A stretch of DNA of 64,000 bases, taken from positions 3,530,280-3,594,279 of the forward strand of contig CP136064.1 in assembly GCA_032622095.1 (NCBI GenBank). The letters run 5' to 3'. The notes beneath the pieces are model-generated. The model did no database searches and was not told where the DNA came from. It was given only the letters and a program-made list of their open reading frames with translations. This document shows positions 1 to 64,000 of this stretch, in pieces (position 1 is the first letter of the stretch; each line of letters begins with the position of its first letter). A program made the translations under genes and the position numbers. This stretch comes from Siphonodentalium dalli (taxonomy: Eukaryota; Mollusca; Scaphopoda; Gadilida; Siphonodentaliidae).

Positions 1-57
1 AGTACATTGTAAGTACATTGGAAATATATTAGTGGAAGTACATTGGAAGTACATTGG
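1..57. repeat. Short tandem AGTACATTGG-type repeat at window edge
   Basis: Four to five copies of a GTACATTG core with variable spacing. The array may continue to the left of the window. The same GTACATTGTAG string returns near 1550 and 1755. Confidence 0.5.
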
Positions 58-253
58 AGGTACGGGTAGATATTTCTACGGCCCTATTTTTGTGAAAAAC
101 CAAGAGAGAAGTACAGCTGAATAAAACGCACAGCGGCTGCCATCTTGTTACTATCAACACCGTATAAATATTTTCAACAAGACAATCAGAAATCAGTATG
201 TTTCAACCAATAGAATAACCCGACGTTAAAATGGCTATTGGTGATTGGTCAGA

Positions 254-530
254 TGCTAACTTGATTAAACAAGTTAGCTAACTTGATTAAACAAGTTAGC
301 TAACTGGATTAAACAAGTTAGCTAACTGGATTAAACAAGTTAGCTAACTGGATTAAACAAGTTAGCTAACTTGATTAAACAAGTTAGTAACTTGATTAAA
401 CAAGTTAGCTAAATGGATTAAACAAGTTAGTAACTTGATTAAACAAGTTAGCTAACTTGATTAAACAAGTTAGCTAACTTGATTAAACAAGTTAGTAACT
501 TGTTTAATCAAGTTAGTAACAAAAGAAGAG
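254..530. repeat. 22-bp palindromic minisatellite
   Basis: About 12 copies of a 22-bp unit with the core GCTAACTTGATTAAACAAG. Each unit is self-complementary (GCTAACTTG against CAAGTTAGC), so neighbouring arms can pair in many registers. Some units lose the GC between arms. The last unit is in flipped orientation (TTGTTTAATCAAG). No coding potential was seen. Confidence 0.8.
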
Positions 531-659
531 GTGGCGGTTCTACGCTGCCGTACATTTCAATTTGAGTTCCCATTTTCATAATGTGTTTCAATTTTCACGA
601 TTCAGAATAGTGGTTCACACTTTCAAGTGAACCTAGTGTCGGTTTATGCATTGTAACAT

Positions 660-902
660 AAAATTAAAAAAACATCCATTACCCTGCAGGGAGCCCCACA
701 CATATATAGAAGCATATAGAAGAGTCGTCTGCTCATGTTTGTCTGGGGCTCTGTATGGGTGAAATTATAAAATTGTTAAAGAATACAAGAAAAAATTATT
801 AAAATAGTAAAAAAATTGCTAGGCCAATGCATTCTCTTATATATGCGAGGCAACCTATGGTCGACTCGCATATATAAGAGAATGCATTGGCACAGGGTAA
901 AA
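660..902. mobile_element. Type D MITE (palindrome plus second hairpin)
   Basis: It contains a second hairpin block (GCAGGGAGCCCCACACAT to TCTGGGGCTCTGTATG, about 687-755), an AT-rich spacer (TTGTTAAAGAATACAAG), and the shared palindrome at 823-891 followed by CACAGGGTAAAAA. The same arrangement recurs at 35222-35485 and, reversed, at 49976-50290. The left limit is approximate and no target duplication was identified. Confidence 0.6.
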
Positions 903-1109
903 AAAACAGAACAGAAACAGAATTAAAATAACCATAACGTGTACTCACCCGAAATATTATAGCCTTGAATACGTAATACTTGAGATATGAGACGAAACAT
1001 GGATATCGGTTATAGTCGAATCTCCTAATATCACACCGCGGGCATAGTTCTGTGACCTGAAATAGTCCAGTCGAAATGAGGCTAGACCCAGACAAGATTA
1101 TGCTGGTTT

Positions 1110-1310
1110 AGTTTTAGCTTTTTTCGAAGCGGCGCAAAATGTCTATCAATAATTGCTTAATATTTTTGCTATAAGAAATATTCTTGAATGGCCGAGATTT
1201 GCTCACGTTATTCTTTGATTCAACGGCATCGTCCGCTAATGTGTGAACAAGTTGAATGTAGCACGTTGCTATTGACGACGCGTGTCAAATAAACAGCCAG
1301 GGATAGCAAA
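1110..1310. repeat. Dispersed diverged repeat, partner at 7720-7870
   Basis: Both stretches carry GCATCGTCCGCT followed about 35 bases later by GTAGCA(C/A)GTTGCTATTGAC and then TATCAAATA-like sequence. They are diverged direct copies, probably of an old mobile element. No ends were found. Confidence 0.4.
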
Positions 1311-1348
1311 ATCGAGTTCAAAGTGTAAGTTATTTGCTATAGCCACGA

Positions 1349-1703
1349 TATATAGTAGCATTCCATTGTGTCAGACAGTAATGGGACGTTTCAGCAACGT
1401 CGGCGGGTACGCTCACATGTGCGGCAACACATATCAAAGGCTCATCCAAATTTGAGGTCCACTGTGTGCAGGTCAAAGGCCCATTTCAGGTGATGGTGTA
1501 ATAGAGTTATATCTCTTCAATCTACATAACTGTGTGCATATGTATATAGTACATTGTAGCATTCCATTGTGTCACACAGTAATGGGACATTTCAACAACG
1601 TCGGCGGATACGATTAAATGTGCGGCAACACAGATCAAAGTCTCATCCAAGTTTGAGGTCCACTGTGCGCAGGTCAAAGGCTCATTTCAGGTCTACTGTG
1701 GCT
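1349..1703. repeat. About 200-bp tandem duplication
   Basis: Two direct copies (from about 1349 and about 1551) share GTAGCATTCCATTGTGTCA, CAGTAATGGGAC, CAACGTCGGCGG and GAGGTCCACTGTG. A partial third start is seen near 1752 (TAGTACATTGTAGGATTC). No conserved reading frame was found. Confidence 0.65.
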
Positions 1704-2374
1704 TCGCATGTAGAGGGTGACGTTACGATATAAAAAACATGTGTTTGTATATAGTACATTGTAGGATTCTACCCCATCTGATGGGGGTGCGCCAACAAGT
1801 CACGGCGGAATTTCATTATACATACCATACCATACCCAGAAAATATATCACGCGAAAAAAGTTAATCTCTCCATGGCATGCAATATCGATACAACGTGTA
1901 GTCTCTGTCCCGTGCGTTCGCTAACTGTTTTCATGCTCGAATCCCCTAATATCCAACGAAACAGGTCACATTTATCTCATAAATCAATCAGCGACGATGT
2001 GTAAACGCATCTCTCATGAAGCCATATTGTTCGATCTATCCAGCAACAACTCTTGAATTAAAATGCATATATAATCTGAACAGTTCTTAAATGAAGACTA
2101 AACAATTGAATTTAATACACTTCAAAAAATAATGTGATTGTCTCTTTTGTTATCAAGATATGCTAGCATAATTAATTATTAAAAAAAAACCTAGTAAATC
2201 ACCAAATATGTTATATTGTCTTGGTTCTATGGAAGGAAACACATATACAACAAAGAAGAAGTCAGCCACAAATAGTTCAGCACAAGGAACGAAACTGTTT
2301 ATAATTATACAGTCTGGTCCATCCAAAGCAGGGAGCATTCAACTGGGAATTTTGTTTGTGGTAATGATGAGAAT

Positions 2375-2655
2375 GTTTCAGATGTTGATGATGATGATAT
2401 CGATGATACCGATGACGATTATGATGATTATGGCAATGATGGTTATGGCGATGATGGTGCTGATTATGGCGATGATGGAGATGATGATGGTGGTGATGAT
2501 GATGATGTTGATGGTGGTGATGATGATGATGATTATGTTGCTGCTTCTGCTGCTGCTGATGATGATGGTGGTGATCATCATCATCATCATAATGATGACG
2601 ATGATGATAATTATGATGACAAAGACGACGATGATGATAATGATGATGACAGGAC
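2375..2655. repeat. Imperfect GAT trinucleotide microsatellite
   Basis: A long run of GATGAT/GATGAC/GGTGAT triplets. Translations in several frames give Met/Ile or His runs, which are artefacts. A run of 15 G follows at 2699-2713. Confidence 0.9.
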
Positions 2656-2713
2656 GTGCCAAACAAGGTGCCACTTATGGGCTCTTACCCAGCGCTGTGG
2701 GGGGGGGGGGGGG

Positions 2714-3554
2714 TAATCTATACTAACCTGGCCCGCGGAGGTAACTGGTACGTATATGTCATAATGCAATGGTGGTTTGTCTCCTATTATTTAATTCGCC
2801 CATATTACTGCGCTAAATACATCCCCCGGTTAAAGCTGCAGGACAAAGTTCAGCCCCATAGCTACGCTGGTCTGACCGTTGCCATCACGAATAGTTTCGC
2901 ATTTAATTTTTACTTACGTATTTTGTCAGTTACATTTCATTCTGGTTTGATCGAGCCAATTTTCAAACAAATATAGACAATTCAGTTTCTCAGAATAATG
3001 CAGAATGAATTGTAGCCGATAGAAGTCTTAAAGTCATGTGAAACACTGAGGTTTTCATCGGACGGAATAACAAACGATCATACCAAAATAAGTTATTTTC
3101 ATTGATATGATATCGAAATAATCAGAGAACAGTGTTCACCCTGTTTTCTCGAAAATCCGAAATTATCTGCTTATAATATAACTTGTTTTAGGTAGATAAT
3201 CTGCTTAGAATCGCCTATTTTGAGTAGGTAATGTGCTGAAAACGAGAACGTTTTAGTCACATCATCGACTCATAATGAGGCAATTCTAGGCATATTATGT
3301 GCGGACAAAGACACAAATGAGTCAATTTTTCAAGTGTACGCTCTTTAACATGTGTTTTCACTGTGGCCTGCATTATAAAGCGAAATAACGGCTATGACTC
3401 CATTATATGCTTAATTTAGAATCAAATAATCATAATATGTACCTATTTCACATTATAAGTCGATTATGTGCTTATTTGCTTGAGGATATGTTGCTTTGTT
3501 GTGTACGAATTACACGCAGTAAATATTATTGGCGTAATTATTGTCGTAATATGT
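2714..3554. other. No supported gene
   Basis: AT-rich sequence. A short frame at 2656-2976 crosses the poly-G tract and shows no recognisable domain or codon signal. No transposon ends were identified. Confidence 0.4.
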
Positions 3555-3710
3555 ATGCCCAATAAGGGTACGTTCATACGCTGGCAAGTTTGCACGGTAT
3601 GTTTTGCCGGCATTTCGTCATAGAAAATCACATGGTGCCAGAATATGAACGGATACATTCATATAACATGCATCTTTACCAAATCTAACGACATGAGAAG
3701 TAACTTCTCC

Positions 3711-3836
3711 GTAGTTCCACTTGTAACGGTGCTACTGGCATTTGGCTTCAAATACCTGTATGACTGATTCTTGCGAGATAATTGCATGCTATTTACAAGC
3801 AAATTCCAGTAGCATGGCTACAGGTGGAACTACATT
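3711..3836. mobile_element. Small fold-back element
   Basis: Arms GTAGTTCCACTTGTAACGG and the reverse complement of CCAGTAGCATGGCTAC plus AGGTGGAACTAC pair over about 28 positions with about five mismatches. Outside these, GAAGTAA and TTACTTC add weak further pairing. The structure resembles a MITE, but the target duplication is unclear. Confidence 0.45.
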
Positions 3837-3879
3837 GTTTTTACTTCGCCCGTAGTTAGCCGTGGTACAGATGCATTGT

Positions 3880-4010
3880 ATAACAGAACGGCCCTGTGCC
3901 AATGCATTCTCTTATATATGCGAGTCGACCATAGGTCGCCTCGCATATATAAGAGAATGCATTGGCTTAACACATTATAAAATTATAAAATTGTTAAAGA
4001 ATGTAAGAAA
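3880..4010 (+). mobile_element. Family A MITE, left part
   Basis: Retains CAGAACGGCCCTGTGCC, the palindrome at 3898-3966 and the start of the AT-rich spacer (TTGTTAAAGAATGTAAG). The CCCTTTACCC terminus is lost. The matching right part is at 5030-5146 beyond the 161-bp satellite, so this appears to be one element split by satellite DNA. Confidence 0.65.
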
Positions 4011-4127
4011 CAAGAGGTGGCATCAGAGATGCTGTGTCTCGTTTTCGGTGGCTTACCGCCGGTGGCTACCGCCGGTGGCTACCGCCAATTGGTATGCATC
4101 AGTATCGGTAGACTAATTAATAGGTAA

Positions 4128-4960
4128 AATCGAAAAATGACTAATTAAGGGCCATAACTCTATCAAATTTTATCAGGCTGGTTTTCGAACTCGTCCGAAA
4201 TATTCTTGGCAAGTACGTCTATTCCAAATTTTAAACAAACCGGAGGACGTTTGTTGAAGTTATCGCGCTAACGAGCTAAAAATTCACGCAAAAATTACTA
4301 ATTAAGGGCCATAACTCTATCAAATTTTATTGGACCAGGCTGGTTTTCGAACTCGTCCAGGATATTAGTGGAAGACACTTATATACCAAATGTTAGTTGA
4401 ATCGGATGACGTTTGTTGAAGTTATCGCGCTAACGAGCTCAAAATTCGTACACAATGACTACTTAAGGACCATAACTCTATCAAATTTTATCGGACCGGG
4501 CCGGTTTTCTAACTCGTCCGAGGTGTTCTTGGGAGACACATATATATCAATATTTCAATCAAATAGGATGATGTTTGTTAAATTATCGCGCTAACGAGCT
4601 GAAAATTTGTGAAAAATGACTAATTAAGGGCCATAACTCTATCAAATTTTATCGGACCAGGCCGGTTTTCGAACTCGTCCGAGATATTCTTGGGAGACAC
4701 CTATATACCAAATTTCAATCAAATCGGATAACGTTTGTTGAAGTTATCGCGCTAACGAGCTGAAAATTCGTGAAAAATGACTAATTCAGGGCCATAACTC
4801 TATCAAATTTTATCGGACCAGGCCGGTTTTCGAACTATTCCGAGATATTCGTGGGAGACACCTATATACCAAATTTCAATCAAATCGGATAACGTTTGTT
4901 GAAGTTGTTGCGCTAACGAGCCTAAAATCAGTGAACAATGGCAAAGGGCCATAACTCTGT
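4128..4960 (+). repeat. 161-bp satellite, about five copies
   Basis: The landmark TAATTAAGGGCCATAACTC occurs at about 4142, 4299, 4460, 4621 and 4782, with a partial copy near 4945, giving a period of 157-161 bp. Other shared blocks are CAAATTTTATCGGACCAGG, TTTTCGAACTCGTCC and TTATCGCGCTAACGAGC. Repeats with GGGCCATAACTC are, to my recollection, widespread in molluscan introns (not checked). The array sits between two halves of a family-A MITE. Confidence 0.85.
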
Positions 4961-5029
4961 AATAAATGTGCGAACGAACCCGATTTTTTGTCTGCAGCTT
5001 ACGTGCATGGATATGTACTCACACACCAG

Positions 5030-5146
5030 GCCAATGCATTCTCTTAGATATGCGAGGCGACCTATGGTCGACTCGCATATATAAGAGAATGCATTGGCAC
5101 AGGGCATAACTGTAACCATCACAATGTTGTCAATGAACCGATGCAT
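5030..5146 (+). mobile_element. Family A MITE, right part
   Basis: Palindrome at 5030-5098, then CACAGGGCATAACTGTAACC and ATCACAATG as in complete family-A copies. It breaks off after GAACCGATGC, before the right terminus. Confidence 0.65.
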
Positions 5147-5261
5147 CTTGTATTCTTATTTCCGTTCATATTATGGCACCATATCGTGTTCTACGACGAA
5201 ATGCTAGGAAACCATATCGTGCACACGTGCCAGTGTATGAACGTACCATAAGGCGTCTCCA

Positions 5262-5396
5262 GTAAAGTAGTAAATATTCACACGTGTGAATATTTCAACC
5301 GTCATGTTATTTATAACAGGCACCAAAAAAGTAGTAAATAGTTACATGTGTGCATAGTTGAACCGTTGTGTTATTTATAATAGCCACCAAAAATGT
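5262..5396. repeat. Two copies of an about 66-bp repeat
   Basis: Shared AGTAGTAAATA, then a GTGTG-containing stretch, CAACCGT and GTTATTTATAA, then CACCAAAAA. Related single copies occur near 32545-32600 and 33474-33530, so the sequence is also dispersed. Confidence 0.55.
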
Positions 5397-5745
5397 TTGT
5401 TAGTATGTTGTCTTCCCTATATGACCAGGACATTGTAGTAGAACGATTTAGGATGGTATATGCTAACTTATCCCTTTCTATAATAAATGGATTCCCCCAT
5501 AGTGGCGTTTACATTATGTCAATAATGTTGAGTTTTGGTTTGTGATAAGCTATGCCAATTACAAATAATAGAAATGAAAACAGATTCTATAATTACAATC
5601 ATGGGTATATAATATATGATCTTGAGCGCATTGCCATTTCTGACTATGGTTTTCTTGTATTAATTGGTTGCAGTTGATTGGATAATAATTTAAACAGACG
5701 ACGTTATGGCCGTTTGTTGAACTTATTTTCTGAACATTTCATTAA

Positions 5746-6303
5746 AGGGGTACTGTACGCAATTTTCAATAAATTCCCGGTAATAACAACGATATAATGT
5801 CGATAATATATAGAAAAATAATTAATTTGAGTCGAGGATGTATTGTGTAGACGTTCGGGTTAATGGGGTATCTTAAAATCAAAGTAAATAATTTTATTTA
5901 AATTAAATTTATGGCTGCAGCCATAAATTAAATCACGAATTTCCGTGTACAAGACGTAATCAAATTAATTAACGGATAGTGGATTGAGCAATGCGTGGCA
6001 CACATGATCATGTAACAAAATACGGGGCGTAAACTCAAGTAACTCACTGACTAGTGACTATACAATAACTTAAATGAGTATATGGGACTAGTATGCATAT
6101 AATATAACATATAATAAATACATTTGTTAGAACACTGTAAAAAAAAATAATCGACAACGACAATTTGTATTTTCGCATTCCGACTAATCAATCTGCCATC
6201 CTTAACATTAATTCCTACTCAACATACTTTTAGATAATGGAAATCTGATTACCTTATTCTACGACTCAAGAAACCAACAACAACATTTGAGTACAGTAGC
6301 CCT
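5746..6303. mobile_element. TTAA-flanked element with AGGGGTACTGTA ends
   Basis: Ends are AGGGGTACTGTACGCAA and the reverse complement of TTGAGTACAGTAGCCCT (15 of 17 positions match). TTAA flanks both ends (5742-5745 and 6304-6307), and the element is 558 bp. It has no coding frame, so it is a non-autonomous DNA element, possibly piggyBac-like by target site. Family-A element 6308-6753 uses its right-hand TTAA as insertion site. Confidence 0.65.
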
Positions 6304-6307
6304 TTAA

Positions 6308-6753
6308 CCCTTTACCCAGCAAACCGGCCAAAAACGCCCAAATAAAGCTTCAACAGCCTAAAATATCCTCGGTCTGTCTCAATAACACCATACAAATATG
6401 GATATCATTGGAACCGGTTCATTGACCACATTGTGATGGTTACAATTATGCCCTGTGCCAATGCATTCTCTTATATAGGCGAGTCGACCATAGGTCGCCT
6501 GGCATATATAAGAGAATGCATTGGCCTAAAAAAAATTTTTTTTAACATTTTTTCTTACATTCTTTAACAATTTAATAATTTTTTCTTACATTTTTTAACA
6601 ATTTTTATAATATTTTTCTACATTCTTTGACAATTTTATCATTTTTAATATGTGTTAAGCCAATGCATTCTCTTATATATGCGAGGCGACCTATGGTCGA
6701 CTCGCATATATAAGAGAATGCATTGGCACAGGGCCGTTCTGTTGGGTAAAGGG
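6308..6753. mobile_element. Family A MITE, complete, TTAA flanks
   Basis: Starts CCCTTTACCCAGCAAACCGG and ends CCGTTCTGTTGGGTAAAGGG, with TTAA on both sides. Inside are GTCTGTCTCAATAACACC, GGATATCATTGGAACCGG, palindrome 1 (about 6454-6523), an AT-rich spacer and palindrome 2 (about 6660-6727). At 446 bp it is non-autonomous. It ends 29 bases from the exon at 6783, so it sits just inside the following intron. Confidence 0.85.
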
Positions 6754-6782
6754 TTAAGGGTCTACCCTTGTTGAATTGTTAC

Positions 6783-7201
6783 CTGTTGTCTTCCTTCCTC
6801 TGTGAGACCCATGTCGTAATATACACATTTCATCTCCGGGAAAACAGAGAATATCGTCCAATGCCAATTACGAAGAGCGGCCAGAGATTCAGTAAGATGG
6901 TTCTGTGACGCGGCTGTTACCATGACGGGGAGATCTGGAAAGGCGGCCACATATCGGATGGAACCAAGTTTAAATTCATCTCTAAATGCGCCATTTTCCA
7001 ACAAAGGATACGACGCGATTTTTTGAAGATTTTTGTCCCTCGTTTGACCGAGAGAACTTGTGCAGGGTATTTCCATCGTTGCTGGTCGGACATCGATGTT
7101 AGCCGCCTGCAATTCCGCCGATGAATATCTATATTTGACGTCATCTGTCGATACCGTTTCTTTGTGGTCTTGATCTGCTATTGAGAATTCTGTATTGAGT
7201 T
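6783..7201 (-). CDS. Internal exon, glycosyltransferase-like (TAASxNH/YDxGL) protein, partial gene
   Basis: A 419-base frame without stops lies between a good 3' splice site (TTAATTTCTCGCAG before 7201) and a donor (CAG then GTAACA at 6782). It enters in phase 1 and leaves in phase 0, giving about 139 codons. The distal part reads VMVTAASQNHLTES, then NWHWTIFSVFPEMKCV and YYDMGLTEEGRQQ. A TAASxNHxxES block followed by YDxGL is typical of the DUF1647/hexosyltransferase-like type II membrane proteins that are numerous in invertebrates; this assignment is from memory. The proximal part (LNTEFSIADQDHKETVS onward) would be stem region. The catalytic part should lie in later exons, which I could not find between here and position 1. 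The exon may therefore belong to a gene with long introns, or be an orphan. A phase-1 donor candidate upstream is at 14252. Confidence 0.55.
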
Positions 7202-7349
7202 CTGCGAGAAATTAATACCTTTCATTAAGGAAGAAGATGGTTCACCTGGATTGATAATACGAAAATATGAGCAGACGACAGATTGACGAACGGATAATAT
7301 AAGTACAGAATAATTTATATTCGTTGATGGGGAATGTTCAGATAATAAT

Positions 7350-7462
7350 CATCATGATAAGTTCACTTGGGTAGTTTATCATGATAAGTTCACATGGGTA
7401 GTTTATCATGATAAGTTCACTTGGGTAGTTTATCATGATAAGTTCACTTCGGTAGTTTATCT
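7350..7462. repeat. 27-bp minisatellite, four copies
   Basis: Unit ATCATGATAAGTTCACTTGG plus GTAGTTT, four near-identical copies. Short inverted flanks (TGTTCAGATA before, TATCTGAACA after) bracket the array, suggesting it grew inside a small fold-back. Confidence 0.8.
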
Positions 7463-7633
7463 GAACATGCCCTCGTGGAACTATTCCTCATCGAGTATTT
7501 AGTAATGAACGGAAACAATATATTTTAGCAATAAACAGACCTAGAACCCCTATGAAATAAGATAACGAATCCAAACATAATTGTAATCTCATAATTTCAT
7601 CTCAAACCTCACTGATAATGTTTAATGTTTAAC

Positions 7634-7722
7634 CCACAGGGATCCTCACACAGCTTGAAGCATGCACTATATAGGGATTGTCGTGTGCACAGTATATGTG
7701 GGGCTCTCTATGGGTTCAGCCT
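7634..7722. repeat. Degenerate hairpin resembling the type-D second hairpin
   Basis: AACCCACAGGGATCCTCACA pairs imperfectly with TATGTGGGGCTCTCTATGGG. It resembles the TGTGGGGCTC hairpin of type-D elements but lacks the shared palindrome. Confidence 0.35.
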
Positions 7723-8529
7723 TATGTCGCCAAAATTAATGTCGCATTCTCATTGATGGAGAGCTGCTAACTTTAGTTTCGAATTCACAAGCATCGTCCG
7801 CTGAAGCGTGCACACATTTTGAGTAGCAAGTTGCTATTGACAACGCTTATCAAATACATCACCAGGCAGCTGTTACGGTAACTGCATGGGCCGTACCCCA
7901 TCCTGGCCTATTAGATTGACCAATGAGAATGGAGATCTACTGATAGGAGATGGTGACATATTAGGTACACCTTGATTGACACTGATCCCATATTGAAAGC
8001 CCCACGCAGGGGGTATATGGATTCATATGGGGTCGATAGACGCCATCTTGTTTTTCTTGGAACTCTGCCGCCTCGGGGATATTTTCGGTGTATTTTGGCA
8101 TCAAGAAAAGCGATATCTGTCGGAAATCATTCTCTGCGAATTTAAAGACAAAGTACCATGTACCAAAACCTGCACATGATGTATTTGAGGAATCCTAAAG
8201 ACTCATAAATTAACTATCAAACTAAATGTGTTGTCCTACTTCTTGCGATATCTATATATTTAACTTACTATAGAATCTAAACGAACTTCGTACAAGTAAT
8301 TCAAATTCTGACCTGGAAAGCGTGATAAAATCGTTACAGGACTCGTTGCTGCTGACTACGGTGACATATGAGGTTCAGCGAGATTAATAGCGCCTCGCCC
8401 GATATTAATTTCACTTCGCCTCATATGACACCGTATCCGACAACAACTCGAACTGATTGGTTCTCCAACAGTGGCTAGGATTGCAGCTACTGAATTGCTT
8501 CGCACCACCCATGTGATGTGGAAGTATTC
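7723..8529. other. No supported gene; one imperfect palindrome
   Basis: The only structure seen is at 8369-8435, where CGGTGACATATGAGG pairs with CCTCATATGACACCG around two copies of an AATATCGGGCGAGG-like core. No open frame of note. The segment 7720-7870 repeats 1190-1310. Confidence 0.4.
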
Positions 8530-8537
8530 GGTCGGTG

Positions 8538-9082
8538 CAGGGTCCGCGTTTGGCCGAAATTTACTTTTGCCAAATAATTTGCCAAATGAAATTTATTTTT
8601 TTCGAATTCTTTTAGAATTCTTTTCTGCAACATTGAGTCTTATGTTTCATCACTCGTGCATGGTTTGAACGACTTTTGATATCGATAGGAAAGCAGTTAG
8701 TTAATAATTACACTCGCATCTCTGTTGTGGTTTATCATACAAAAATAAACCAGTCACCGGACATTACCATGATAGAAGGGTTGCTTCGTCACAAGAGGAT
8801 TAGCTATGTAAATAACACCATCACACTAAATACGGATAATCCCCACCATCGATACTAACGCTATCAGATTAACTTCATCTTCATAGAGGTGTTAACTGTT
8901 CCTAAACCTTATAAAACACCATAATTATATTGTAAGAGTTTCCAGAAATGAATGGTATTGATTGACCCATATATTTTCAACTTTCTTGAGGAATTAAAAA
9001 CTTTTGCCAAACGAAAATATTTTTGCCAAATGTGAATTATTTTTGCCACTGACAAATTTGGCAAATGGCAGCGCAAACCCTG
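8538..9082. mobile_element. hAT-like non-autonomous element
   Basis: Begins CAGGGTCCGCGTTTGG and ends with the complement-related CAGCGCAAACCCTG. Both ends carry repeats of TTTTGCCAAA. The flanks are GGTCGGTG (8530-8537) and GGCCGGTG (9083-9090), an 8-bp target duplication with one difference. CAGGG ends with an 8-bp duplication are characteristic of the hAT superfamily. At 545 bp it has no transposase. Confidence 0.65.
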
Positions 9083-9083
9083 G

Positions 9084-9223
9084 GCCGGTGGCATGATAAC
9101 TTGTCAGTATGCTAACATTGATATGCCCAGTATTTCGCTGTAGCGGGATTGCTTCATCGTTGGAGGTGTAAGGTCGGTGGCATGATAACTTGTCAGTATG
9201 CTAACATTGATATGCCCAGTATT
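9084..9223 (+). repeat. 91-bp tandem repeat interrupted by a MULE-like element
   Basis: CGGTGGCATGATAACTTGTC is seen at 9086 and again at 9176, with the intervening GGATTGCTTCATCGTTGGAG. A third copy resumes at 9666 after the inserted element (GGATTGCTTTATCGTTGGAG). Confidence 0.65.
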
Positions 9224-9665
9224 GCCGATGGGGTCATTGTCACAAGGCTCCGGTCACATTCGTAGCCAGCTTTTTAAATGGATCACAAATGTAGCCAGCT
9301 TATTCGCCGTTGATCACATTTGTAGCCAGCTTGTCTAATTCCATGCTTTATATGGCGCGAAATATGACGTCATCGCGTTCGTGACTAAAATGTCGATGAT
9401 AATTCGAGCTTTCCAACGACATTGATCGGAAACCTGAGGTTATTAGATGAACTAATATCAAAATAAAATTCAAGTTGGTGTTGTTCATCCATCAACTCAG
9501 AAAAATTAGATTAACCTGATCGTGTTCATTGCACGATCGGGCTCGCTTGAATATGAAAAGCTGGCTACAAATGTGATCGCCATAGAAAAGCTGACTACAT
9601 TTGTGATCGATTTAAAAAGCTGGCTACGAATGTGATCGATGCCTTGTTACAATGACCACATCAGC
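9224..9665. mobile_element. MULE-like MITE with 9-bp target duplication
   Basis: CCCAGTATT flanks both sides (9215-9223 and 9666-9674). Termini GCCGATGGGGTCATTGTCAC and the reverse complement of the right end (GCTGATGTGGTCATTGTAAC) agree at most positions. Three copies of a GTAGCCAGCTT subterminal motif at the left are mirrored by three at the right. A 9-bp duplication and G-starting ends with subterminal repeats fit the Mutator superfamily. It is 442 bp and non-coding. Confidence 0.75.
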
Positions 9666-9984
9666 CCCAGTATTTCGCTATATCGGGATTGCTTTATCGT
9701 TGGAGGTGGAAGTTACACCGGTGTCATGAGCCATAAGCCCCAGGTAGTACAAGAAACCCATTGTCAGAAATGGTAACGCCATCTAGATAATATTATTAGT
9801 ATATATAAATATATTGGAGCTTTAATGTATTGAGTGTGAAAAATGTCTGTATAGTTGAGTGTGTGTACTAATGTGTTTATGTGTATAGCATGTGCTTGGT
9901 GAGAAAGCATATGAACACATTTTAAAAATCGTACGTGCCAAACTAAAGTTATGATAATTATGAAACATGTACACATTGCATTGA

Positions 9985-11665
9985 TCCACCAATATATTAT
10001 TGGTTATGAACAAATGTCCGATAGTACACAAGATAGTATAGTTATTGTTATATGTTACCCGAATCTAGGATAAACTGCCTTTCCCCAGTGATTGTAATGA
10101 TAGGGTTAATTGTATAGATAAGCACATCGAGATGTAAATGATATAGTATAAGAGCACACAAGCATAATTAACAAGATCATATTCTTAATTGGTTATGACT
10201 GGTAGCAACCATTGTATAAGTGAGAGAGGATCAAACCAGTATCATTCTATAGTAAACAATAGTATGATACACGTCATTGGCAAGGGTATCGTGGTATCTC
10301 AGACCTTATTTGGATGCATGATACACCATGCGTTGGAATAACTACTCGTGTCGAGAAATACAGAGACACTCCCGCTTAGACCACCGATCCACCAACTCCT
10401 CTGTTCATCTACATTTTCTGTACTTATCGACAGAGACTTATACTTAAGAATATAACAGTTATCGAATCTTCTGGACTCTTTATTGTTCCCGTACGCGGCC
10501 ACTCTACCTTCACCAATGTACACTACGGGACACAAACACTCATGGCCAACAAAATGACAAAGCGCCTTGACGATTGACATTTCATTATGTTAACGTGTTG
10601 CCAGCTCGCGGCAAATACACTAAACTGTTATTTTCTCGGTTCTCTTATACGACATTATAATTGTTTTGGGCTGGCATGTATCTTTTATTTGTTATTTGTT
10701 CTAAGTTATACGGAAATAGAGGTCTGCAATTGACTGACAGAAGCCAATATACGGCGGCTGAACACTGAATGATTTACAAACAATCTCGAGAGTCATTATG
10801 AAATAATTTCCGATAAGGTTTCATTAACCACCGATTATGGAGACTAATTAATCATAATGCCTTCAAGGTTTCATGAAATCACCACCTCAGAATTCATATG
10901 AAGACATATGCCAACACTGAGACATCCGCGAAGTTACATCCTGCAAAAGTCTAACTGGTACGGAAATTGCTTTTATCTTTTTAATCACATTTCTATAAAT
11001 AAATAATCGAAGCGCATCTAAACTAATTAATTGTATATAATGAGCTATTTTGATCCTATATCGATAGTGCCATTAAGTTTTAGAGGTCCGTATTGAATAT
11101 CCTGGGTCTTTGTGTCGACGATCTTCAATGTGAACCGATTATTCCGTTGTCCAGTGCATGGTAAATGTAAAGATGCCCGTGTACGGGAACAATGGAGTGT
11201 CCAGAGGTTTTATACTTTTATGTTTCAATAACGTGTACTTCCCGTAAGCACAATAGGTAGAAAACCACAGGTGTTGGTGAATGGTGGGAGTGAATCTATA
11301 TCGCGTATACTACGAGTAGTTATTCCAAGAGTAAGGGTATCATGTAGTCAGATAAGGTTTGATATATCAAGATACCCGTGTATATGGCGTGTATCATATT
11401 TGTGTTTACTATAGGATGATAAAGAATTGACCATCCCGCGACTATACAATGGTTAGTACCAGTCATAACCAATTAAGAATATGATCTGGTTAATTATGCT
11501 TGCATGTTATATACATTATTTATATCAACCACGCATATGTGCTTACTCAAATACATTTAACCCCAGCAGTTACAATCACTGGGGAAAGGAAGTGTATCCT
11601 AGATCCGGGAACACATCAAACTAAAACTATACTATCTTATTTACTATCGGAAACCGATGACCATA
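9985..11665. repeat. Large inverted duplication (arms 9985-10600 and 11085-11665)
   Basis: The arms are diverged reverse complements. Landmarks are CCAGTCATAACCAATTAAGA with ATATGATCT, TTACAATCACTGGGGAAAGG, CGAGTAGTTATTCCA, GTACGGGAACAAT and AGAGTCCAG/GTGTCCAG. About 480 bases separate the arms. The left arm contains the candidate exon 10305-10580, and the right arm its degraded counterpart. It could be an inverted gene-fragment duplication or a transposon with long terminal inverted repeats; no clean termini were found. Confidence 0.7.
10305..10580 (-). CDS. Candidate exon, unknown protein
   Basis: A frame of 92 codons begins at ATG 10580 and runs to an AATAAG/GTCTGA donor at 10305. It contains HECLCPVVYIGEGRVAAYG, NNKESRRF and SWWIGGLSGSVSVF. 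I do not recognise a family. The inverted copy at about 11095-11355 keeps related strings (CPVHGK, ARVREQ, RF) and the ATAAG/GT boundary, but its frame is interrupted, so only this copy could be coding. Conservation of the boundary between copies is modest support for a real exon. It could instead be a chance frame inside a duplicated non-coding segment. Confidence 0.3.
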
Positions 11666-11707
11666 AATGCATATGTACTTTTCCGTGTAGATATGATGTA
11701 GGGTTAA

Positions 11708-12086
11708 CCCTTTACCCAACAGAAGGGCCCTGTGCCAATGCATTCTCTTATATATGCGAGTCGACCATAGGTCGCCTCGCATATATAAGAGAATGCATTG
11801 GCTTAACACTTTAAAAATTATAAAATTGTTAAAGAATGTAAGAAAAAATGGTATTAAGTTTTTTTTAGGCCAATGCATTCTCTTATATATGCGAGGCGAC
11901 CTATGGTCGACTCGCATATATAAGAGAATGCATTGGCACAGGGCATAACTGTAACTATCACAATGTGGTCAATGAGCCGGTTCCAATGATATCCATATTT
12001 GTATGGTTCTATTGAGACAGACCGAAGATATTTTAGGCTGTCGAAGCTTTATTTGGCCGGTTTTGGCCGGTTTATTGGGTAAAGGG
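11708..12086. mobile_element. Family A MITE, complete, TTAA flanks
   Basis: TTAA at 11704-11707 and 12087-12090. Left end CCCTTTACCCAACAGAAGGG, right end TTATTGGGTAAAGGG. Palindromes at about 11736-11804 and 11868-11936 are separated by the AT-rich spacer. Orientation is opposite to the copy at 6308-6753, with the long unique arm on the right. Confidence 0.85.
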
Positions 12087-12090
12087 TTAA

Positions 12091-13190
12091 AGAATTGCCG
12101 TGCCATTAGCGCTTCATAATATCGTAACTATAGTACTGCATTTAAATCCGTTATTGTTGTTGTTTCTCGTGAATTGATAGCTTTTTCTTAAAGGCACGGA
12201 TGGCCTTCGTTATAGGTTATAATTTATAAATAACAGTCTCCAAATTATGATAAATTCCTAAAAGAATATAATAATAGCATAATGTAATGATATTATGAAT
12301 GCGATATTTCCACAAATCACACTTCGTTTGTTTATATTCAAAACGTAAAGAGTGATCGATAAGCAAAACACCCAACACCGTGGCGACGTTTTTAGGAGAG
12401 TGATTCACCGTGACCCATTCAACACCGAAATCTGGAAAGTCGGTTAGCGTGCGCTATGTGCAGACTCTAGTGCACAAATATACATACACATGGTTGAGTT
12501 ATAATAATGCAAAATGTGTTTACGGATGGAATCAGGTGGTGGCTCTGGTATGCATCGACATGCGAAACCTGTAATATGCAGTAATATCTGCATACATCCT
12601 TCCCCTATCATTCAGGTCTGTCACCATACCAAACCACTTCCAAATTCGACAACTTATACATGTATTGCAAAAACTTTGTACGGAGTGAATTTCATAAACA
12701 GGGCCCATGGATAACTCTGGTAGGCATTGGTGCTCACAACCCGTTATAATAATTATGCATATTCGTTCCCCATTTCTGGTCCGTCACCATGCCATAGAGC
12801 ATCAAAATGTGACAACCGACTCTTGAGTTATAATGCAAAATGTTTGTACGGACGTACGCACGGCTCGAGACGTCAACTATATGCCCGCCGACTAATATCG
12901 GGGGGGGGGGTATAATAACCATATATCTATGTGGAAACCTAACCAAAACAATTCCCCTCCTCACCTCACCCCGGTGGATAAGACTAAAGAGTTCTTTGGT
13001 CATGCACAAGTAATTGTAGAACCCCTGACCTGTTTACCACTATTTGCACTGGCCAGTGTTCTCTGTCAGACAAAACACGCTCGATATATTAAGGCTATAA
13101 TGCAGTCTAGGGCAATTTGTGACATACAGTGTACATACACAATGTTTTATTATTGTTGTTAGATACTGGAAACACCAGGAAACACCTGGA
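12091..13190. other. No supported gene; about 230-bp diverged direct duplication
   Basis: 12490-12700 and 12715-12870 share GAGTTATAATGCAAAATG-type, CTCTGGTA(T/G)GCAT, TCTGTCACCAT and TTTGTACGGA blocks. A run of 10 G at 12901-12910 follows. Several short frames overlap here on both strands, but none shows a domain. Confidence 0.45.
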
Positions 13191-13364
13191 AATACAGTTT
13201 ATTTTTCGTTTTTTTCTGACCTGTGCCTTACCGATTAAGCATGTTATTGCTTGAGTCTTAATTTTACACAGTTTGCACCAGAAAAGGATAGTGGAATGGG
13301 ATTGAAAGGCAGTTAACACAGTTATTGAAGAACGGCTAAAAAACTCTGAAATTTTGATAAAAAC

Positions 13365-14000
13365 ACGAGAAAGGAGGTGGGTCCCCAACATTTGGATGAA
13401 TAAATTTGCACAAATGGGGTGGTGGGTTCCTCGGGGTCGGAAAAAAACCTTTTGGGCCATATATGTGCATTTTCCCCCAGAAACCCCCCCCCACCCCACC
13501 ACTGCCGGGGTGGGTGGGTGGTCAAAGCCACCAACAAGCAATTTTTTCCGCAACTAAAAAAATTTCCTGCTTGTTTTTTAGTGTTTTGGCAATGAGTTGG
13601 GCTTCAAAACCACTTTGAATGAGAGAAATAATGTAATTCTAACTGTAAACTGACTGCAGGCAGTTATCGTATTGTATTTTGTTGCAAATTTTGAAATCCA
13701 AGATGGCAGCCATGTTTTTTTTTGCCGAATGACCTCAAAATGACTCATTCCTATTTACATGTCCATGTTAACATCCATGATAAATAGTATGCACAGAAAT
13801 TCATATACAGCTGTTTACAGTGAATTTCCCCCCGCAAATCTCTGTTTTAGTGTTAAAAGGGGGGGTGGGTGTCAAAAAATGGTCGGAAAAAACTGACGAA
13901 AACGGAAAAAAAAATTGGCGGTGGGGGTGGGTGGGTACAAAAAATGATCGAAAGGGAAAAAATGCCATACGTGCCTGAAATTTTTTTCCGACCCCTCCCC
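13365..14000. repeat. GC-skewed region with inverted GGGGTCGGAAAAA ends
   Basis: GGGGTCGGAAAAAAA at 13432 and TTTTTTTCCGACCCCT at about 13981 face each other, with further G/C runs (CCCCCCCCACCCCACC, GGTGGGGGTGGGTGGG) inside. It may be an old MITE. Frames in this stretch are low-complexity products of the G/C runs. Confidence 0.35.
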
Positions 14001-14251
14001 TGATTTGTGGAGAGAAGAATCAAAATATTAAAGAACAAAGAAACAGGCACCATTCATCAGCGCCGGAAAAATGATGCATGACACAAACAAATGATGACAC
14101 AAACAAAATTCTTCTGAGACGTTATCTTCTTGGCTCTTCATTTCCACACTGTGCTTATTAAAAAACCTCATTAATGTCATTGACACTCATTCTGTTGATA
14201 TATAAACGCAAGCATAAGTCTCCACACAATTATACCCCAAAAAAATGATAC

Positions 14252-14477
14252 CGTTATACATGCCGATTGTGGACGGTGAGTGTTCACGAATTAGTCGTGA
14301 GATGGCGTCAATTGACAGGTGACAAATCTGATAGATTGGATCAATCACATCATCGACAGCGTGTGTCGTTGGCGCTAAAGCAAAGATACCTTTGCGCTCA
14401 GCCACTACCGAATAAACTACCTGGTTTATAAAATAGTCTCGCTTGGTGAATAGCACCCCTGTGAGTTTTATGTACAT
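14252..14477 (-). CDS. Candidate exon, unknown protein
   Basis: An open frame contains FTKRDYFINQVVYSVVAER, FALAPTTHAVDDVIDPIYQ and ICHLSIDAISRLIREHSPST, with balanced composition unlike the surrounding repeats. It can start at the ATG at 14477 or, as an internal exon, after CTCACAG at 14459. It has a possible donor AACG/GTATCA (exon end 14252) in phase 1. The next exon-like feature on this strand (7201) also enters in phase 1, so the two could be spliced together; that is inference only. I recognise no domain. Confidence 0.3.
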
Positions 14478-14757
14478 AATTGTTAGTGCACTCAAAATTA
14501 TCAAAAGTGAACGATTCAAGTGGTTCGATCAAACATATGATATCCAGTAAAAATTATGGAGAAAGAGGGGATGGGACCCCACTCTGTTGGAGGAAAAAAA
14601 AATAGATTTGCATGTAGACCCATCTTATATGTTTAACAAAATATAGCTAGTTGTTTAACTCATTATGTGAAGATTTCCTAAGGGAACTATCCGTCAATGT
14701 GTAATTAGAAAATAAATAGAAAACACCTATAGATTGTGTATGAATACCGAACGATGT

Positions 14758-14843
14758 CATGAGTGTCTGAAAGATATATCGAATTTTCACGAGCGGATGC
14801 AACACCGCCAGTGAACATTCGATATATCTTTCCAGACACACAT
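14758..14843. mobile_element. Fold-back repeat with ATATCGAA arms
   Basis: CATGAGTGTCTGAAAGATAT onward to GAGCGG pairs with CCGCCAGTGAACATTCGATA onward to CACATG. The ATATCGAATTTTCAC(T/G) core recurs at 16735, and a GAATTTCCACTCGTGGCT relative is in the hairpin at 39294-39446, so this is a dispersed hairpin family. Confidence 0.55.
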
Positions 14844-15904
14844 GAGGTGTTTCAGATATTCAAACAAAAAGCTTAGATACATTTGAAGACAAATGTTATA
14901 ACCGCGCGTTATAGTAAATTGTCTGACAACTTATCGGTTATAACCCATAAGCTTATTCGAAACAAGAGTTAGTTCTTGTGATTTAATCCGTCATTTCACA
15001 GGGAATCCACCATAAGTAGAAGGCAGAAGTAAAACAAGCGAAAAACTTTCCAAAGAAAATCACACGCGCGTAAAGTTGAAACAGACGCTCTTGACAATCA
15101 AGTGTGGTCAGCGATTCGGCGTTTTTGATTGGCTAGCTGGTACTTATCACGCACTGTGCAGCTGGGGCCCGTGCACATGGGGTTTATATATTGTAGAGTA
15201 ACGCACCCTATCCCTTATCGTATTCAAGGGACGTGATGGTACATATCAAATATATCTATCTAACTTATCGATGGGAAGACAGGGAATATAATTGAACTAT
15301 AGTGACCCCAACCAAATTCCAAAGGTCATGACTTGGAGAGGCCATGACCTGTGAGGAATGCGAACATTAACACAAAGAGAAAGTCTGATGCAACAGACAT
15401 CAGGTCAAACCACGGTCATACGTCGGTCACATAGACAAGATATATCGCTAATGACCCACACAGTCATTAGCGTATATATAAAACCAGTCTGAGTAAACTC
15501 ATACCTAAATATTCATTACAACATTGAATATAAGGTCTGACCGATAACATCGCTATCTCATTTCCAAGTCCTCGGGATTCCGTAATCTGATTGATTGCGT
15601 AAATTATTTTCCGTCCAATGAAACCGTATGGGTTAATAAACAAGTGTTAGTGGGCGGAGACTCCCATAATGTCACCTCTAAATATAGTAACAGAGCGGAA
15701 TTTCTCCGATCGAAAGCGATGCTTGCAAATACAACAGAGACAACAATGGCTTCGAAATTATATATTCGGATTAATTTGAAGGATGTGCTAGACCTGATAG
15801 ATAGGCCTGCGCATGGTACCAACTTGGCCTCCCATAAATATAAATAGAACTCACTCATGTCCGTGTATTTGATTTACTTTCATGATTGTACCATGGTTTG
15901 CAAA
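14844..15904. other. No supported gene
   Basis: Frames overlap on opposite strands at 15604-15858 (84 and 67 codons) without recognisable domains. A TATA-like GGGTTTATATATTG lies at about 15180. Nothing else was found. Confidence 0.35.
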
Positions 15905-16095
15905 TCAAATTATTTGTCGTAAAAAAGTCATCTGAAAGTTAACACCGAGGAAATGACTTAATTTGATGCTTTTAAATAGTTCTAAAGCATCATTTTTGAT
16001 GACGACCTTATTTTTTGCTCTCGGATGCAGCTTTCCGGTTGATGCAGCGAGTTCATCTCCCGAAAAAGAATAGTCGCACACACGACAAATATTAT
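15905..16095 (-). CDS. Candidate terminal exon with CxxC motif
   Basis: After a plausible acceptor (ACTTACAGCAG before 16095), the frame reads NICRVCDYSFSGDELAAS, then TGKLHPRAKNKVVIKNDALE and LFKSIKLSHFLGVNFQ, ending at a stop at 15905. The N-terminal CxxC with K/H-rich spacing recalls zinc-binding domains of transposase-derived or zinc-finger proteins in invertebrates, but the second ligand pair is not evident. It may be a fragment. No partner exon was identified. Confidence 0.28.
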
Positions 16096-16839
16096 CTGCT
16101 GTAAGTTTATGTCGCGACACAGGGCATTGCTATTGCGAAGCACAACAAATAACACGTGGGGACACCTGTCAATCATCGATGTATTTTTTTTAATCCGTGA
16201 CGTCATTTTGGGGAAGCTCTTCGCTGAATAGAAATGGTTTTGGCCACATAAGCTCCAGACTCTATATTTCAAATATAGAGTCGACGTTCACCCAGACTGA
16301 TATAAACCCTACATTAATCTACTCTTTAATTAGTTTTGGCTCTTCAGACATAATTGGCAGATGCCAACATGGGATCTCTAATTAATAATCGGCGTTGCTG
16401 TCTTTTCCATCCATCTACGATTTGACTCATCACATTGCTGCTATTATTATATGATGTTAGATGTGAATAAAATTTACACAGATAACTGTCTTATTCCTTC
16501 ACAATATTTCGACTGTGGTGACACGAAGACTTGTTTTTTTTCTCGATTCCCTGTTTCATTTCTATGCACTTATGATTCGTATGAAGTATTCTTCAAATTG
16601 CTGTACTGTTAAAAGTAAGAATGCCGTATATAGCTTGGCAACTTTGAGCTTTACTAAGGTGCAGATAATAAAAAGAATACCTATACTGTTTTTTGTTTGA
16701 GTACCTGACACATCTCATTCATCATGTCTGTAAATAAATATCGAATTTTCACTCGCGGCTTTCTTTCCCGACACTCCTGAGATATTTCGGTATAATATAA
16801 TAATAATAAAAAATGTAGGTATTCTCTATATATCATATC

Positions 16840-17040
16840 ATGTCTGGCTTCCTAAACGAGGACGGTGATCAATACTTTTTTACTTGTCCTTTTTATCAAA
16901 CAGAAAGGGCCAACCTCGAAGAAAAAATAGTGCGAATTGGACTATATCAAATACATGTTGCCGATCTACTTTGTGGATCAGTCTCACTTTCCAAAGAAGG
17001 AAATGACCAATTGTTCGCAGCTGTCCAAAATATATTATAA
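16840..17040 (+). CDS. LINE ORF2 C-terminal fragment
   Basis: 66 codons: GFLNEDGDQYFFTCPFYQTE then RANLEEKIV and LLCGSVSLSKEGNDQLFAAV. The pattern of a degenerate C/HxxxC knuckle (QYFFTCPFY), a following R..L and a hydrophobic ADLLCG...VQ tail is the usual C-terminus of non-LTR retrotransposon reverse-transcriptase proteins. No RT domain lies upstream, so this is a 5'-truncated or eroded copy. The clade was not determined. Confidence 0.55.
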   Translation: MSGFLNEDGDQYFFTCPFYQTERANLEEKIVRIGLYQIHVADLLCGSVSLSKEGNDQLFAAVQNIL

Positions 17041-17412
17041 ACTCACTGCGATTTGGCGATGAACAGATGCATTACACTTAGTGAACATTACCAGTCGTAT
17101 ATTAACGTAAATCGAGAACAACATGCACTAAACATAAACATATAATATAAAACAACCTTCCCTTACCCCATACAAATCTTGAACATTCCATATTGTATTT
17201 GTGTGTTTTGTCAGAATGTTTGTTTTGTGTTCAACATTTATGCATTTAAATTTTTCTTCTGTGCAACACCATCTTTTCCCGGGGAGCGTAGCTCCACCTA
17301 AGTTGCTATAACTTGTGCTCCAATCCCCATTCGTTCACCCTACATTAGTTTGTTATAAATAAGTTTTGTTTGAAATGTTTATATGGGATGCTCAATAAAA
17401 TATGAAACATAC
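17041..17412. other. Intron-like sequence downstream of the EGF exon
   Basis: AT-rich sequence with no frame or repeat. It follows the EGF exon's donor (GTATGT at 17412-17407, minus strand), so it is taken as the next intron. The gene's further exons were not found in the window. Confidence 0.4.
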
Positions 17413-17517
17413 TTTTGTCACACCTGCCCCCTGTCCATCCATAGTAACAACAGCACTGTATTATTCCGTCTCCGTTCTCTGTGCAGAGGCCGTGATCACA
17501 AGAATCATGTCTGCACC
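17413..17517 (-). CDS. EGF-like domain exon of an EB/EGF multidomain protein
   Basis: A 105-base exon encodes one EGF-like module: GCRHDSCDHGLC, TENGDGIIQCCC, YYGWTGGRCDK. The six cysteines follow C-x4-C-x4-C-x9-C-x-C-x8-C (one extra Cys inside the CCC), with the GWTG motif before the last. The acceptor is TTTTGATACCACCAG, preceded by a C/T-rich tract. The donor is AAAA/GTATGT. Both introns are phase 1, the classic symmetrical arrangement for EGF modules in extracellular proteins. The upstream exon on the same strand is the EB-like module at 19445-19573. The family is probably a MEGF/scavenger-receptor-like protein with alternating EB and EGF modules, common in molluscs (inference). Partial copies of this exon's start are amplified at 17518-18776. 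Confidence 0.75.
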
Positions 17518-18776
17518 CTGGTGGTATCAAAAGGAGAACAGATGGTTAATACTGTGGACCCCCCCCCCCCCCCACCACACGACGCAGAGGCCGTGGTCAC
17601 ACGAATCATGCCTGCACCCTGATGGTATTAATAGAAGAACATGTGGTTAATACTGTCACCCCCCCCCCACGACGCAAAGGGAGTGGCCAAACGAATCATG
17701 TCTGCACCCTGATGATATCAATAGGATAACATGTGGTTACTAATGTCGACCCCCCCCGCGACGCAGAAGGCGTGGTCACACGAATCGTGTCTGCAACCTG
17801 GTGGTATCAATATGAGAACATATGTTAATACTGTCGAGCCCCACCCACCCCACGACGCAGAGGGCGTGGTCACACGAATCATGTCTGCACCCTGATGGTA
17901 TTAATATAAGAACATGTGGTTAATACTGTCGAGCCCCTCCCCACCCGACAACGCAGAGGCCGTCGTCACACGAATCATGTCTGCACCCTGGTGACATCAA
18001 TATGATAACATATGGTTACTAATGTCGACCCCCCGCGACGCAGAAGGCGTGATCACACGAATCGTGTCTGCAACCTGGTGGTATCAATATGAGAACATAG
18101 GTTAATACTGTCGAGCCCCACCCACCCCACGACGCAGAGGGCGTGGTCACATGAATCATGTCTGCACCCTGATGGTATTAATAGGATAACATGTGGTTAC
18201 TAATGTCGACCCCCCCCGCGACGCAGAAGGCGTGGTCACACGAATCGTGTCTGCAACCTGGTGGTATCAATATGAGAACATAGGTTAATACTGTCGAGCC
18301 CCACCCACCCCACGACGCAGAGGGCGTGGTCACACGAATCATGTCTGCACCCTGATGGTATTAATATAAGAACATGTGGTTAATACTGTCGACCCCCCAC
18401 GACGCAGAGGGCGTGGCCACACGAATCATGTCTACACCCTGGTGACATCAATAGGATAACATATGGTTAATAATGTCGAGCCACCCCACGACACAGAGGC
18501 CGTGGTCACACGAATCATGTCTGCACCCTGATGGTATCAATAGGAGAATATAATTATGGTTAATACTGTCGAGCCCCACCCCCACGACACAAAGGCCATG
18601 GTCACACGAATCATGTCTGCACCCTGATGGTATCAATAGGATAACATATGGTTAATACTGTCGAGCCCAACCCCCACGATTCAGAGGCCGTGGTCACACG
18701 AATCATGTTTGCACCCTGATGGTATCAATAGGATAACATATGGTTAATACTGTCGAGCCCCCTGCCCCCACACCGG
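17518..18776 (-). repeat. About 90-bp minisatellite made of splice acceptor plus the first half of the EGF exon
   Basis: About 13 units of 86-95 bp. Read on the minus strand each has GTATTAACCATATG, then TATTGATACCATCAG, then 35 bases matching the start of the EGF exon (GGTGCAGACATGATTCGTGT to GGCCTCTGC), then a G/C-rich linker (GTCGTGGGG...GGGGCTCGACA). Each unit could encode GCRHDSCDHGLC, Cys1 to Cys3 of the module, and stops soon after. The true exon at 17413-17517 is the terminal, complete member. Variation in the linker (runs of C of 5 to 15) suggests slippage. Confidence 0.85.
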
Positions 18777-19444
18777 AACATTGTAAAAGTATAGATGTCC
18801 CGCCGGCACATAGCGGTACCCACCGGCACATTGTAAATCTATAGCGGGACCCACCAAATCATTGTAAATCTATAGCGGGACCCACCAAATCATTGTAAAT
18901 CTATAGCGGGACCCACCAAATCATTGTAAATCTATAGCGGGACCCATCGGATCATTGTAAATTTATAGAGGTACCCACCTGCACATTGTAAATCTATAGA
19001 GGTACCCACCGGCACATTGTAAATATATAGAGGTACCCACCGGCACATTGTAAATCTATATCGGTACCAACAGGATCATTGTAAATCTATAGCGGTACAA
19101 ACAGGATCATTTTAAATCTATAGCGGTACCCATCGGATAATTGTAAATTTATAGAGGTACCGATCTGATCATTGTGTATATATATAGCGGACCCACCGGA
19201 TCATTCTAAATCTATAGCGGTACCCACCGGATAATTGTAAATCTATAGCGGACCCACCTGATCATTGTAAATCTATAGCAGACCCACCGGATCATTGTAA
19301 ATCTATAGCGGACCCACCTGATCATTGTAAATCTATAGCAGACCCACCGGATCATTGTACATATATATATATAGCGGACCCACCGGAACATTCTAAATCT
19401 ATAGCGGACCTACCCGATAATTGTAAATCTATAGAGGTACCCAC
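18777..19444 (-). repeat. 31-bp minisatellite made of exon end plus splice donor
   Basis: About 21 units. On the minus strand the unit reads AATGTTCCG/GTGGGTCCGC plus TATAGATTTAC. It matches the junction of the EB exon (CAATGTTCGG/GTGGGTACCT, then CTATAGATTTAC), so each unit spans about 10 exon bases, the donor and about 20 intron bases. Many units keep GTGGGT after G, and some improve it to CAG/GTGGGT. The array abuts the acceptor array at 18776, and together they fill the intron. Confidence 0.85.
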
Positions 19445-19573
19445 CCGAACATTGCACCGGAAGGTGTTTGAATCGGTGGATCTGGCATTTACATACGCCA
19501 TCTTTACAGTGATGGTATCTCAAATCGTCTCGACAGTCCGTGTTTTCTCTGCATTCTCCACCAACAAGGACAG
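19445..19573 (-). CDS. EB-like six-cysteine module exon, same gene as the EGF exon
   Basis: A 129-base exon follows a strong acceptor (TTCTGTTTCTTTGTAG) and ends at TTCGG/GTGGGT. It is phase 1 at both ends. It encodes VLVGGECRENTDC, RDDLRYHHCKDGVCKC and QIHRFKHLPVQC. Cysteines: C-x5-C-x8-C-x4-C-x-C-x11-C, with the ECxxNxDC opening and GVCxC core seen in EB-type modules of extracellular multi-EGF proteins. The strand, phase and domain class match the EGF exon 1.9 kb downstream, so I place both in one minus-strand gene. The upstream exon (higher coordinates) was not recognised. The plus-strand frame 19452-19751 over the same DNA is taken as a shadow. Confidence 0.7.
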
Positions 19574-20885
19574 CTACAAAGAAACAGAACTTCTTGTCAT
19601 GAGAGACAAATTAAAAGTTTATCTCGTGACTGGCATAATTTTCGGTATCCATATTTACAAAGATAAATGTTCTCACAATCGCCTTCAATCGATGCAGCAA
19701 ACGCACAGCAATATATTTATTGATGTTCGCCAACGTGTGCACCTTCGGTAACGAGTTAACGTAGTTGTCCAGTTGTTTTGGTCATTCAAACTGGAACAAT
19801 ACTGCGCCGTCTGAACGGTGTTCAAGGCAATCGTAACGATAAGTTTCCCACGACTGATTTTGCATTGGTTTAACTCGCTTGACACGGCGGTCAAGCTTCA
19901 CTCTGCGCTTGAAGTTCCGCATTGTATACCCCACCCACCCCATGATTGGAAGATGCTTATATAATATAATATTCGTCATTTCATGTCTTATTTGTTATAT
20001 AACTGATAGTCTGCTAACGATATCTATCGCTACACTTCACGTTGGTCCATTAAAGTTTACATCATTTAACATCATGCATTCGTTGTCGATATTCCATAAA
20101 TAAATTATGTTCGTTCGAGCTGCAAGCGAGTTAGAACATAAGTAGTATTGGCATTACTATAGCCCACCCCTGGCTCGGGGTCACAGACTTAAACACCGAT
20201 AGGGGCTCCATACCCAGAGTGACCCAGAGTCGGGTTCGGTTAGAGTGACATGAGTCAGGGGTGTGCCATTGTACCAACAGACAGGCGATCCAAGGGCCAG
20301 AGTGTCAGACACATTTTTGTGGTGGGCCAGAGTGCCAGGCCAAAGTGCCCGTCCAGGTTTTGGGTGGGCCAGAGCGCCCGCCCCAGGTCCCAAACCAGTC
20401 ATCATATTGCGACAGAATAGTAATACAATTTGCGATGACGTTCACCAGATTTCCAGACAAATAACTAATTCCATCTCCTGTATCTCCTGTATCTCCTGTA
20501 TCGAATAAGTGCGTGAGGTTTTGTAGATCATGTCGAAAGTATTGCAGAATTGAAAAAAACTTCTTATATGTCCCATACACTGCATGCCATTAAAGAGTTT
20601 CCAATATGAGTAAATCCTTCTGTTCCGATACACGTATACTTTTCACAGTAGGGCCATGAACAGGATCGATAATACTCCATTGTGGACAAATTATGCACTG
20701 TATTGCACGGGTGTTCGATTATATATGAAATGCGGGTCCCATGAGAAACACCCCAGGATACACTGTTTTAAAAACATAAATTTTATTTGAATTAAGAATC
20801 AACATATTTACAAGTGATGATGAGACCAACATAATTATATTGTTATCAACAAATGGTAATGCAATGAACACATGTATCTTTGGTA
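19574..20885. other. No supported gene
   Basis: Upstream of the EB exon on its strand. A minus frame near 19790-19945 (MRNFKRRVKLDRRVKRVKP) is basic but unrecognised. 20170-20400 is GC-rich with repeated GGGCCAGAG, and 20480-20505 holds three CTCCTGTAT repeats. No exon is claimed. Confidence 0.35.
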
Positions 20886-20932
20886 GCCGGTGTGGGGGGC
20901 GGGGGCTCGACAGTATTAACTATATAGTTATG
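20886..20932 (+). repeat. Inverted piece of the EGF-exon acceptor array at gap edge
   Basis: CCGGTGTGGGGGGCGGGGGC then TCGACAGTATTAACTATATA matches, on the opposite strand, the boundary of the two arrays near 18776. The acceptor array may continue in plus orientation into the gap, pointing to an inverted copy of the locus. Confidence 0.7.
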
Positions 20933-21032
20933 NNNNNNNNNNNNNNNNNNNNNNNNNNNNNNNNNNNNNNNNNNNNNNNNNNNNNNNNNNNNNNNNNNNN
21001 NNNNNNNNNNNNNNNNNNNNNNNNNNNNNNNN
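20933..21032. other. Assembly gap of 100 N
   Basis: Exactly 100 N, the usual placeholder for a gap of unknown size. It lies between an inverted minisatellite fragment and a 10-kb satellite, so collapsed repeats are the likely cause. Confidence 0.95.
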
Positions 21033-24000
21033 TTTCATGATAGCTGCTCATTTTAACCCCTCAGTAAGTTATCATGCCTGATGGGAGTTTAGTTTTCATG
21101 ATAGCTGCTCATTTTAACCCCTCAGTAAGTTACCATGCCTGATGGGAGTTTAGTTTTCTTGATAGCTGCTCATTTTAACCCCTCAGTAAGTTACCATGCC
21201 TGATGGGAGTTTAGTTTTCTTATGATAGCTGCTCACCCTTCATCATCAGAGTTTAATTGACCTGTGATGACGCTAACCCTCTGTAAGTTGACATGCGCTG
21301 ACTGGAGTTTAGTTTTCATGATAGCTGCTCATTTTAACCCCTCAGTAAGTTATCATGCCTGATGGGAGTTTAGTGTTCATGATAGCTGCTCACCCTTCAT
21401 CATCAGAGTTTAATTGACCTGTGATGACGCTAACCCCTCAGTAAGTTACCATGCGCTGACTGGAGTTTAGTTTTCATGATAGCTGCTCACCCTTCATAAT
21501 CAGAGTTTAATTGACCTGTGATGACGATAACCCTCAGTAAGTTACCATGCCTGATGGGAGTTTAGTTTTCATGATAGCTGCTCATTTTAACCCCTCAGTA
21601 AGTTACCATGCCTGATGGGAGTTTAGTTTTCATGATAGCTGCTCATTTTAACCCCTCAGTAAGTTATCATGCCTGATGGGAGTTTAGTGTTCTTATGATA
21701 GCTGCTCACCCTTCATCAACAGAGTTTAATTGACCTGTGATGTCGCTAACCCTCAGTAAGTTGACATGCGCTGACTGGAGTTTAGTTTTCATGATAGCTG
21801 CTCATTTTAACCCCTCAGTAAGTTACCATGCCTGATGGGAGTTTAGTTTTCTTATGATAGCTGCTCACCCTTCATCAACAGAGTTTAATTGACCTGTGAT
21901 GTCGCTAACCCTCAGTAAGTTGACATGCGCTGACTGGAGTTTAGTTTTCATGATAGCTGCTCATTTTAACCCCTCAGTAAGTTACCATGCCTGATGGGAG
22001 TTTAGTGTTCTTATGATAGCTGCTCACCCTTCATCAACAGAGTTTAATTGACCTGTGATGACGCTAACCCTCAGTAAGTTGACATGCGCTGACTGGAGTT
22101 TAGTTTTCATGATAGCTGCTCATTTTAACCCCTCAGTAAGTTACCATGCCTGATGGGAGTTTAGTTTTCTTATGATAGCTGCTCACCCTTCATCAACAGA
22201 GTTTAATTGACCTGTGATGACGCTAACCCTCAGTAAGTTGACATGCGCTGACTGGAGTTTAGTTTTCATGATAGCTGCTCATTTTAACCCCTCAGTAAGT
22301 TATCATGCCTGATGGGAGTTTAGTGTTCTTATGATAGCTGCTCACCCTTCGTCATCAGAGTTTAATTGACCTGTGATGACGCTAACCCCTCAGTAAGTTA
22401 CCATGCGCTGACTGGAGTTTAGTTTTCATGATAGCTGCTCATTTTAACCCCTCAGTAAGTTACCATGCCTGATGGGAGTTTAGTTTTCTTATGATAGCTG
22501 CTCATTTTAACCCCTCAGTAAGTTACCATGCCTGATGGGAGTTTAGTGTTCTTATGATAGCTGCTCACCCTTCATCATCAGAGTTTAATTGACCTGTGAT
22601 GACGCTAACCCTCAGTAAGTTATCATGCCTGATGGGAGTTTAGTGTTCTTATGATAGCTGCTCATTTTAACCCCTCAGTAAGTTACCATGCCTGATGGGA
22701 GTTTAGTTTTCTTATGATAGCTGCTCATTTTAACCCCTCAGTAAGTTACCATGTCTGATGGGAGTTTAGTTTTCTTATGATAGCTGCTCACCCTTCATCA
22801 TCAGAGTTTAATTGACCTGTGATGACGCTAACCCTCTGTGAGTTGACATGCGCTGACTGGAGTTTAGTTTTCATGATAGCTGCTCATTTTAACCCCTCAG
22901 TAAGTTACCATGCCTGATGGGAGTTTAGTTTTCTTGATAGCTGCTCATTTTAACCCCTCAGTAAGTTACCATGCCTGATGGGAGTTTAGTTTTCATGATA
23001 GCTGCTCATTTTAACCCCTCAGTAAGTTACCATGCCTGATGGGAGTTTAGTTTTCTTGATAGCTGCTCATTTTAACCCCTCAGTAAGTTACCATGCCTGA
23101 TGGGAGTTTAGTTTTCATGATAGCTGCTCATTTTAACCCCTCAGTAAGTTACCATGCCTGATGGGAGTTTAGTTTTCATGATAGCTGCTCATTTTAACCC
23201 CTCAGTAAGTTACCATGCCTGATGGGAGTTTAGTTTTCTTGATAGCTGCTCATTTTAACCCCTCAGTAAGTTACCATGCCTGATGGGAGTTTAGTTTTCA
23301 TGATAGCTGCTCATTTTAACCCCTCAGTAAGTTATCATGCCTGATGGGAGTTTAGTGTTCATGATAGCTGCTCATTTTAACCCCTCTGTAAGTTATCATG
23401 CCTGATGGGAGTTTAGTTTTCTTATGATAGCTGCTCACCCTTCATCATCAGAGTTTAATTGACCTGTGATGACGATAACCCTCTGTGAGTTGACATGCGC
23501 TGACTGGAGTTTAGTTTTCATGATAGCTGCTCATTTTAACCCCTCAGTAAGTTACCATGCCTGATGGGAGTTTAGTTTTCTTATGATAGCTGCTCACCCT
23601 TTATCATCAGAGTTTAATTGACCTGTGATGTCGCTAACCCTCAGTAAGTTACCATGCCTGATGGGAGTTTAGTTTTCATGATGGCTGCTCATTTTAACCC
23701 CTCAGTAAGTTATCATGCCTGATGGGAGTTTAGTTTTCTTATGATAGCTGCTAACACTTCGTCATCAGAGTTTAATTGACCTGTGATGTCACTAACCCTC
23801 TGTAAGTTACCATGTCTGATGGGAGTTTAGTTTTCTTATGATAGCTGCTCATTTTAACCCCTCAGTAAGTTACCATGTCTGATGGGAGTTTAGTTTTCTT
23901 ATGATAGCTGCTCATTTTAACCCCTCAGTAAGTTACCATGCCTGATGGGAGTTTAGTTTTCATGATAGCTGCTCATTTTAACCCCTCAGTAAGTTACCAT

Positions 24001-27000
24001 GCCTGATGGGAGTTTAGTTTTCATGATAGCTGCTCATTTTAACCCCTCTGTAAGTTACCATGCCTGATGGGAGTTTAGTTTTCTTATGATAGCTGCTCAC
24101 CCTTCGTCATCAGAGTTTAATTGACCTGTGATGGCGCTAACCCTCAGTAAGTTGACATGCGCTGACTGGAGTTTAGTTTTCATGATAGCTGCTCATTTTA
24201 ACCCCTCAGTAAGTTATCATGCCTGATGGGAGTTTAGTTTTCATGATAGCTGCTCATTTTAACCCCTCAGTAAGTTATCATGCCTGATGGGAGTTTAGTT
24301 TTCTTATGATAGCTGCTCACCCTTCATCATCAGAGTTTAATTGACCTGTGATGACGCTAACCCTCTGTAAGTTGACATGCGCTGACTGGAGTTTAGTTTT
24401 CATGATAGCTGCTCATTTTAACCCCTCAGTAAGTTACCATGCCAGATGGGAGTTTAGTTTTCATGATAGCTGCTCATTTTAACCCCTCAGTAAGTTACCA
24501 TGCCTGATGGGAGTTTAGTTTTCTCATGATAGCTGCTCACCCTTCATCATCAGAGTTTAATTGACCTGTGATGACGCTAACCCTCAGTAAGTTGACATGC
24601 GCTGACTGGAGTTTAGTTTTCATGATAGCTGCTCATTTTAACCCCTCAGTAAGTTACCATGCCTGATGGGAGTTTAGTTTTCTTATGATAGCTGCTCACC
24701 CTTCATCATCAGAGTTTAATTGACCTGTGATGACGCTAACCCTCAGTAAGTTGACATGCGCTGACTGGAGTTTAGTTTTCATGATTGCTGCTCATTTTAA
24801 CCCCTCAGTAAGTTACCATGCCTGATGGGAGTTTAGTTTTCTTATGATAGCTGCTCATTTTAACCCCTCAGTAAGTTACCATGCCTGATGGGAGTTTAGT
24901 TTTCTTATGATAGCTGCTCACCCTTCATCATCAGAGTTTATTTGACCTGTGATGACGCTAACCCTCAGTAAGTTACCATGCCTGATGGGAGTTTAGTTTT
25001 CTTATGATAGCTGCTCATTGTAACACCTCAGTAAGTTACCATGCCTGATGGGAGTTTAGTTTTCATGATAGCTGCTCATTGTAACACCTCAGTAAGTTAC
25101 CATGTCTGATGGGAGTTTAGTTTTCATGATAGCTGCTCATTTTAACCCCTCAGTAAGTTACCATGCCTGATGGGAGTTTAGTTTTCATGATAGCTGCTCA
25201 TTTTAACCCCTCTGTAAGTTATCATGCCTGATGGGAGTTTAGTTTTCATGATAGCTGCTCATTTTAACCCCTCAGTAAGTTACCATGCCTGATGGGAGTT
25301 TAGTTTTCATGATAGCTGCTCATTTTAACCCCTCAGTAAGTTACCATGTCTGATGGGAGTTTAGTTTTCATGATAGCTGCTCATTTTAACCCCTCAGTAA
25401 GTTACCATGCCTGATGGGAGTTTAGTTTTCATGGTAGCTGCTCATTTTAACCCCTCAGTAAGTTATCATGCCTGATGGGAGTTTAGTTTTCATGATAGCT
25501 GCTCACCCTTCATCATCAGAGTTTAATTGACCTGTGATGACGCTAACCCTCAGTAAGTTACCATGCCTGATGGGAGTTTAGTTTTCATGATAGCTGCTCA
25601 TTTTAACCCCTCAGTAAGTTACCATGCCTGATGGGAGTTTAGTTTTCTTATGATAGCTGCTCATTTTAACCCCTCAGTAAGTTACCATGCCTGATGGGAG
25701 TTTAGTTTTCTTATGATAGCTGCTCATTTTAACCCCTCAGTAAGTTACCATGCGCTGACTGGAGTTTAGTTTTCATGATAGCTGCTCATTTTAACCCCTC
25801 AGTAAGTTACCATGCCTGATGGGAGTTTAGTTTTCTTATGATAGCTGCTCACCCTTCATCATCAGAGTTTAATTGACCTGTGATGACGCTAACCCTCTGT
25901 AAGTTGACACGTGCTGACTGGAGTTTAGTGTTCATGATAGCTGCTCATTTTAACCCCTCAGTAAGTTATCATGCCTGATGGGAGTTTAGTTTTCTTATGA
26001 TAGCTGCTCACCCTTCATCAACAGAGTTTAATTGACCTGTGATGTCGCTAACCCTCAGTAAGTTACCATGCCTGATGGGAGTTTAGTTTTCTTATGATAG
26101 CTGCTCATTTTAACCCCTCAGTAAGTTACCATGCCTGATGGGAGTTTAGTTTTCATGATAGCTGCTCATTTTAACCCCTCAGTAAGTTACCATGCCTGAT
26201 GGGAGTTTAGTTTTCTTATGATAGCTGCTCACCCTTCATCAACAGAGTTTAATTGACCTGTGATGTCGCTAACCCTCAGTAAGTTACCATGCCTGATGGG
26301 GAGTTTTAGTTTTCTTATGATAGCTGCTCATTTTAACCCCTCAGTAAGTTACCATGCCTGATGGGAGTTTAGTTTTCATGATAGCTGCTCATTTTAACCC
26401 CTCAGTAAGTTACCATGCCTGATGGGAGTTTAGTTTCTTATGATAGCTGCTCACCCTTCATCATCAGAGTTTAATTGACTCTGTGATGTCGCTAACCCTC
26501 AGTAAAGTTACCATGCCTGATGGGAGTTTAGTGTTCTTATGGTGACTTCTGACTGTTCGTCATCAGAGTTTAATTGACCTGTGATGACGCTAACCCTCAG
26601 TAAGTTACCATGTCTGATGGGAGTTTTAGTTTTCTTATGATAGCTGCTCATTTTAACCCCTCAGTAAGTTACCATGCCTGATGGGAGTTTAGTTTTCTTA
26701 TGATAGCTGCTTCATTTTAACCCCTCAGTAAGTTACCATGCCTGATGGGAGTTTAGTTTTCTTATGATAGCTGCTCACCCTTCATCATCAGAGTTTAATT
26801 GACCTGTGATGACGATAACCCTCAGTAAGTTACCATGTCTGATGGGAGTTTAGTTTTCATGATAGCTGCTCATTTTAACCCCTCAGTAAGTTACCATGCC
26901 TGATGGGAGTTTAGTTTTCTTATGATAGCTGCTCACCCTTCATCATCAGAGTTTAATTGACCTGTGATGACGCTAACCCTCAGTAAGTTACCATGTCTGA

Positions 27001-30000
27001 TGGGAGTTTAGTTTTCATGATAGCTGCTCATTTTAACCCCTCAGTAAGTTACCATGCCTGATGGGAGTTTAGTTTTCTTATGATAGCTGCTCACCTTCAT
27101 CATCAGAGTTTAATTGACCTGTGATGACGCTAACCCTCAGTAAGTTACCATGTCTGATGGGAGTTTAGTTTTCTTATGATAGCTGCTCATTTTAACCCCT
27201 CAGTAAGTTACCATGCCTGATGGGAGTTTAGTTTTCTTATGATAGCTGCTCATTTTAACCCCTCAGTAAGTTACCATGCCTGATGGGAGTTTAGTTTTCT
27301 TATGATAGCTGCTCACCCTTCATCATCAGAGTTTAATTGACCTGTGATGTCGCTAACCCTCACTAAGTTATCATGCCTGATGGGAGTTTAGTGTTCATGA
27401 TAGCTGCTCATTTTTAACCCCTCTGTAAGTTACCATGCCTGATGGGAGTTTAGTTTTCATGATAGCTGCTCACCCTTCATCATCAGAGTTTAATTGACCT
27501 GTGATGTCGCTAACCCTCTGTGAGTTACCATGCCTGATGGGAGTTTAGTGTTCTTATGGTGACTTCTGACTGTTCGTCATCAGAGTTTAATTGACCTGTG
27601 ATGACGATAACCCTCAGTAAGTTACCATGTCTGATGGGAGTTTAGTTTTCATGATAGCTGCTCATTTTAACCCCTCAGTAAGTTACCATGCCTGATGGGA
27701 GTTTAGTTTTCATGATAGCTGCTCATTTTAACCCCTCAGTAAGTTACCATGCCTGATGGGAGTTTAGTGTTCATGATAGCTGCTCATTTTAACCCCTCAG
27801 TAAGTTATCATGTCTGATGGGAGTTTAGTTTTCTTATGATAGCTGCTCACCCTTCATCATCAGAGTTTAATTGACCTGTGATGTCGCTAACCCTCTGTAA
27901 GTTACCATGCCTGATGGGAGTTTAGTTTTCATGATAGCTGCTCATTTTAACCCCTCAGTAAGTTGACATGCGCTGACTGGAGTTTAGTTTGATGATAGCT
28001 GCTCATTTTCACCCCTCAGTAAGTTATCATGCCTGATGGGAGTTTAGTTTTCTTATGATAGCTGCTCACCCTTCATCATCAGAGTTTAATTGACCTGTGA
28101 TGTCGCTAACCCTCAGTAAGTTACCATGCCTGACTGGAGTTAGTGTTCATGATAGCTGCTCATTTTAACCCCTCTGTAAGTTACCATGCCTGATGGGGAG
28201 TTTAGTTTTCATGATAGCTGCTCATTTTAACCCCTCAGTAAGTTGACATGCGCTGACTGGAGTTTAGTTTTGATGATAGCTGCTCATTTTAACCCCTCAG
28301 TAAGTTACCATGCCTGATGGGAGTTTAGTTTTCATGATAGCTGCTCATTTTAACCCCTCAGTAAGTTACCATGCCTGATGGGAGTTTAGTTTTTCTTATG
28401 ATAGCTGCTCACCCTTCATCATCAGAGTTTAATGACCTGTGATGACGATAACCCTCTGTAAGTTACCATGTCTGATGGGAGTTTAGTTTTCATGATAGCT
28501 GCTCATTTTAACCCCTCAGTAAGTTACCATGCCTGATGGGAGTTTAGTTTTCTTATGATAGCTGCTCACCCTTCATAATCAGAGTTTAATTGACCTGTGA
28601 TGACGCTAACCCCTCAGTAAGTTATCATGCCTGATGGGGAGTTTAGTTTTCATGATAGCTGCTCATTTTAACCCCTCAGTAAGTTATCATGCCTGATGGG
28701 AGTTTAGTTTTCTTATGATAGCTGCTCACCCTTCATCATCAGAGTTTAATTGACCTGTGATGACGCTAACCCTCTGTAAGGTTACCATGCCTGATGGGAG
28801 TTTAGTTTCATGATAGCTGCTCATTTTAACCCCTCAGTAAGTTACCATGCCTGATGGGAGTTTAGTTTTCTTTATGATAGCTGCTCACCCTTCATCAACC
28901 AGAGTTTAATTGACCTGTGATGTCGCTAACCCTCTGTAAGTTACCATGCCTGATGGGAGTTTAGTTTTCTTATGATAGCTGCTCACCCTTCATCATCAGA
29001 GTTTAATTGACCTGTGATGTCGCTAACCCTCAGTAAGTTACCATGCCTGATGGGAGTTTAGTTTTCATGATAGCTGCTCATTTTAACCCCTCAGTAAGTT
29101 ACCATGCCTGATGGGAGTTTTAGTTTTCATGGTAGCTGCTCATTTTAACCCTCAGTAAGTTACCATGCCTGATGGGAGTTTAGTTTTCTTATGATAGCTG
29201 CTCACCCTTCATCATCAGAGTTTAATTGACCTGTGATGACGATAACCCTCAGTAAGTTATCATGCCTGATGGGAGTTTAGTTTTCATGGTAGCTGCTCAT
29301 TTTAACCCCTCAGTAAGTTACCATGCCTGATGGGAGTTTAGTTTTCTTATGATAGCTGCTCACCCTTCATCATCAGAGTTTAATTGACCTGTGATGACGA
29401 TAACCCTCAGTAAGTTATCATGCCTGATGGGAGTTTAGTTTTCATGGTAGCTGCTCATTTTAACCCCTCAGTTAAGTTACCATGCCTGATGGGAGTTCAG
29501 TTTTCTTATGATAGCTGCTCACCCTTCATCATCAGAGTTTAATTGACCTGTGATGACGCTAACCCCTCTGTAAGTTACCATGTCTGATGGGAGTTTAGTT
29601 TTCATGGTAGCTGCTCATTTTAACCCCTCAGTAAGTTACCATGCCTGATGGGAGTTTTAGTTTTCATGGTAGCTGCTCATTTTAACCCCTCAGTAAGTTA
29701 CCATGCCTGATGGGAGTTTAGTTTTCTTATGATAGCTGCTCACCCTTCATCATCAGAGTTTAATTGACCTGTGATGACGATAACCCTCAGTAAGTTATCA
29801 TGCCTGATGGGAGTTTAGTTTTCATGGTAGCTGCTCATTTTAACCCCTCAGTAAGTTACCATGCCTGATGGGAGTTCAGTTTTCTTATGATAGCTGCTCA
29901 CCCTTCATCATCAGAGTTTAATTGACCTGTGATGACGCTAACCCTCAGTAAGTTATCATGCCTGATGGGAGTTTAGTTTTCATGATAGCTGCTCATTTTA

Positions 30001-31640
30001 ACCCCTCAGTAAGTTACCATGCCTGATGGAGTTTAGTTTTCTTATGATAGCTGCTCACCCTTCATCATCAGAGTTTAATTGACCTGTGATGACGCTAACC
30101 CTCAGTAAGTTACCATGCCTGATGGGAGTTTAGTGTTCTTATGATAGCTGCTCATTTTAACCCCTCTGTAAGTTATCATGCCTGATGGGAGTTTAGTTTT
30201 CTTATGATAGCTGCTCACCCTTCATCTCAGAGTTTAATTGACCTGTGATGTCGCTAACCCTCTGTAAGTTACCATGCCTGATGGGAGGTTTAGTTTTTCA
30301 TGATAGCTGCTCATTTTAACCCCCAGTAAGTTACCATGCCTGATGGGAGTTTAGTTTTCATGATAGCTGCTCATTTTAACCCCTCAGTAAGTTATCATGC
30401 CTGATGGGAGTTTAGTTTTCATGATAGCTGCTCATTTTAACCCCTCAGTAAGTTATCATGCCTGATGGGAGTTTAGTTTTCTTATGATAGCTGCTCACCC
30501 TTCATCATCAGAGTTTAATTGACCTGTGATGACGCTAACCCTCAGTAAGTTACCATGCCTGATGGGAGTTTAGTTTTCATGGTAGCTGCTCATTTTAACC
30601 CTCAGTAAGTTACCATGCCTGATGGGAGTTTAGTTTTCATGATAGCTGCTCATTTTAACCCCTCAGTAAGTTACCATGCCTGATGGGAGTTTAGTGTTCT
30701 TATGATAGCTGCTCACCCTTCATCAACAGAGTTTAATTGACCTGTGATGACGCTAACCCTCAGTAAGTTATCATGTCTGATGGGAGTTTAGTGTTCATGA
30801 TAGCTGCTCATTTTAACCCCCTCAGTAAGTTATCATGCCTGATGGGAGTTTAGTGTTCTTACGGTGACTTCTGACTGTTCATCATCAGAGTTTAATTGAC
30901 CCTGTGATGTCGCTAACCCTCAGTAAGTTACCATGTCTGATGGGAGTTTAGTGTTCTTACGGTGACTTCTGACTGTTCATCATCAGAGTTTAATTGACCT
31001 GTGATGTCGCTAACCCTCTGTAAGTTGGACATGTGCTGACTGGAGGTTTAGTTTTCTTATGATAGCTGCTAACACTTCGTCATCAGAGTTTATTTGACCT
31101 GTGATGACGATAACCCTCTGTAAGTTGAGATGCGCTGACTGGAGGTTTAGTTTTCTTATGATAGCTGCTAACACTTCGTCATCAGAGTTTATTTGACCTG
31201 TGATGACGATAACCCTCTGTAAGTTGAGATGCGCTGACTGGAGTTTAGTTTTCTTATGATAGCTGCTGACACTTCGTCAGAGTTTAATTGACCTGTGATC
31301 CTGTGATTGTCGCTAACCGTATGAAGTTGACATGCTCTGAAGTGAGTTTAGTTTTCTTATGACGGCTGCTAAAGTTTTCTTTTGATGTCTGTTAAGTTTT
31401 TAACCCTGAGTCATCATAACTTAATTCACCTGTGATGGCTGCTAACCCTATGTAAATTAACATGCTCAGTGACTGTCCACCATGTGATAGCTGCTAACCC
31501 TATGTAAATTAACATGCCCAGTCACTGTCACCATGTGATGGCTTCTAACCCTATGTATATGTAAGTTAAGTTAACATGCCCAGTCACTGTCACCCCTGCG
31601 CTGTCTGCTGACCCTCAGTAAATTGTTATGCCCAGACTGA
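21033..31640 (+). repeat. 10.6-kb satellite with mixed 61-bp and 98-bp units
   Basis: The short unit is 61 bp (TTTTCATGATAGCTGCTCAT, TTTAACCCCTCAGTAAGTTA, CCATGCCTGATGGGAGTTTA, G). The long unit (about 98 bp) inserts CCCTTCATCATCAGAGTTTA then ATTGACCTGTGATGACGCTA and ends GACATGCGCTGACTGGAG. Short and long units are interspersed without strict order. From about 31280 the units diverge (GCTGCTAACCCTATG, ACATGCCCAGTCACTGTC) until the pattern fades near 31640, as expected of an array edge. The left edge is hidden by the gap. No frame persists. Confidence 0.95.
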
Positions 31641-32018
31641 GTTTTAATCCCCTGTGATTGATTCCTCCCTGGGGGCAGTCCCTGTGTTCCGCATCAGTGA
31701 CTCTACCTTGTTCTACAGGTTGTCTATATATCTCTGTTTACTGCTGTTTTCTCACTTCATTTGCTTTGTGTTTCCACATTGAGGTCTTTAATCAACAGAA
31801 TGCTGTGTACATGTGTATGTGTTCAAACAACTCTGGATCAAACCTGTTTTCCCAGCTGAAGGAAGAGGTCAAGTGACGGATGTTGAGTGGGAATTCCCAT
31901 GTTATAATTGAGAGTGAAGGTTGTACATGATTCTGCTCTCTTGGAGATAATTCTGGTGTATCACTGGACAGTCCTTATATTTAGCTGGTTATAGGGGTGA
32001 GTAACGTGTACTTCATTA
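31641..32018. other. No supported gene
   Basis: A 72-codon frame (31658-31876) has no recognisable domain. Possible splice signals (TTGTTCTACAG at 31722) are isolated. No repeats were found. Confidence 0.3.
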
Positions 32019-32022
32019 TTAA

Positions 32023-32204
32023 CCCTTTCAGTGCAGTAATTTACGGTCTGTAAAATCGGCCCTCTAAAAATAAAAAAAATTGTTAGGCCAATTGCATTCT
32101 CTTATATATGCGAGGCGACCTATGGTCGACTCGCATATATAAGAGAATGCATTGGCACATGGTATATGGGTTGATACAAAAATCGGACCTGGCACTCAAA
32201 AGGG
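32023..32204. mobile_element. Family B MITE
   Basis: Left flank TTAA (32019-32022) then CCCTTTCAGTGCAGTAATTT. Right end GGACCTGGCACTCAAAAGGG followed by ATAA. Palindrome at about 32085-32154, with GGTATATGGGTTGATACAAA to its right. It lies immediately 5' of a LINE tail. Confidence 0.75.
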
Positions 32205-32211
32205 ATAATGA

Positions 32212-32442
32212 GTATGCAAATATTGTGACTCAGGATCCGTTGAAAATGAAAAACATTTTGTTCTTTATTGTCAAAATGATGTCGAATGGAGAAAAGACCT
32301 TTTCGAGAAACTAGCAGCGAAAAACATTATGTTCACAGAAGCCAGTGATTTGGACAAATTTATATATACATGTATCATGCGAGATGATGAGGAGTATTTA
32401 TATATATCATGCGAAATGATGAGGAGCAGTCCAGTGATGTGA
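32212..32442 (+). CDS. LINE ORF2 C-terminal fragment
   Basis: A frame reads VCKYCDSGSVENEKHFVLYC then QNDVEWRKDLFEKLAAKN and FTEASDLDKFIYTCI, ending at TGA 32440-32442. The CxxC...ENExHFxLxC knuckle followed by R..L and D.DKF.Y is diagnostic of the C-terminal end of non-LTR reverse transcriptase proteins. The upstream RT is absent, and a family B MITE abuts it. The tail contains an internal near-duplication (TATATATCATGCGA), so its last residues are not original. Confidence 0.6.
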   Translation, partial: VCKYCDSGSVENEKHFVLYCQNDVEWRKDLFEKLAAKNIMFTEASDLDKFIYTCIMRDDEEYLYISCEMMRSSPVM

Positions 32443-32849
32443 TCAGCAGAGATATGAGCAACTTATACATATCTCGCGGAGACTATATATTGTTTGGCGG
32501 AATCATTGCCGTAATGTTTATTCCTAATAAAGCTTCCCAAATAAAATAGTAAATATTTACATTTGTGCGTAGTTCAAACATTGAGTTCTCGGAAATGGCA
32601 CAGACGGTCGGAATGTTTGATAATCTTAGTTGGTTGCTGCATGCTGGAGACAGTGTTTGGTTACTAACTTCTCAGTTTTATGACTGCATCCTTCCAGTGG
32701 AGACAGTCTTTGGTTTACTAACTTCTCAGTTTTATTGACTGAAGTAAGTCATAATATGTCTTTAAAGTTATCGAACACTTTTCTGGGGTGATCGGATAAT
32801 ACAGTAGAATAATCTTTCTCAAAGAAGTTATTTTCATGCATTCATTTAC

Positions 32850-33436
32850 AAATTGCATGTGATGATCGTCGCTGCTGAAATCATGAATTGCATGTGATCG
32901 TTGCTGAAATCATGAATTGCATGTGATCATTGCTGAAATCATGAATTGCATGTGATCATTGCTGAAATCATGAATTGCATGTGATCATTGCTGAAATCAT
33001 GAATTGCATGTGATCATTGCTGAAATCATGAATTGCATGTGATCGTTGCTGAAATCATGATTTGCATGTGATCGTTGCTGAAATCATGAATTGATGTGAT
33101 CGTTGCTGAAATCATGAATTGCATGTGATCATTGCTGAAATCATGAATTACATGTGATCATTGCTGGAAATCATGAATTGCATGTGATCATTGCTGAAAT
33201 CATGAATTGCATGTGATCATTGCTGAAATCATGAATTGCATGTGATCATTGCTGAAATCATGAATTGCATGTGATCATTGCTGAAATCATGAATAGCATG
33301 TGATCGTTGCTGAAATCATGAATTGCATGTGATCATTGCTGAAATCATGAATTGCATGTCATCATTGCTGAAATCATGAATTGCATGTGATCATTGCTGA
33401 AATCATGAATTGCATGTGATCATTGCTGAAATCAGT
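32850..33436 (+). repeat. 29-bp minisatellite, about 20 copies
   Basis: Unit AATCATGAATTGCATGTGAT plus CATTGCTGA. ATT/GTT variants at one site alternate, and there are a few single-base indels. ATGAATTGCAT is partly self-complementary. Confidence 0.9.
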
Positions 33437-34646
33437 GCCATTTGTTTATCGATGAAACATTTGTCCCCGAATTAAGTAGTAAATATTGTGCATAATTAAT
33501 TCAGATGTCATATTTTCCAGAATGGCATGTTTGATGTGATTTAAATGTTGGCAATATTTAGTTAAATGCTACATTATTGATCAGTTTTCAGACACCAAAG
33601 ACCACAAAAAAGATAATTTCCATAAATAATGGTAACAACATTACACGGTTTTATCGAATTTGACAGAAAGTGAGAAAGTGTGAAAGTGTTTGACTTTTGG
33701 TATACATTGTAAAAGGCAATAGAATTTCTCACGGAATACTTGAACATTGCAGTATGAGACCAGTAGAAACAATTTCAAGATATTCCTGAACAGTTTGAAT
33801 ATTTAGCTACTGATTGGCATTATACATGTACATGTATGTCTCATAAAGACGCATTGAACTTTGAAGTTATAAAAAATACAACTTCGAAAGACAAAAATGA
33901 ATTTATGAAATTCGGAAATTAAATAATGCGCGACTATCCCTAACTAGTTAAAAACTTCATAGACTGCCTTCTCATCATTTTAGTCATCAAAATTAGTTAC
34001 TACTACTATATTCAGAGCGACGACAGCTCTAGATTTTCTTCCCATGGTGCAATTTTTACAATATCACTGATTAAAACATTTGAACCAGCACAAATAAAAC
34101 AATCTCAAATTTATGGAAATATATTAGAAACAAAACACTTATTTAACTGCTATATCAACAGATTTATCGGGAATCTTCCACGTAGGTATGTTTGAGATTT
34201 CTCTTCTAACCAGCCATGTCTGTTTGGATTCTCCCCAATTGGGTCAGAATTACCAAAGACCACACAAATGATAAGTTCTATAAAATAATGGTACTTGTTC
34301 TTATGGGGGACGGGGGGGGGGGGGGGGGGGGGGGGGGGGGTCAAGTGACAAATATTAAATGGGCATTTCCATGAACATCTCTGGAACAAAAGATGCTTTA
34401 TACCGGTAGTTGCAAATAATTCTGGGTGTGACTTGAAGGGATATTGAAAAATTAACAATAATACATATTTACACAATGTACCGGTATCTGGTGGGGTCTG
34501 CTTGGAACTTGTTCCATTGGAATGTTGATGTGTTTATTTTTGAATTTTATATTGATTATTTAATAGTAGGTCACGTGTTGTAATTCTGGAAAATAATTAT
34601 CTAAAATTTCTAGCCCACCCACCAGTTAAATGTTGTGACTGTTTAA
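33437..34646. other. No supported gene; 29-base G run
   Basis: A run of 29 G at 34312-34340 is the main feature. The copy of the GTAGTAAATATT repeat at 33474-33530 is related to 5262-5396. Frames around the G run are proline/glycine artefacts. Confidence 0.45.
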
Positions 34647-35200
34647 AGGGGGACTGTATACTAAATCTGGCCATTTATTGGACCATCTCCTTTTATAATC
34701 AACAGAATATATGCAACAAATGAATGAATTTGAGCCATGGATAATGCATAATACACTCGTGTACTCGATGAAGGCAAACAACATGGTAATTATAATGAAA
34801 ATGAGTTTATGACTGGAGTCTGCCTTACTCCACTAGATTCAATGGCATTGTTTATCGGGGGGTACTGCACACTAAATCCGGCCATTTATTGGACCATCTC
34901 CTTTTATACTCAACAAACTATAATTGCAACAAATGAATGAATTTGAGACATGGATTAATGCAAAATGCACTAATGTGCTATGAACGGATGCAAACAACAT
35001 GGTAATTATAATGAAAATTAATTTATAACTCGAGTCATAAAATCATTTTCATTATAATTACTTTGTTTTTTGCATCGTTCATAGAGCATATCTAACTAGA
35101 ACTAATCCATGGCTCAAATTCATTCATTTGTTGCATATATTCTGTTGAGTATAAGAGGAGATGGTCCCATAAATGGCTGGATTTAGTGTACAGTTCCCCT
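34647..35200. mobile_element. TTAA-flanked fold-back element with a repeated left arm
   Basis: TTAA at 34643-34646 and 35201-35204. Left end AGGGGGACTGTATACTAAAT, right end TTTAGTGTACAGTTCCCCT. The left-arm sequence (CTAAATC, GGCCATTTATTGGACCATCT, CAACAAATGAATGAATTTGA) occurs twice (34660 and 34863) and its inverse once (35050-35195), giving arm-arm-inverse order. A related end (CCGGATTTAGTACCTCTTTA) appears at 35494, beyond the type D element. Confidence 0.65.
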
Positions 35201-35221
35201 TTAAAGATACAGTTTAATAAT

Positions 35222-35485
35222 TTTTTCTTGTATTCTTTAACAATTTTATAATTTCACCCGTACAGAGCCCCAGACAAACATGAGCTGACCACACTCTTCT
35301 ATATGCTTCTATATATGTGTGGGGCTCCCTGCAGGGTAATGGATGTTTTTTATTTTCATGTCCTAAAATTTTACGAAACATTTATTTAAAAAAAATGATA
35401 AAAAATTGTTAGGCCAATGCATTCTCTTATATATGCGAGGCGACCTATGGTCGACTCGCATATATAAGAGAATGCATTAGCACAG
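35222..35485. mobile_element. Type D MITE
   Basis: AT-rich spacer, second hairpin (ACAGAGCCCCAGACAAACAT to TGTGGGGCTCCCTGCAGGG), then the shared palindrome at about 35412-35480 and CACAGGGTA. Same order as the copy at 660-902. Confidence 0.65.
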
Positions 35486-36119
35486 GGTATATATGGCCGG
35501 ATTTAGTACCTCTTTAATGATATATAATCCAAATTAACGCTCCTAAATTTACTATTTCTTTAGCTTCGGGGGTAAACAATATTTGATTCGAGTTGTGGAA
35601 CCCACACATCAAAGCTCAAAGAGTTATCAGATATCGATTTTTGAAATCTGTTATTTTTCACCACCTGGAATAGTTAACGAGCCGACTGACATACTCTCGA
35701 TACCAAATTGCTATGAACAATATGTTGATATTTAACACGTTTTGGAATTTTTTTATACTAGAGTTGACAGTTGTTAGAATTATTGTTTGGTAATTAATCG
35801 ATTCTGATAATGAAAGAGTCTTTTGAAAAAATGTTGTTGTTGTTGTGGGAATCAGATGATACGGGTGACCATCGAATCAGATTGTGTACCTTTAATGAAT
35901 CATGATATGTATGCTTGTAGTCTCTGATCCAAGGACCCCTTCCCAAATGTCCTTGCCACCAACATCACAACATACATGTAATAGCAGGACAGGATGAACA
36001 GGGATAAGACTTACCCATGTTATTAATGTACATGTACATTTGTAAATTATGAACTATTAATATTCTTTGACAGCCCTGGAAACCAAATTTCCCCCTACAC
36101 AGGCATGCGATTATATTAA

Positions 36120-36362
36120 CCCTTTGAGTGCCAGGGGCCGATCTCATCGGCCCTAAACCTACAAAATAAGTCTGTTAAGAATATAAGAATGAATTATTAA
36201 AATTGTTTAAAAATTGTATAAAAAAAATAAAATAAATAAAAGTTAGGCCAATGCATTCTCTTATATATGCGAGGCGACCTATGGTCGACTCGCATATATA
36301 AGAGAATGCATTGGCACAGGGTATATGGGTTGATACAAAAATCGGACCTGGCACTCAAAGGG
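36120..36362. mobile_element. Family B MITE
   Basis: TTAA at 36116-36119, then CCCTTTGAGTGCCAGGGGCC. Right end ACCTGGCACTCAAAGGG. Palindrome about 36246-36314. The right-hand TTAA has decayed to GTAA, and a 43-bp tandem repeat begins directly after it. Confidence 0.8.
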
Positions 36363-36535
36363 TAATATGCACACTATATATACTGGGTCATCTGGCTCTG
36401 TATATTAATATGCACACTATATATACTGGGTCATCTGGCTCTGTATATTAATATGCACACTATATTTACTGGGTCATCTGGCTCTGTATATTAATATGCA
36501 CACTATATATACTGGGTCATCTGGCTCTGTAACTA
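36363..36535 (+). repeat. 43-bp tandem repeat, four copies
   Basis: Unit AATATGCACACTATATATAC, then TGGGTCATCTGGCTCTGTAT, with almost no divergence. It starts at the end of the family B element, so the array grew next to the insertion. Confidence 0.85.
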
Positions 36536-36853
36536 ATTATTGGCTGAAGCTTGGTATCTGTCACAAATTTTGCATAATCAAGAAATCCAATAATTGTATA
36601 TGACTACATGGGATTCTCTCTGCTCCTGGAATTAATCTTTTATCACTAATTGGTCATGTGACCTCTCACCTGGGAATCAGCCTTCTGTGATGCTTTAGTG
36701 AATAAATGAAGACCTGAGATGTTATCAGGGATGTGTCTGTGTCTTCTTAGCAGCCCTCAATGTTCTTGCTTTGTATAGTGGTTTGTTGATATTGATATTA
36801 CAGACATTCTTCAAAAGGTAAGTTGGTTGTTTTTGTGGCTGTTGACTTCTTAA

Positions 36854-37246
36854 CCCTTTACCCAACAAAAACGGCCAAAACCGGCCAAATAAAGCTTCAA
36901 CAGCCTAAAATATCTTCGGTCTGTCTCAATAACACCATACACATATGGATATCATTGGAACCGGCTCCTTGACCACATTGTGATAGTTACAGTTATGCCC
37001 TGTGCCAATGCATTCTCTTATATATGCGAGTTGATCATAGGTCGCCTCGCATATATAAGAGAATGCATTGGCCTAAAAAAAAATCTTTTTTTAACACTTT
37101 TTACCATTTTTTCTTACATTCTTTAACATTTTATAATTTTTAATGTGTTAAGCCAATGCATTCTCTTATATATGCGAGGCGACCTATGGTCGACTCGCAT
37201 ATATAAGAGAATGCATTGGCACAGGGCCGTTCTGTTGGATAAAGGG
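36854..37246. mobile_element. Family A MITE, complete, with empty site in the window
   Basis: TTAA at 36850-36853 and 37247-37250. Ends CCCTTTACCCAACAAAAACG and CCGTTCTGTTGGATAAAGGG. The flanks join as GTTGACTTCTTAATATGG, which is exactly the uninterrupted sequence at 39533-39550. This proves insertion at TTAA with duplication. Confidence 0.9.
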
Positions 37247-37545
37247 TTAATATGGTATACTATTGATAAAGATGGCATATCTTATCAAATCTTCTCTTAT
37301 AAAATAATAAATTTGAATTATAAACAGAACTGTCAACATGAAACTAAGAAACAATTTTTTCACGATATCGGACAGGACATTCAAACGTGAAATTTTGGGT
37401 TGATAATCCATTTTTATACTTTTAAGTGGAATTTGTAAATGCCTGATGTTCCCTCCGTTTCTTTAAAATTAAAAAGAATAGAAAGTTTTGTTGTTATTGG
37501 AAGCACGTAATTGTTGTCCAGAGGAGATAAAATATCTTTATAATA

Positions 37546-37989
37546 CAGTAATGCCCTAAGTAATCGATTCCTTAACCAGAGCAGAATTATGGGTAACTTT
37601 TCAGGATTTAGTCGGAAATATGGCTTGTTGCCATTCATCGGAAAGCTATGAATGGCAACAAGCCATATTTCCTGAAAAGTTACCCATAATTCTGCTCTGG
37701 TTAACCTAACCCTTTGAGTGCCAGGTCCGATATTTGTATCAACCCATATACCCTGTGCCAATGCATTCTCTTATATATGCGAGTCGACCATAGGTCTAAC
37801 AATTTTTCATCATTTGTTATTATTGTTTACAATGTTTTACAATTTTAATAATCTTTTAAAAATCTAAAAAAAAAAGGTTTTAATTTTTTTATTTTTTTAG
37901 GGCCGATTTTACAGACCGTAAATTAGGGCCGATGAGATCGGCCCCTGGCACTGAAAGGGTTAAGGAGTCGATTACTTAGGGCATTACTG
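37546..37989. mobile_element. TA-flanked palindromic MITE carrying a nested family B element
   Basis: Ends CAGTAATGCCCTAAGTAATC and the reverse complement of GATTACTTAGGGCATTACTG, with TA on both sides. The arms continue through GCAGAATTATGGGTAACTTT, TCAGGATTTAGTCGGAAATA and TGGCTTGTTGCCATTCAT, making a near-perfect hairpin of about 200 bp when the nested insert is ignored. TA duplication and palindromic form suggest a Tc1/mariner-type MITE. Four sister copies follow. Confidence 0.85.
37705..37959. mobile_element. Family B MITE nested in the TA-type MITE
   Basis: Inserted at the TTAA of GGTTAAGGAGTCG in the host MITE; the sister copies show the empty site. Ends CCCTTTGAGTGCCAGGTCCG and CCCCTGGCACTGAAAGGG. 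Only half of the palindrome remains (37754-37796), fused to the AT-rich spacer. Confidence 0.85.
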
Positions 37990-38249
37990 TAGCATGAAAA
38001 ATCCTGATGATTATTGAATAAGTGAAGATGTGAGATGTTATTGGGAATCTATCTGTGTCTTGTTTACAGCCCTCGGTGTGATTGCTTCATAGAGCTGTTT
38101 ATATTGATTCAGTTTGTAGATAGGGATATTACACATGTTCTTCAATTATAAGTATTTGGCTTCTGAACAGGGTATACCATTTAAAGATGACATATCTTAT
38201 CAGGTTCATGGGTATAAACTAATAATTTTGAATTAGATTGTCTTGTCAA

Positions 38250-38959
38250 CCCTTTACCCAACAAACTGGCCAAAAACGCCCAAATAAAGCTTCAACAGCC
38301 TAAAATATCTTCGGTCTGTCTCAATAACACCATACAAATATGGATATCATTGGAACTGGTTCATTGACCACATTGTGATGGTTACAGTTATGCCCTGTGC
38401 CAATGCATTCTCTTATATATGCGAGTCGACCATAGGTCGCCTCGCATATATACCGCTATACTTAAAGTAATTGACCACCAATAACGTGGTGTCACCCCGT
38501 TAATATGGCGGTACTATGCCGCGGTATCCTCCGATACCACGGTACTGATACCGCTTGTTAACTCGAACAAGTATGTGTGAGTAAATACTTCCCCTAAAAG
38601 AGTTCCATGAAAATCACTGCGGTATTCAACAAAATTAATGCGGTGCCCGCTAAAAGACCACGGTATCATTATCGCCCAATACCGTAACTCCACGCCATGA
38701 CCGTCTCGATACCGCTACCGTTTATTACCGGTATCACCGCGGTCATGACCAGGGTATCACCCCGTTTTTCTGGTCAATTACTTTGAGAATAGCGGTAAGA
38801 GAATGCATTGGCCTAAAAAAAAAATTCTTACATTTTTTAACAATTTTTATAATATTTTTCTACATTCTTTGACAATTTTATCATTTTTAATATGTGTTAA
38901 GCCAATGCATTCTCTTATAGAGAATGCATTGGCACAGGGCCGTTCTGTTGGGTAAAGGG
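38250..38959. mobile_element. Family A MITE carrying a nested TA-flanked MITE
   Basis: Ends CCCTTTACCCAACAAACTGG and CCGTTCTGTTGGGTAAAGGG. Left flank TCAA, right flank TTAA. Palindrome 1 is interrupted at 38451 by the element 38453-38795. Palindrome 2 is reduced to a 33-base hairpin (38901-38933). Confidence 0.85.
38453..38795. mobile_element. 343-bp TA-flanked MITE inside a palindrome
   Basis: Termini CCGCTATACTTAAAGTAATT plus GACC, and the reverse complement of GGTCAATTACTTTGAGAATA plus GCGG (22 of 24 match). TA at 38451-38452 and 38796-38797. The interior is rich in ATACCG/CGGTAT inverted motifs. Removing it restores CGCATATATAAGAGAATG of the palindrome, so the insertion is clean and younger than its host. 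Confidence 0.85.
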
Positions 38960-39293
38960 TTAAAACATGACATTTTTGGTTCATAATCTATCTTTTTATA
39001 GCTATTGTTATTTATTATATAGTTGCCCATGAATTATAAGGTTTTAGCAATGAGATATAAGTGATATCCCACTAGTGAGATATCGATATGTCACTGGAAT
39101 TATTGCGCCGTATGGATCCTCATGTGTGTAGTCAGGTTATACTTCATAGTGAATGATTTCCTGCACACATCATGTACTGACATTCAAGTAACGAAAGTAT
39201 ATTTTTGGGGCGTAATGTGTCAGCTTGAAATTTCTTATGTATTGATATTCATTGGGGGCCATAGGCAAGTAACTAAAGTATATAATAAACAGA

Positions 39294-39446
39294 ATATCCA
39301 CACTTTTTCAGTGGATATGGGTTAAATCTCATTCGTGATGACAAAACATTTGAATTTCCACTCGTGGCTAAAGCCACTCGTGGAAATTCAATGTTTTGTC
39401 ATCACTCATGAGATATAACCCATATCCACTGAAAAAGTGTGGATAT
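39294..39446. mobile_element. 153-bp near-perfect fold-back
   Basis: ATATCCACACTTTTTCAGTG onward pairs with CACTGAAAAAGTGTGGATAT, with AATTTCCACTCGTGGCT around a six-base loop. It is inserted between two of the 1-kb blocks. Related arms are at 14758-14843. Confidence 0.75.
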
Positions 39447-39565
39447 CCTCTATTGATTCAGTTCGTTGATAAGAATATTACAGACAACCTTCAAACGTAA
39501 GTTATGTACCATAGTGTTGTGTAGTGGCTGTTGACTTCTTAATATGGTATACTATTTAAAGATGG

Positions 39566-39997
39566 CCCTTTCAGTGCCAGGGGCCGATCTCATCGGCCCT
39601 AATTTACGGTCTGTAAAATCGGCCCTAAAAAAATTAGATTTTTTGAGTTGAATATTTTTTGGGTATGCTTAAGCATGCTATAGCGAATTTAAAAACAAAC
39701 TGGATAAAACCTTAGGGGCATGTTATAACTCAAAACTATCAACAAGTATTCATAGTAATAATTTTGATGCCCATGAAAAACGTAAGATTCCCTGGCACTC
39801 AAGCTACAAAATAAGTCTGTTAATGAATATAAGAAAAAATTATTAAAATTGTAAAAAATTGTAAAAAATAATAACAAATGATGAAAAATTGTTAGGCCAA
39901 TGCATTCTCTTATATATGGTCGACTCCCATATATAAGAGAATGCATTGGCACAGGGTATATGGGTTGATACAAAAATCGGACCTGGCACTGAAAGGG
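39566..39997. mobile_element. Family B MITE with extra internal sequence
   Basis: Ends CCCTTTCAGTGCCAGGGGCC and GGACCTGGCACTGAAAGGG, then TTAA. About 150 bases unlike other family B copies lie at 39640-39790, and a second CCTGGCACTC occurs inside, as if two copies merged. The palindrome is shortened (39896-39952). TTAAAGATGG occurs on both flanks. Confidence 0.7.
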
Positions 39998-40495
39998 TTA
40001 AAGATGGGGTATTTTATCACGTTCATTGATATAAAAATAATAAGTTTGAATCAGACAGACTTGACAATTCGGGTTGAAAATCTATCTTTATACTATTAAT
40101 TGAAATTTGTAAAAACCTGATGTTCCCTCCATATAAATTTTTCTAAAGAAAATACAAACGTTTCTTTTAAAATAATAGATATTCCAACGACTGCAGTGAT
40201 TTTTATCAGAAGAATAAGTGAAACTTTTCTTTAAAAAGAATATAAATTTGTGCTGTTACTGGAAGTGTTGCCCAGAGGAGATAAAATATCTTTACAATGT
40301 CGTGAAAAACCCTGATTATTGAATAAGTGAAGATCTCTGATGTTATCAAGAATATGTCTGCATATATTGTTTACAACCATCAATGTTGTAGCTATATATG
40401 GCTGTGTATATTGATTCAGTTTGTTGATAGGGATATTACAGACAACCTTCAAAAGTAAGTTATGTTGTGGCTGTTGACTTCTCAATATGGTATAC

Positions 40496-41937
40496 AAGTC
40501 CGTAGCCAGCCACTAGCAAAGACAGTTCATCATATATTATGAGGGCATTGGACACGAGCTGTGAAGCGACGAGAGGGGGTGTCCCCTATCGCATTGAGGG
40601 GGGTCCGGGGTTTCTCCCCCGGTGAAAATTTTGGAAAAATATGATGCAAACGGCGTATTTTAGATCCGCACTGAAACAAAAAAGTTGAGCTTTGATTTTT
40701 CCAAGTTTTCTCTCACAGGCCTGGATCTGAACGCTACTAGTATCTATATAGCCTAGCTGTTCTAAATGAACCAATTGTCTTGTGCATGGGGGAGTAACAT
40801 AATCCACTGGGCCTGACCATGGATCGAACCAGTATAAGACAAGTTTGTGACCTGAACCTGAAAATTTCTAAATCCTAACATCTATAGTAATCTATCTGCT
40901 CCCCCGATTTGTTTTTCTTAAGTTATTTATAAGTTTTTAACTGACCATAGGGGAGGGGCCAAGACACACTGGGCCGACCATAGATCGGCCCTGTGTGAGA
41001 AAATTTTGAAATCTGAACATACAAATTACAAAATCCTAGTATCTATTAAGTAGGCTCAATGTTTCCAAATGTTAGAAACTTTAAACCAGACAACCCCTAT
41101 AAGGTTGGAAAATTTCCAATTGATGGTCATTTCAGTCCAAAATTTGGACCAAAAGTAGGAAAATATGTAAATGATGGTCTAAAACAAAATAGATTGTTGG
41201 AAAATCGATCTACAAAATCGATTTTAACCTGTTGTTTCGTGTGACATTTCCAACTATTGTTATGTCGGGCATGATATTTCGAACAGTTTTGACCAAGGTT
41301 GATGGACATACAGTAGCTTAATTGGTACTCTGTAGTATTTTCGTGTACCTGCCTCTGCCCCGGCTATGTGCTTTACACGACACCCTTTCGTTGTATGTAT
41401 GGGTCTTTATATCCAGTGATTGCGGCTGGCTGCTTTTAGTTGGTTATGTTGATGAACCACATGCAGGTCGAATTCCGGACCCTTAAGCTGCTTTCACATA
41501 CCTGCGGCTGATGCAGGTAGATCTATGCATCCGATTTCAAAACGTTGCGCTTAACTGTGTCCACCGCAACCCCAGTGATATATATGTATGGTTTGAAACG
41601 TTGTGCCTATATAATCCGATAGCCGCATGCATCAGCAGCATGTCAGTGAAAGCAGCTTTATACCGACATGTGTTGACGGTCTATATATGTTGAATTTGTG
41701 TGCACCAGTCTCTATTCAAACTACATGTAAGCCTGCATGTAGTATATGACTATATCTATATACATACATACGTTGTTTGTTCGAAGGGAGGTCCCGCTCA
41801 GTAAAATTTTTGCCGTTTGGTCAACTGCTGCACATGACACGTTCACCCCGAACGGCGAACGGCAATTACCACCACCGGGCACATGCAGGCAGAAGGGCCG
41901 TTTGTTCGAAGGGTACGAACCTCCTTGGCTACGGGCT
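40496..41937. mobile_element. 1.44-kb hAT-like element, 8-bp target duplication
   Basis: TGGTATAC flanks both ends (40488-40495 and 41938-41945). Removing the element restores the TGGTATACTATT of the 1-kb block. Short ends are AGTCCGTAGCCA and, inverted, AGCCCGTAGCCA. Inside near the left end is GAGGGGGGTCCGGGGTTTCT followed by CCCCCGGTGAAAATTTT, a motif I recall from other marine invertebrate repeats. No transposase frame; it contains the small element 41487-41656. hAT is suggested by the 8-bp duplication only. Confidence 0.6.
41487..41656. mobile_element. Small MITE with GCTGCTTTCAC ends
   Basis: GCTGCTTTCAC and its inverse GTGAAAGCAGC bound 170 bases. The inner part has CTGATGCAGG and GCATGCATCAGCAGC as further weak pairing. 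Confidence 0.55.
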
Positions 41938-41983
41938 TGGTATACTATTAATAAAGTTGGCATATCTTATCAGGTTCCAAGGC

Positions 41984-42225
41984 TTGAAATAGGGTGTCTG
42001 TCATTTGCAGAATGAGGTCCACAGAGGGTGAATTTAGTAATGCTACCCCACGTAGCGGGCTAACATCACCAAATTCACCCTCTGGGGACCTCATTCTGCT
42101 TACACCTCAGCAGAATGAGGTTTCCAGAGGGTGAATTTGGTGATGCTAGCCCGCTATGCAGGGTAGCATCACTAAATTCACCCTCTGGGGACCTCTTTCT
42201 GCAAATGACAGATACCCTATTTCAA
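41984..42225. mobile_element. Doubly palindromic fold-back
   Basis: The outer arms (TTGAAATAGGGTGTCTGTCA and TGACAGATACCCTATTTCAA) pair across the whole 242 bp. Each half is itself a hairpin: AGAATGAGGTCC...GAGGGTGAATTT against AAATTCACCCTCTGGGGACC plus TCATTCT. It is inserted in a 1-kb block between two CAGGTTC landmarks. Confidence 0.8.
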
Positions 42226-42276
42226 GGTTTGTCAGGTTCATGGGTATAAAATAATAATTTTGAATCAAACAGAACT

Positions 42277-43018
42277 GTCAACAACTCAACATCAGCTTCT
42301 GTAACTAAGAAACAATTACGACTCAACATCAGCTTCTGTAACTAAGAAACAATTACGACTCAACATCAGCTTCTATAACTAAGAAACAATTACGACTCAA
42401 CATCAGCTTCTATAACTAAGAAACAATTACGACTCAACATCAGCTTCTGTAACTAAGAAACAATTACGACTCAACATCAGCTTCTATAACTAAGAAACAA
42501 TTACGACTCAACATCAGCTTCTGTAACTAAGAAACAATTACGACTCAACATCAGCTTCTGTAACTAAGAAACAATTACGACTCAACATCAGCTTCTGTAA
42601 CTAAGAAACAATTACGACTCAACATCAGCTTCTGTAACTAAGAAACAATTACGACTCAACATCAGCTTCTGTAACTAAGAAACAATTACGACTCAACATC
42701 AGCTTCTATAACTAAGAAACAATTACGACTCAACATCAGCTTCTATAACTAAGAAACAATTACGACTCAACATCAGCTTCTATAACTAAGAAACAATTAC
42801 GACTCAACATCAGCTTCTGTAACTAAGAAACAATCACGACTCAACATCAGCTTCTGTAACTAAGAAACAATTACGACTCAACATCAGCTTCTGTAACTAA
42901 GAAACAATTACGACTCAACATCAGCTTCTGTAACTAAGAAACAGAGCGCTATCTGTAACTAAGAAACAGAGCGCTATCTGTAACTAAGAAACAGAGCGCT
43001 ATCTGTAACTAAGAAACA
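42277..43018 (+). repeat. 37-bp minisatellite passing into a 25-bp variant
   Basis: About 18 units of ACTCAACATCAGCTTCTGTA plus ACTAAGAAACAATTACG, then three or four units of AGAGCGCTATCTGTAACTAA plus GAAAC. The seed is visible in the related block at 37325 (GTCAACATGAAACTAAGAAA, single copy). A CTGTA/CTATA variant is spread along the array. Confidence 0.9.
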
Positions 43019-43241
43019 ATTTTTTGGTCTAAGTTTTCCATGATATTGGACATTGTAGTATTTGTTTACAAATTACGTAATTCCCAAGTGGTTTAGGCAT
43101 AGAAATATAAATCAGAGAGGTACCTGACTAGTGTCGCTAATTACAGTTAGAGAAACCCTCATTTGCATATCCAATAAGAGAGCGCTATCCGTTCGCTCAT
43201 TGGTTACTCTTATGGAGGAAATTATTGGCGCAGTTAATTAA

Positions 43242-43634
43242 CCCTTTACCCAACAGAAAGGCCCTGTGCCAATGCATTCTCTTATATATGCGAGTCGACC
43301 ATAGGTCGCCTCGCATATATAAGAGAATGCATTGGCTTAACACATTAAAAATTATAAAATTGTTAAAGAATGTAAGAAAAAATGGTAAAAAGTGTTAAAA
43401 AAAAGATTTTTGTTAGGCCAATGCATTCTCTTATATATGCGAGGCGACCTATAGTCGACTCACATATATAAGAGAATGCATTGGCACAGGGCATAACTGT
43501 AACTATCACAATGTGGTCAAGGAGCCGGTTCCAATGATATCCATATTTGTATGGTGTTATTGAGACAGACCGAAGATATTTTAGACTGTTGAAGCTTTAT
43601 TTGGCCGGTTTTGGCCGTTTTGTTGGGTAAAGGG
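43242..43634. mobile_element. Family A MITE, complete, TTAA flanks
   Basis: TTAA at 43238-43241 and 43635-43638. Ends CCCTTTACCCAACAGAAAGG and CCGTTTTGTTGGGTAAAGGG. Palindromes at about 43267-43335 and 43416-43484. At 393 bp it is a good type copy. Confidence 0.9.
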
Positions 43635-44238
43635 TTAATGAGCTATCACAACTAGCTTTCGCGCGAATTCTTTGTATTGTCATTCAGTAAATTGACTCCA
43701 ACGTAGCAAGGTCCTCCGATTTGGGAGCCTAACAGGGCTAGTTGAAATTATTTTCTTTTTACTTTCAAGTGAAATTTGTATAACACCAGATGTTTTCTCC
43801 ATTTTTTTAAAAGAAAATACAAACATTTATTTACATTCATTTCTTGTATTTATATATCTTTTTGATGATTTATTTTCACAAAATCTGCTGAGAATTTGAG
43901 ACTTGCCCACTCAGCAGTTTAAGTCATCCCAATATAAGATTTTCATGCACTTATCAACGATCACATAACAATATAAATAACTGACTTCAAATGCAAACTG
44001 CTGAACTTTTAAAAGCATGCCCAATTATTCTGCTGACCGATTTTAGTGATTAGGTCAACATTTTATGATGTCGTGTTCGTGTTACGGTCTGTTTTTTTTA
44101 GATATTTTAAAACTAGTGACCCAATTGGCAGTTGACCATGCAATTACCGAACATGATTTAGCGAACACATACGGCCTATGTAAATATTGCTGTTTGAGAT
44201 AATCAATTAAGTTTATTGATCTGCATATTACAGACATA

Positions 44239-44440
44239 CAGTAATGCTCTAAGTAATCAACTTCTTAACCACAGCAGAATTATGGGTAACTTTTCAGGAT
44301 TCAGTCGGAAATATGGCTTGTTGCCATTCATCGGAAAGCTCTCCCCGATGAATGGTAACAAGCCATATTTCCAACTAAATCCTGAAAAATTACCCATAAT
44401 TCTGCTGTGGTTAAGAAGTCGATTACTTAGAGCATTACTG
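44239..44440. mobile_element. TA-flanked palindromic MITE
   Basis: Starts CAGTAATGCTCTAAGTAATC and ends CTTAGAGCATTACTG between TA dinucleotides. It is inserted in the TTACAGACA landmark of a 1-kb block. Confidence 0.85.
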
Positions 44441-44962
44441 TACTTCTAATTTAATAACCGGTAATGTAAGTGTGGTATTGGCAGTCGAGTTACTGGCATG
44501 GGTATAATATTAAAATTTAAAGATGTCTGTTATGTCTGTGTTTCCATTCATAAACACATGCTAATGCGATAACTCAAGCATTTGTTATTTAATTCTGTTC
44601 ATATTGCATGTGTAGAATTATGATGGCACACCCCTCACCTGTATAGTTTTTTGCTATTAATCAGGAATCCACCCATCTCATGACTGCTCTCAGATGGCCG
44701 ATGCAATAACTCAAGTGTTCTCATCTGATCATTTTCATATTTGATGTAAATAATGCCAATAATGGTATGACTCCATGGGCTATTCTCTATTCGGCGATGA
44801 TTCATTGACTCCATGGGCTATTCTCTATTCAGCGATGATTCATTTAATCACAAATTGATTATCCTGGAATTTCATTCAGATTTCTCTGTGATGCATTGTT
44901 ATTGAATAAGTGAAGAATTCTGATGTTATCAGAAATGTGTCTGTCCTGCATGCACAAATATA

Positions 44963-45177
44963 CAGTAATGCCCTAAATAATCGACTCCTTAACAACAACA
45001 GAATTATGGGTAATTTTTCAGGATTTAGTCGGAAATACGGCTTGTTGCCATTCATCGGAAAGCTCTCAGTGAGAGCTTTCCGATGAATGGCAAAAAGCCA
45101 TATTTTCGACTAAATCCTGAAAAGTTACCCATAATTCTGCTGTGGTTTAAGGAGTCGATTATTTAGGGCATTACTGT
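44963..45177. mobile_element. TA-flanked palindromic MITE
   Basis: Same family as 37546-37989: CAGTAATGCCCTAAATAATC at left, inverse at right, loop GCTCTCAGTGAGAGC. TA on both sides. Confidence 0.85.
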
Positions 45178-45474
45178 AGATGCTCATTATAGCTACCTGT
45201 ATTTGGGATGATCAACTCAGTTTATTGATACGTACAGAAAACTTTTGATTTTAAATTGTGTACTCTCCGGTGCCTAATAATTATGCCAGCACGATTATTA
45301 ATTTTGGAGAAAAATACCCAACGATCCGAACGATCAATATTATTTGGCATTTAGACATAGAGTGAAATTACCATCACTCTTATTAATTTCAGCATAAATC
45401 CCCATCCATCACTATTATTAGGTACATGAGAGTAGTTGACATCTGAACATGGTATAATATTTAACCCTTTCATG

Positions 45475-46565
45475 ATGAGAGCTGTGCTGGTGCAGCATTA
45501 AAGAAGTCTGCTGTCACTAAATAACTTACATTTACCTCCCATAAGGAGCCTCGCATACTATACATGTATATATAAGAGAATGCATTGGTTTACAAGGTCA
45601 TGGTAATTAGTGTTAGGCCAATGTATTCTCTTATATATGTATATGTGAGGCTCCCTATGTGAGTTTCACATATATAAGAGAATGCATTGGTTTACAAGGT
45701 CATGGTAATTAGTGTTAGGCCAATGTATTCTCTTATATATGTATATGTGAGGCTCCCTATGTGAGTGTCTCATATATAAGAGAATGCATTGGTTTACAAG
45801 GTTATGGTAATTAGTGTTAGGCCAATGTATTCTCTTATACATCTACATGTATATCCGAGGCTCCCTATGTGAGTTTCACATATATAAAAGAGTGCATTGG
45901 TTTACAAGGTCATGGTAATTAGTTTTAGGCCAATGTATTCTCTTATACATGTACATGTATATGTGAGGCTCCCTATGTGAGTGTCGCATATAAAAGAGAA
46001 TGCATTGGTTTACAACGTCAAGGTAAATATTGTTAGGCCAGTGCATTCTCTTATACATGTATATGTGAGGCTCCCTATGTGAGTGTCGCATATAAAAGAG
46101 AATGCATTGGTTTACAAGGTCAAGGTAAATATTGTTATGCCAGTTCATTCTCTTATACATGTATATGTGAGGCTCCCTATGTGAGTGTCGCATATAAAAG
46201 AGAATGCATTGGTTTACAAGGTCAAGGTAAATATTGTTAGGCCAGTGCATTCTCTTATACATGTATATGTGAGGCTCCCTATGTGAGTGTCGCATATATA
46301 AGAGAATGCATTGGTTTACAAGGTCAAGGTAAATATTGTTAGGCCGGTGCATTCTCTTATACATGAATATGTGAGGCTCCCTATGTGAGTGTCGCATATA
46401 TAAGAGAATGCATTGGTTTACAAGGTCAAGGTAAATATTGTTAGGCAAATGCATTCTCTTATATATGCAAGGTTCCCTATGGGAGAATCACATATATAAG
46501 AGAACGCATTGGTTTACAAGGTCAAGGTAAATATTATCATGGCAATGCATTCTCTTATATATGCG
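45475..46565. mobile_element. Family C element with palindrome expanded into about ten tandem units
   Basis: TTAA at 45471-45474, then CCCTTTCATGATGAGAGCTG and GCTGGTGCAGCATTAAAG. Units of about 100-110 bp follow: CCAATGTATTCTCTTATA, TGTGAGGCTCCCTATGTGAG, ATATAAGAGAATGCATTGG, TTTACAAGGTCAAGGTAAAT. The 192-codon minus frame at 45876-46454 is only the repeat read through. The right terminus is missing. Confidence 0.8.
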
Positions 46566-46860
46566 AAGTTACCTATGAGATCATGTTCATATTTCAACTG
46601 TTTACTTTTTGGTGTCAATCAGTCGATTAGTTTGGAAAAGGTTGTCCCCATCAACTCATGTCATTACTTTGTTGTATTCGATATTGATTCGATCTTATAA
46701 CTTATTTAATGTTTTACATCGGATCATTTTCATATTTCATGTCCACCTTTATGATGACACACCCATCAACTGTATTGTTTTGATTTAGATCAGTTAATGG
46801 GTTTGGAAATATAAATCCATTCCAAATCATAACAACCCGAGTAAGTGCCAGTATTACGTA

Positions 46861-47054
46861 CAGTAATGCTCTAATTAATCGACCCCTTAACCACAGCAGA
46901 ATTATGGGTAACTTTTCAGGATTTAGTCGGAAATATGGCTTGTTGCCATTCATTGGAAAGCTCTCAGTGCAACAAGCCATATTTCCGACTAAATCCTGAA
47001 AAGTTACCCATAATTCTGCTGTGGTTAAGGGGTCGATTATTTAGGGCATTACTG
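46861..47054. mobile_element. TA-flanked palindromic MITE
   Basis: CAGTAATGCTCTAATTAATC to TTATTTAGGGCATTACTG, with TA at both flanks. The loop is shortened relative to its sisters. Confidence 0.85.
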
Positions 47055-47235
47055 TAATCTCACTGTTCAAAAACACCATGTCACCGTTCACAGTGGCGCT
47101 TTGTTTGACCCACATACAGACACTTGATTCCACGTCTTGCCAACCGGAAGTTGATACAAGCTAATGATAGGCAGAGCACCCTGCTGTATAGGCAGTTTCA
47201 GAATCAGTCAGAAAGTTGACATAATATAAGCAAGA

Positions 47236-48290
47236 AAGCCCCAGGTCCTCTGGTATACTGTTTTGCACCTGTCCGTCAGTCCGTGCGTGCGTCTGTGTGT
47301 CCGTCCGTACGTACGTTCATCCGATGTCTGTTCATGTCATAACTTGAACAGTAGTGCTCGGATCTCAATGAAATTTTGTATGGCTGTTCATTACTATGAG
47401 GGCATTCAATAGACGGTTACATCGTTTTGTTCGGATTTTCCATTCTAGAGTTATTCATTTTTGTTTATCTTGAAATGTTGGATTTTTGGTCTGCCTGGTG
47501 TCTGTTCATGTCATAACTTCAACAGTTGTGCTGGGATCTCAATGAAATTTGGTAAGGATGTTCACTACTATGAGGACATTAAAAAGAGGGTTCCATCGTT
47601 TTGTTCGGATTTTCCATTCTGGAGTTATTCATCTTTGTTTATCTGGAAATGTTGGCTTTTTGGTCCGTCTGGTGTCTGTTCATGTCGTAACTTCAACAGT
47701 TGTGCTGGGATCTCAATGAAATTTGGTAAGGATGTTCACTACTATGAGGACATTAAAAAGAGGGTTCCATTGTTTTGTTCGGATTTTCCATTCTAGAGTT
47801 ATACATCTTTGTTTATCTGGAAATGTTGACTTTTTGGTCCGTCTTGTGTCTGTTCATGTCGTAACTTCAACAGTTGTGCTGGGATCTCAATTAAATTTGG
47901 TATGGATGTTCACTACTATGAGGACATTCAATAGAGGGTTCCACTGTTCTGTTCTGCTTTTCCAATCTAGAGTTATTCATCTTTGTTTATCTGGAAATGT
48001 TGGTTCTTTGGTCCATCCAATGTCTGTTCAGCTCATAACTTGAACAGTAATGCTCGGATCTCAATGAAATTTGGTATGGATGTTCACCACTATGAGGACA
48101 TTTAATGGCACATTCAAATGTTTGTTTTGTTTTTATTGTTCTATAGTTACTCATCTTTGTTTATATGAAAATGCTGGTGTTTGGGTCCATCTGTCTGAGT
48201 ATAGCCCTCATAAGTTATAGATATGCCCACACGAGGCGGTATGCCACGAGGGGGTATGCACCGGACGACAGTCCATCTCTTGTTTTATTG
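47236..48290 (+). repeat. About 180-bp repeat, five copies, in a CTCTTGTT-ending element
   Basis: Units share GTCTGTTCATGTCATAACTT, CAACAGT, GGATCTCAATGAAATTTGGT, GTTCACTACTATGAGGACAT and TTTTCCATTCTAGAGTTATT. Before them lies a pyrimidine-rich CCGTCCGTACG tract, and after them GGTATGCACCGGACG, AGTCC and CTCTTGTT. Frames here are repeat translations. The overall plan resembles the adjacent 48639-49242 repeat. Confidence 0.7.
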
Positions 48291-48513
48291 GTGTTGTCCC
48301 ATCCATAATAGTAAAAATTAAGTTAATTTTGCGCAAGTAAGACATATATACTTCTGCATGATATACAAAGTGCTAACAGCTATTGGGTTCCAAGCGAGTT
48401 GAATATAAACGCTCTTTATATTGAGTTCATTAGTTATGGGTTTCTGTTATCTTAATGTCAGGCTTCCACACACTATCGCAGAAAGGTTTCATTGTTTGTG
48501 CGATTTCAGAGGT

Positions 48514-48609
48514 GTCGTTGTTAAAGCGACACTGATGTGTGGGACAATACAAACATGTCACGTCGTTGTTAAAGTGACACTGATGTGTGGGACAATACAA
48601 ACATGTCAC
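48514..48609 (+). repeat. 48-bp direct duplication
   Basis: Two copies of GTCGTTGTTAAAG(C/T)GACA, then CTGATGTGTGGGACAATACA, then AACATGTCAC, differing at about one base. Recent duplication. Confidence 0.85.
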
Positions 48610-48638
48610 ATACACTATCTCTATTAGAATTCTAATAA

Positions 48639-49242
48639 TTATACCCCCACTTTCGAAGAAAATGGGGGGTATACTGGATTGACTGCGTCTGTCCGTCCAT
48701 CCGTCACGCTTTCTCTGTCCGTGTGTACGTCCGTCCATCCGATCTCATAACTCGAACAACTATGAACCGATTTCAATAATTTTTTGTATGCAATCTCTTT
48801 GGGACTGCCTCTCCGCATGATTTTAATTGCGGTCGGTCCGACTTTTTTCTCAACTTTATACGCCTCATTTTTGACTTATTTTTGACTTATTTTGACTTAT
48901 TCTGTCCGACTTAATAACTTTAACAAATATGAACCGATTTCAATAATTTTGGTATACATGCTTCTCACAATACCCTCTCTACATGTTGCGGCTAGGGATT
49001 GACTGTTTTTCATAATATAACACTTCATTTTCGACTTATTCTGTCCGACTTAATAACTTTAACAAATATGAACCAATTTGAATAATTTTTTCTGTACAAG
49101 CTTCTTGTGACACCATATCGATATTATTAGTCCGAATTTTTCTTTAAAGTTAAAAATCTTTTTTGTTGGGTTTACATATAATGCGGGTTGAATTTGCCAC
49201 GGTGGGGGTATGCTAGCTCTCGAGTGCACACCTCTTGTTATT
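48639..49242 (+). repeat. Repeat with CCGTCCATCC tract and CTCTTGTT end
   Basis: It opens with a small hairpin (TACCCCCACTTTC...ATGGGGGGTA), followed by TCCGTCCATCCG tracts, then two or three copies of TTAACAAATATGAACC(G/A)ATTT. It ends GGGGGTATGCTAGCTCTCGA, GTGCACACCTCTTGTT. Start and end match the layout of 47236-48290, so both are likely members of one dispersed non-autonomous family of unknown class. Confidence 0.55.
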
Positions 49243-49249
49243 AACGTTA

Positions 49250-49265
49250 CACTTTTCTTTTTCAG
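49250..49265 (+). other. 3' splice site of the 208-residue gene
   Basis: CACTTTTCTTTTTCAG is a strong pyrimidine tract plus AG. It places an 80-base 5'UTR segment (49266-49345) on the coding exon and implies an upstream non-coding exon. Confidence 0.65.
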
Positions 49266-49345
49266 GTTTTCTAGAGAATGCTGATAAAAAGATAGTCATA
49301 AAAATCTCCCTATTCTAGTAACGTCGTCTCAAACAAAAAGAAAAA

Positions 49346-49972
49346 ATGAACAGCAACGCCCCAGAATATACGCCTTCACCGAGGCCACACCCACGGATAT
49401 CCACGGAAGCTCAGTCGTATGCTGACAGAAACAGGGGCAATCCACTCTGGGGTGACCAGGAGTCAAACGGGTACGGATCACAGGTTCATGGTCGAGGCTT
49501 GACATCAGAAGGTATAAAAAATGCCAACATCAATAAAGGATCAATGAATGACATAATGGGAGGCTACCCCGACCCAGCACCGTCACGGAAAATCCACCCG
49601 CGCGGAACCACAGGTGATGCGGCGACAATCGCAGCCGAAAATAAGGGCGGGGCTATGAAGTCTCTCATTGATGAGTACGGGAGTTTGGACTGTGATCCTC
49701 CACCACCACAGAAGGTTCAGGGATTCGACGCGATGGATAACGCTGATAGGAATGTTGGTAGTATTGGTAACGTTATGTATAGCTCTAATCATCCACCCGA
49801 GGTGCAGCCTCGACAGCAGCTAGGATACGGAGGAGAGGAGGTCGCACAGAAACATAAAGGAGCAGACATGGGGCCCTTATTAAGTATGGAACAAAAGGGA
49901 CCCGAAAGTCCGAGAGAACCTAAAGTTAGCAGACTCCATGAAACGTCAAAAGGCGGCGGGTATGTAATGTAA
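49346..49972 (+). CDS. 208-residue protein with five degenerate NKG repeats, unknown family
   Basis: A single coding exon. The ATG follows AAAGAAAAA, and an in-frame TAA at 49319 rules out a longer N-terminus in this exon. I do not recognise the family. Five spaced motifs share (D/E)A..xAxxN(K/R)G: EAQSYADRNRG (21-31), EGIKNANINKG (55-65), DAATIAAENKG (91-101), DAMDNADRNVG (128-138), EEVAQKHKG (164-172). Each is followed within about 8 residues by a hydrophobic pair (IM, LI, VM, LL) and linked by Pro/Gly-rich segments (HPRIST, HPRGTTG, DPPPPQK). There is no signal peptide, membrane segment or cysteine pattern (one Cys), so it is probably cytosolic and largely disordered. Codon use is balanced, unlike nearby repeat frames. 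A type D MITE begins three bases after the stop, and the last 29 codons are duplicated at 50363. AATAAA at 50829 is a possible poly(A) signal. Confidence 0.7.
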   Translation: MNSNAPEYTPSPRPHPRISTEAQSYADRNRGNPLWGDQESNGYGSQVHGRGLTSEGIKNANINKGSMNDIMGGYPDPAPSRKIHPRGTTGDAATIAAENKGGAMKSLIDEYGSLDCDPPPPQKVQGFDAMDNADRNVGSIGNVMYSSNHPPEVQPRQQLGYGGEEVAQKHKGADMGPLLSMEQKGPESPREPKVSRLHETSKGGGYVM

Positions 49973-49975
49973 TTT

Positions 49976-50290
49976 TTTACCGTGTGCCAATGCATTCTCT
50001 TATATATGCGAGTCGACCATAGGTCGCCTCGCATATATAAGAGAATGCATTGGCCTAACAATTTTTTACAATTTTAATAATTTTTTCTTGTATTCTTTAA
50101 CAATTTTATAATTTCACCCATACAGAGCCCCAGACAAACATGAGCAGACGACACTCTTCTATATGCTTCTATATATGTGTGGGGCTCCCTGCAGGGTAAT
50201 GGAAGTTTTTTATTTTATGTCCTAAAAATTTTAAGAAACATTTGGTCGACTCGCATATATAAGAGAATGCATTGGCACAGGGTAAAAAAA
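49976..50290. mobile_element. Type D MITE just behind the stop codon
   Basis: Terminal inverted repeats TTTTTTACCGTGTGCCAATG and CATTGGCACAGGGTAAAAAA. Palindrome 49986-50054, AT spacer, second hairpin (ACAGAGCCCCAGACAAACAT to GGGGCTCCCTGCAGGG), half palindrome 50244-50276. It supplies the start of the gene's 3'UTR. Confidence 0.75.
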
Positions 50291-50362
50291 ATCCCGACTT
50301 ACGACTGGATTTGATATGGCGGGTCAAATATATACTCACCTATGTTATTGCCGTCGTATAAT

Positions 50363-50455
50363 AGTATGGAACAAAAGGGACCCGAAAGTCCAAGAGAACC
50401 TAAAGTTAGCAGACTCCATGAAACGTCAAAAGGCGGCGGGTATGTAATGTAATTT
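50363..50455 (+). pseudogene. Duplicate of the gene's last 29 codons and stop
   Basis: 93 bases identical to 49883-49975 except one (G to A at 50392), exactly 480 bp downstream. It corresponds to residues 180-208 and the stop. No usable start; the AG before it (50363-50364) would join out of frame with the GT at 49884. It may be a true duplication around the MITE or two haplotypes joined in assembly. Confidence 0.85.
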
Positions 50456-50934
50456 ATATTATTATCCACCCCTTAACTAACACCATTTCCGATTGGGCAA
50501 AAGCCGCCACGTGATAGTCCTGGAAAAAGTCATATTGGACTCCCGAATGTCATATTGGACTCCCGACTGTACATATCACTTATTATTGGACTCTGTGATG
50601 TCACAAATTAATTCTATTGCGAAATGTGATGCGCGCACAACACTGATGGATTTCAGCAGACGTTTCACTTCCGTATTGAGTTTTTTTTCTCACTTCCGCG
50701 TTTACTTTTCCAAATCATGCTTTCTGATGATCAAAATACAGGCTTTTATAGAGAATTAAGTGCCGACAAATACCAAAAATAACCACAAAACTTTTATTCC
50801 CAAAATTTGGATAAACATACAGATGGATAATAAAAATGTCATTATACAATGTTTTGTACAGTATGTGATTTTCTTGTACGAGTCCAGGTTGTGGTGAAAA
50901 GTCATATTGGACGAGAGACACGCCAGTATTCTCA
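50456..50934. other. 3' flank, no supported gene
   Basis: Short direct repeat ATATTGGACTCCCGA at about 50532-50570. AATAAA at 50829. A short frame (50493-50759) has no domain. Confidence 0.4.
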
Positions 50935-50938
50935 TTAA

Positions 50939-53369
50939 CCCTTTTATGACAGGAGCTGCTCTGGTGCAGTGTTAAAGATACTGTGCCAGTGCATTCTCTT
51001 ATAGGGAGCATCTCATATAAAGATACTGTGCCAGTGCATTCTCTTATAGGGAGCATCTCATATAAAGATACTGTGCCAGTGCATTCTCTTATAGGGAGCA
51101 TCTCATATATACGAGAATGCACTGACTTACAAGGGCATAATAAATATTGTTAGGCCAATGTACATGTATTCTCTTATATATGTTAGGCTTAGGGCCCTGC
51201 GAACCTTATAATTTAGGTCGAACCGAACCTTGAAACCGAATCATCGTCTTGGTTTCGAATCGAACCGAATCTCGAACCTCGAACCCAATTACCGACCGTG
51301 TCATTGAAGAGAGTCCAAGCGACGTACTCTTAATACTAGTGGCCAGTTAGAACGTATGTGGATCATTATAATAGTACAATCAACGTGTTATATACAAATT
51401 TATCGTATACGATATAAGATAATTACATGTTGAAGAATTATTTTATATTGGAGATGAATGACAATCCAATAAAACGTTGATTTTATGTTCCGTTTATGTC
51501 CATACATTATATTACATAACCCCGATTAAAACAAATATCCGATTATCATTCTCCGTATATACCCGCGTCCGCTCACTGAGCTTCACTCATGAAAAATCAT
51601 AACTTATGACTTATTCTAACAGTAAGTGAGACAGATGTCTGATTGAATCATCGGTCAAGCTTCCATATGTACAATGTAAACAACGCGATAATCGATGCAT
51701 TGAACTCCTAACACACTGACAGCATGAACGCGCCACGTGGCATAGGAGCGATAACTCTATTTTAATTGATCGATTATTCCATTCGAGTTGACAAATACAT
51801 ATAACTAACAAAATTGCAGACAAATATATCGCCAATGATTCGCATCTACGTTCACCAGTCTAGAGGGGACATAGGATAAGCACGTGTTATGGGCGTGGCG
51901 GACAACTCATTGTACACACAGTTTCACAACGCAAGTATTAAATTGACTGGGTTGACTTGTTTTCAAATCTGCGCATTTTGCTTCTGTTTTTACAAGTGAC
52001 TTACAATTGTTTTTATCGGAGAGTAATATCACACTGGTCAAGTAGTCATGCTAACGTTCTATGATGCGGTTGGTTCCAGCTGAATTGCCATGATGGTCTT
52101 ATGGGCTTAGGGCAACTGATGCTGTCCACACATTAACTGTTCGACGTGTTCATAACCACAAATAGCTAAATTGTAGCAAGACATCAAAGCATTCGACCGA
52201 CATTCTAACTCGGCGACAACATGCGATAAAGATCAAAGCGTGCTGACGTCTTTCTCACTCACTGTAGCAATTTAAGTGTCACGCAGTCACGTGACAAAGT
52301 GCATTGAGTAACATCATGCCAATCGTTTATGCCAAAGAGCAAAGACCACACCCTCTCTTTGGCCGTCCTGACGCCTGACCAATGTGATTGGTTGAATCCA
52401 ATCGTCAATGATGAAGCTCTGCCCAAAAATACTTGTCTAATTGTAAACCTGATTCAGCCTATTCACCGAACTCAAAAAGCTACTTCGTTCTGTATTTCGA
52501 CTTCATCGGAAGTTTGTCCGTGTTTATAACATGCTGTCGTCGTAATAAGTTATTAAGTACCGGTATATAATGATTTTATAATCACATGTCTATTAGTAAT
52601 TTATACATGAAATAAAACAATTTGGTGACAGATTGAGGTAGAAATTACTAGAAAACCAGAAAGCTTGCGTCACCACTTTCCCATTTAGCGGGAACAGAAT
52701 AAATTGAATATCAAAAGATCTCTTCAAAATTCAACGTAATATAACCCAGTGACCCACCGCATTATGATCAAATTAATTATGTTTAATGTCAAGTTGTAAA
52801 CATAAAATCATTGTATCATAAGCATACACGTAGATTTAGCAGAATTTTGGGTAAACAATTAACTGATAGTCATTGATAGACTAGTGATAGTATAACCAAG
52901 AAGCAATTCAAAGTACTTTTCTGACACCTGATTCAGATGAATGTTATCTGCGCGATATCACTAAATTATTTAATAAATGATTTCTCACACGGTCTCGTTA
53001 CACTCGTAATGCGATGGCAATAAAATGCTGTGACAAAAAGTAATTAATACCATGGGGCTAATTTCGAGGTATTGTGTATATGCCGACGTATTATATATGA
53101 TGTGTGTGCATCGAGGATTGAGCGTTTGCATTCAGTGATTCTCGATCGCCCAGAACTGTTTGATTTAATCATTCTGCCGGAAAAATGAAAAGGTTCGATA
53201 AAAATCGAATCCCGTCAAAGGTTTCGAACCGGACCGAATCATCACAGCGGTTTCGAACCGAACCGAACCTCGAACGGTTCGCGGAGCCCTAGTTAGGCTC
53301 GCATATATAAGATAATGCATTGGCACAGGGTTTTTGCAAAATTTCAGGAAGCTATAAGTCATGAAAGGG
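50939..53369. mobile_element. Family C MITE split by a hAT-like element
   Basis: TTAA at 50935-50938 and 53370-53373. Left end CCCTTTTATGACAGGAGCTG, right end CTATAAGTCATGAAAGGG. Three tandem units of GATACTGTGCCAGTGCATTC plus TCTTATAGGGAGCATCTC lie at 50977-51070. The palindrome is interrupted by the 2.1-kb insert at 51190-53291. Confidence 0.8.
51190..53291. mobile_element. 2.1-kb hAT-like non-autonomous element
   Basis: GTTAGGCT on both sides (51182-51189 and 53292-53299) is a perfect 8-bp target duplication. Termini TAGGGCCCTGCGAACC and, inverted, TAGGGCTCCGCGAACC (14 of 16). Subterminal clusters of CGAACCGAAC at both ends are typical binding-site repeats for hAT transposases. Internal frames (51611-51835, 52329-52529) show no transposase, so it depends on a helper. 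Confidence 0.85.
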
Positions 53370-53391
53370 TTAATAGATTATCAATAAAATA

Positions 53392-54240
53392 ACAATAACA
53401 TGATTTTGAGGGCGTTATGTTTATTAATGGCCCGACAGGAATTAACAGCACAAGGACTATTTGCAGCCTGAGATGAAGTCGAGTGTCGCTAATTGGTATG
53501 AGGGCTGTTAATTATACAATAACATGATTTTTTTAGGGCGTTATGTTTATTAATGGCCCGACAGGAATTAACAGCACAAGGACTATTTGCAGCCTGAGAT
53601 GAAGTCGAGTGTCGCTAATTGGTATGAGGGCTGTTAGTCATTCCAGAGGGCCGTTAATTATACAATAACATGATTTTTGAGGGCGTTATGTTTATTAATG
53701 GCCCGACAGGAATTAACAGCACAAGGACTGTTTGCAGCCTGAGATGAAGTCGAGTGTCGCTAATTGGTACGAGGGCTGTTAGTCATTCCAGAGGGCCGTT
53801 AATTATACAATAACATGATTTTTTTAGGGCGTTATGTTTATTAATGGGCCGACAGGAATGATTAACAGCACAAGGACTATTTGCAGCCTGAGATGAAGTC
53901 GAGTGTCGCTAATTGGTACGAGGGCTGTTAATTATACAATAACATGATTTTTTTAGGGCGTTATGTTTATTAATGGCCCGACAGGAATTAACAGCACAAG
54001 GACTATTTGCAGCCTGAGATGAAGTCGAGTGTCGCTAATTGGTATGAGGGCTGTTAGTCATTCCAGAGGGCCGTTAATTATACAATAACATGATTTTTGA
54101 GGGCGTTATGTTTATTAATGGCCCGACGGGAATTAACAGCACAAGGACTGTTTGCAGCCTGAGATGAAGTCGAGTGTCGCTAATTGGTACGAGGGCTGTT
54201 AGTCATTCCAGAGGGCCGTTAATTATACAATAACATGATT
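53392..54240 (+). repeat. About 125/145-bp satellite, six copies
   Basis: Units open with AATAACATGATTTT and contain GGGCGTTATGTTTATTAATG, CAGGAATTAACAGCACAAGG, GCAGCCTGAGATGAAGTCGA and GTGTCGCTAATTGGTA. An about 21-bp segment (GTCATTCCAGAGGGCCGTTA) is present in some units and absent in others, giving two lengths. Inverted relatives of the last part (AGTCATTAGCAGCCCT) follow at 54280-54310. Confidence 0.85.
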
Positions 54241-54445
54241 TCCAAGGGCATTGCGCTCCATTATCGAACCTCCATTAGTGACTAGCAGCCCTACAGTCAT
54301 TAGCAGCCCTCGGCTATCACCTCAGGTCTCAACGCTCCAGAAAATCATTTTATTTATATTCTTCTGATCAAGTATTAAGTAATAATTGTTTGTCAATGTT
54401 TTTATTCGTCAGCAAAGGTACTGATGACTGTCATCTGTTTAGGTC

Positions 54446-55740
54446 TGTATGAGTCTCCAAACGGGAGTGTTATATAACCCTGTATGAGTCTCCAAACGGG
54501 AGTGTTATATAACCCTGTATGAGTCTCCAAACGGGAGTGTTATATAACCCTGTATGAGTCTCCAAACGGGAGTGTTATATAACCCTGTATGAGTCTCCAA
54601 ACGGGAGTGTTATATAACCCTGTATGAGTCTCCAAACGGGAGTGTTATATAACCCTGTATGAGTCTCCAAACGGGAGTGTTATATAACCCTGTATGAGTC
54701 TCCAAACGGGAGTGTTATATAACCCTGTATGAGTCTCCAAACGGGAGTGTTATATAACCCTGTATGAGTCTCCAAACGGGAGTGTTATATAACCCTGTAT
54801 GAGTCTCCAAACGGGAGTGTTATATAACCCTGTATGAGTCTCCAAACGGGAGTGTTATATAACCCTGTATGAGTCTCCAAACGGGAGTGTTATATAACCC
54901 TGTATGAGTCTCCAAACGGGAGTGTTATATAACCCTGTATGAGTCTCCAAACGGGAGTGTTATATAACCCTGTATGAGTCTCCAAACGGGAGTGTTATAT
55001 AACCCTGTATGAGTCTCCAAACGGGAGTGTTATATAACCCTGTATGAGTCTCCAAACGGGAGTGTTATATAACCCTGTATGAGTCTCCAAACGGGAGTGT
55101 TATATAACCCTGTATGAGTCTCCAAACGGGAGTGTTATATAACCCTGTATGAGTCTCCAAACGGGAGTGTTATATAACCCTGTATGAGTCTCCAAACGGG
55201 AGTGTTATATAACCCTGTATGAGTCTCCAAACGGGAGTGTTATATAACCCTGTATGAGTCTCCAAACGGGAGTGTTATATAACCCTGTATGAGTCTCCAA
55301 ACGGGAGTGTTATATAACCCTGTATGAGTCTCCAAACGGGAGTGTTATATAACCCTGTATGAGTCTCCAAACGGGAGTGTTATATAACCCTGTATGAGTC
55401 TCCAAACGGGAGTGTTATATAACCCTGTATGAGTCTCCAAACGGGAGTGTTATATAACCCTGTATGAGTCTCCAAACGGGAGTGTTATATAACCCTGTAT
55501 GAGTCTCCAAACGGGAGTGTTATATAACCCTGTATGAGTCTCCAAACGGGAGTGTTATATAACCCTGTATGAGTCTCCAAACGGGAGTGTTATATAACCC
55601 TGTATGAGTCTCCAAACGGGAGTGTTATATAACCCTGTATGAGTCTCCAAACGGGAGTGTTATATAACCCTGTATGAGTCTCCAAACGGGAGTGTTATAT
55701 AACCCTGTATGAGTCTCCAAACGGGAGTGTTATATAACCC
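54446..55740 (+). repeat. 35-bp satellite block, 37 identical units
   Basis: Unit TGTATGAGTCTCCAAACGGG plus AGTGTTATATAACCC, 37 copies in 1295 bp with no substitution seen. It is the short form of the adjacent 61-bp unit and lacks 26 bases. Perfect homogeneity indicates very recent expansion, or assembly from few reads. Confidence 0.95.
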
Positions 55741-58700
55741 TTTCATGACTGTCGTCTGTTTAGGTCTGTATGAGTCTCCAAACGGGAGTGTTATATAACC
55801 CTGTATGAGTCTCCAAACGGGAGTGTTATATAACCCTGTATGAGTCTCCAAACGGGAGTGTTATATAACCCTTTCATGACTGTCGTCTGTTTAGGTCTGT
55901 ATGAGTCTCCAAACGGGAGTGTTATATAACCCTGTATGAGTCTCCAAACGGGAGTGTTATATAACCCTTTCATGACTGTCGTCTGTTTAGGTCTGTATGA
56001 GTCTCCAAACGGGAGTGTTATATAACCCTTTCATGACTGTCGTCTGTTTAGGTCTGTATGAGTCTCCAAACGGGAGTGTTATATAACCCTTTCATGACTG
56101 TCGTCTGTTTAGGTCTGTATGAGTCTCCAAACGGGAGTGTTATATAACCCTTTCATGACTGTCGTCTGTTTAGGTCTGTATGAGTCTCCAAACGGGAGTG
56201 TTATATAACCCTTTCATGACTGTCGTCTGTTTAGGTCTGTATGAGTCTCCAAACGGGAGTGTTATATAACCCTTTCATGACTGTCGTCTGTTTAGGTCTG
56301 TATGAGTCTCCAAACGGGAGTGTTATATAACCCTTTCATGACTGTCGTCTGTTTAGGTCTGTATGAGTCTCCAAACGGGAGTGTTATATAACCCTTTCAT
56401 GACTGTCGTCTGTTTAGGTCTGTATGAGTCTCCAAGCGGGAGTGTTATATAACCCTTTCATGACTGTCGTCTGTTTAGGTCTGTATGAGTCTCCAAGCGG
56501 GAGTGTTATATAACCCTTTCATGACTGTCGTCTGTTTAGGTCTGTATGAGTCTCCAAGCGGGAGTGTTATATAACCCTTTCATGACTGTCGTCTGTTTAG
56601 GTCTGTATGAGTCTCCAAGCGGGAGTGTTATATAACCCTTTCATGACTGTCGTCTGTTTAGGTCTGTATGAGTCTCCAAGCGGGAGTGTTATATAACCCT
56701 TTCATGACTGTCGTCTGTTTAGGTCTGTATGAGTCTCCAAGCGGGAGTGTTATATAACCCTTTCATGACTGTCGTCTGTTTAGGTCTGTATGAGTCTCCA
56801 AACGGGAGTGTTATATAACCCTTTCATGACTGTCGTCTGTTTAGGTCTGTATGAGTCTCCAAACGGGAGTGTTATATAACCCTTTCATGACTGTCGTCTG
56901 TTTAGGTCTGTATGAGTCTCCAAACGGGAGTGTTATATAACCCTTTCATGACTGTCGTCTGTTTAGGTCTGTATGAGTCTCCAAACGGGAGTGTTATATA
57001 ACCCTTTCATGACTGTCGTCTGTTTAGGTCTGTATGAGTCTCCAAGCGGGAGTGTTATATAACCCTTTCATGACTGTCGTCTGTTTAGGTCTGTATGAGT
57101 CTCCAAACGGGAGTGTTATATAACCCTTTCATGACTGTCGTCTGTTTAGGTCTGTATGAGTCTCCAAACGGGAGTGTTATATAACCCTTTCATGACTGTC
57201 GTCTGTTTAGGTCTGTATGAGTCTCCAAACGGGAGTGTTATATAACCCTTTCATGACTGTCGTCTGTTTAGGTCTGTATGAGTCTCCAAACGGGAGTGTT
57301 ATATAACCCTTTCATGACTGTCGTCTGTTTAGGTCTGTATGAGTCTCCAAACGGGAGTGTTATATAACCCTTTCATGACTGTCGTCTGTTTAGGTCTGTA
57401 TGAGTCTCCAAACGGGAGTGTTATATAACCCTTTCATGACTGTCGTCTGTTTAGGTCTGTATGAGTCTCCAAACGGGAGTGTTATATAACCCTTTCATGA
57501 CTGTCGTCTGTTTAGGTCTGTATGAGTCTCCAAACGGGAGTGTTATATAACCCTTTCATGACTGTCGTCTGTTTAGGTCTGTATGAGTCTCCAAACGGGA
57601 GTGTTATATAACCCTTTCATGACTGTCGTCTGTTTAGGTCTGTATGAGTCTCCAAACGGGAGTGTTATATAACCCTTTCATGACTGTCGTCTGTTTAGGT
57701 CTGTATGAGTCTCCAAACGGGAGTGTTATATAACCCTTTCATGACTGTCGTCTGTTTAGGTCTGTATGAGTCTCCAAACGGGAGTGTTATATAACCCTTT
57801 CATGACTGTCGTCTGTTTAGGTCTGTATGAGTCTCCAAACGGGAGTGTTATATAACCCTTTCATGACTGTCGTCTGTTTAGGTCTGTATGAGTCTCCAAA
57901 CGGGAGTGTTATATAACCCTTTCATGACTGTCGTCTGTTTAGGTCTGTATGAGTCTCCAAACGGGAGTGTTATATAACCCTTTCATGACTGTCGTCTGTT
58001 TAGGTCTGTATGAGTCTCCAAACGGGAGTGTTATATAACCCTTTCATGACTGTCGTCTGTTTAGGTGTGTATGAGTCTCCAAACGGGAGTGTTATATAAC
58101 CCTTTCATGACTGTCGTCTGTTTAGGTCTGTATGAGGCTCCAAACGGGAGTGTTATATAACCCTTTCATGACTCGTCTGTTTAGGTCTGTATGAGTCTCC
58201 AAACGGGAGTGTTATATAACCCTTTCATGACTGTCGTCTGTTTAGGTCTGTATGAGTCTCCAAACGGGAGTGTTATATAACCCTTTCATGACTGTCGTCT
58301 ATTTAGGTCTGTATGAGTCTCCAAACGGGAGTGTTATATAACCCTTTCATGACTGTCGTCTGTTTAGGTCTGTATGAGTCTCCAAACGGGAGTGTTATAT
58401 AACCCTTTCATGACTGTCGTCTGTTTAGGTCTGTATGAGGCTCCAAACGGGAGTGTTATATAACCCTTTCATGACTGTCGTCTGTTTAGGTCTGTATGAG
58501 TCTCCAAACGGGAGTGTTATATAACCCTTTCATGACTGTCGTCTGTTTAGGTCTGTATGAGTCTCCAAACGGGAGTGTTATATAACCCTTTCATGACTGT
58601 CGTCTGTTTAGGTCTGTATGAGTCTCCAAACGGGAGTGTTATATAACCCTTTCATGACTGTCGTCTGTTTAGGTCTGTATGAGTCTCCAAACGGGAGTGT

Positions 58701-61700
58701 TATATAACCCTTTCATGACTGTCGTCTGTTTAGGTCTGTATGAGTCTCCAAACGGGAGTGTTATATAACCCTTTCATGACTGTCGTCTGTTTAGGTCTGT
58801 ATGAGGCTCCAAACGGGAGTGTTATATAACCCTTTCATGACTGTCGTCTGTTTAGGTCTGTATGAGTCTCCAAACGGGAGTGTTATATAACCCTTTCATG
58901 ACTGTCGTCTGTTTAGGTCTGTATGAGTCTCCAAACGGGAGTGTTATATAACCCTTTCATGACTGTCGTCTGTTTAGGTCTGTATGAGTCTCCAAACGGG
59001 AGTGTTATATAACCCTTTCATGACTGTCGTCTGTTTAGGTCTGTATGAGTCTCCAAACGGGAGTGTTATATAACCCTTTCATGACTGTCGTCTGTTTAGG
59101 TCTGTATGAGTCTCCAAACGGGAGTGTTATATAACCCTTTCATGACTGTCGTCTGTTTAGGTCTGTATGAGTCTCCAAACGGGAGTGTTATATAACCCTT
59201 TCATGACTGTCGTCTGTTTAGGTCTGTATGAGTCTCCAAACGGGAGTGTTATATAACCCTTTCATGACTGTCGTCTGTTTAGGTCTGTATGAGTCTCCAA
59301 ACGGGAGTGTTATATAACCCTTTCATGACTGTCGTCTGTTTAGGTCTGTATGAGTCTCCAAACGGGAGTGTTATATAACCCTTTCATGACTGTCGTCTGT
59401 TTAGGTCTGTATGAGTCTCCAAACGGGAGTGTTATATAACCCTTTCATGACTGTCGTCTGTTTAGGTCTGTATGAGTCTCCAAACGGGAGTGTTATATAA
59501 CCCTTTCATGACTGTCGTCTGTTTAGGTCTGTATGAGTCTCCAAACGGGAGTGTTATATAACCCTTTCATGACTGTCGTCTGTTTAGGTCTGTATGAGTC
59601 TCCAAACGGGAGTGTTATATAACCCTTTCATGACTGTCGTCTGTTTAGGTCTGTATGAGTCTCCAAACGGGAGTGTTATATAACCCTTTCATGACTGTCG
59701 TCTGTTTAGGTCTGTATGAGGCTCCAAACGGGAGTGTTATATAACCCTTTCATGACTGTCGTCTGTTTAGGTCTGTATGAGTCTCCAAACGGGAGTGTTA
59801 TATAACCCTTTCATGACTGTCGTCTGTTTAGGTCTGTATGAGTCTCCAAACGGGAGTGTTATATAACCCTTTCATGACTGTCGTCTGTTTAGGTCTGTAT
59901 GAGTCTCCAAACGGGAGTGTTATATAACCCTTTCATGACTGTCGTCTGTTTAGGTCTGTATGAGTCTCCAAACGGGAGTGTTATATAACCCTTTCATGAC
60001 TCGTCTGTTTAGGTCTGTATGAGTCTCCAAACGGGAGTGTTATATAACCCTTTCATGACTGTCGTCTGTTTAGGTCTGTATGAGTCTCCAAACGGGAGTG
60101 TTATATAACCCTTTCATGACTGTCGTCTGTTTAGGTCTGTATGAGTCTCCAAACGGGAGTGTTATATAACCCTTTCATGACTGTCGTCTGTTTAGGTCTG
60201 TATGAGTCTCCAAACGGGAGTGTTATATAACCCTTTCATGACTGTCGTCTGTTTAGGTCTGTATGAGTCTCCAAACGGGAGTGTTATATAACCCTTTCAT
60301 GACTGTCGTCTGTTTAGGTCTGTATGAGTCTCCAAACGGGAGTGTTATATAACCCTTTCATGACTGTCGTCTGTTTAGGTCTGTATGAGTCTCCAAACGG
60401 GAGTGTTATATAACCCTTTCATGACTGTCGTCTGTTTAGGTCTGTATGAGTCTCCAAACGGGAGTGTTATATAACCCTTTCATGACTGTCGTCTGTTTAG
60501 GTCTGTATGAGTCTCCAAACGGGAGTGTTATATAACCCTTTCATGACTGTCGTCTGTTTAGGTCTGTATGAGTCTCCAAACGGGAGTGTTATATAACCCT
60601 TTCATGACTGTCGTCTGTTTAGGTCTGTATGAGTTTCCAAACGGGAGTGTTATATAACCCTTTCATGACTGTCGTCTGTTTAGGTCTGTATGAGTCTCCA
60701 AACGGGAGTGTTATATAACCCTTTCATGACTGTCGTCTGTTTAGGTCTGTATGAGTCTCCAAACGGGAGTGTTATATAACCCTTTCATGACTGTCGTCTG
60801 TTTAGGTCTGTATGAGTCTCCAAACGGGAGTGTTATATAACCCTTTCATGACTGTCGTCTGTTTAGGTCTGTATGAGTCTCCAAACGGGAGTGTTATATA
60901 ACCCTTTCATGACTGTCGTCTGTTTAGGTCTGTATGAGTCTCCAAACGGGAGTGTTATATAACCCTTTCATGACTGTCGTCTGTTTAGGTCTGTATGAGT
61001 CTCCAAACGGGAGTGTTATATAACCCTTTCATGACTGTCGTCTGTATGAGTCTCCAAACGGGAGTGTTATATAACCCTTTCATGACTGTCGTCTGTTTAG
61101 GTCTGTATGAGTCTCCAAACGGGAGTGTTATATAACCCTTTCATGACTGTCGTCTGTTTAGGTCTGTATGAGTCTCCAAACGGGAGTGTTATATAACCCT
61201 TTCATGACTGTCGTCTGTTTAGGTCTGTATGAGTCTCCAAACGGGAGTGTTATATAACCCTTTCATGACTGTCGTCTGTTTAGGTCTGTATGAGTCTCCA
61301 AACGGGAGTGTTATATAACCCTTTCATGACTGTCGTCTGTTTAGGTCTGTATGAGTCTCCAAACGGGAGTGTTATATAACCCTTTCATGACTGTCGTCTG
61401 TTTAGGTCTGTATGAGTCTCCAAACGGGAGTGTTATATAACCCTTTCATGACTGTCGTCTGTTTAGGTCTGTATGAGTCTCCACGGGAGTGTTATATAAC
61501 CCTTTCATGACTGTCGTCTGTACGAGTCTCCAAACGGGAGTGTTATATAACCCTTTCATGACTGTCGTCTGTTTAGGTCTGTATGAGTCTCCAAACGGGA
61601 GTGTTATATAACCCTTTCATGACTGTCGTCTGTACGAGTCTCCAAACGGGAGTGTTATATAACCCTTTCATGACTGTCGTCTGTTTAGGTCTGTATGAGT

Positions 61701-62201
61701 CTCCAAACGGGAGTGTTATATAACCCTTTCATGACTGTCGTCTGTTTAGGTCTGTATGAGTCTCCAAACGGGAGTGTTATATAACCCTTTCATGACTGTC
61801 GTCTGTATGAGTCTCCAAACGGGAGTGTTATATAACCCTTTCATGACTGTCGTCTGTTTAGGTCTGTATGAGTCTCCAAACGGGAGTGTTATATAACCCT
61901 TTCATGACTGTCGTCTGTTTAGGTCTGTATGAGTCTCCAAACGGGAGTGTTATATAACCCTTTCATGACTGTCGTCTGTTTAGGTCTGTATGAGTCTCCA
62001 AACGGGAGTGTTATATAACCCTTTCATGACTGTCGTCTGTTTAGGTCTGTATGAGTCTCCAAACGGGAGTGTTATATAACCCTTTCATGACTGTCGTCTG
62101 TTTAGGTCTGTATGAGTCTCCAAACGGGAGTGTTATATAACCCTTTCATGACTGTCGTCTGTTTAGGTCTGTATGAGTCTCCAAACGGGAGTGTTATATA
62201 A
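55741..62201 (+). repeat. 61-bp satellite block, about 105 units
   Basis: Unit: the 35-bp form plus TTTCATGACTGTCGTCTGTT and TAGGTC. The first units mix 35- and 61-bp forms. Variants include CCAAGCGGG (mostly 56420-57050), GAGGCTCC, and units missing TTAGGTCT. The junction CCCTTTCATGACTG equals the terminus of family C elements, and the array ends inside the family C copy at 62202. Confidence 0.95.
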
Positions 62202-62518
62202 CCCTTTCATGACTGGAGCTGCGCTGGTGCAGCATTAAAGATCATGTGCCAGTGCATTCTCTTATATATATATATACTGTCTCCCATAGGGAGCCTTGCA
62301 TATTTAAGAGAATACACATGTAATTACTGTTAGGCCAATGTATCCCTTTTGGGAGACTCGCATATATAAGAGAATGCACTGACTTACAGGGTCAAGGTAA
62401 ATATTGTTAGACCAATGTATTCTCTAATATATGAAAGTCTTCCTAGACTCGCATATATAAGAGAATGTATTGGCACAGGGTTTTTGCAAACTTTCAGGAA
62501 GCCTCAGTCATGAAAGGG
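62202..62518. mobile_element. Family C MITE at satellite end
   Basis: Ends CCCTTTCATGACTGGAGCTG and GCCTCAGTCATGAAAGGG, then TTAA (62519-62522). ATAA precedes the left end. Three palindrome derivatives lie inside (CATTCTCTTATA, CATATATAAGAGAATG). The first 14 bases are shared with each 61-bp satellite unit. Confidence 0.85.
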
Positions 62519-62544
62519 TTAAAGACATTTTCAGTGATAAATGG

Positions 62545-62760
62545 ACTGAAAACAATCTTCAAAATCTTAAGTGTGGGAGTGTAGTCGCTTTAATGCAATC
62601 TACCTCCGTGGTCTTCTTCCTGATAAGATTTTAAATGAGACCCCTCTCAGGTTAAGAATTAATCAGTGAATGATATGTCTGTTTTGTTATGGTAATGTTA
62701 TGCACTAACTGCAAATGACGCATATTATCCATTCAAATGCCCATGATATTAAGAATGTTC
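62545..62760 (+). pseudogene. Possible LINE fragment
   Basis: Over more than one frame one can read NLQNLKCGSVVAL, LRGLLPDKILNETPLRLRI and ICLFCYGNVMH. This recalls the stretch just before the CxxC...H..C tail of LINE proteins, with frameshifts and stops. It is weak and could be chance. Confidence 0.25.
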
Positions 62761-62782
62761 ATAGGCTAGATATGGAGATGTA

Positions 62783-62995
62783 CAGTAATGCTCTAAATAA
62801 TCAACTCCTTAACCACAGCAGAATTATGGGTAACTTTTCAGGATTTAGTCGGAAATATGGCTTGTTGCCATTCATCGACAAGCCCCCAGTGAGAGCTTTC
62901 CGATGAATGGCAACAAGCCATATTTCCGACAAAATCCTGAAAAATTACCCATAATTCTGCTGTGGTTATGGAGTCGATTATTTAGGGCATTACTG
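62783..62995. mobile_element. TA-flanked palindromic MITE
   Basis: CAGTAATGCTCTAAATAATC to TTATTTAGGGCATTACTG between TA dinucleotides. Fifth copy of the family in the window. Confidence 0.85.
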
Positions 62996-63296
62996 TATTC
63001 GCCTGACAACATGCAGCCTTTGCTTGGTTTCATAATTCAATTTATAATGATAATACTCTTTATTATAGCAGGCTCACAGGGGTCTGGGAGAATTTGATTT
63101 TATGATGATGGACTACAACCCACGGCAATAGATCAAACTTGACTTTGTCAAGTTGAGCTAATAATTAATCAGGTTTTTTTGCTTAATAATATCGTAATAC
63201 ATGGATGTTTGCGATGAAAACTAAGATCTAAGGAAGGGTTTGATATTTTGAAAAATAATGTTTTTGAAGCCATTTTTCTATGATTTAATAGGCCAA

Positions 63297-63825
63297 TCTA
63301 ATATATATTTGAGGAAAGTTTGTGTGTCTGTGTGGCCGCGATGGACTCAAACGGAACCAACATAGGCCCATCCATTTGTTCATGCGGCGTGAACTTTACC
63401 TTCAAACCGGTGACCTTCAACCCATAACGCGGGCATGTCCGTCTGTCCGTGCGGCGTGAGCTTGACCTTCGAGTGACCTTGAACTCAAATCTCGGGATCC
63501 GCTGAGCCGATTTCCAGCGAATTTGGTGGAAACGGATAGTATGAGGCGCTGAGCAATTTCGTCATGCCCGTGCGGCGTGACCTTGACCTTCGAGTGACCT
63601 TCACTCTCTATCTCAGGATCCGATGGGACGATCGGGATGAAATTTTGTAGGTAGGGATGGTTTGGGTAGTCAAACATTTTCAACGGGTAGCGGCGTGCCT
63701 TGACCTTTCAAATGACCTTGAACCTGTATCTCGGTATCCGCTGTTCGATTTCCACCATTTTTGGGGTGTTGGTGTAAAAAAAAACAACACAACGACTCTC
63801 CCCGTCAGGACGGGTACCCAGCTAG
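63297..63825 (+). mobile_element. Non-autonomous Helitron-like element
   Basis: Starts TCTAATATATATTTGAGG after an A. Ends with a CCCGTC-AG-GACGGG hairpin, seven bases (TACCCAG overlapping), then CTAG followed by T. TC start, a hairpin near the 3' end, CTRR terminus and an A/T target are the hallmarks of Helitrons. Inside, three or four copies of GCGGCGTGACCTTGACCTTC plus GAGTGACCTT form an about 130-bp repeat. There is no Rep/helicase. Confidence 0.6.
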
Positions 63826-63882
63826 TATATATATATATAAAAACAAAAAATTTCCAGACCCCCGTGAGTTCATGGGCCACTA

Positions 63883-63916
<34 letters not shown>
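63826..63916. repeat. TA microsatellite
   Basis: TA runs at 63826-63838 and 63880-63916 flank a short unique stretch. They provide A/T target sites for Helitron-like insertion on both sides. Confidence 0.8.
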
Positions 63917-63921
<5 letters not shown>

Positions 63922-64000
63922 TATATATTTTGAAGACCTCTGTTTGTCTGTATGTCATTTATACAAATCTACGATTCTCGACCGATCGGGACGAAACTTG
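63917..64000 (+). mobile_element. Possible start of a second Helitron-like element, cut by window end
   Basis: TCTCTTATATATTTTGAAGA after an A, then CTCTGTTTGTCTGTATG, parallels the start of the element at 63297 (TC, AT-rich, then TGTGTGTCTGTGTGG). The 3' end is outside the window. Confidence 0.35.

Follow-up and report, generated by a model that had tools for sequence, protein, structure and literature searches.

Two exon-like stretches separated by a repeat-filled interval lie on the minus strand of the 64,000-nucleotide stretch of Siphonodentalium dalli DNA that was analysed (the window). The first, at 19445–19573, is EB-like and preceded by a candidate acceptor, TTTGTAG/CT; it is 129 bp long, a length divisible by three, with phase 1 at both ends. 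The second, at 17413–17517, is EGF-like, 105 bp long, also in phase 1 at both ends, and is followed by a candidate donor, AAAA/GTATGT. When the two are joined at CAATGTTCGG/GTGGGT and CACCAG/GGTGCAG the product is stop-free and the phases agree, such that both putative exons are open and intact at the edges of the arrays described below, with an in-frame junction. This arrangement suggests that the EB-like and EGF-like stretches are exons of one transcript.

Of eight stretches compared with Pfam, the EB-like stretch alone yielded a clear match, to the EB family (E 6.1e-5), with 23.4 bits being just under the family cut-off of 24.3, while the remaining matches ranged from E 0.014 to 0.45 and included the single weak match of the EGF-like stretch (E 0.45). 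The joined 79-amino-acid peptide showed neither an EB nor an EGF match in Pfam, its sole match being to an unrelated family (E 0.071). Five weak matches were obtained when the locus was searched against the PDB, to Notch (E 0.015), Jagged-1 (E 0.21), Spitz/LIN-3 (E 0.32), an evasin (E 0.3) and a PPR-DYW protein (E 0.66). Further exons of the gene were sought in two ways. The two exon peptides, used as protein queries, recovered the exons themselves and their copies in the arrays, with no other match below E 0.29, and scanning for open, Cys-rich segments flanked by splice-like signals revealed no further convincing EB- or EGF-like exon at the thresholds set. Searches for structured RNAs and tRNAs found none, and the folding energies of five stretches, calculated as DNA, were no better than those of shuffled sequences (z -0.59 to 0.91).

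The putative intron between these exons extends over 1,927 bp and consists of two tandem arrays, A on the donor side and B on the acceptor side, which abut near 18772–18776. Each array overlaps the edge of the adjacent exon, the overlap being 10 bases of the EB exon for A and 35 bases of the EGF exon for B. Tandem Repeats Finder (TRF) leaves positions 18763–18809 unlabelled between them; by eye, however, the sequence from 18810 to about 18772 still consists of degenerate A units and therefore no unique intron stretch is evident. The original prediction, that this intron is built from tandem copies of its own donor and its own acceptor, with the two arrays meeting at 18776 and filling it, was borne out. 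What stands out about the locus is that both borders of a single intron carry arrays and that these fill the intron.

Array A (18772–19454, minus strand) has a unit of 30–31 bp. TRF places a 31-bp array of 20.8 copies at 18810–19454 and our parse, starting at 19454, yielded 21 copies, followed by degenerate ones that by eye continue to about 18772. Spacings between successive units are 31 bp in twelve cases and 30 bp in six, together 18 of the 20, with single spacings of 32 and 36 bp. This agrees with the approximately 21 copies of a 31-bp unit spanning the donor junction that had been predicted, with the correction that the exonic share amounts to only 10 bases, since the first copy, which spans the donor, includes just the final 10 bases of that exon (EB). 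The short exonic overlap was compared, in register, with the 14 A copies having an intact GTGGGT, and it matches each of them at 7 or 8 of the 10 positions. Of 61,791 ten-mers elsewhere on the minus strand, 4 attain a mean match as high as this and 218 equal the best single match (8 of 10), whereas none of 16 other GTGGGT sites attains either value. Elsewhere in the window, the best match to the A unit among those listed had E 0.14.

Array B (17483–18771, minus strand) has a longer unit of about 92 bp. TRF reports arrays of period 183 and 277 within 17483–18762, corresponding to two and three units, and the parse resolved 13 full copies, preceded by a partial one at 18771 and followed by the copy belonging to the exon itself (17518–17483), which matches the manually entered unit at 34 of 36 positions. 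Spacings range from 87 to 101 bp with a mean of 92. Every full copy carries TATTAAC or TAGTAAC, which we take to be branch-point-like, together with the acceptor CAG, the initial 35 bases of the EGF exon and a G-rich linker that is variable; the expectation of about 13 copies of a unit of roughly 90 bp holding the acceptor and those 35 exon bases was thus confirmed. Moreover, two-unit blocks recur at 18352/18258, 18169/18075 and 17892/17798, with first units 98–99% alike and second units 92–98% alike, a pattern that points to segmental duplication on repeated occasions.

Over 33 bases, the exonic B copy departs from the most frequent base of the array at 3 sites. Two of these are synonymous third positions and the remaining one is a site that varies among the 13 copies of the array, as would be expected if the coding exon were the source of the repeat and not its product. 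Among the 13 units, the exon-derived part shows somewhat less variation than the intron part (0.112 versus 0.150), and 9 of 17 distinct changes within it are synonymous by manual count. The associated P value lies between 0.005 and 0.25 depending on the rates assumed, and coding constraint on the B copies is not established by it, although constraint or conversion may possibly act on the exon-derived part, and we count this against a purely neutral origin of the arrays.

Splice sites were scored with an approximate matrix, to which all the scores given here refer, and donors with a score of at least 5.9 were considered strong. Of the 50 GT dinucleotides, 17 are strong by this measure. One is the putative true donor, GTGGGT at 19439–19444 (minus strand), which scores 7.5, and the other 16, in which GT is retained, are internal to array A, four of them outscoring the true donor (three at 9.7 and one at 8.0). 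On score alone, the best EB model in the scan for Cys-rich exons ended at the inner donor 19413 and not at 19444. On the acceptor side, AG is retained in all 13 upstream copies with scores of 7.6–9.9, and the copy at 17618 ties with the true acceptor at 9.9. When the 17 strong donors are paired with the 14 acceptors, 237 of the 238 combinations carry a stop; the true donor is the sole strong one with an open frame to any acceptor, in the outermost pair, 19444 with 17517, and therefore no useful isoform is predicted. Including all 50 GT dinucleotides, two of 700 pairs are open, the additional one combining 17517 with 19450, a weak donor (score 0.4) located six bases inside the EB exon. Cassette mini-exons within B were also considered and rejected by eye, the stretch from an acceptor to the next GTGGGT being 43 bases long, which is not a multiple of three.

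Some unproductive use of the inner sites is possible, and the arrays might even serve as splicing decoys, whereby their copy number would set the level of unproductive-site use and the stops would lower expression via nonsense-mediated decay. The prevalence of stops and the retention of AG and GT throughout the arrays both fit such a role, but retention of the signals also follows from recent duplication, given identities of up to 99% between copies, and we consider a decoy function unlikely.

Some of unit B also occurs outside the intron, because 45 bp of the A/B junction (18776–18733) recur in inverted orientation at 20887–20931 on the plus strand, with 91% identity (E 1.3e-10). The two places share the start CCGGTGTGGGGG, and the inverted copy contains a 14-base palindrome, TAACTATATAGTTA, and ends next to an N gap at 20933–21032. 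It may have arisen as a dispersed element, as a local inverted copy or as a mis-assembled gap edge. The first of these origins invites a different account of the acceptor side, namely that array B is for the most part a satellite or dispersed element, which was located at the acceptor and incorporated the 35 exon bases as it expanded. The similarity and the common start are consistent with this; against it, the 18-base CTCGACAGTATTAAC core, allowing up to three mismatches, has 15 matches in the window of which 20887–20931 is the sole one outside the locus, and the inverted copy covers the intron half of the B unit without the exon part and stops at the assembly gap. We therefore regard a dispersed origin of array B as improbable. 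Three exact patterns gave no match in the viral_contigs collection, which is a poor one for an animal.

The same gap edge bears on the possibility that the copy numbers or the array junction were mis-assembled. At a distance of about 1.4 kb, the N gap is bordered by sequence that matches the A/B junction, and in amphioxus the comparable repeats of one globin gene are reported to have been aberrantly assembled in a genome draft (PMC3087553). Copies within both arrays nevertheless differ from one another throughout, and each array is flanked by an exon, such that an artefact seems very unlikely.

Tandem repeats built on splice borders are already known. The human interferon-induced 6-16 gene, whose minisatellite was described in 1995, is said to provide a one-sided, donor-side precedent with in-frame use of some of the inner donors; in the present intron, no open frame results from any of the 16 strong inner sites. 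There is also a likeness to the creation of introns by local duplication that copies splice signals within a gene, although in the present case an intron between domain exons seems to have been lengthened rather than created.

The closest parallels are found in amphioxus genes, where tandem duplications of exon-intron borders, occurring at both 5' and 3' borders, have been termed "mirages" (PMC3087553, PMC3902484). In these reports, BflGb6 carries an acceptor-side and BflGb9 a donor-side mirage, additional to earlier Adh3 cases, and their lengths differ between haplotypes (PMC3087553); PGBD5 was added later, with splicing over the repeats predicted rather than shown, and troponin C was named (PMC3902484). 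A link between mirages and intron gain has also been proposed (PMC3087553). As in Adh3, BflGb6, BflGb9 and PGBD5, the repeats described here are border-spanning tandem duplications with splice signals in many copies, and the anatomical features of a mirage are present, with exonic bases in the unit, retained GT and AG dinucleotides and intact edge exons, the last being exons by prediction. Copy numbers differ, with about 21 and 13 here, 6 and 3 for haplotypes of BflGb6, and 2–7 for PGBD5. Arrays at both borders that fill the intron are a property of this locus, whereas BflGb6 and BflGb9 are affected on one side each; double-sided cases are possible in Adh3 or troponin C, and one may be in print elsewhere.

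Human genes in segmental duplications provide a second comparison, in which repeats of the minisatellite type are reported at the boundaries between exons and introns, together with 27 intron modifications and, for some genes, alternative splicing (PMC2812944). The likeness lies in minisatellite expansion at the boundary, but the human repeats have units of about 30 bp and 4 repeats on average, occur in recent paralogs and are often associated with alternative transcripts. The original prediction had considered amplification at both borders unusual. The two-sided overlap, with an array across each splice border of the intron, stands and goes beyond chance, while border duplications as such had already been published (PMC3087553, PMC3902484, PMC2812944). 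Independent seeding from the two borders, which had also been proposed, can be suggested from the arrangement, with the reservation that part of unit B also recurs outside the intron.

We consider it likely that the arrays arose by neutral minisatellite expansion from both intron borders and that splicing employs the first donor and the last acceptor and removes them. Within repeat-rich animal DNA, each border of the intron would have given rise to a minisatellite that expanded by local tandem duplication, through slippage and unequal exchange, and each unit would therefore carry a copy of a splice border. The spliceosome would then define two complete exons, which are presumably transcribed and joined, and such exon definition would protect the transcript. 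The array limits with their exon overlaps, the recurrent two-unit blocks of B, the nature of the three sites at which the exonic B copy differs, and the stops in all strong pairings but the outermost support this account. Published mirages with the same anatomy count in its favour, and the regular splicing of the Adh3 and globin genes, which reportedly seems undisturbed (PMC3087553), does so too and speaks against decoys. The abundance of tandem repeats also favours a neutral expansion, with 33 merged arrays making up 42.6% of the window (41% outside the locus, or 11% without the two largest arrays), which at the same time makes the overlap of arrays with the borders less surprising. Several observations count against a neutral expansion: the inner donors scoring 9.7 and 8.0, together with the tied acceptor at 17618; the second open pair, weak though its donor is; and the capacity of human boundary repeats to alter splicing (PMC2812944), which likewise favours decoys.

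It is also conceivable, though quite doubtful, that splice borders attract minisatellites in this genome, in which case both borders would have been amplified independently and the intron rebuilt, perhaps around a small dispersed G-rich element. If so, the locus would constitute a natural test of how exon definition chooses one donor and one acceptor among about 30. With a neutral expansion, too, it provides a clear double-sided example of tandem repeats made from splice borders and, if RNA were to show clean splicing, a natural test of exon definition in which equal or better donor and acceptor copies stand in series and the outermost strong pair alone works.

A few other features of the window were recorded. 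The two very large tandem arrays extend over 21033–31557 (10.5 kb, beginning right after the N gap) and 54445–62215 (7.8 kb). The sequence RTGCATTCTCTTATA has 64 matches with at most one mismatch, against 0.01 expected by chance, spread over many places such as 827–887, 3902–3962, 11738–11798 and 45571–46559. Many of these matches form inverted pairs about 46 bases apart, with partial amplification as a 102-bp tandem array; the sequence looks like a small dispersed foldback element. Finally, a 149-amino-acid open frame at 6762–7211 (minus strand) has a weak Pfam match to DUF1647 (E 0.03) and may be an exon of another gene, and a 216-amino-acid open frame with no Pfam match at E 10 is located at 49322–49972 (plus strand).
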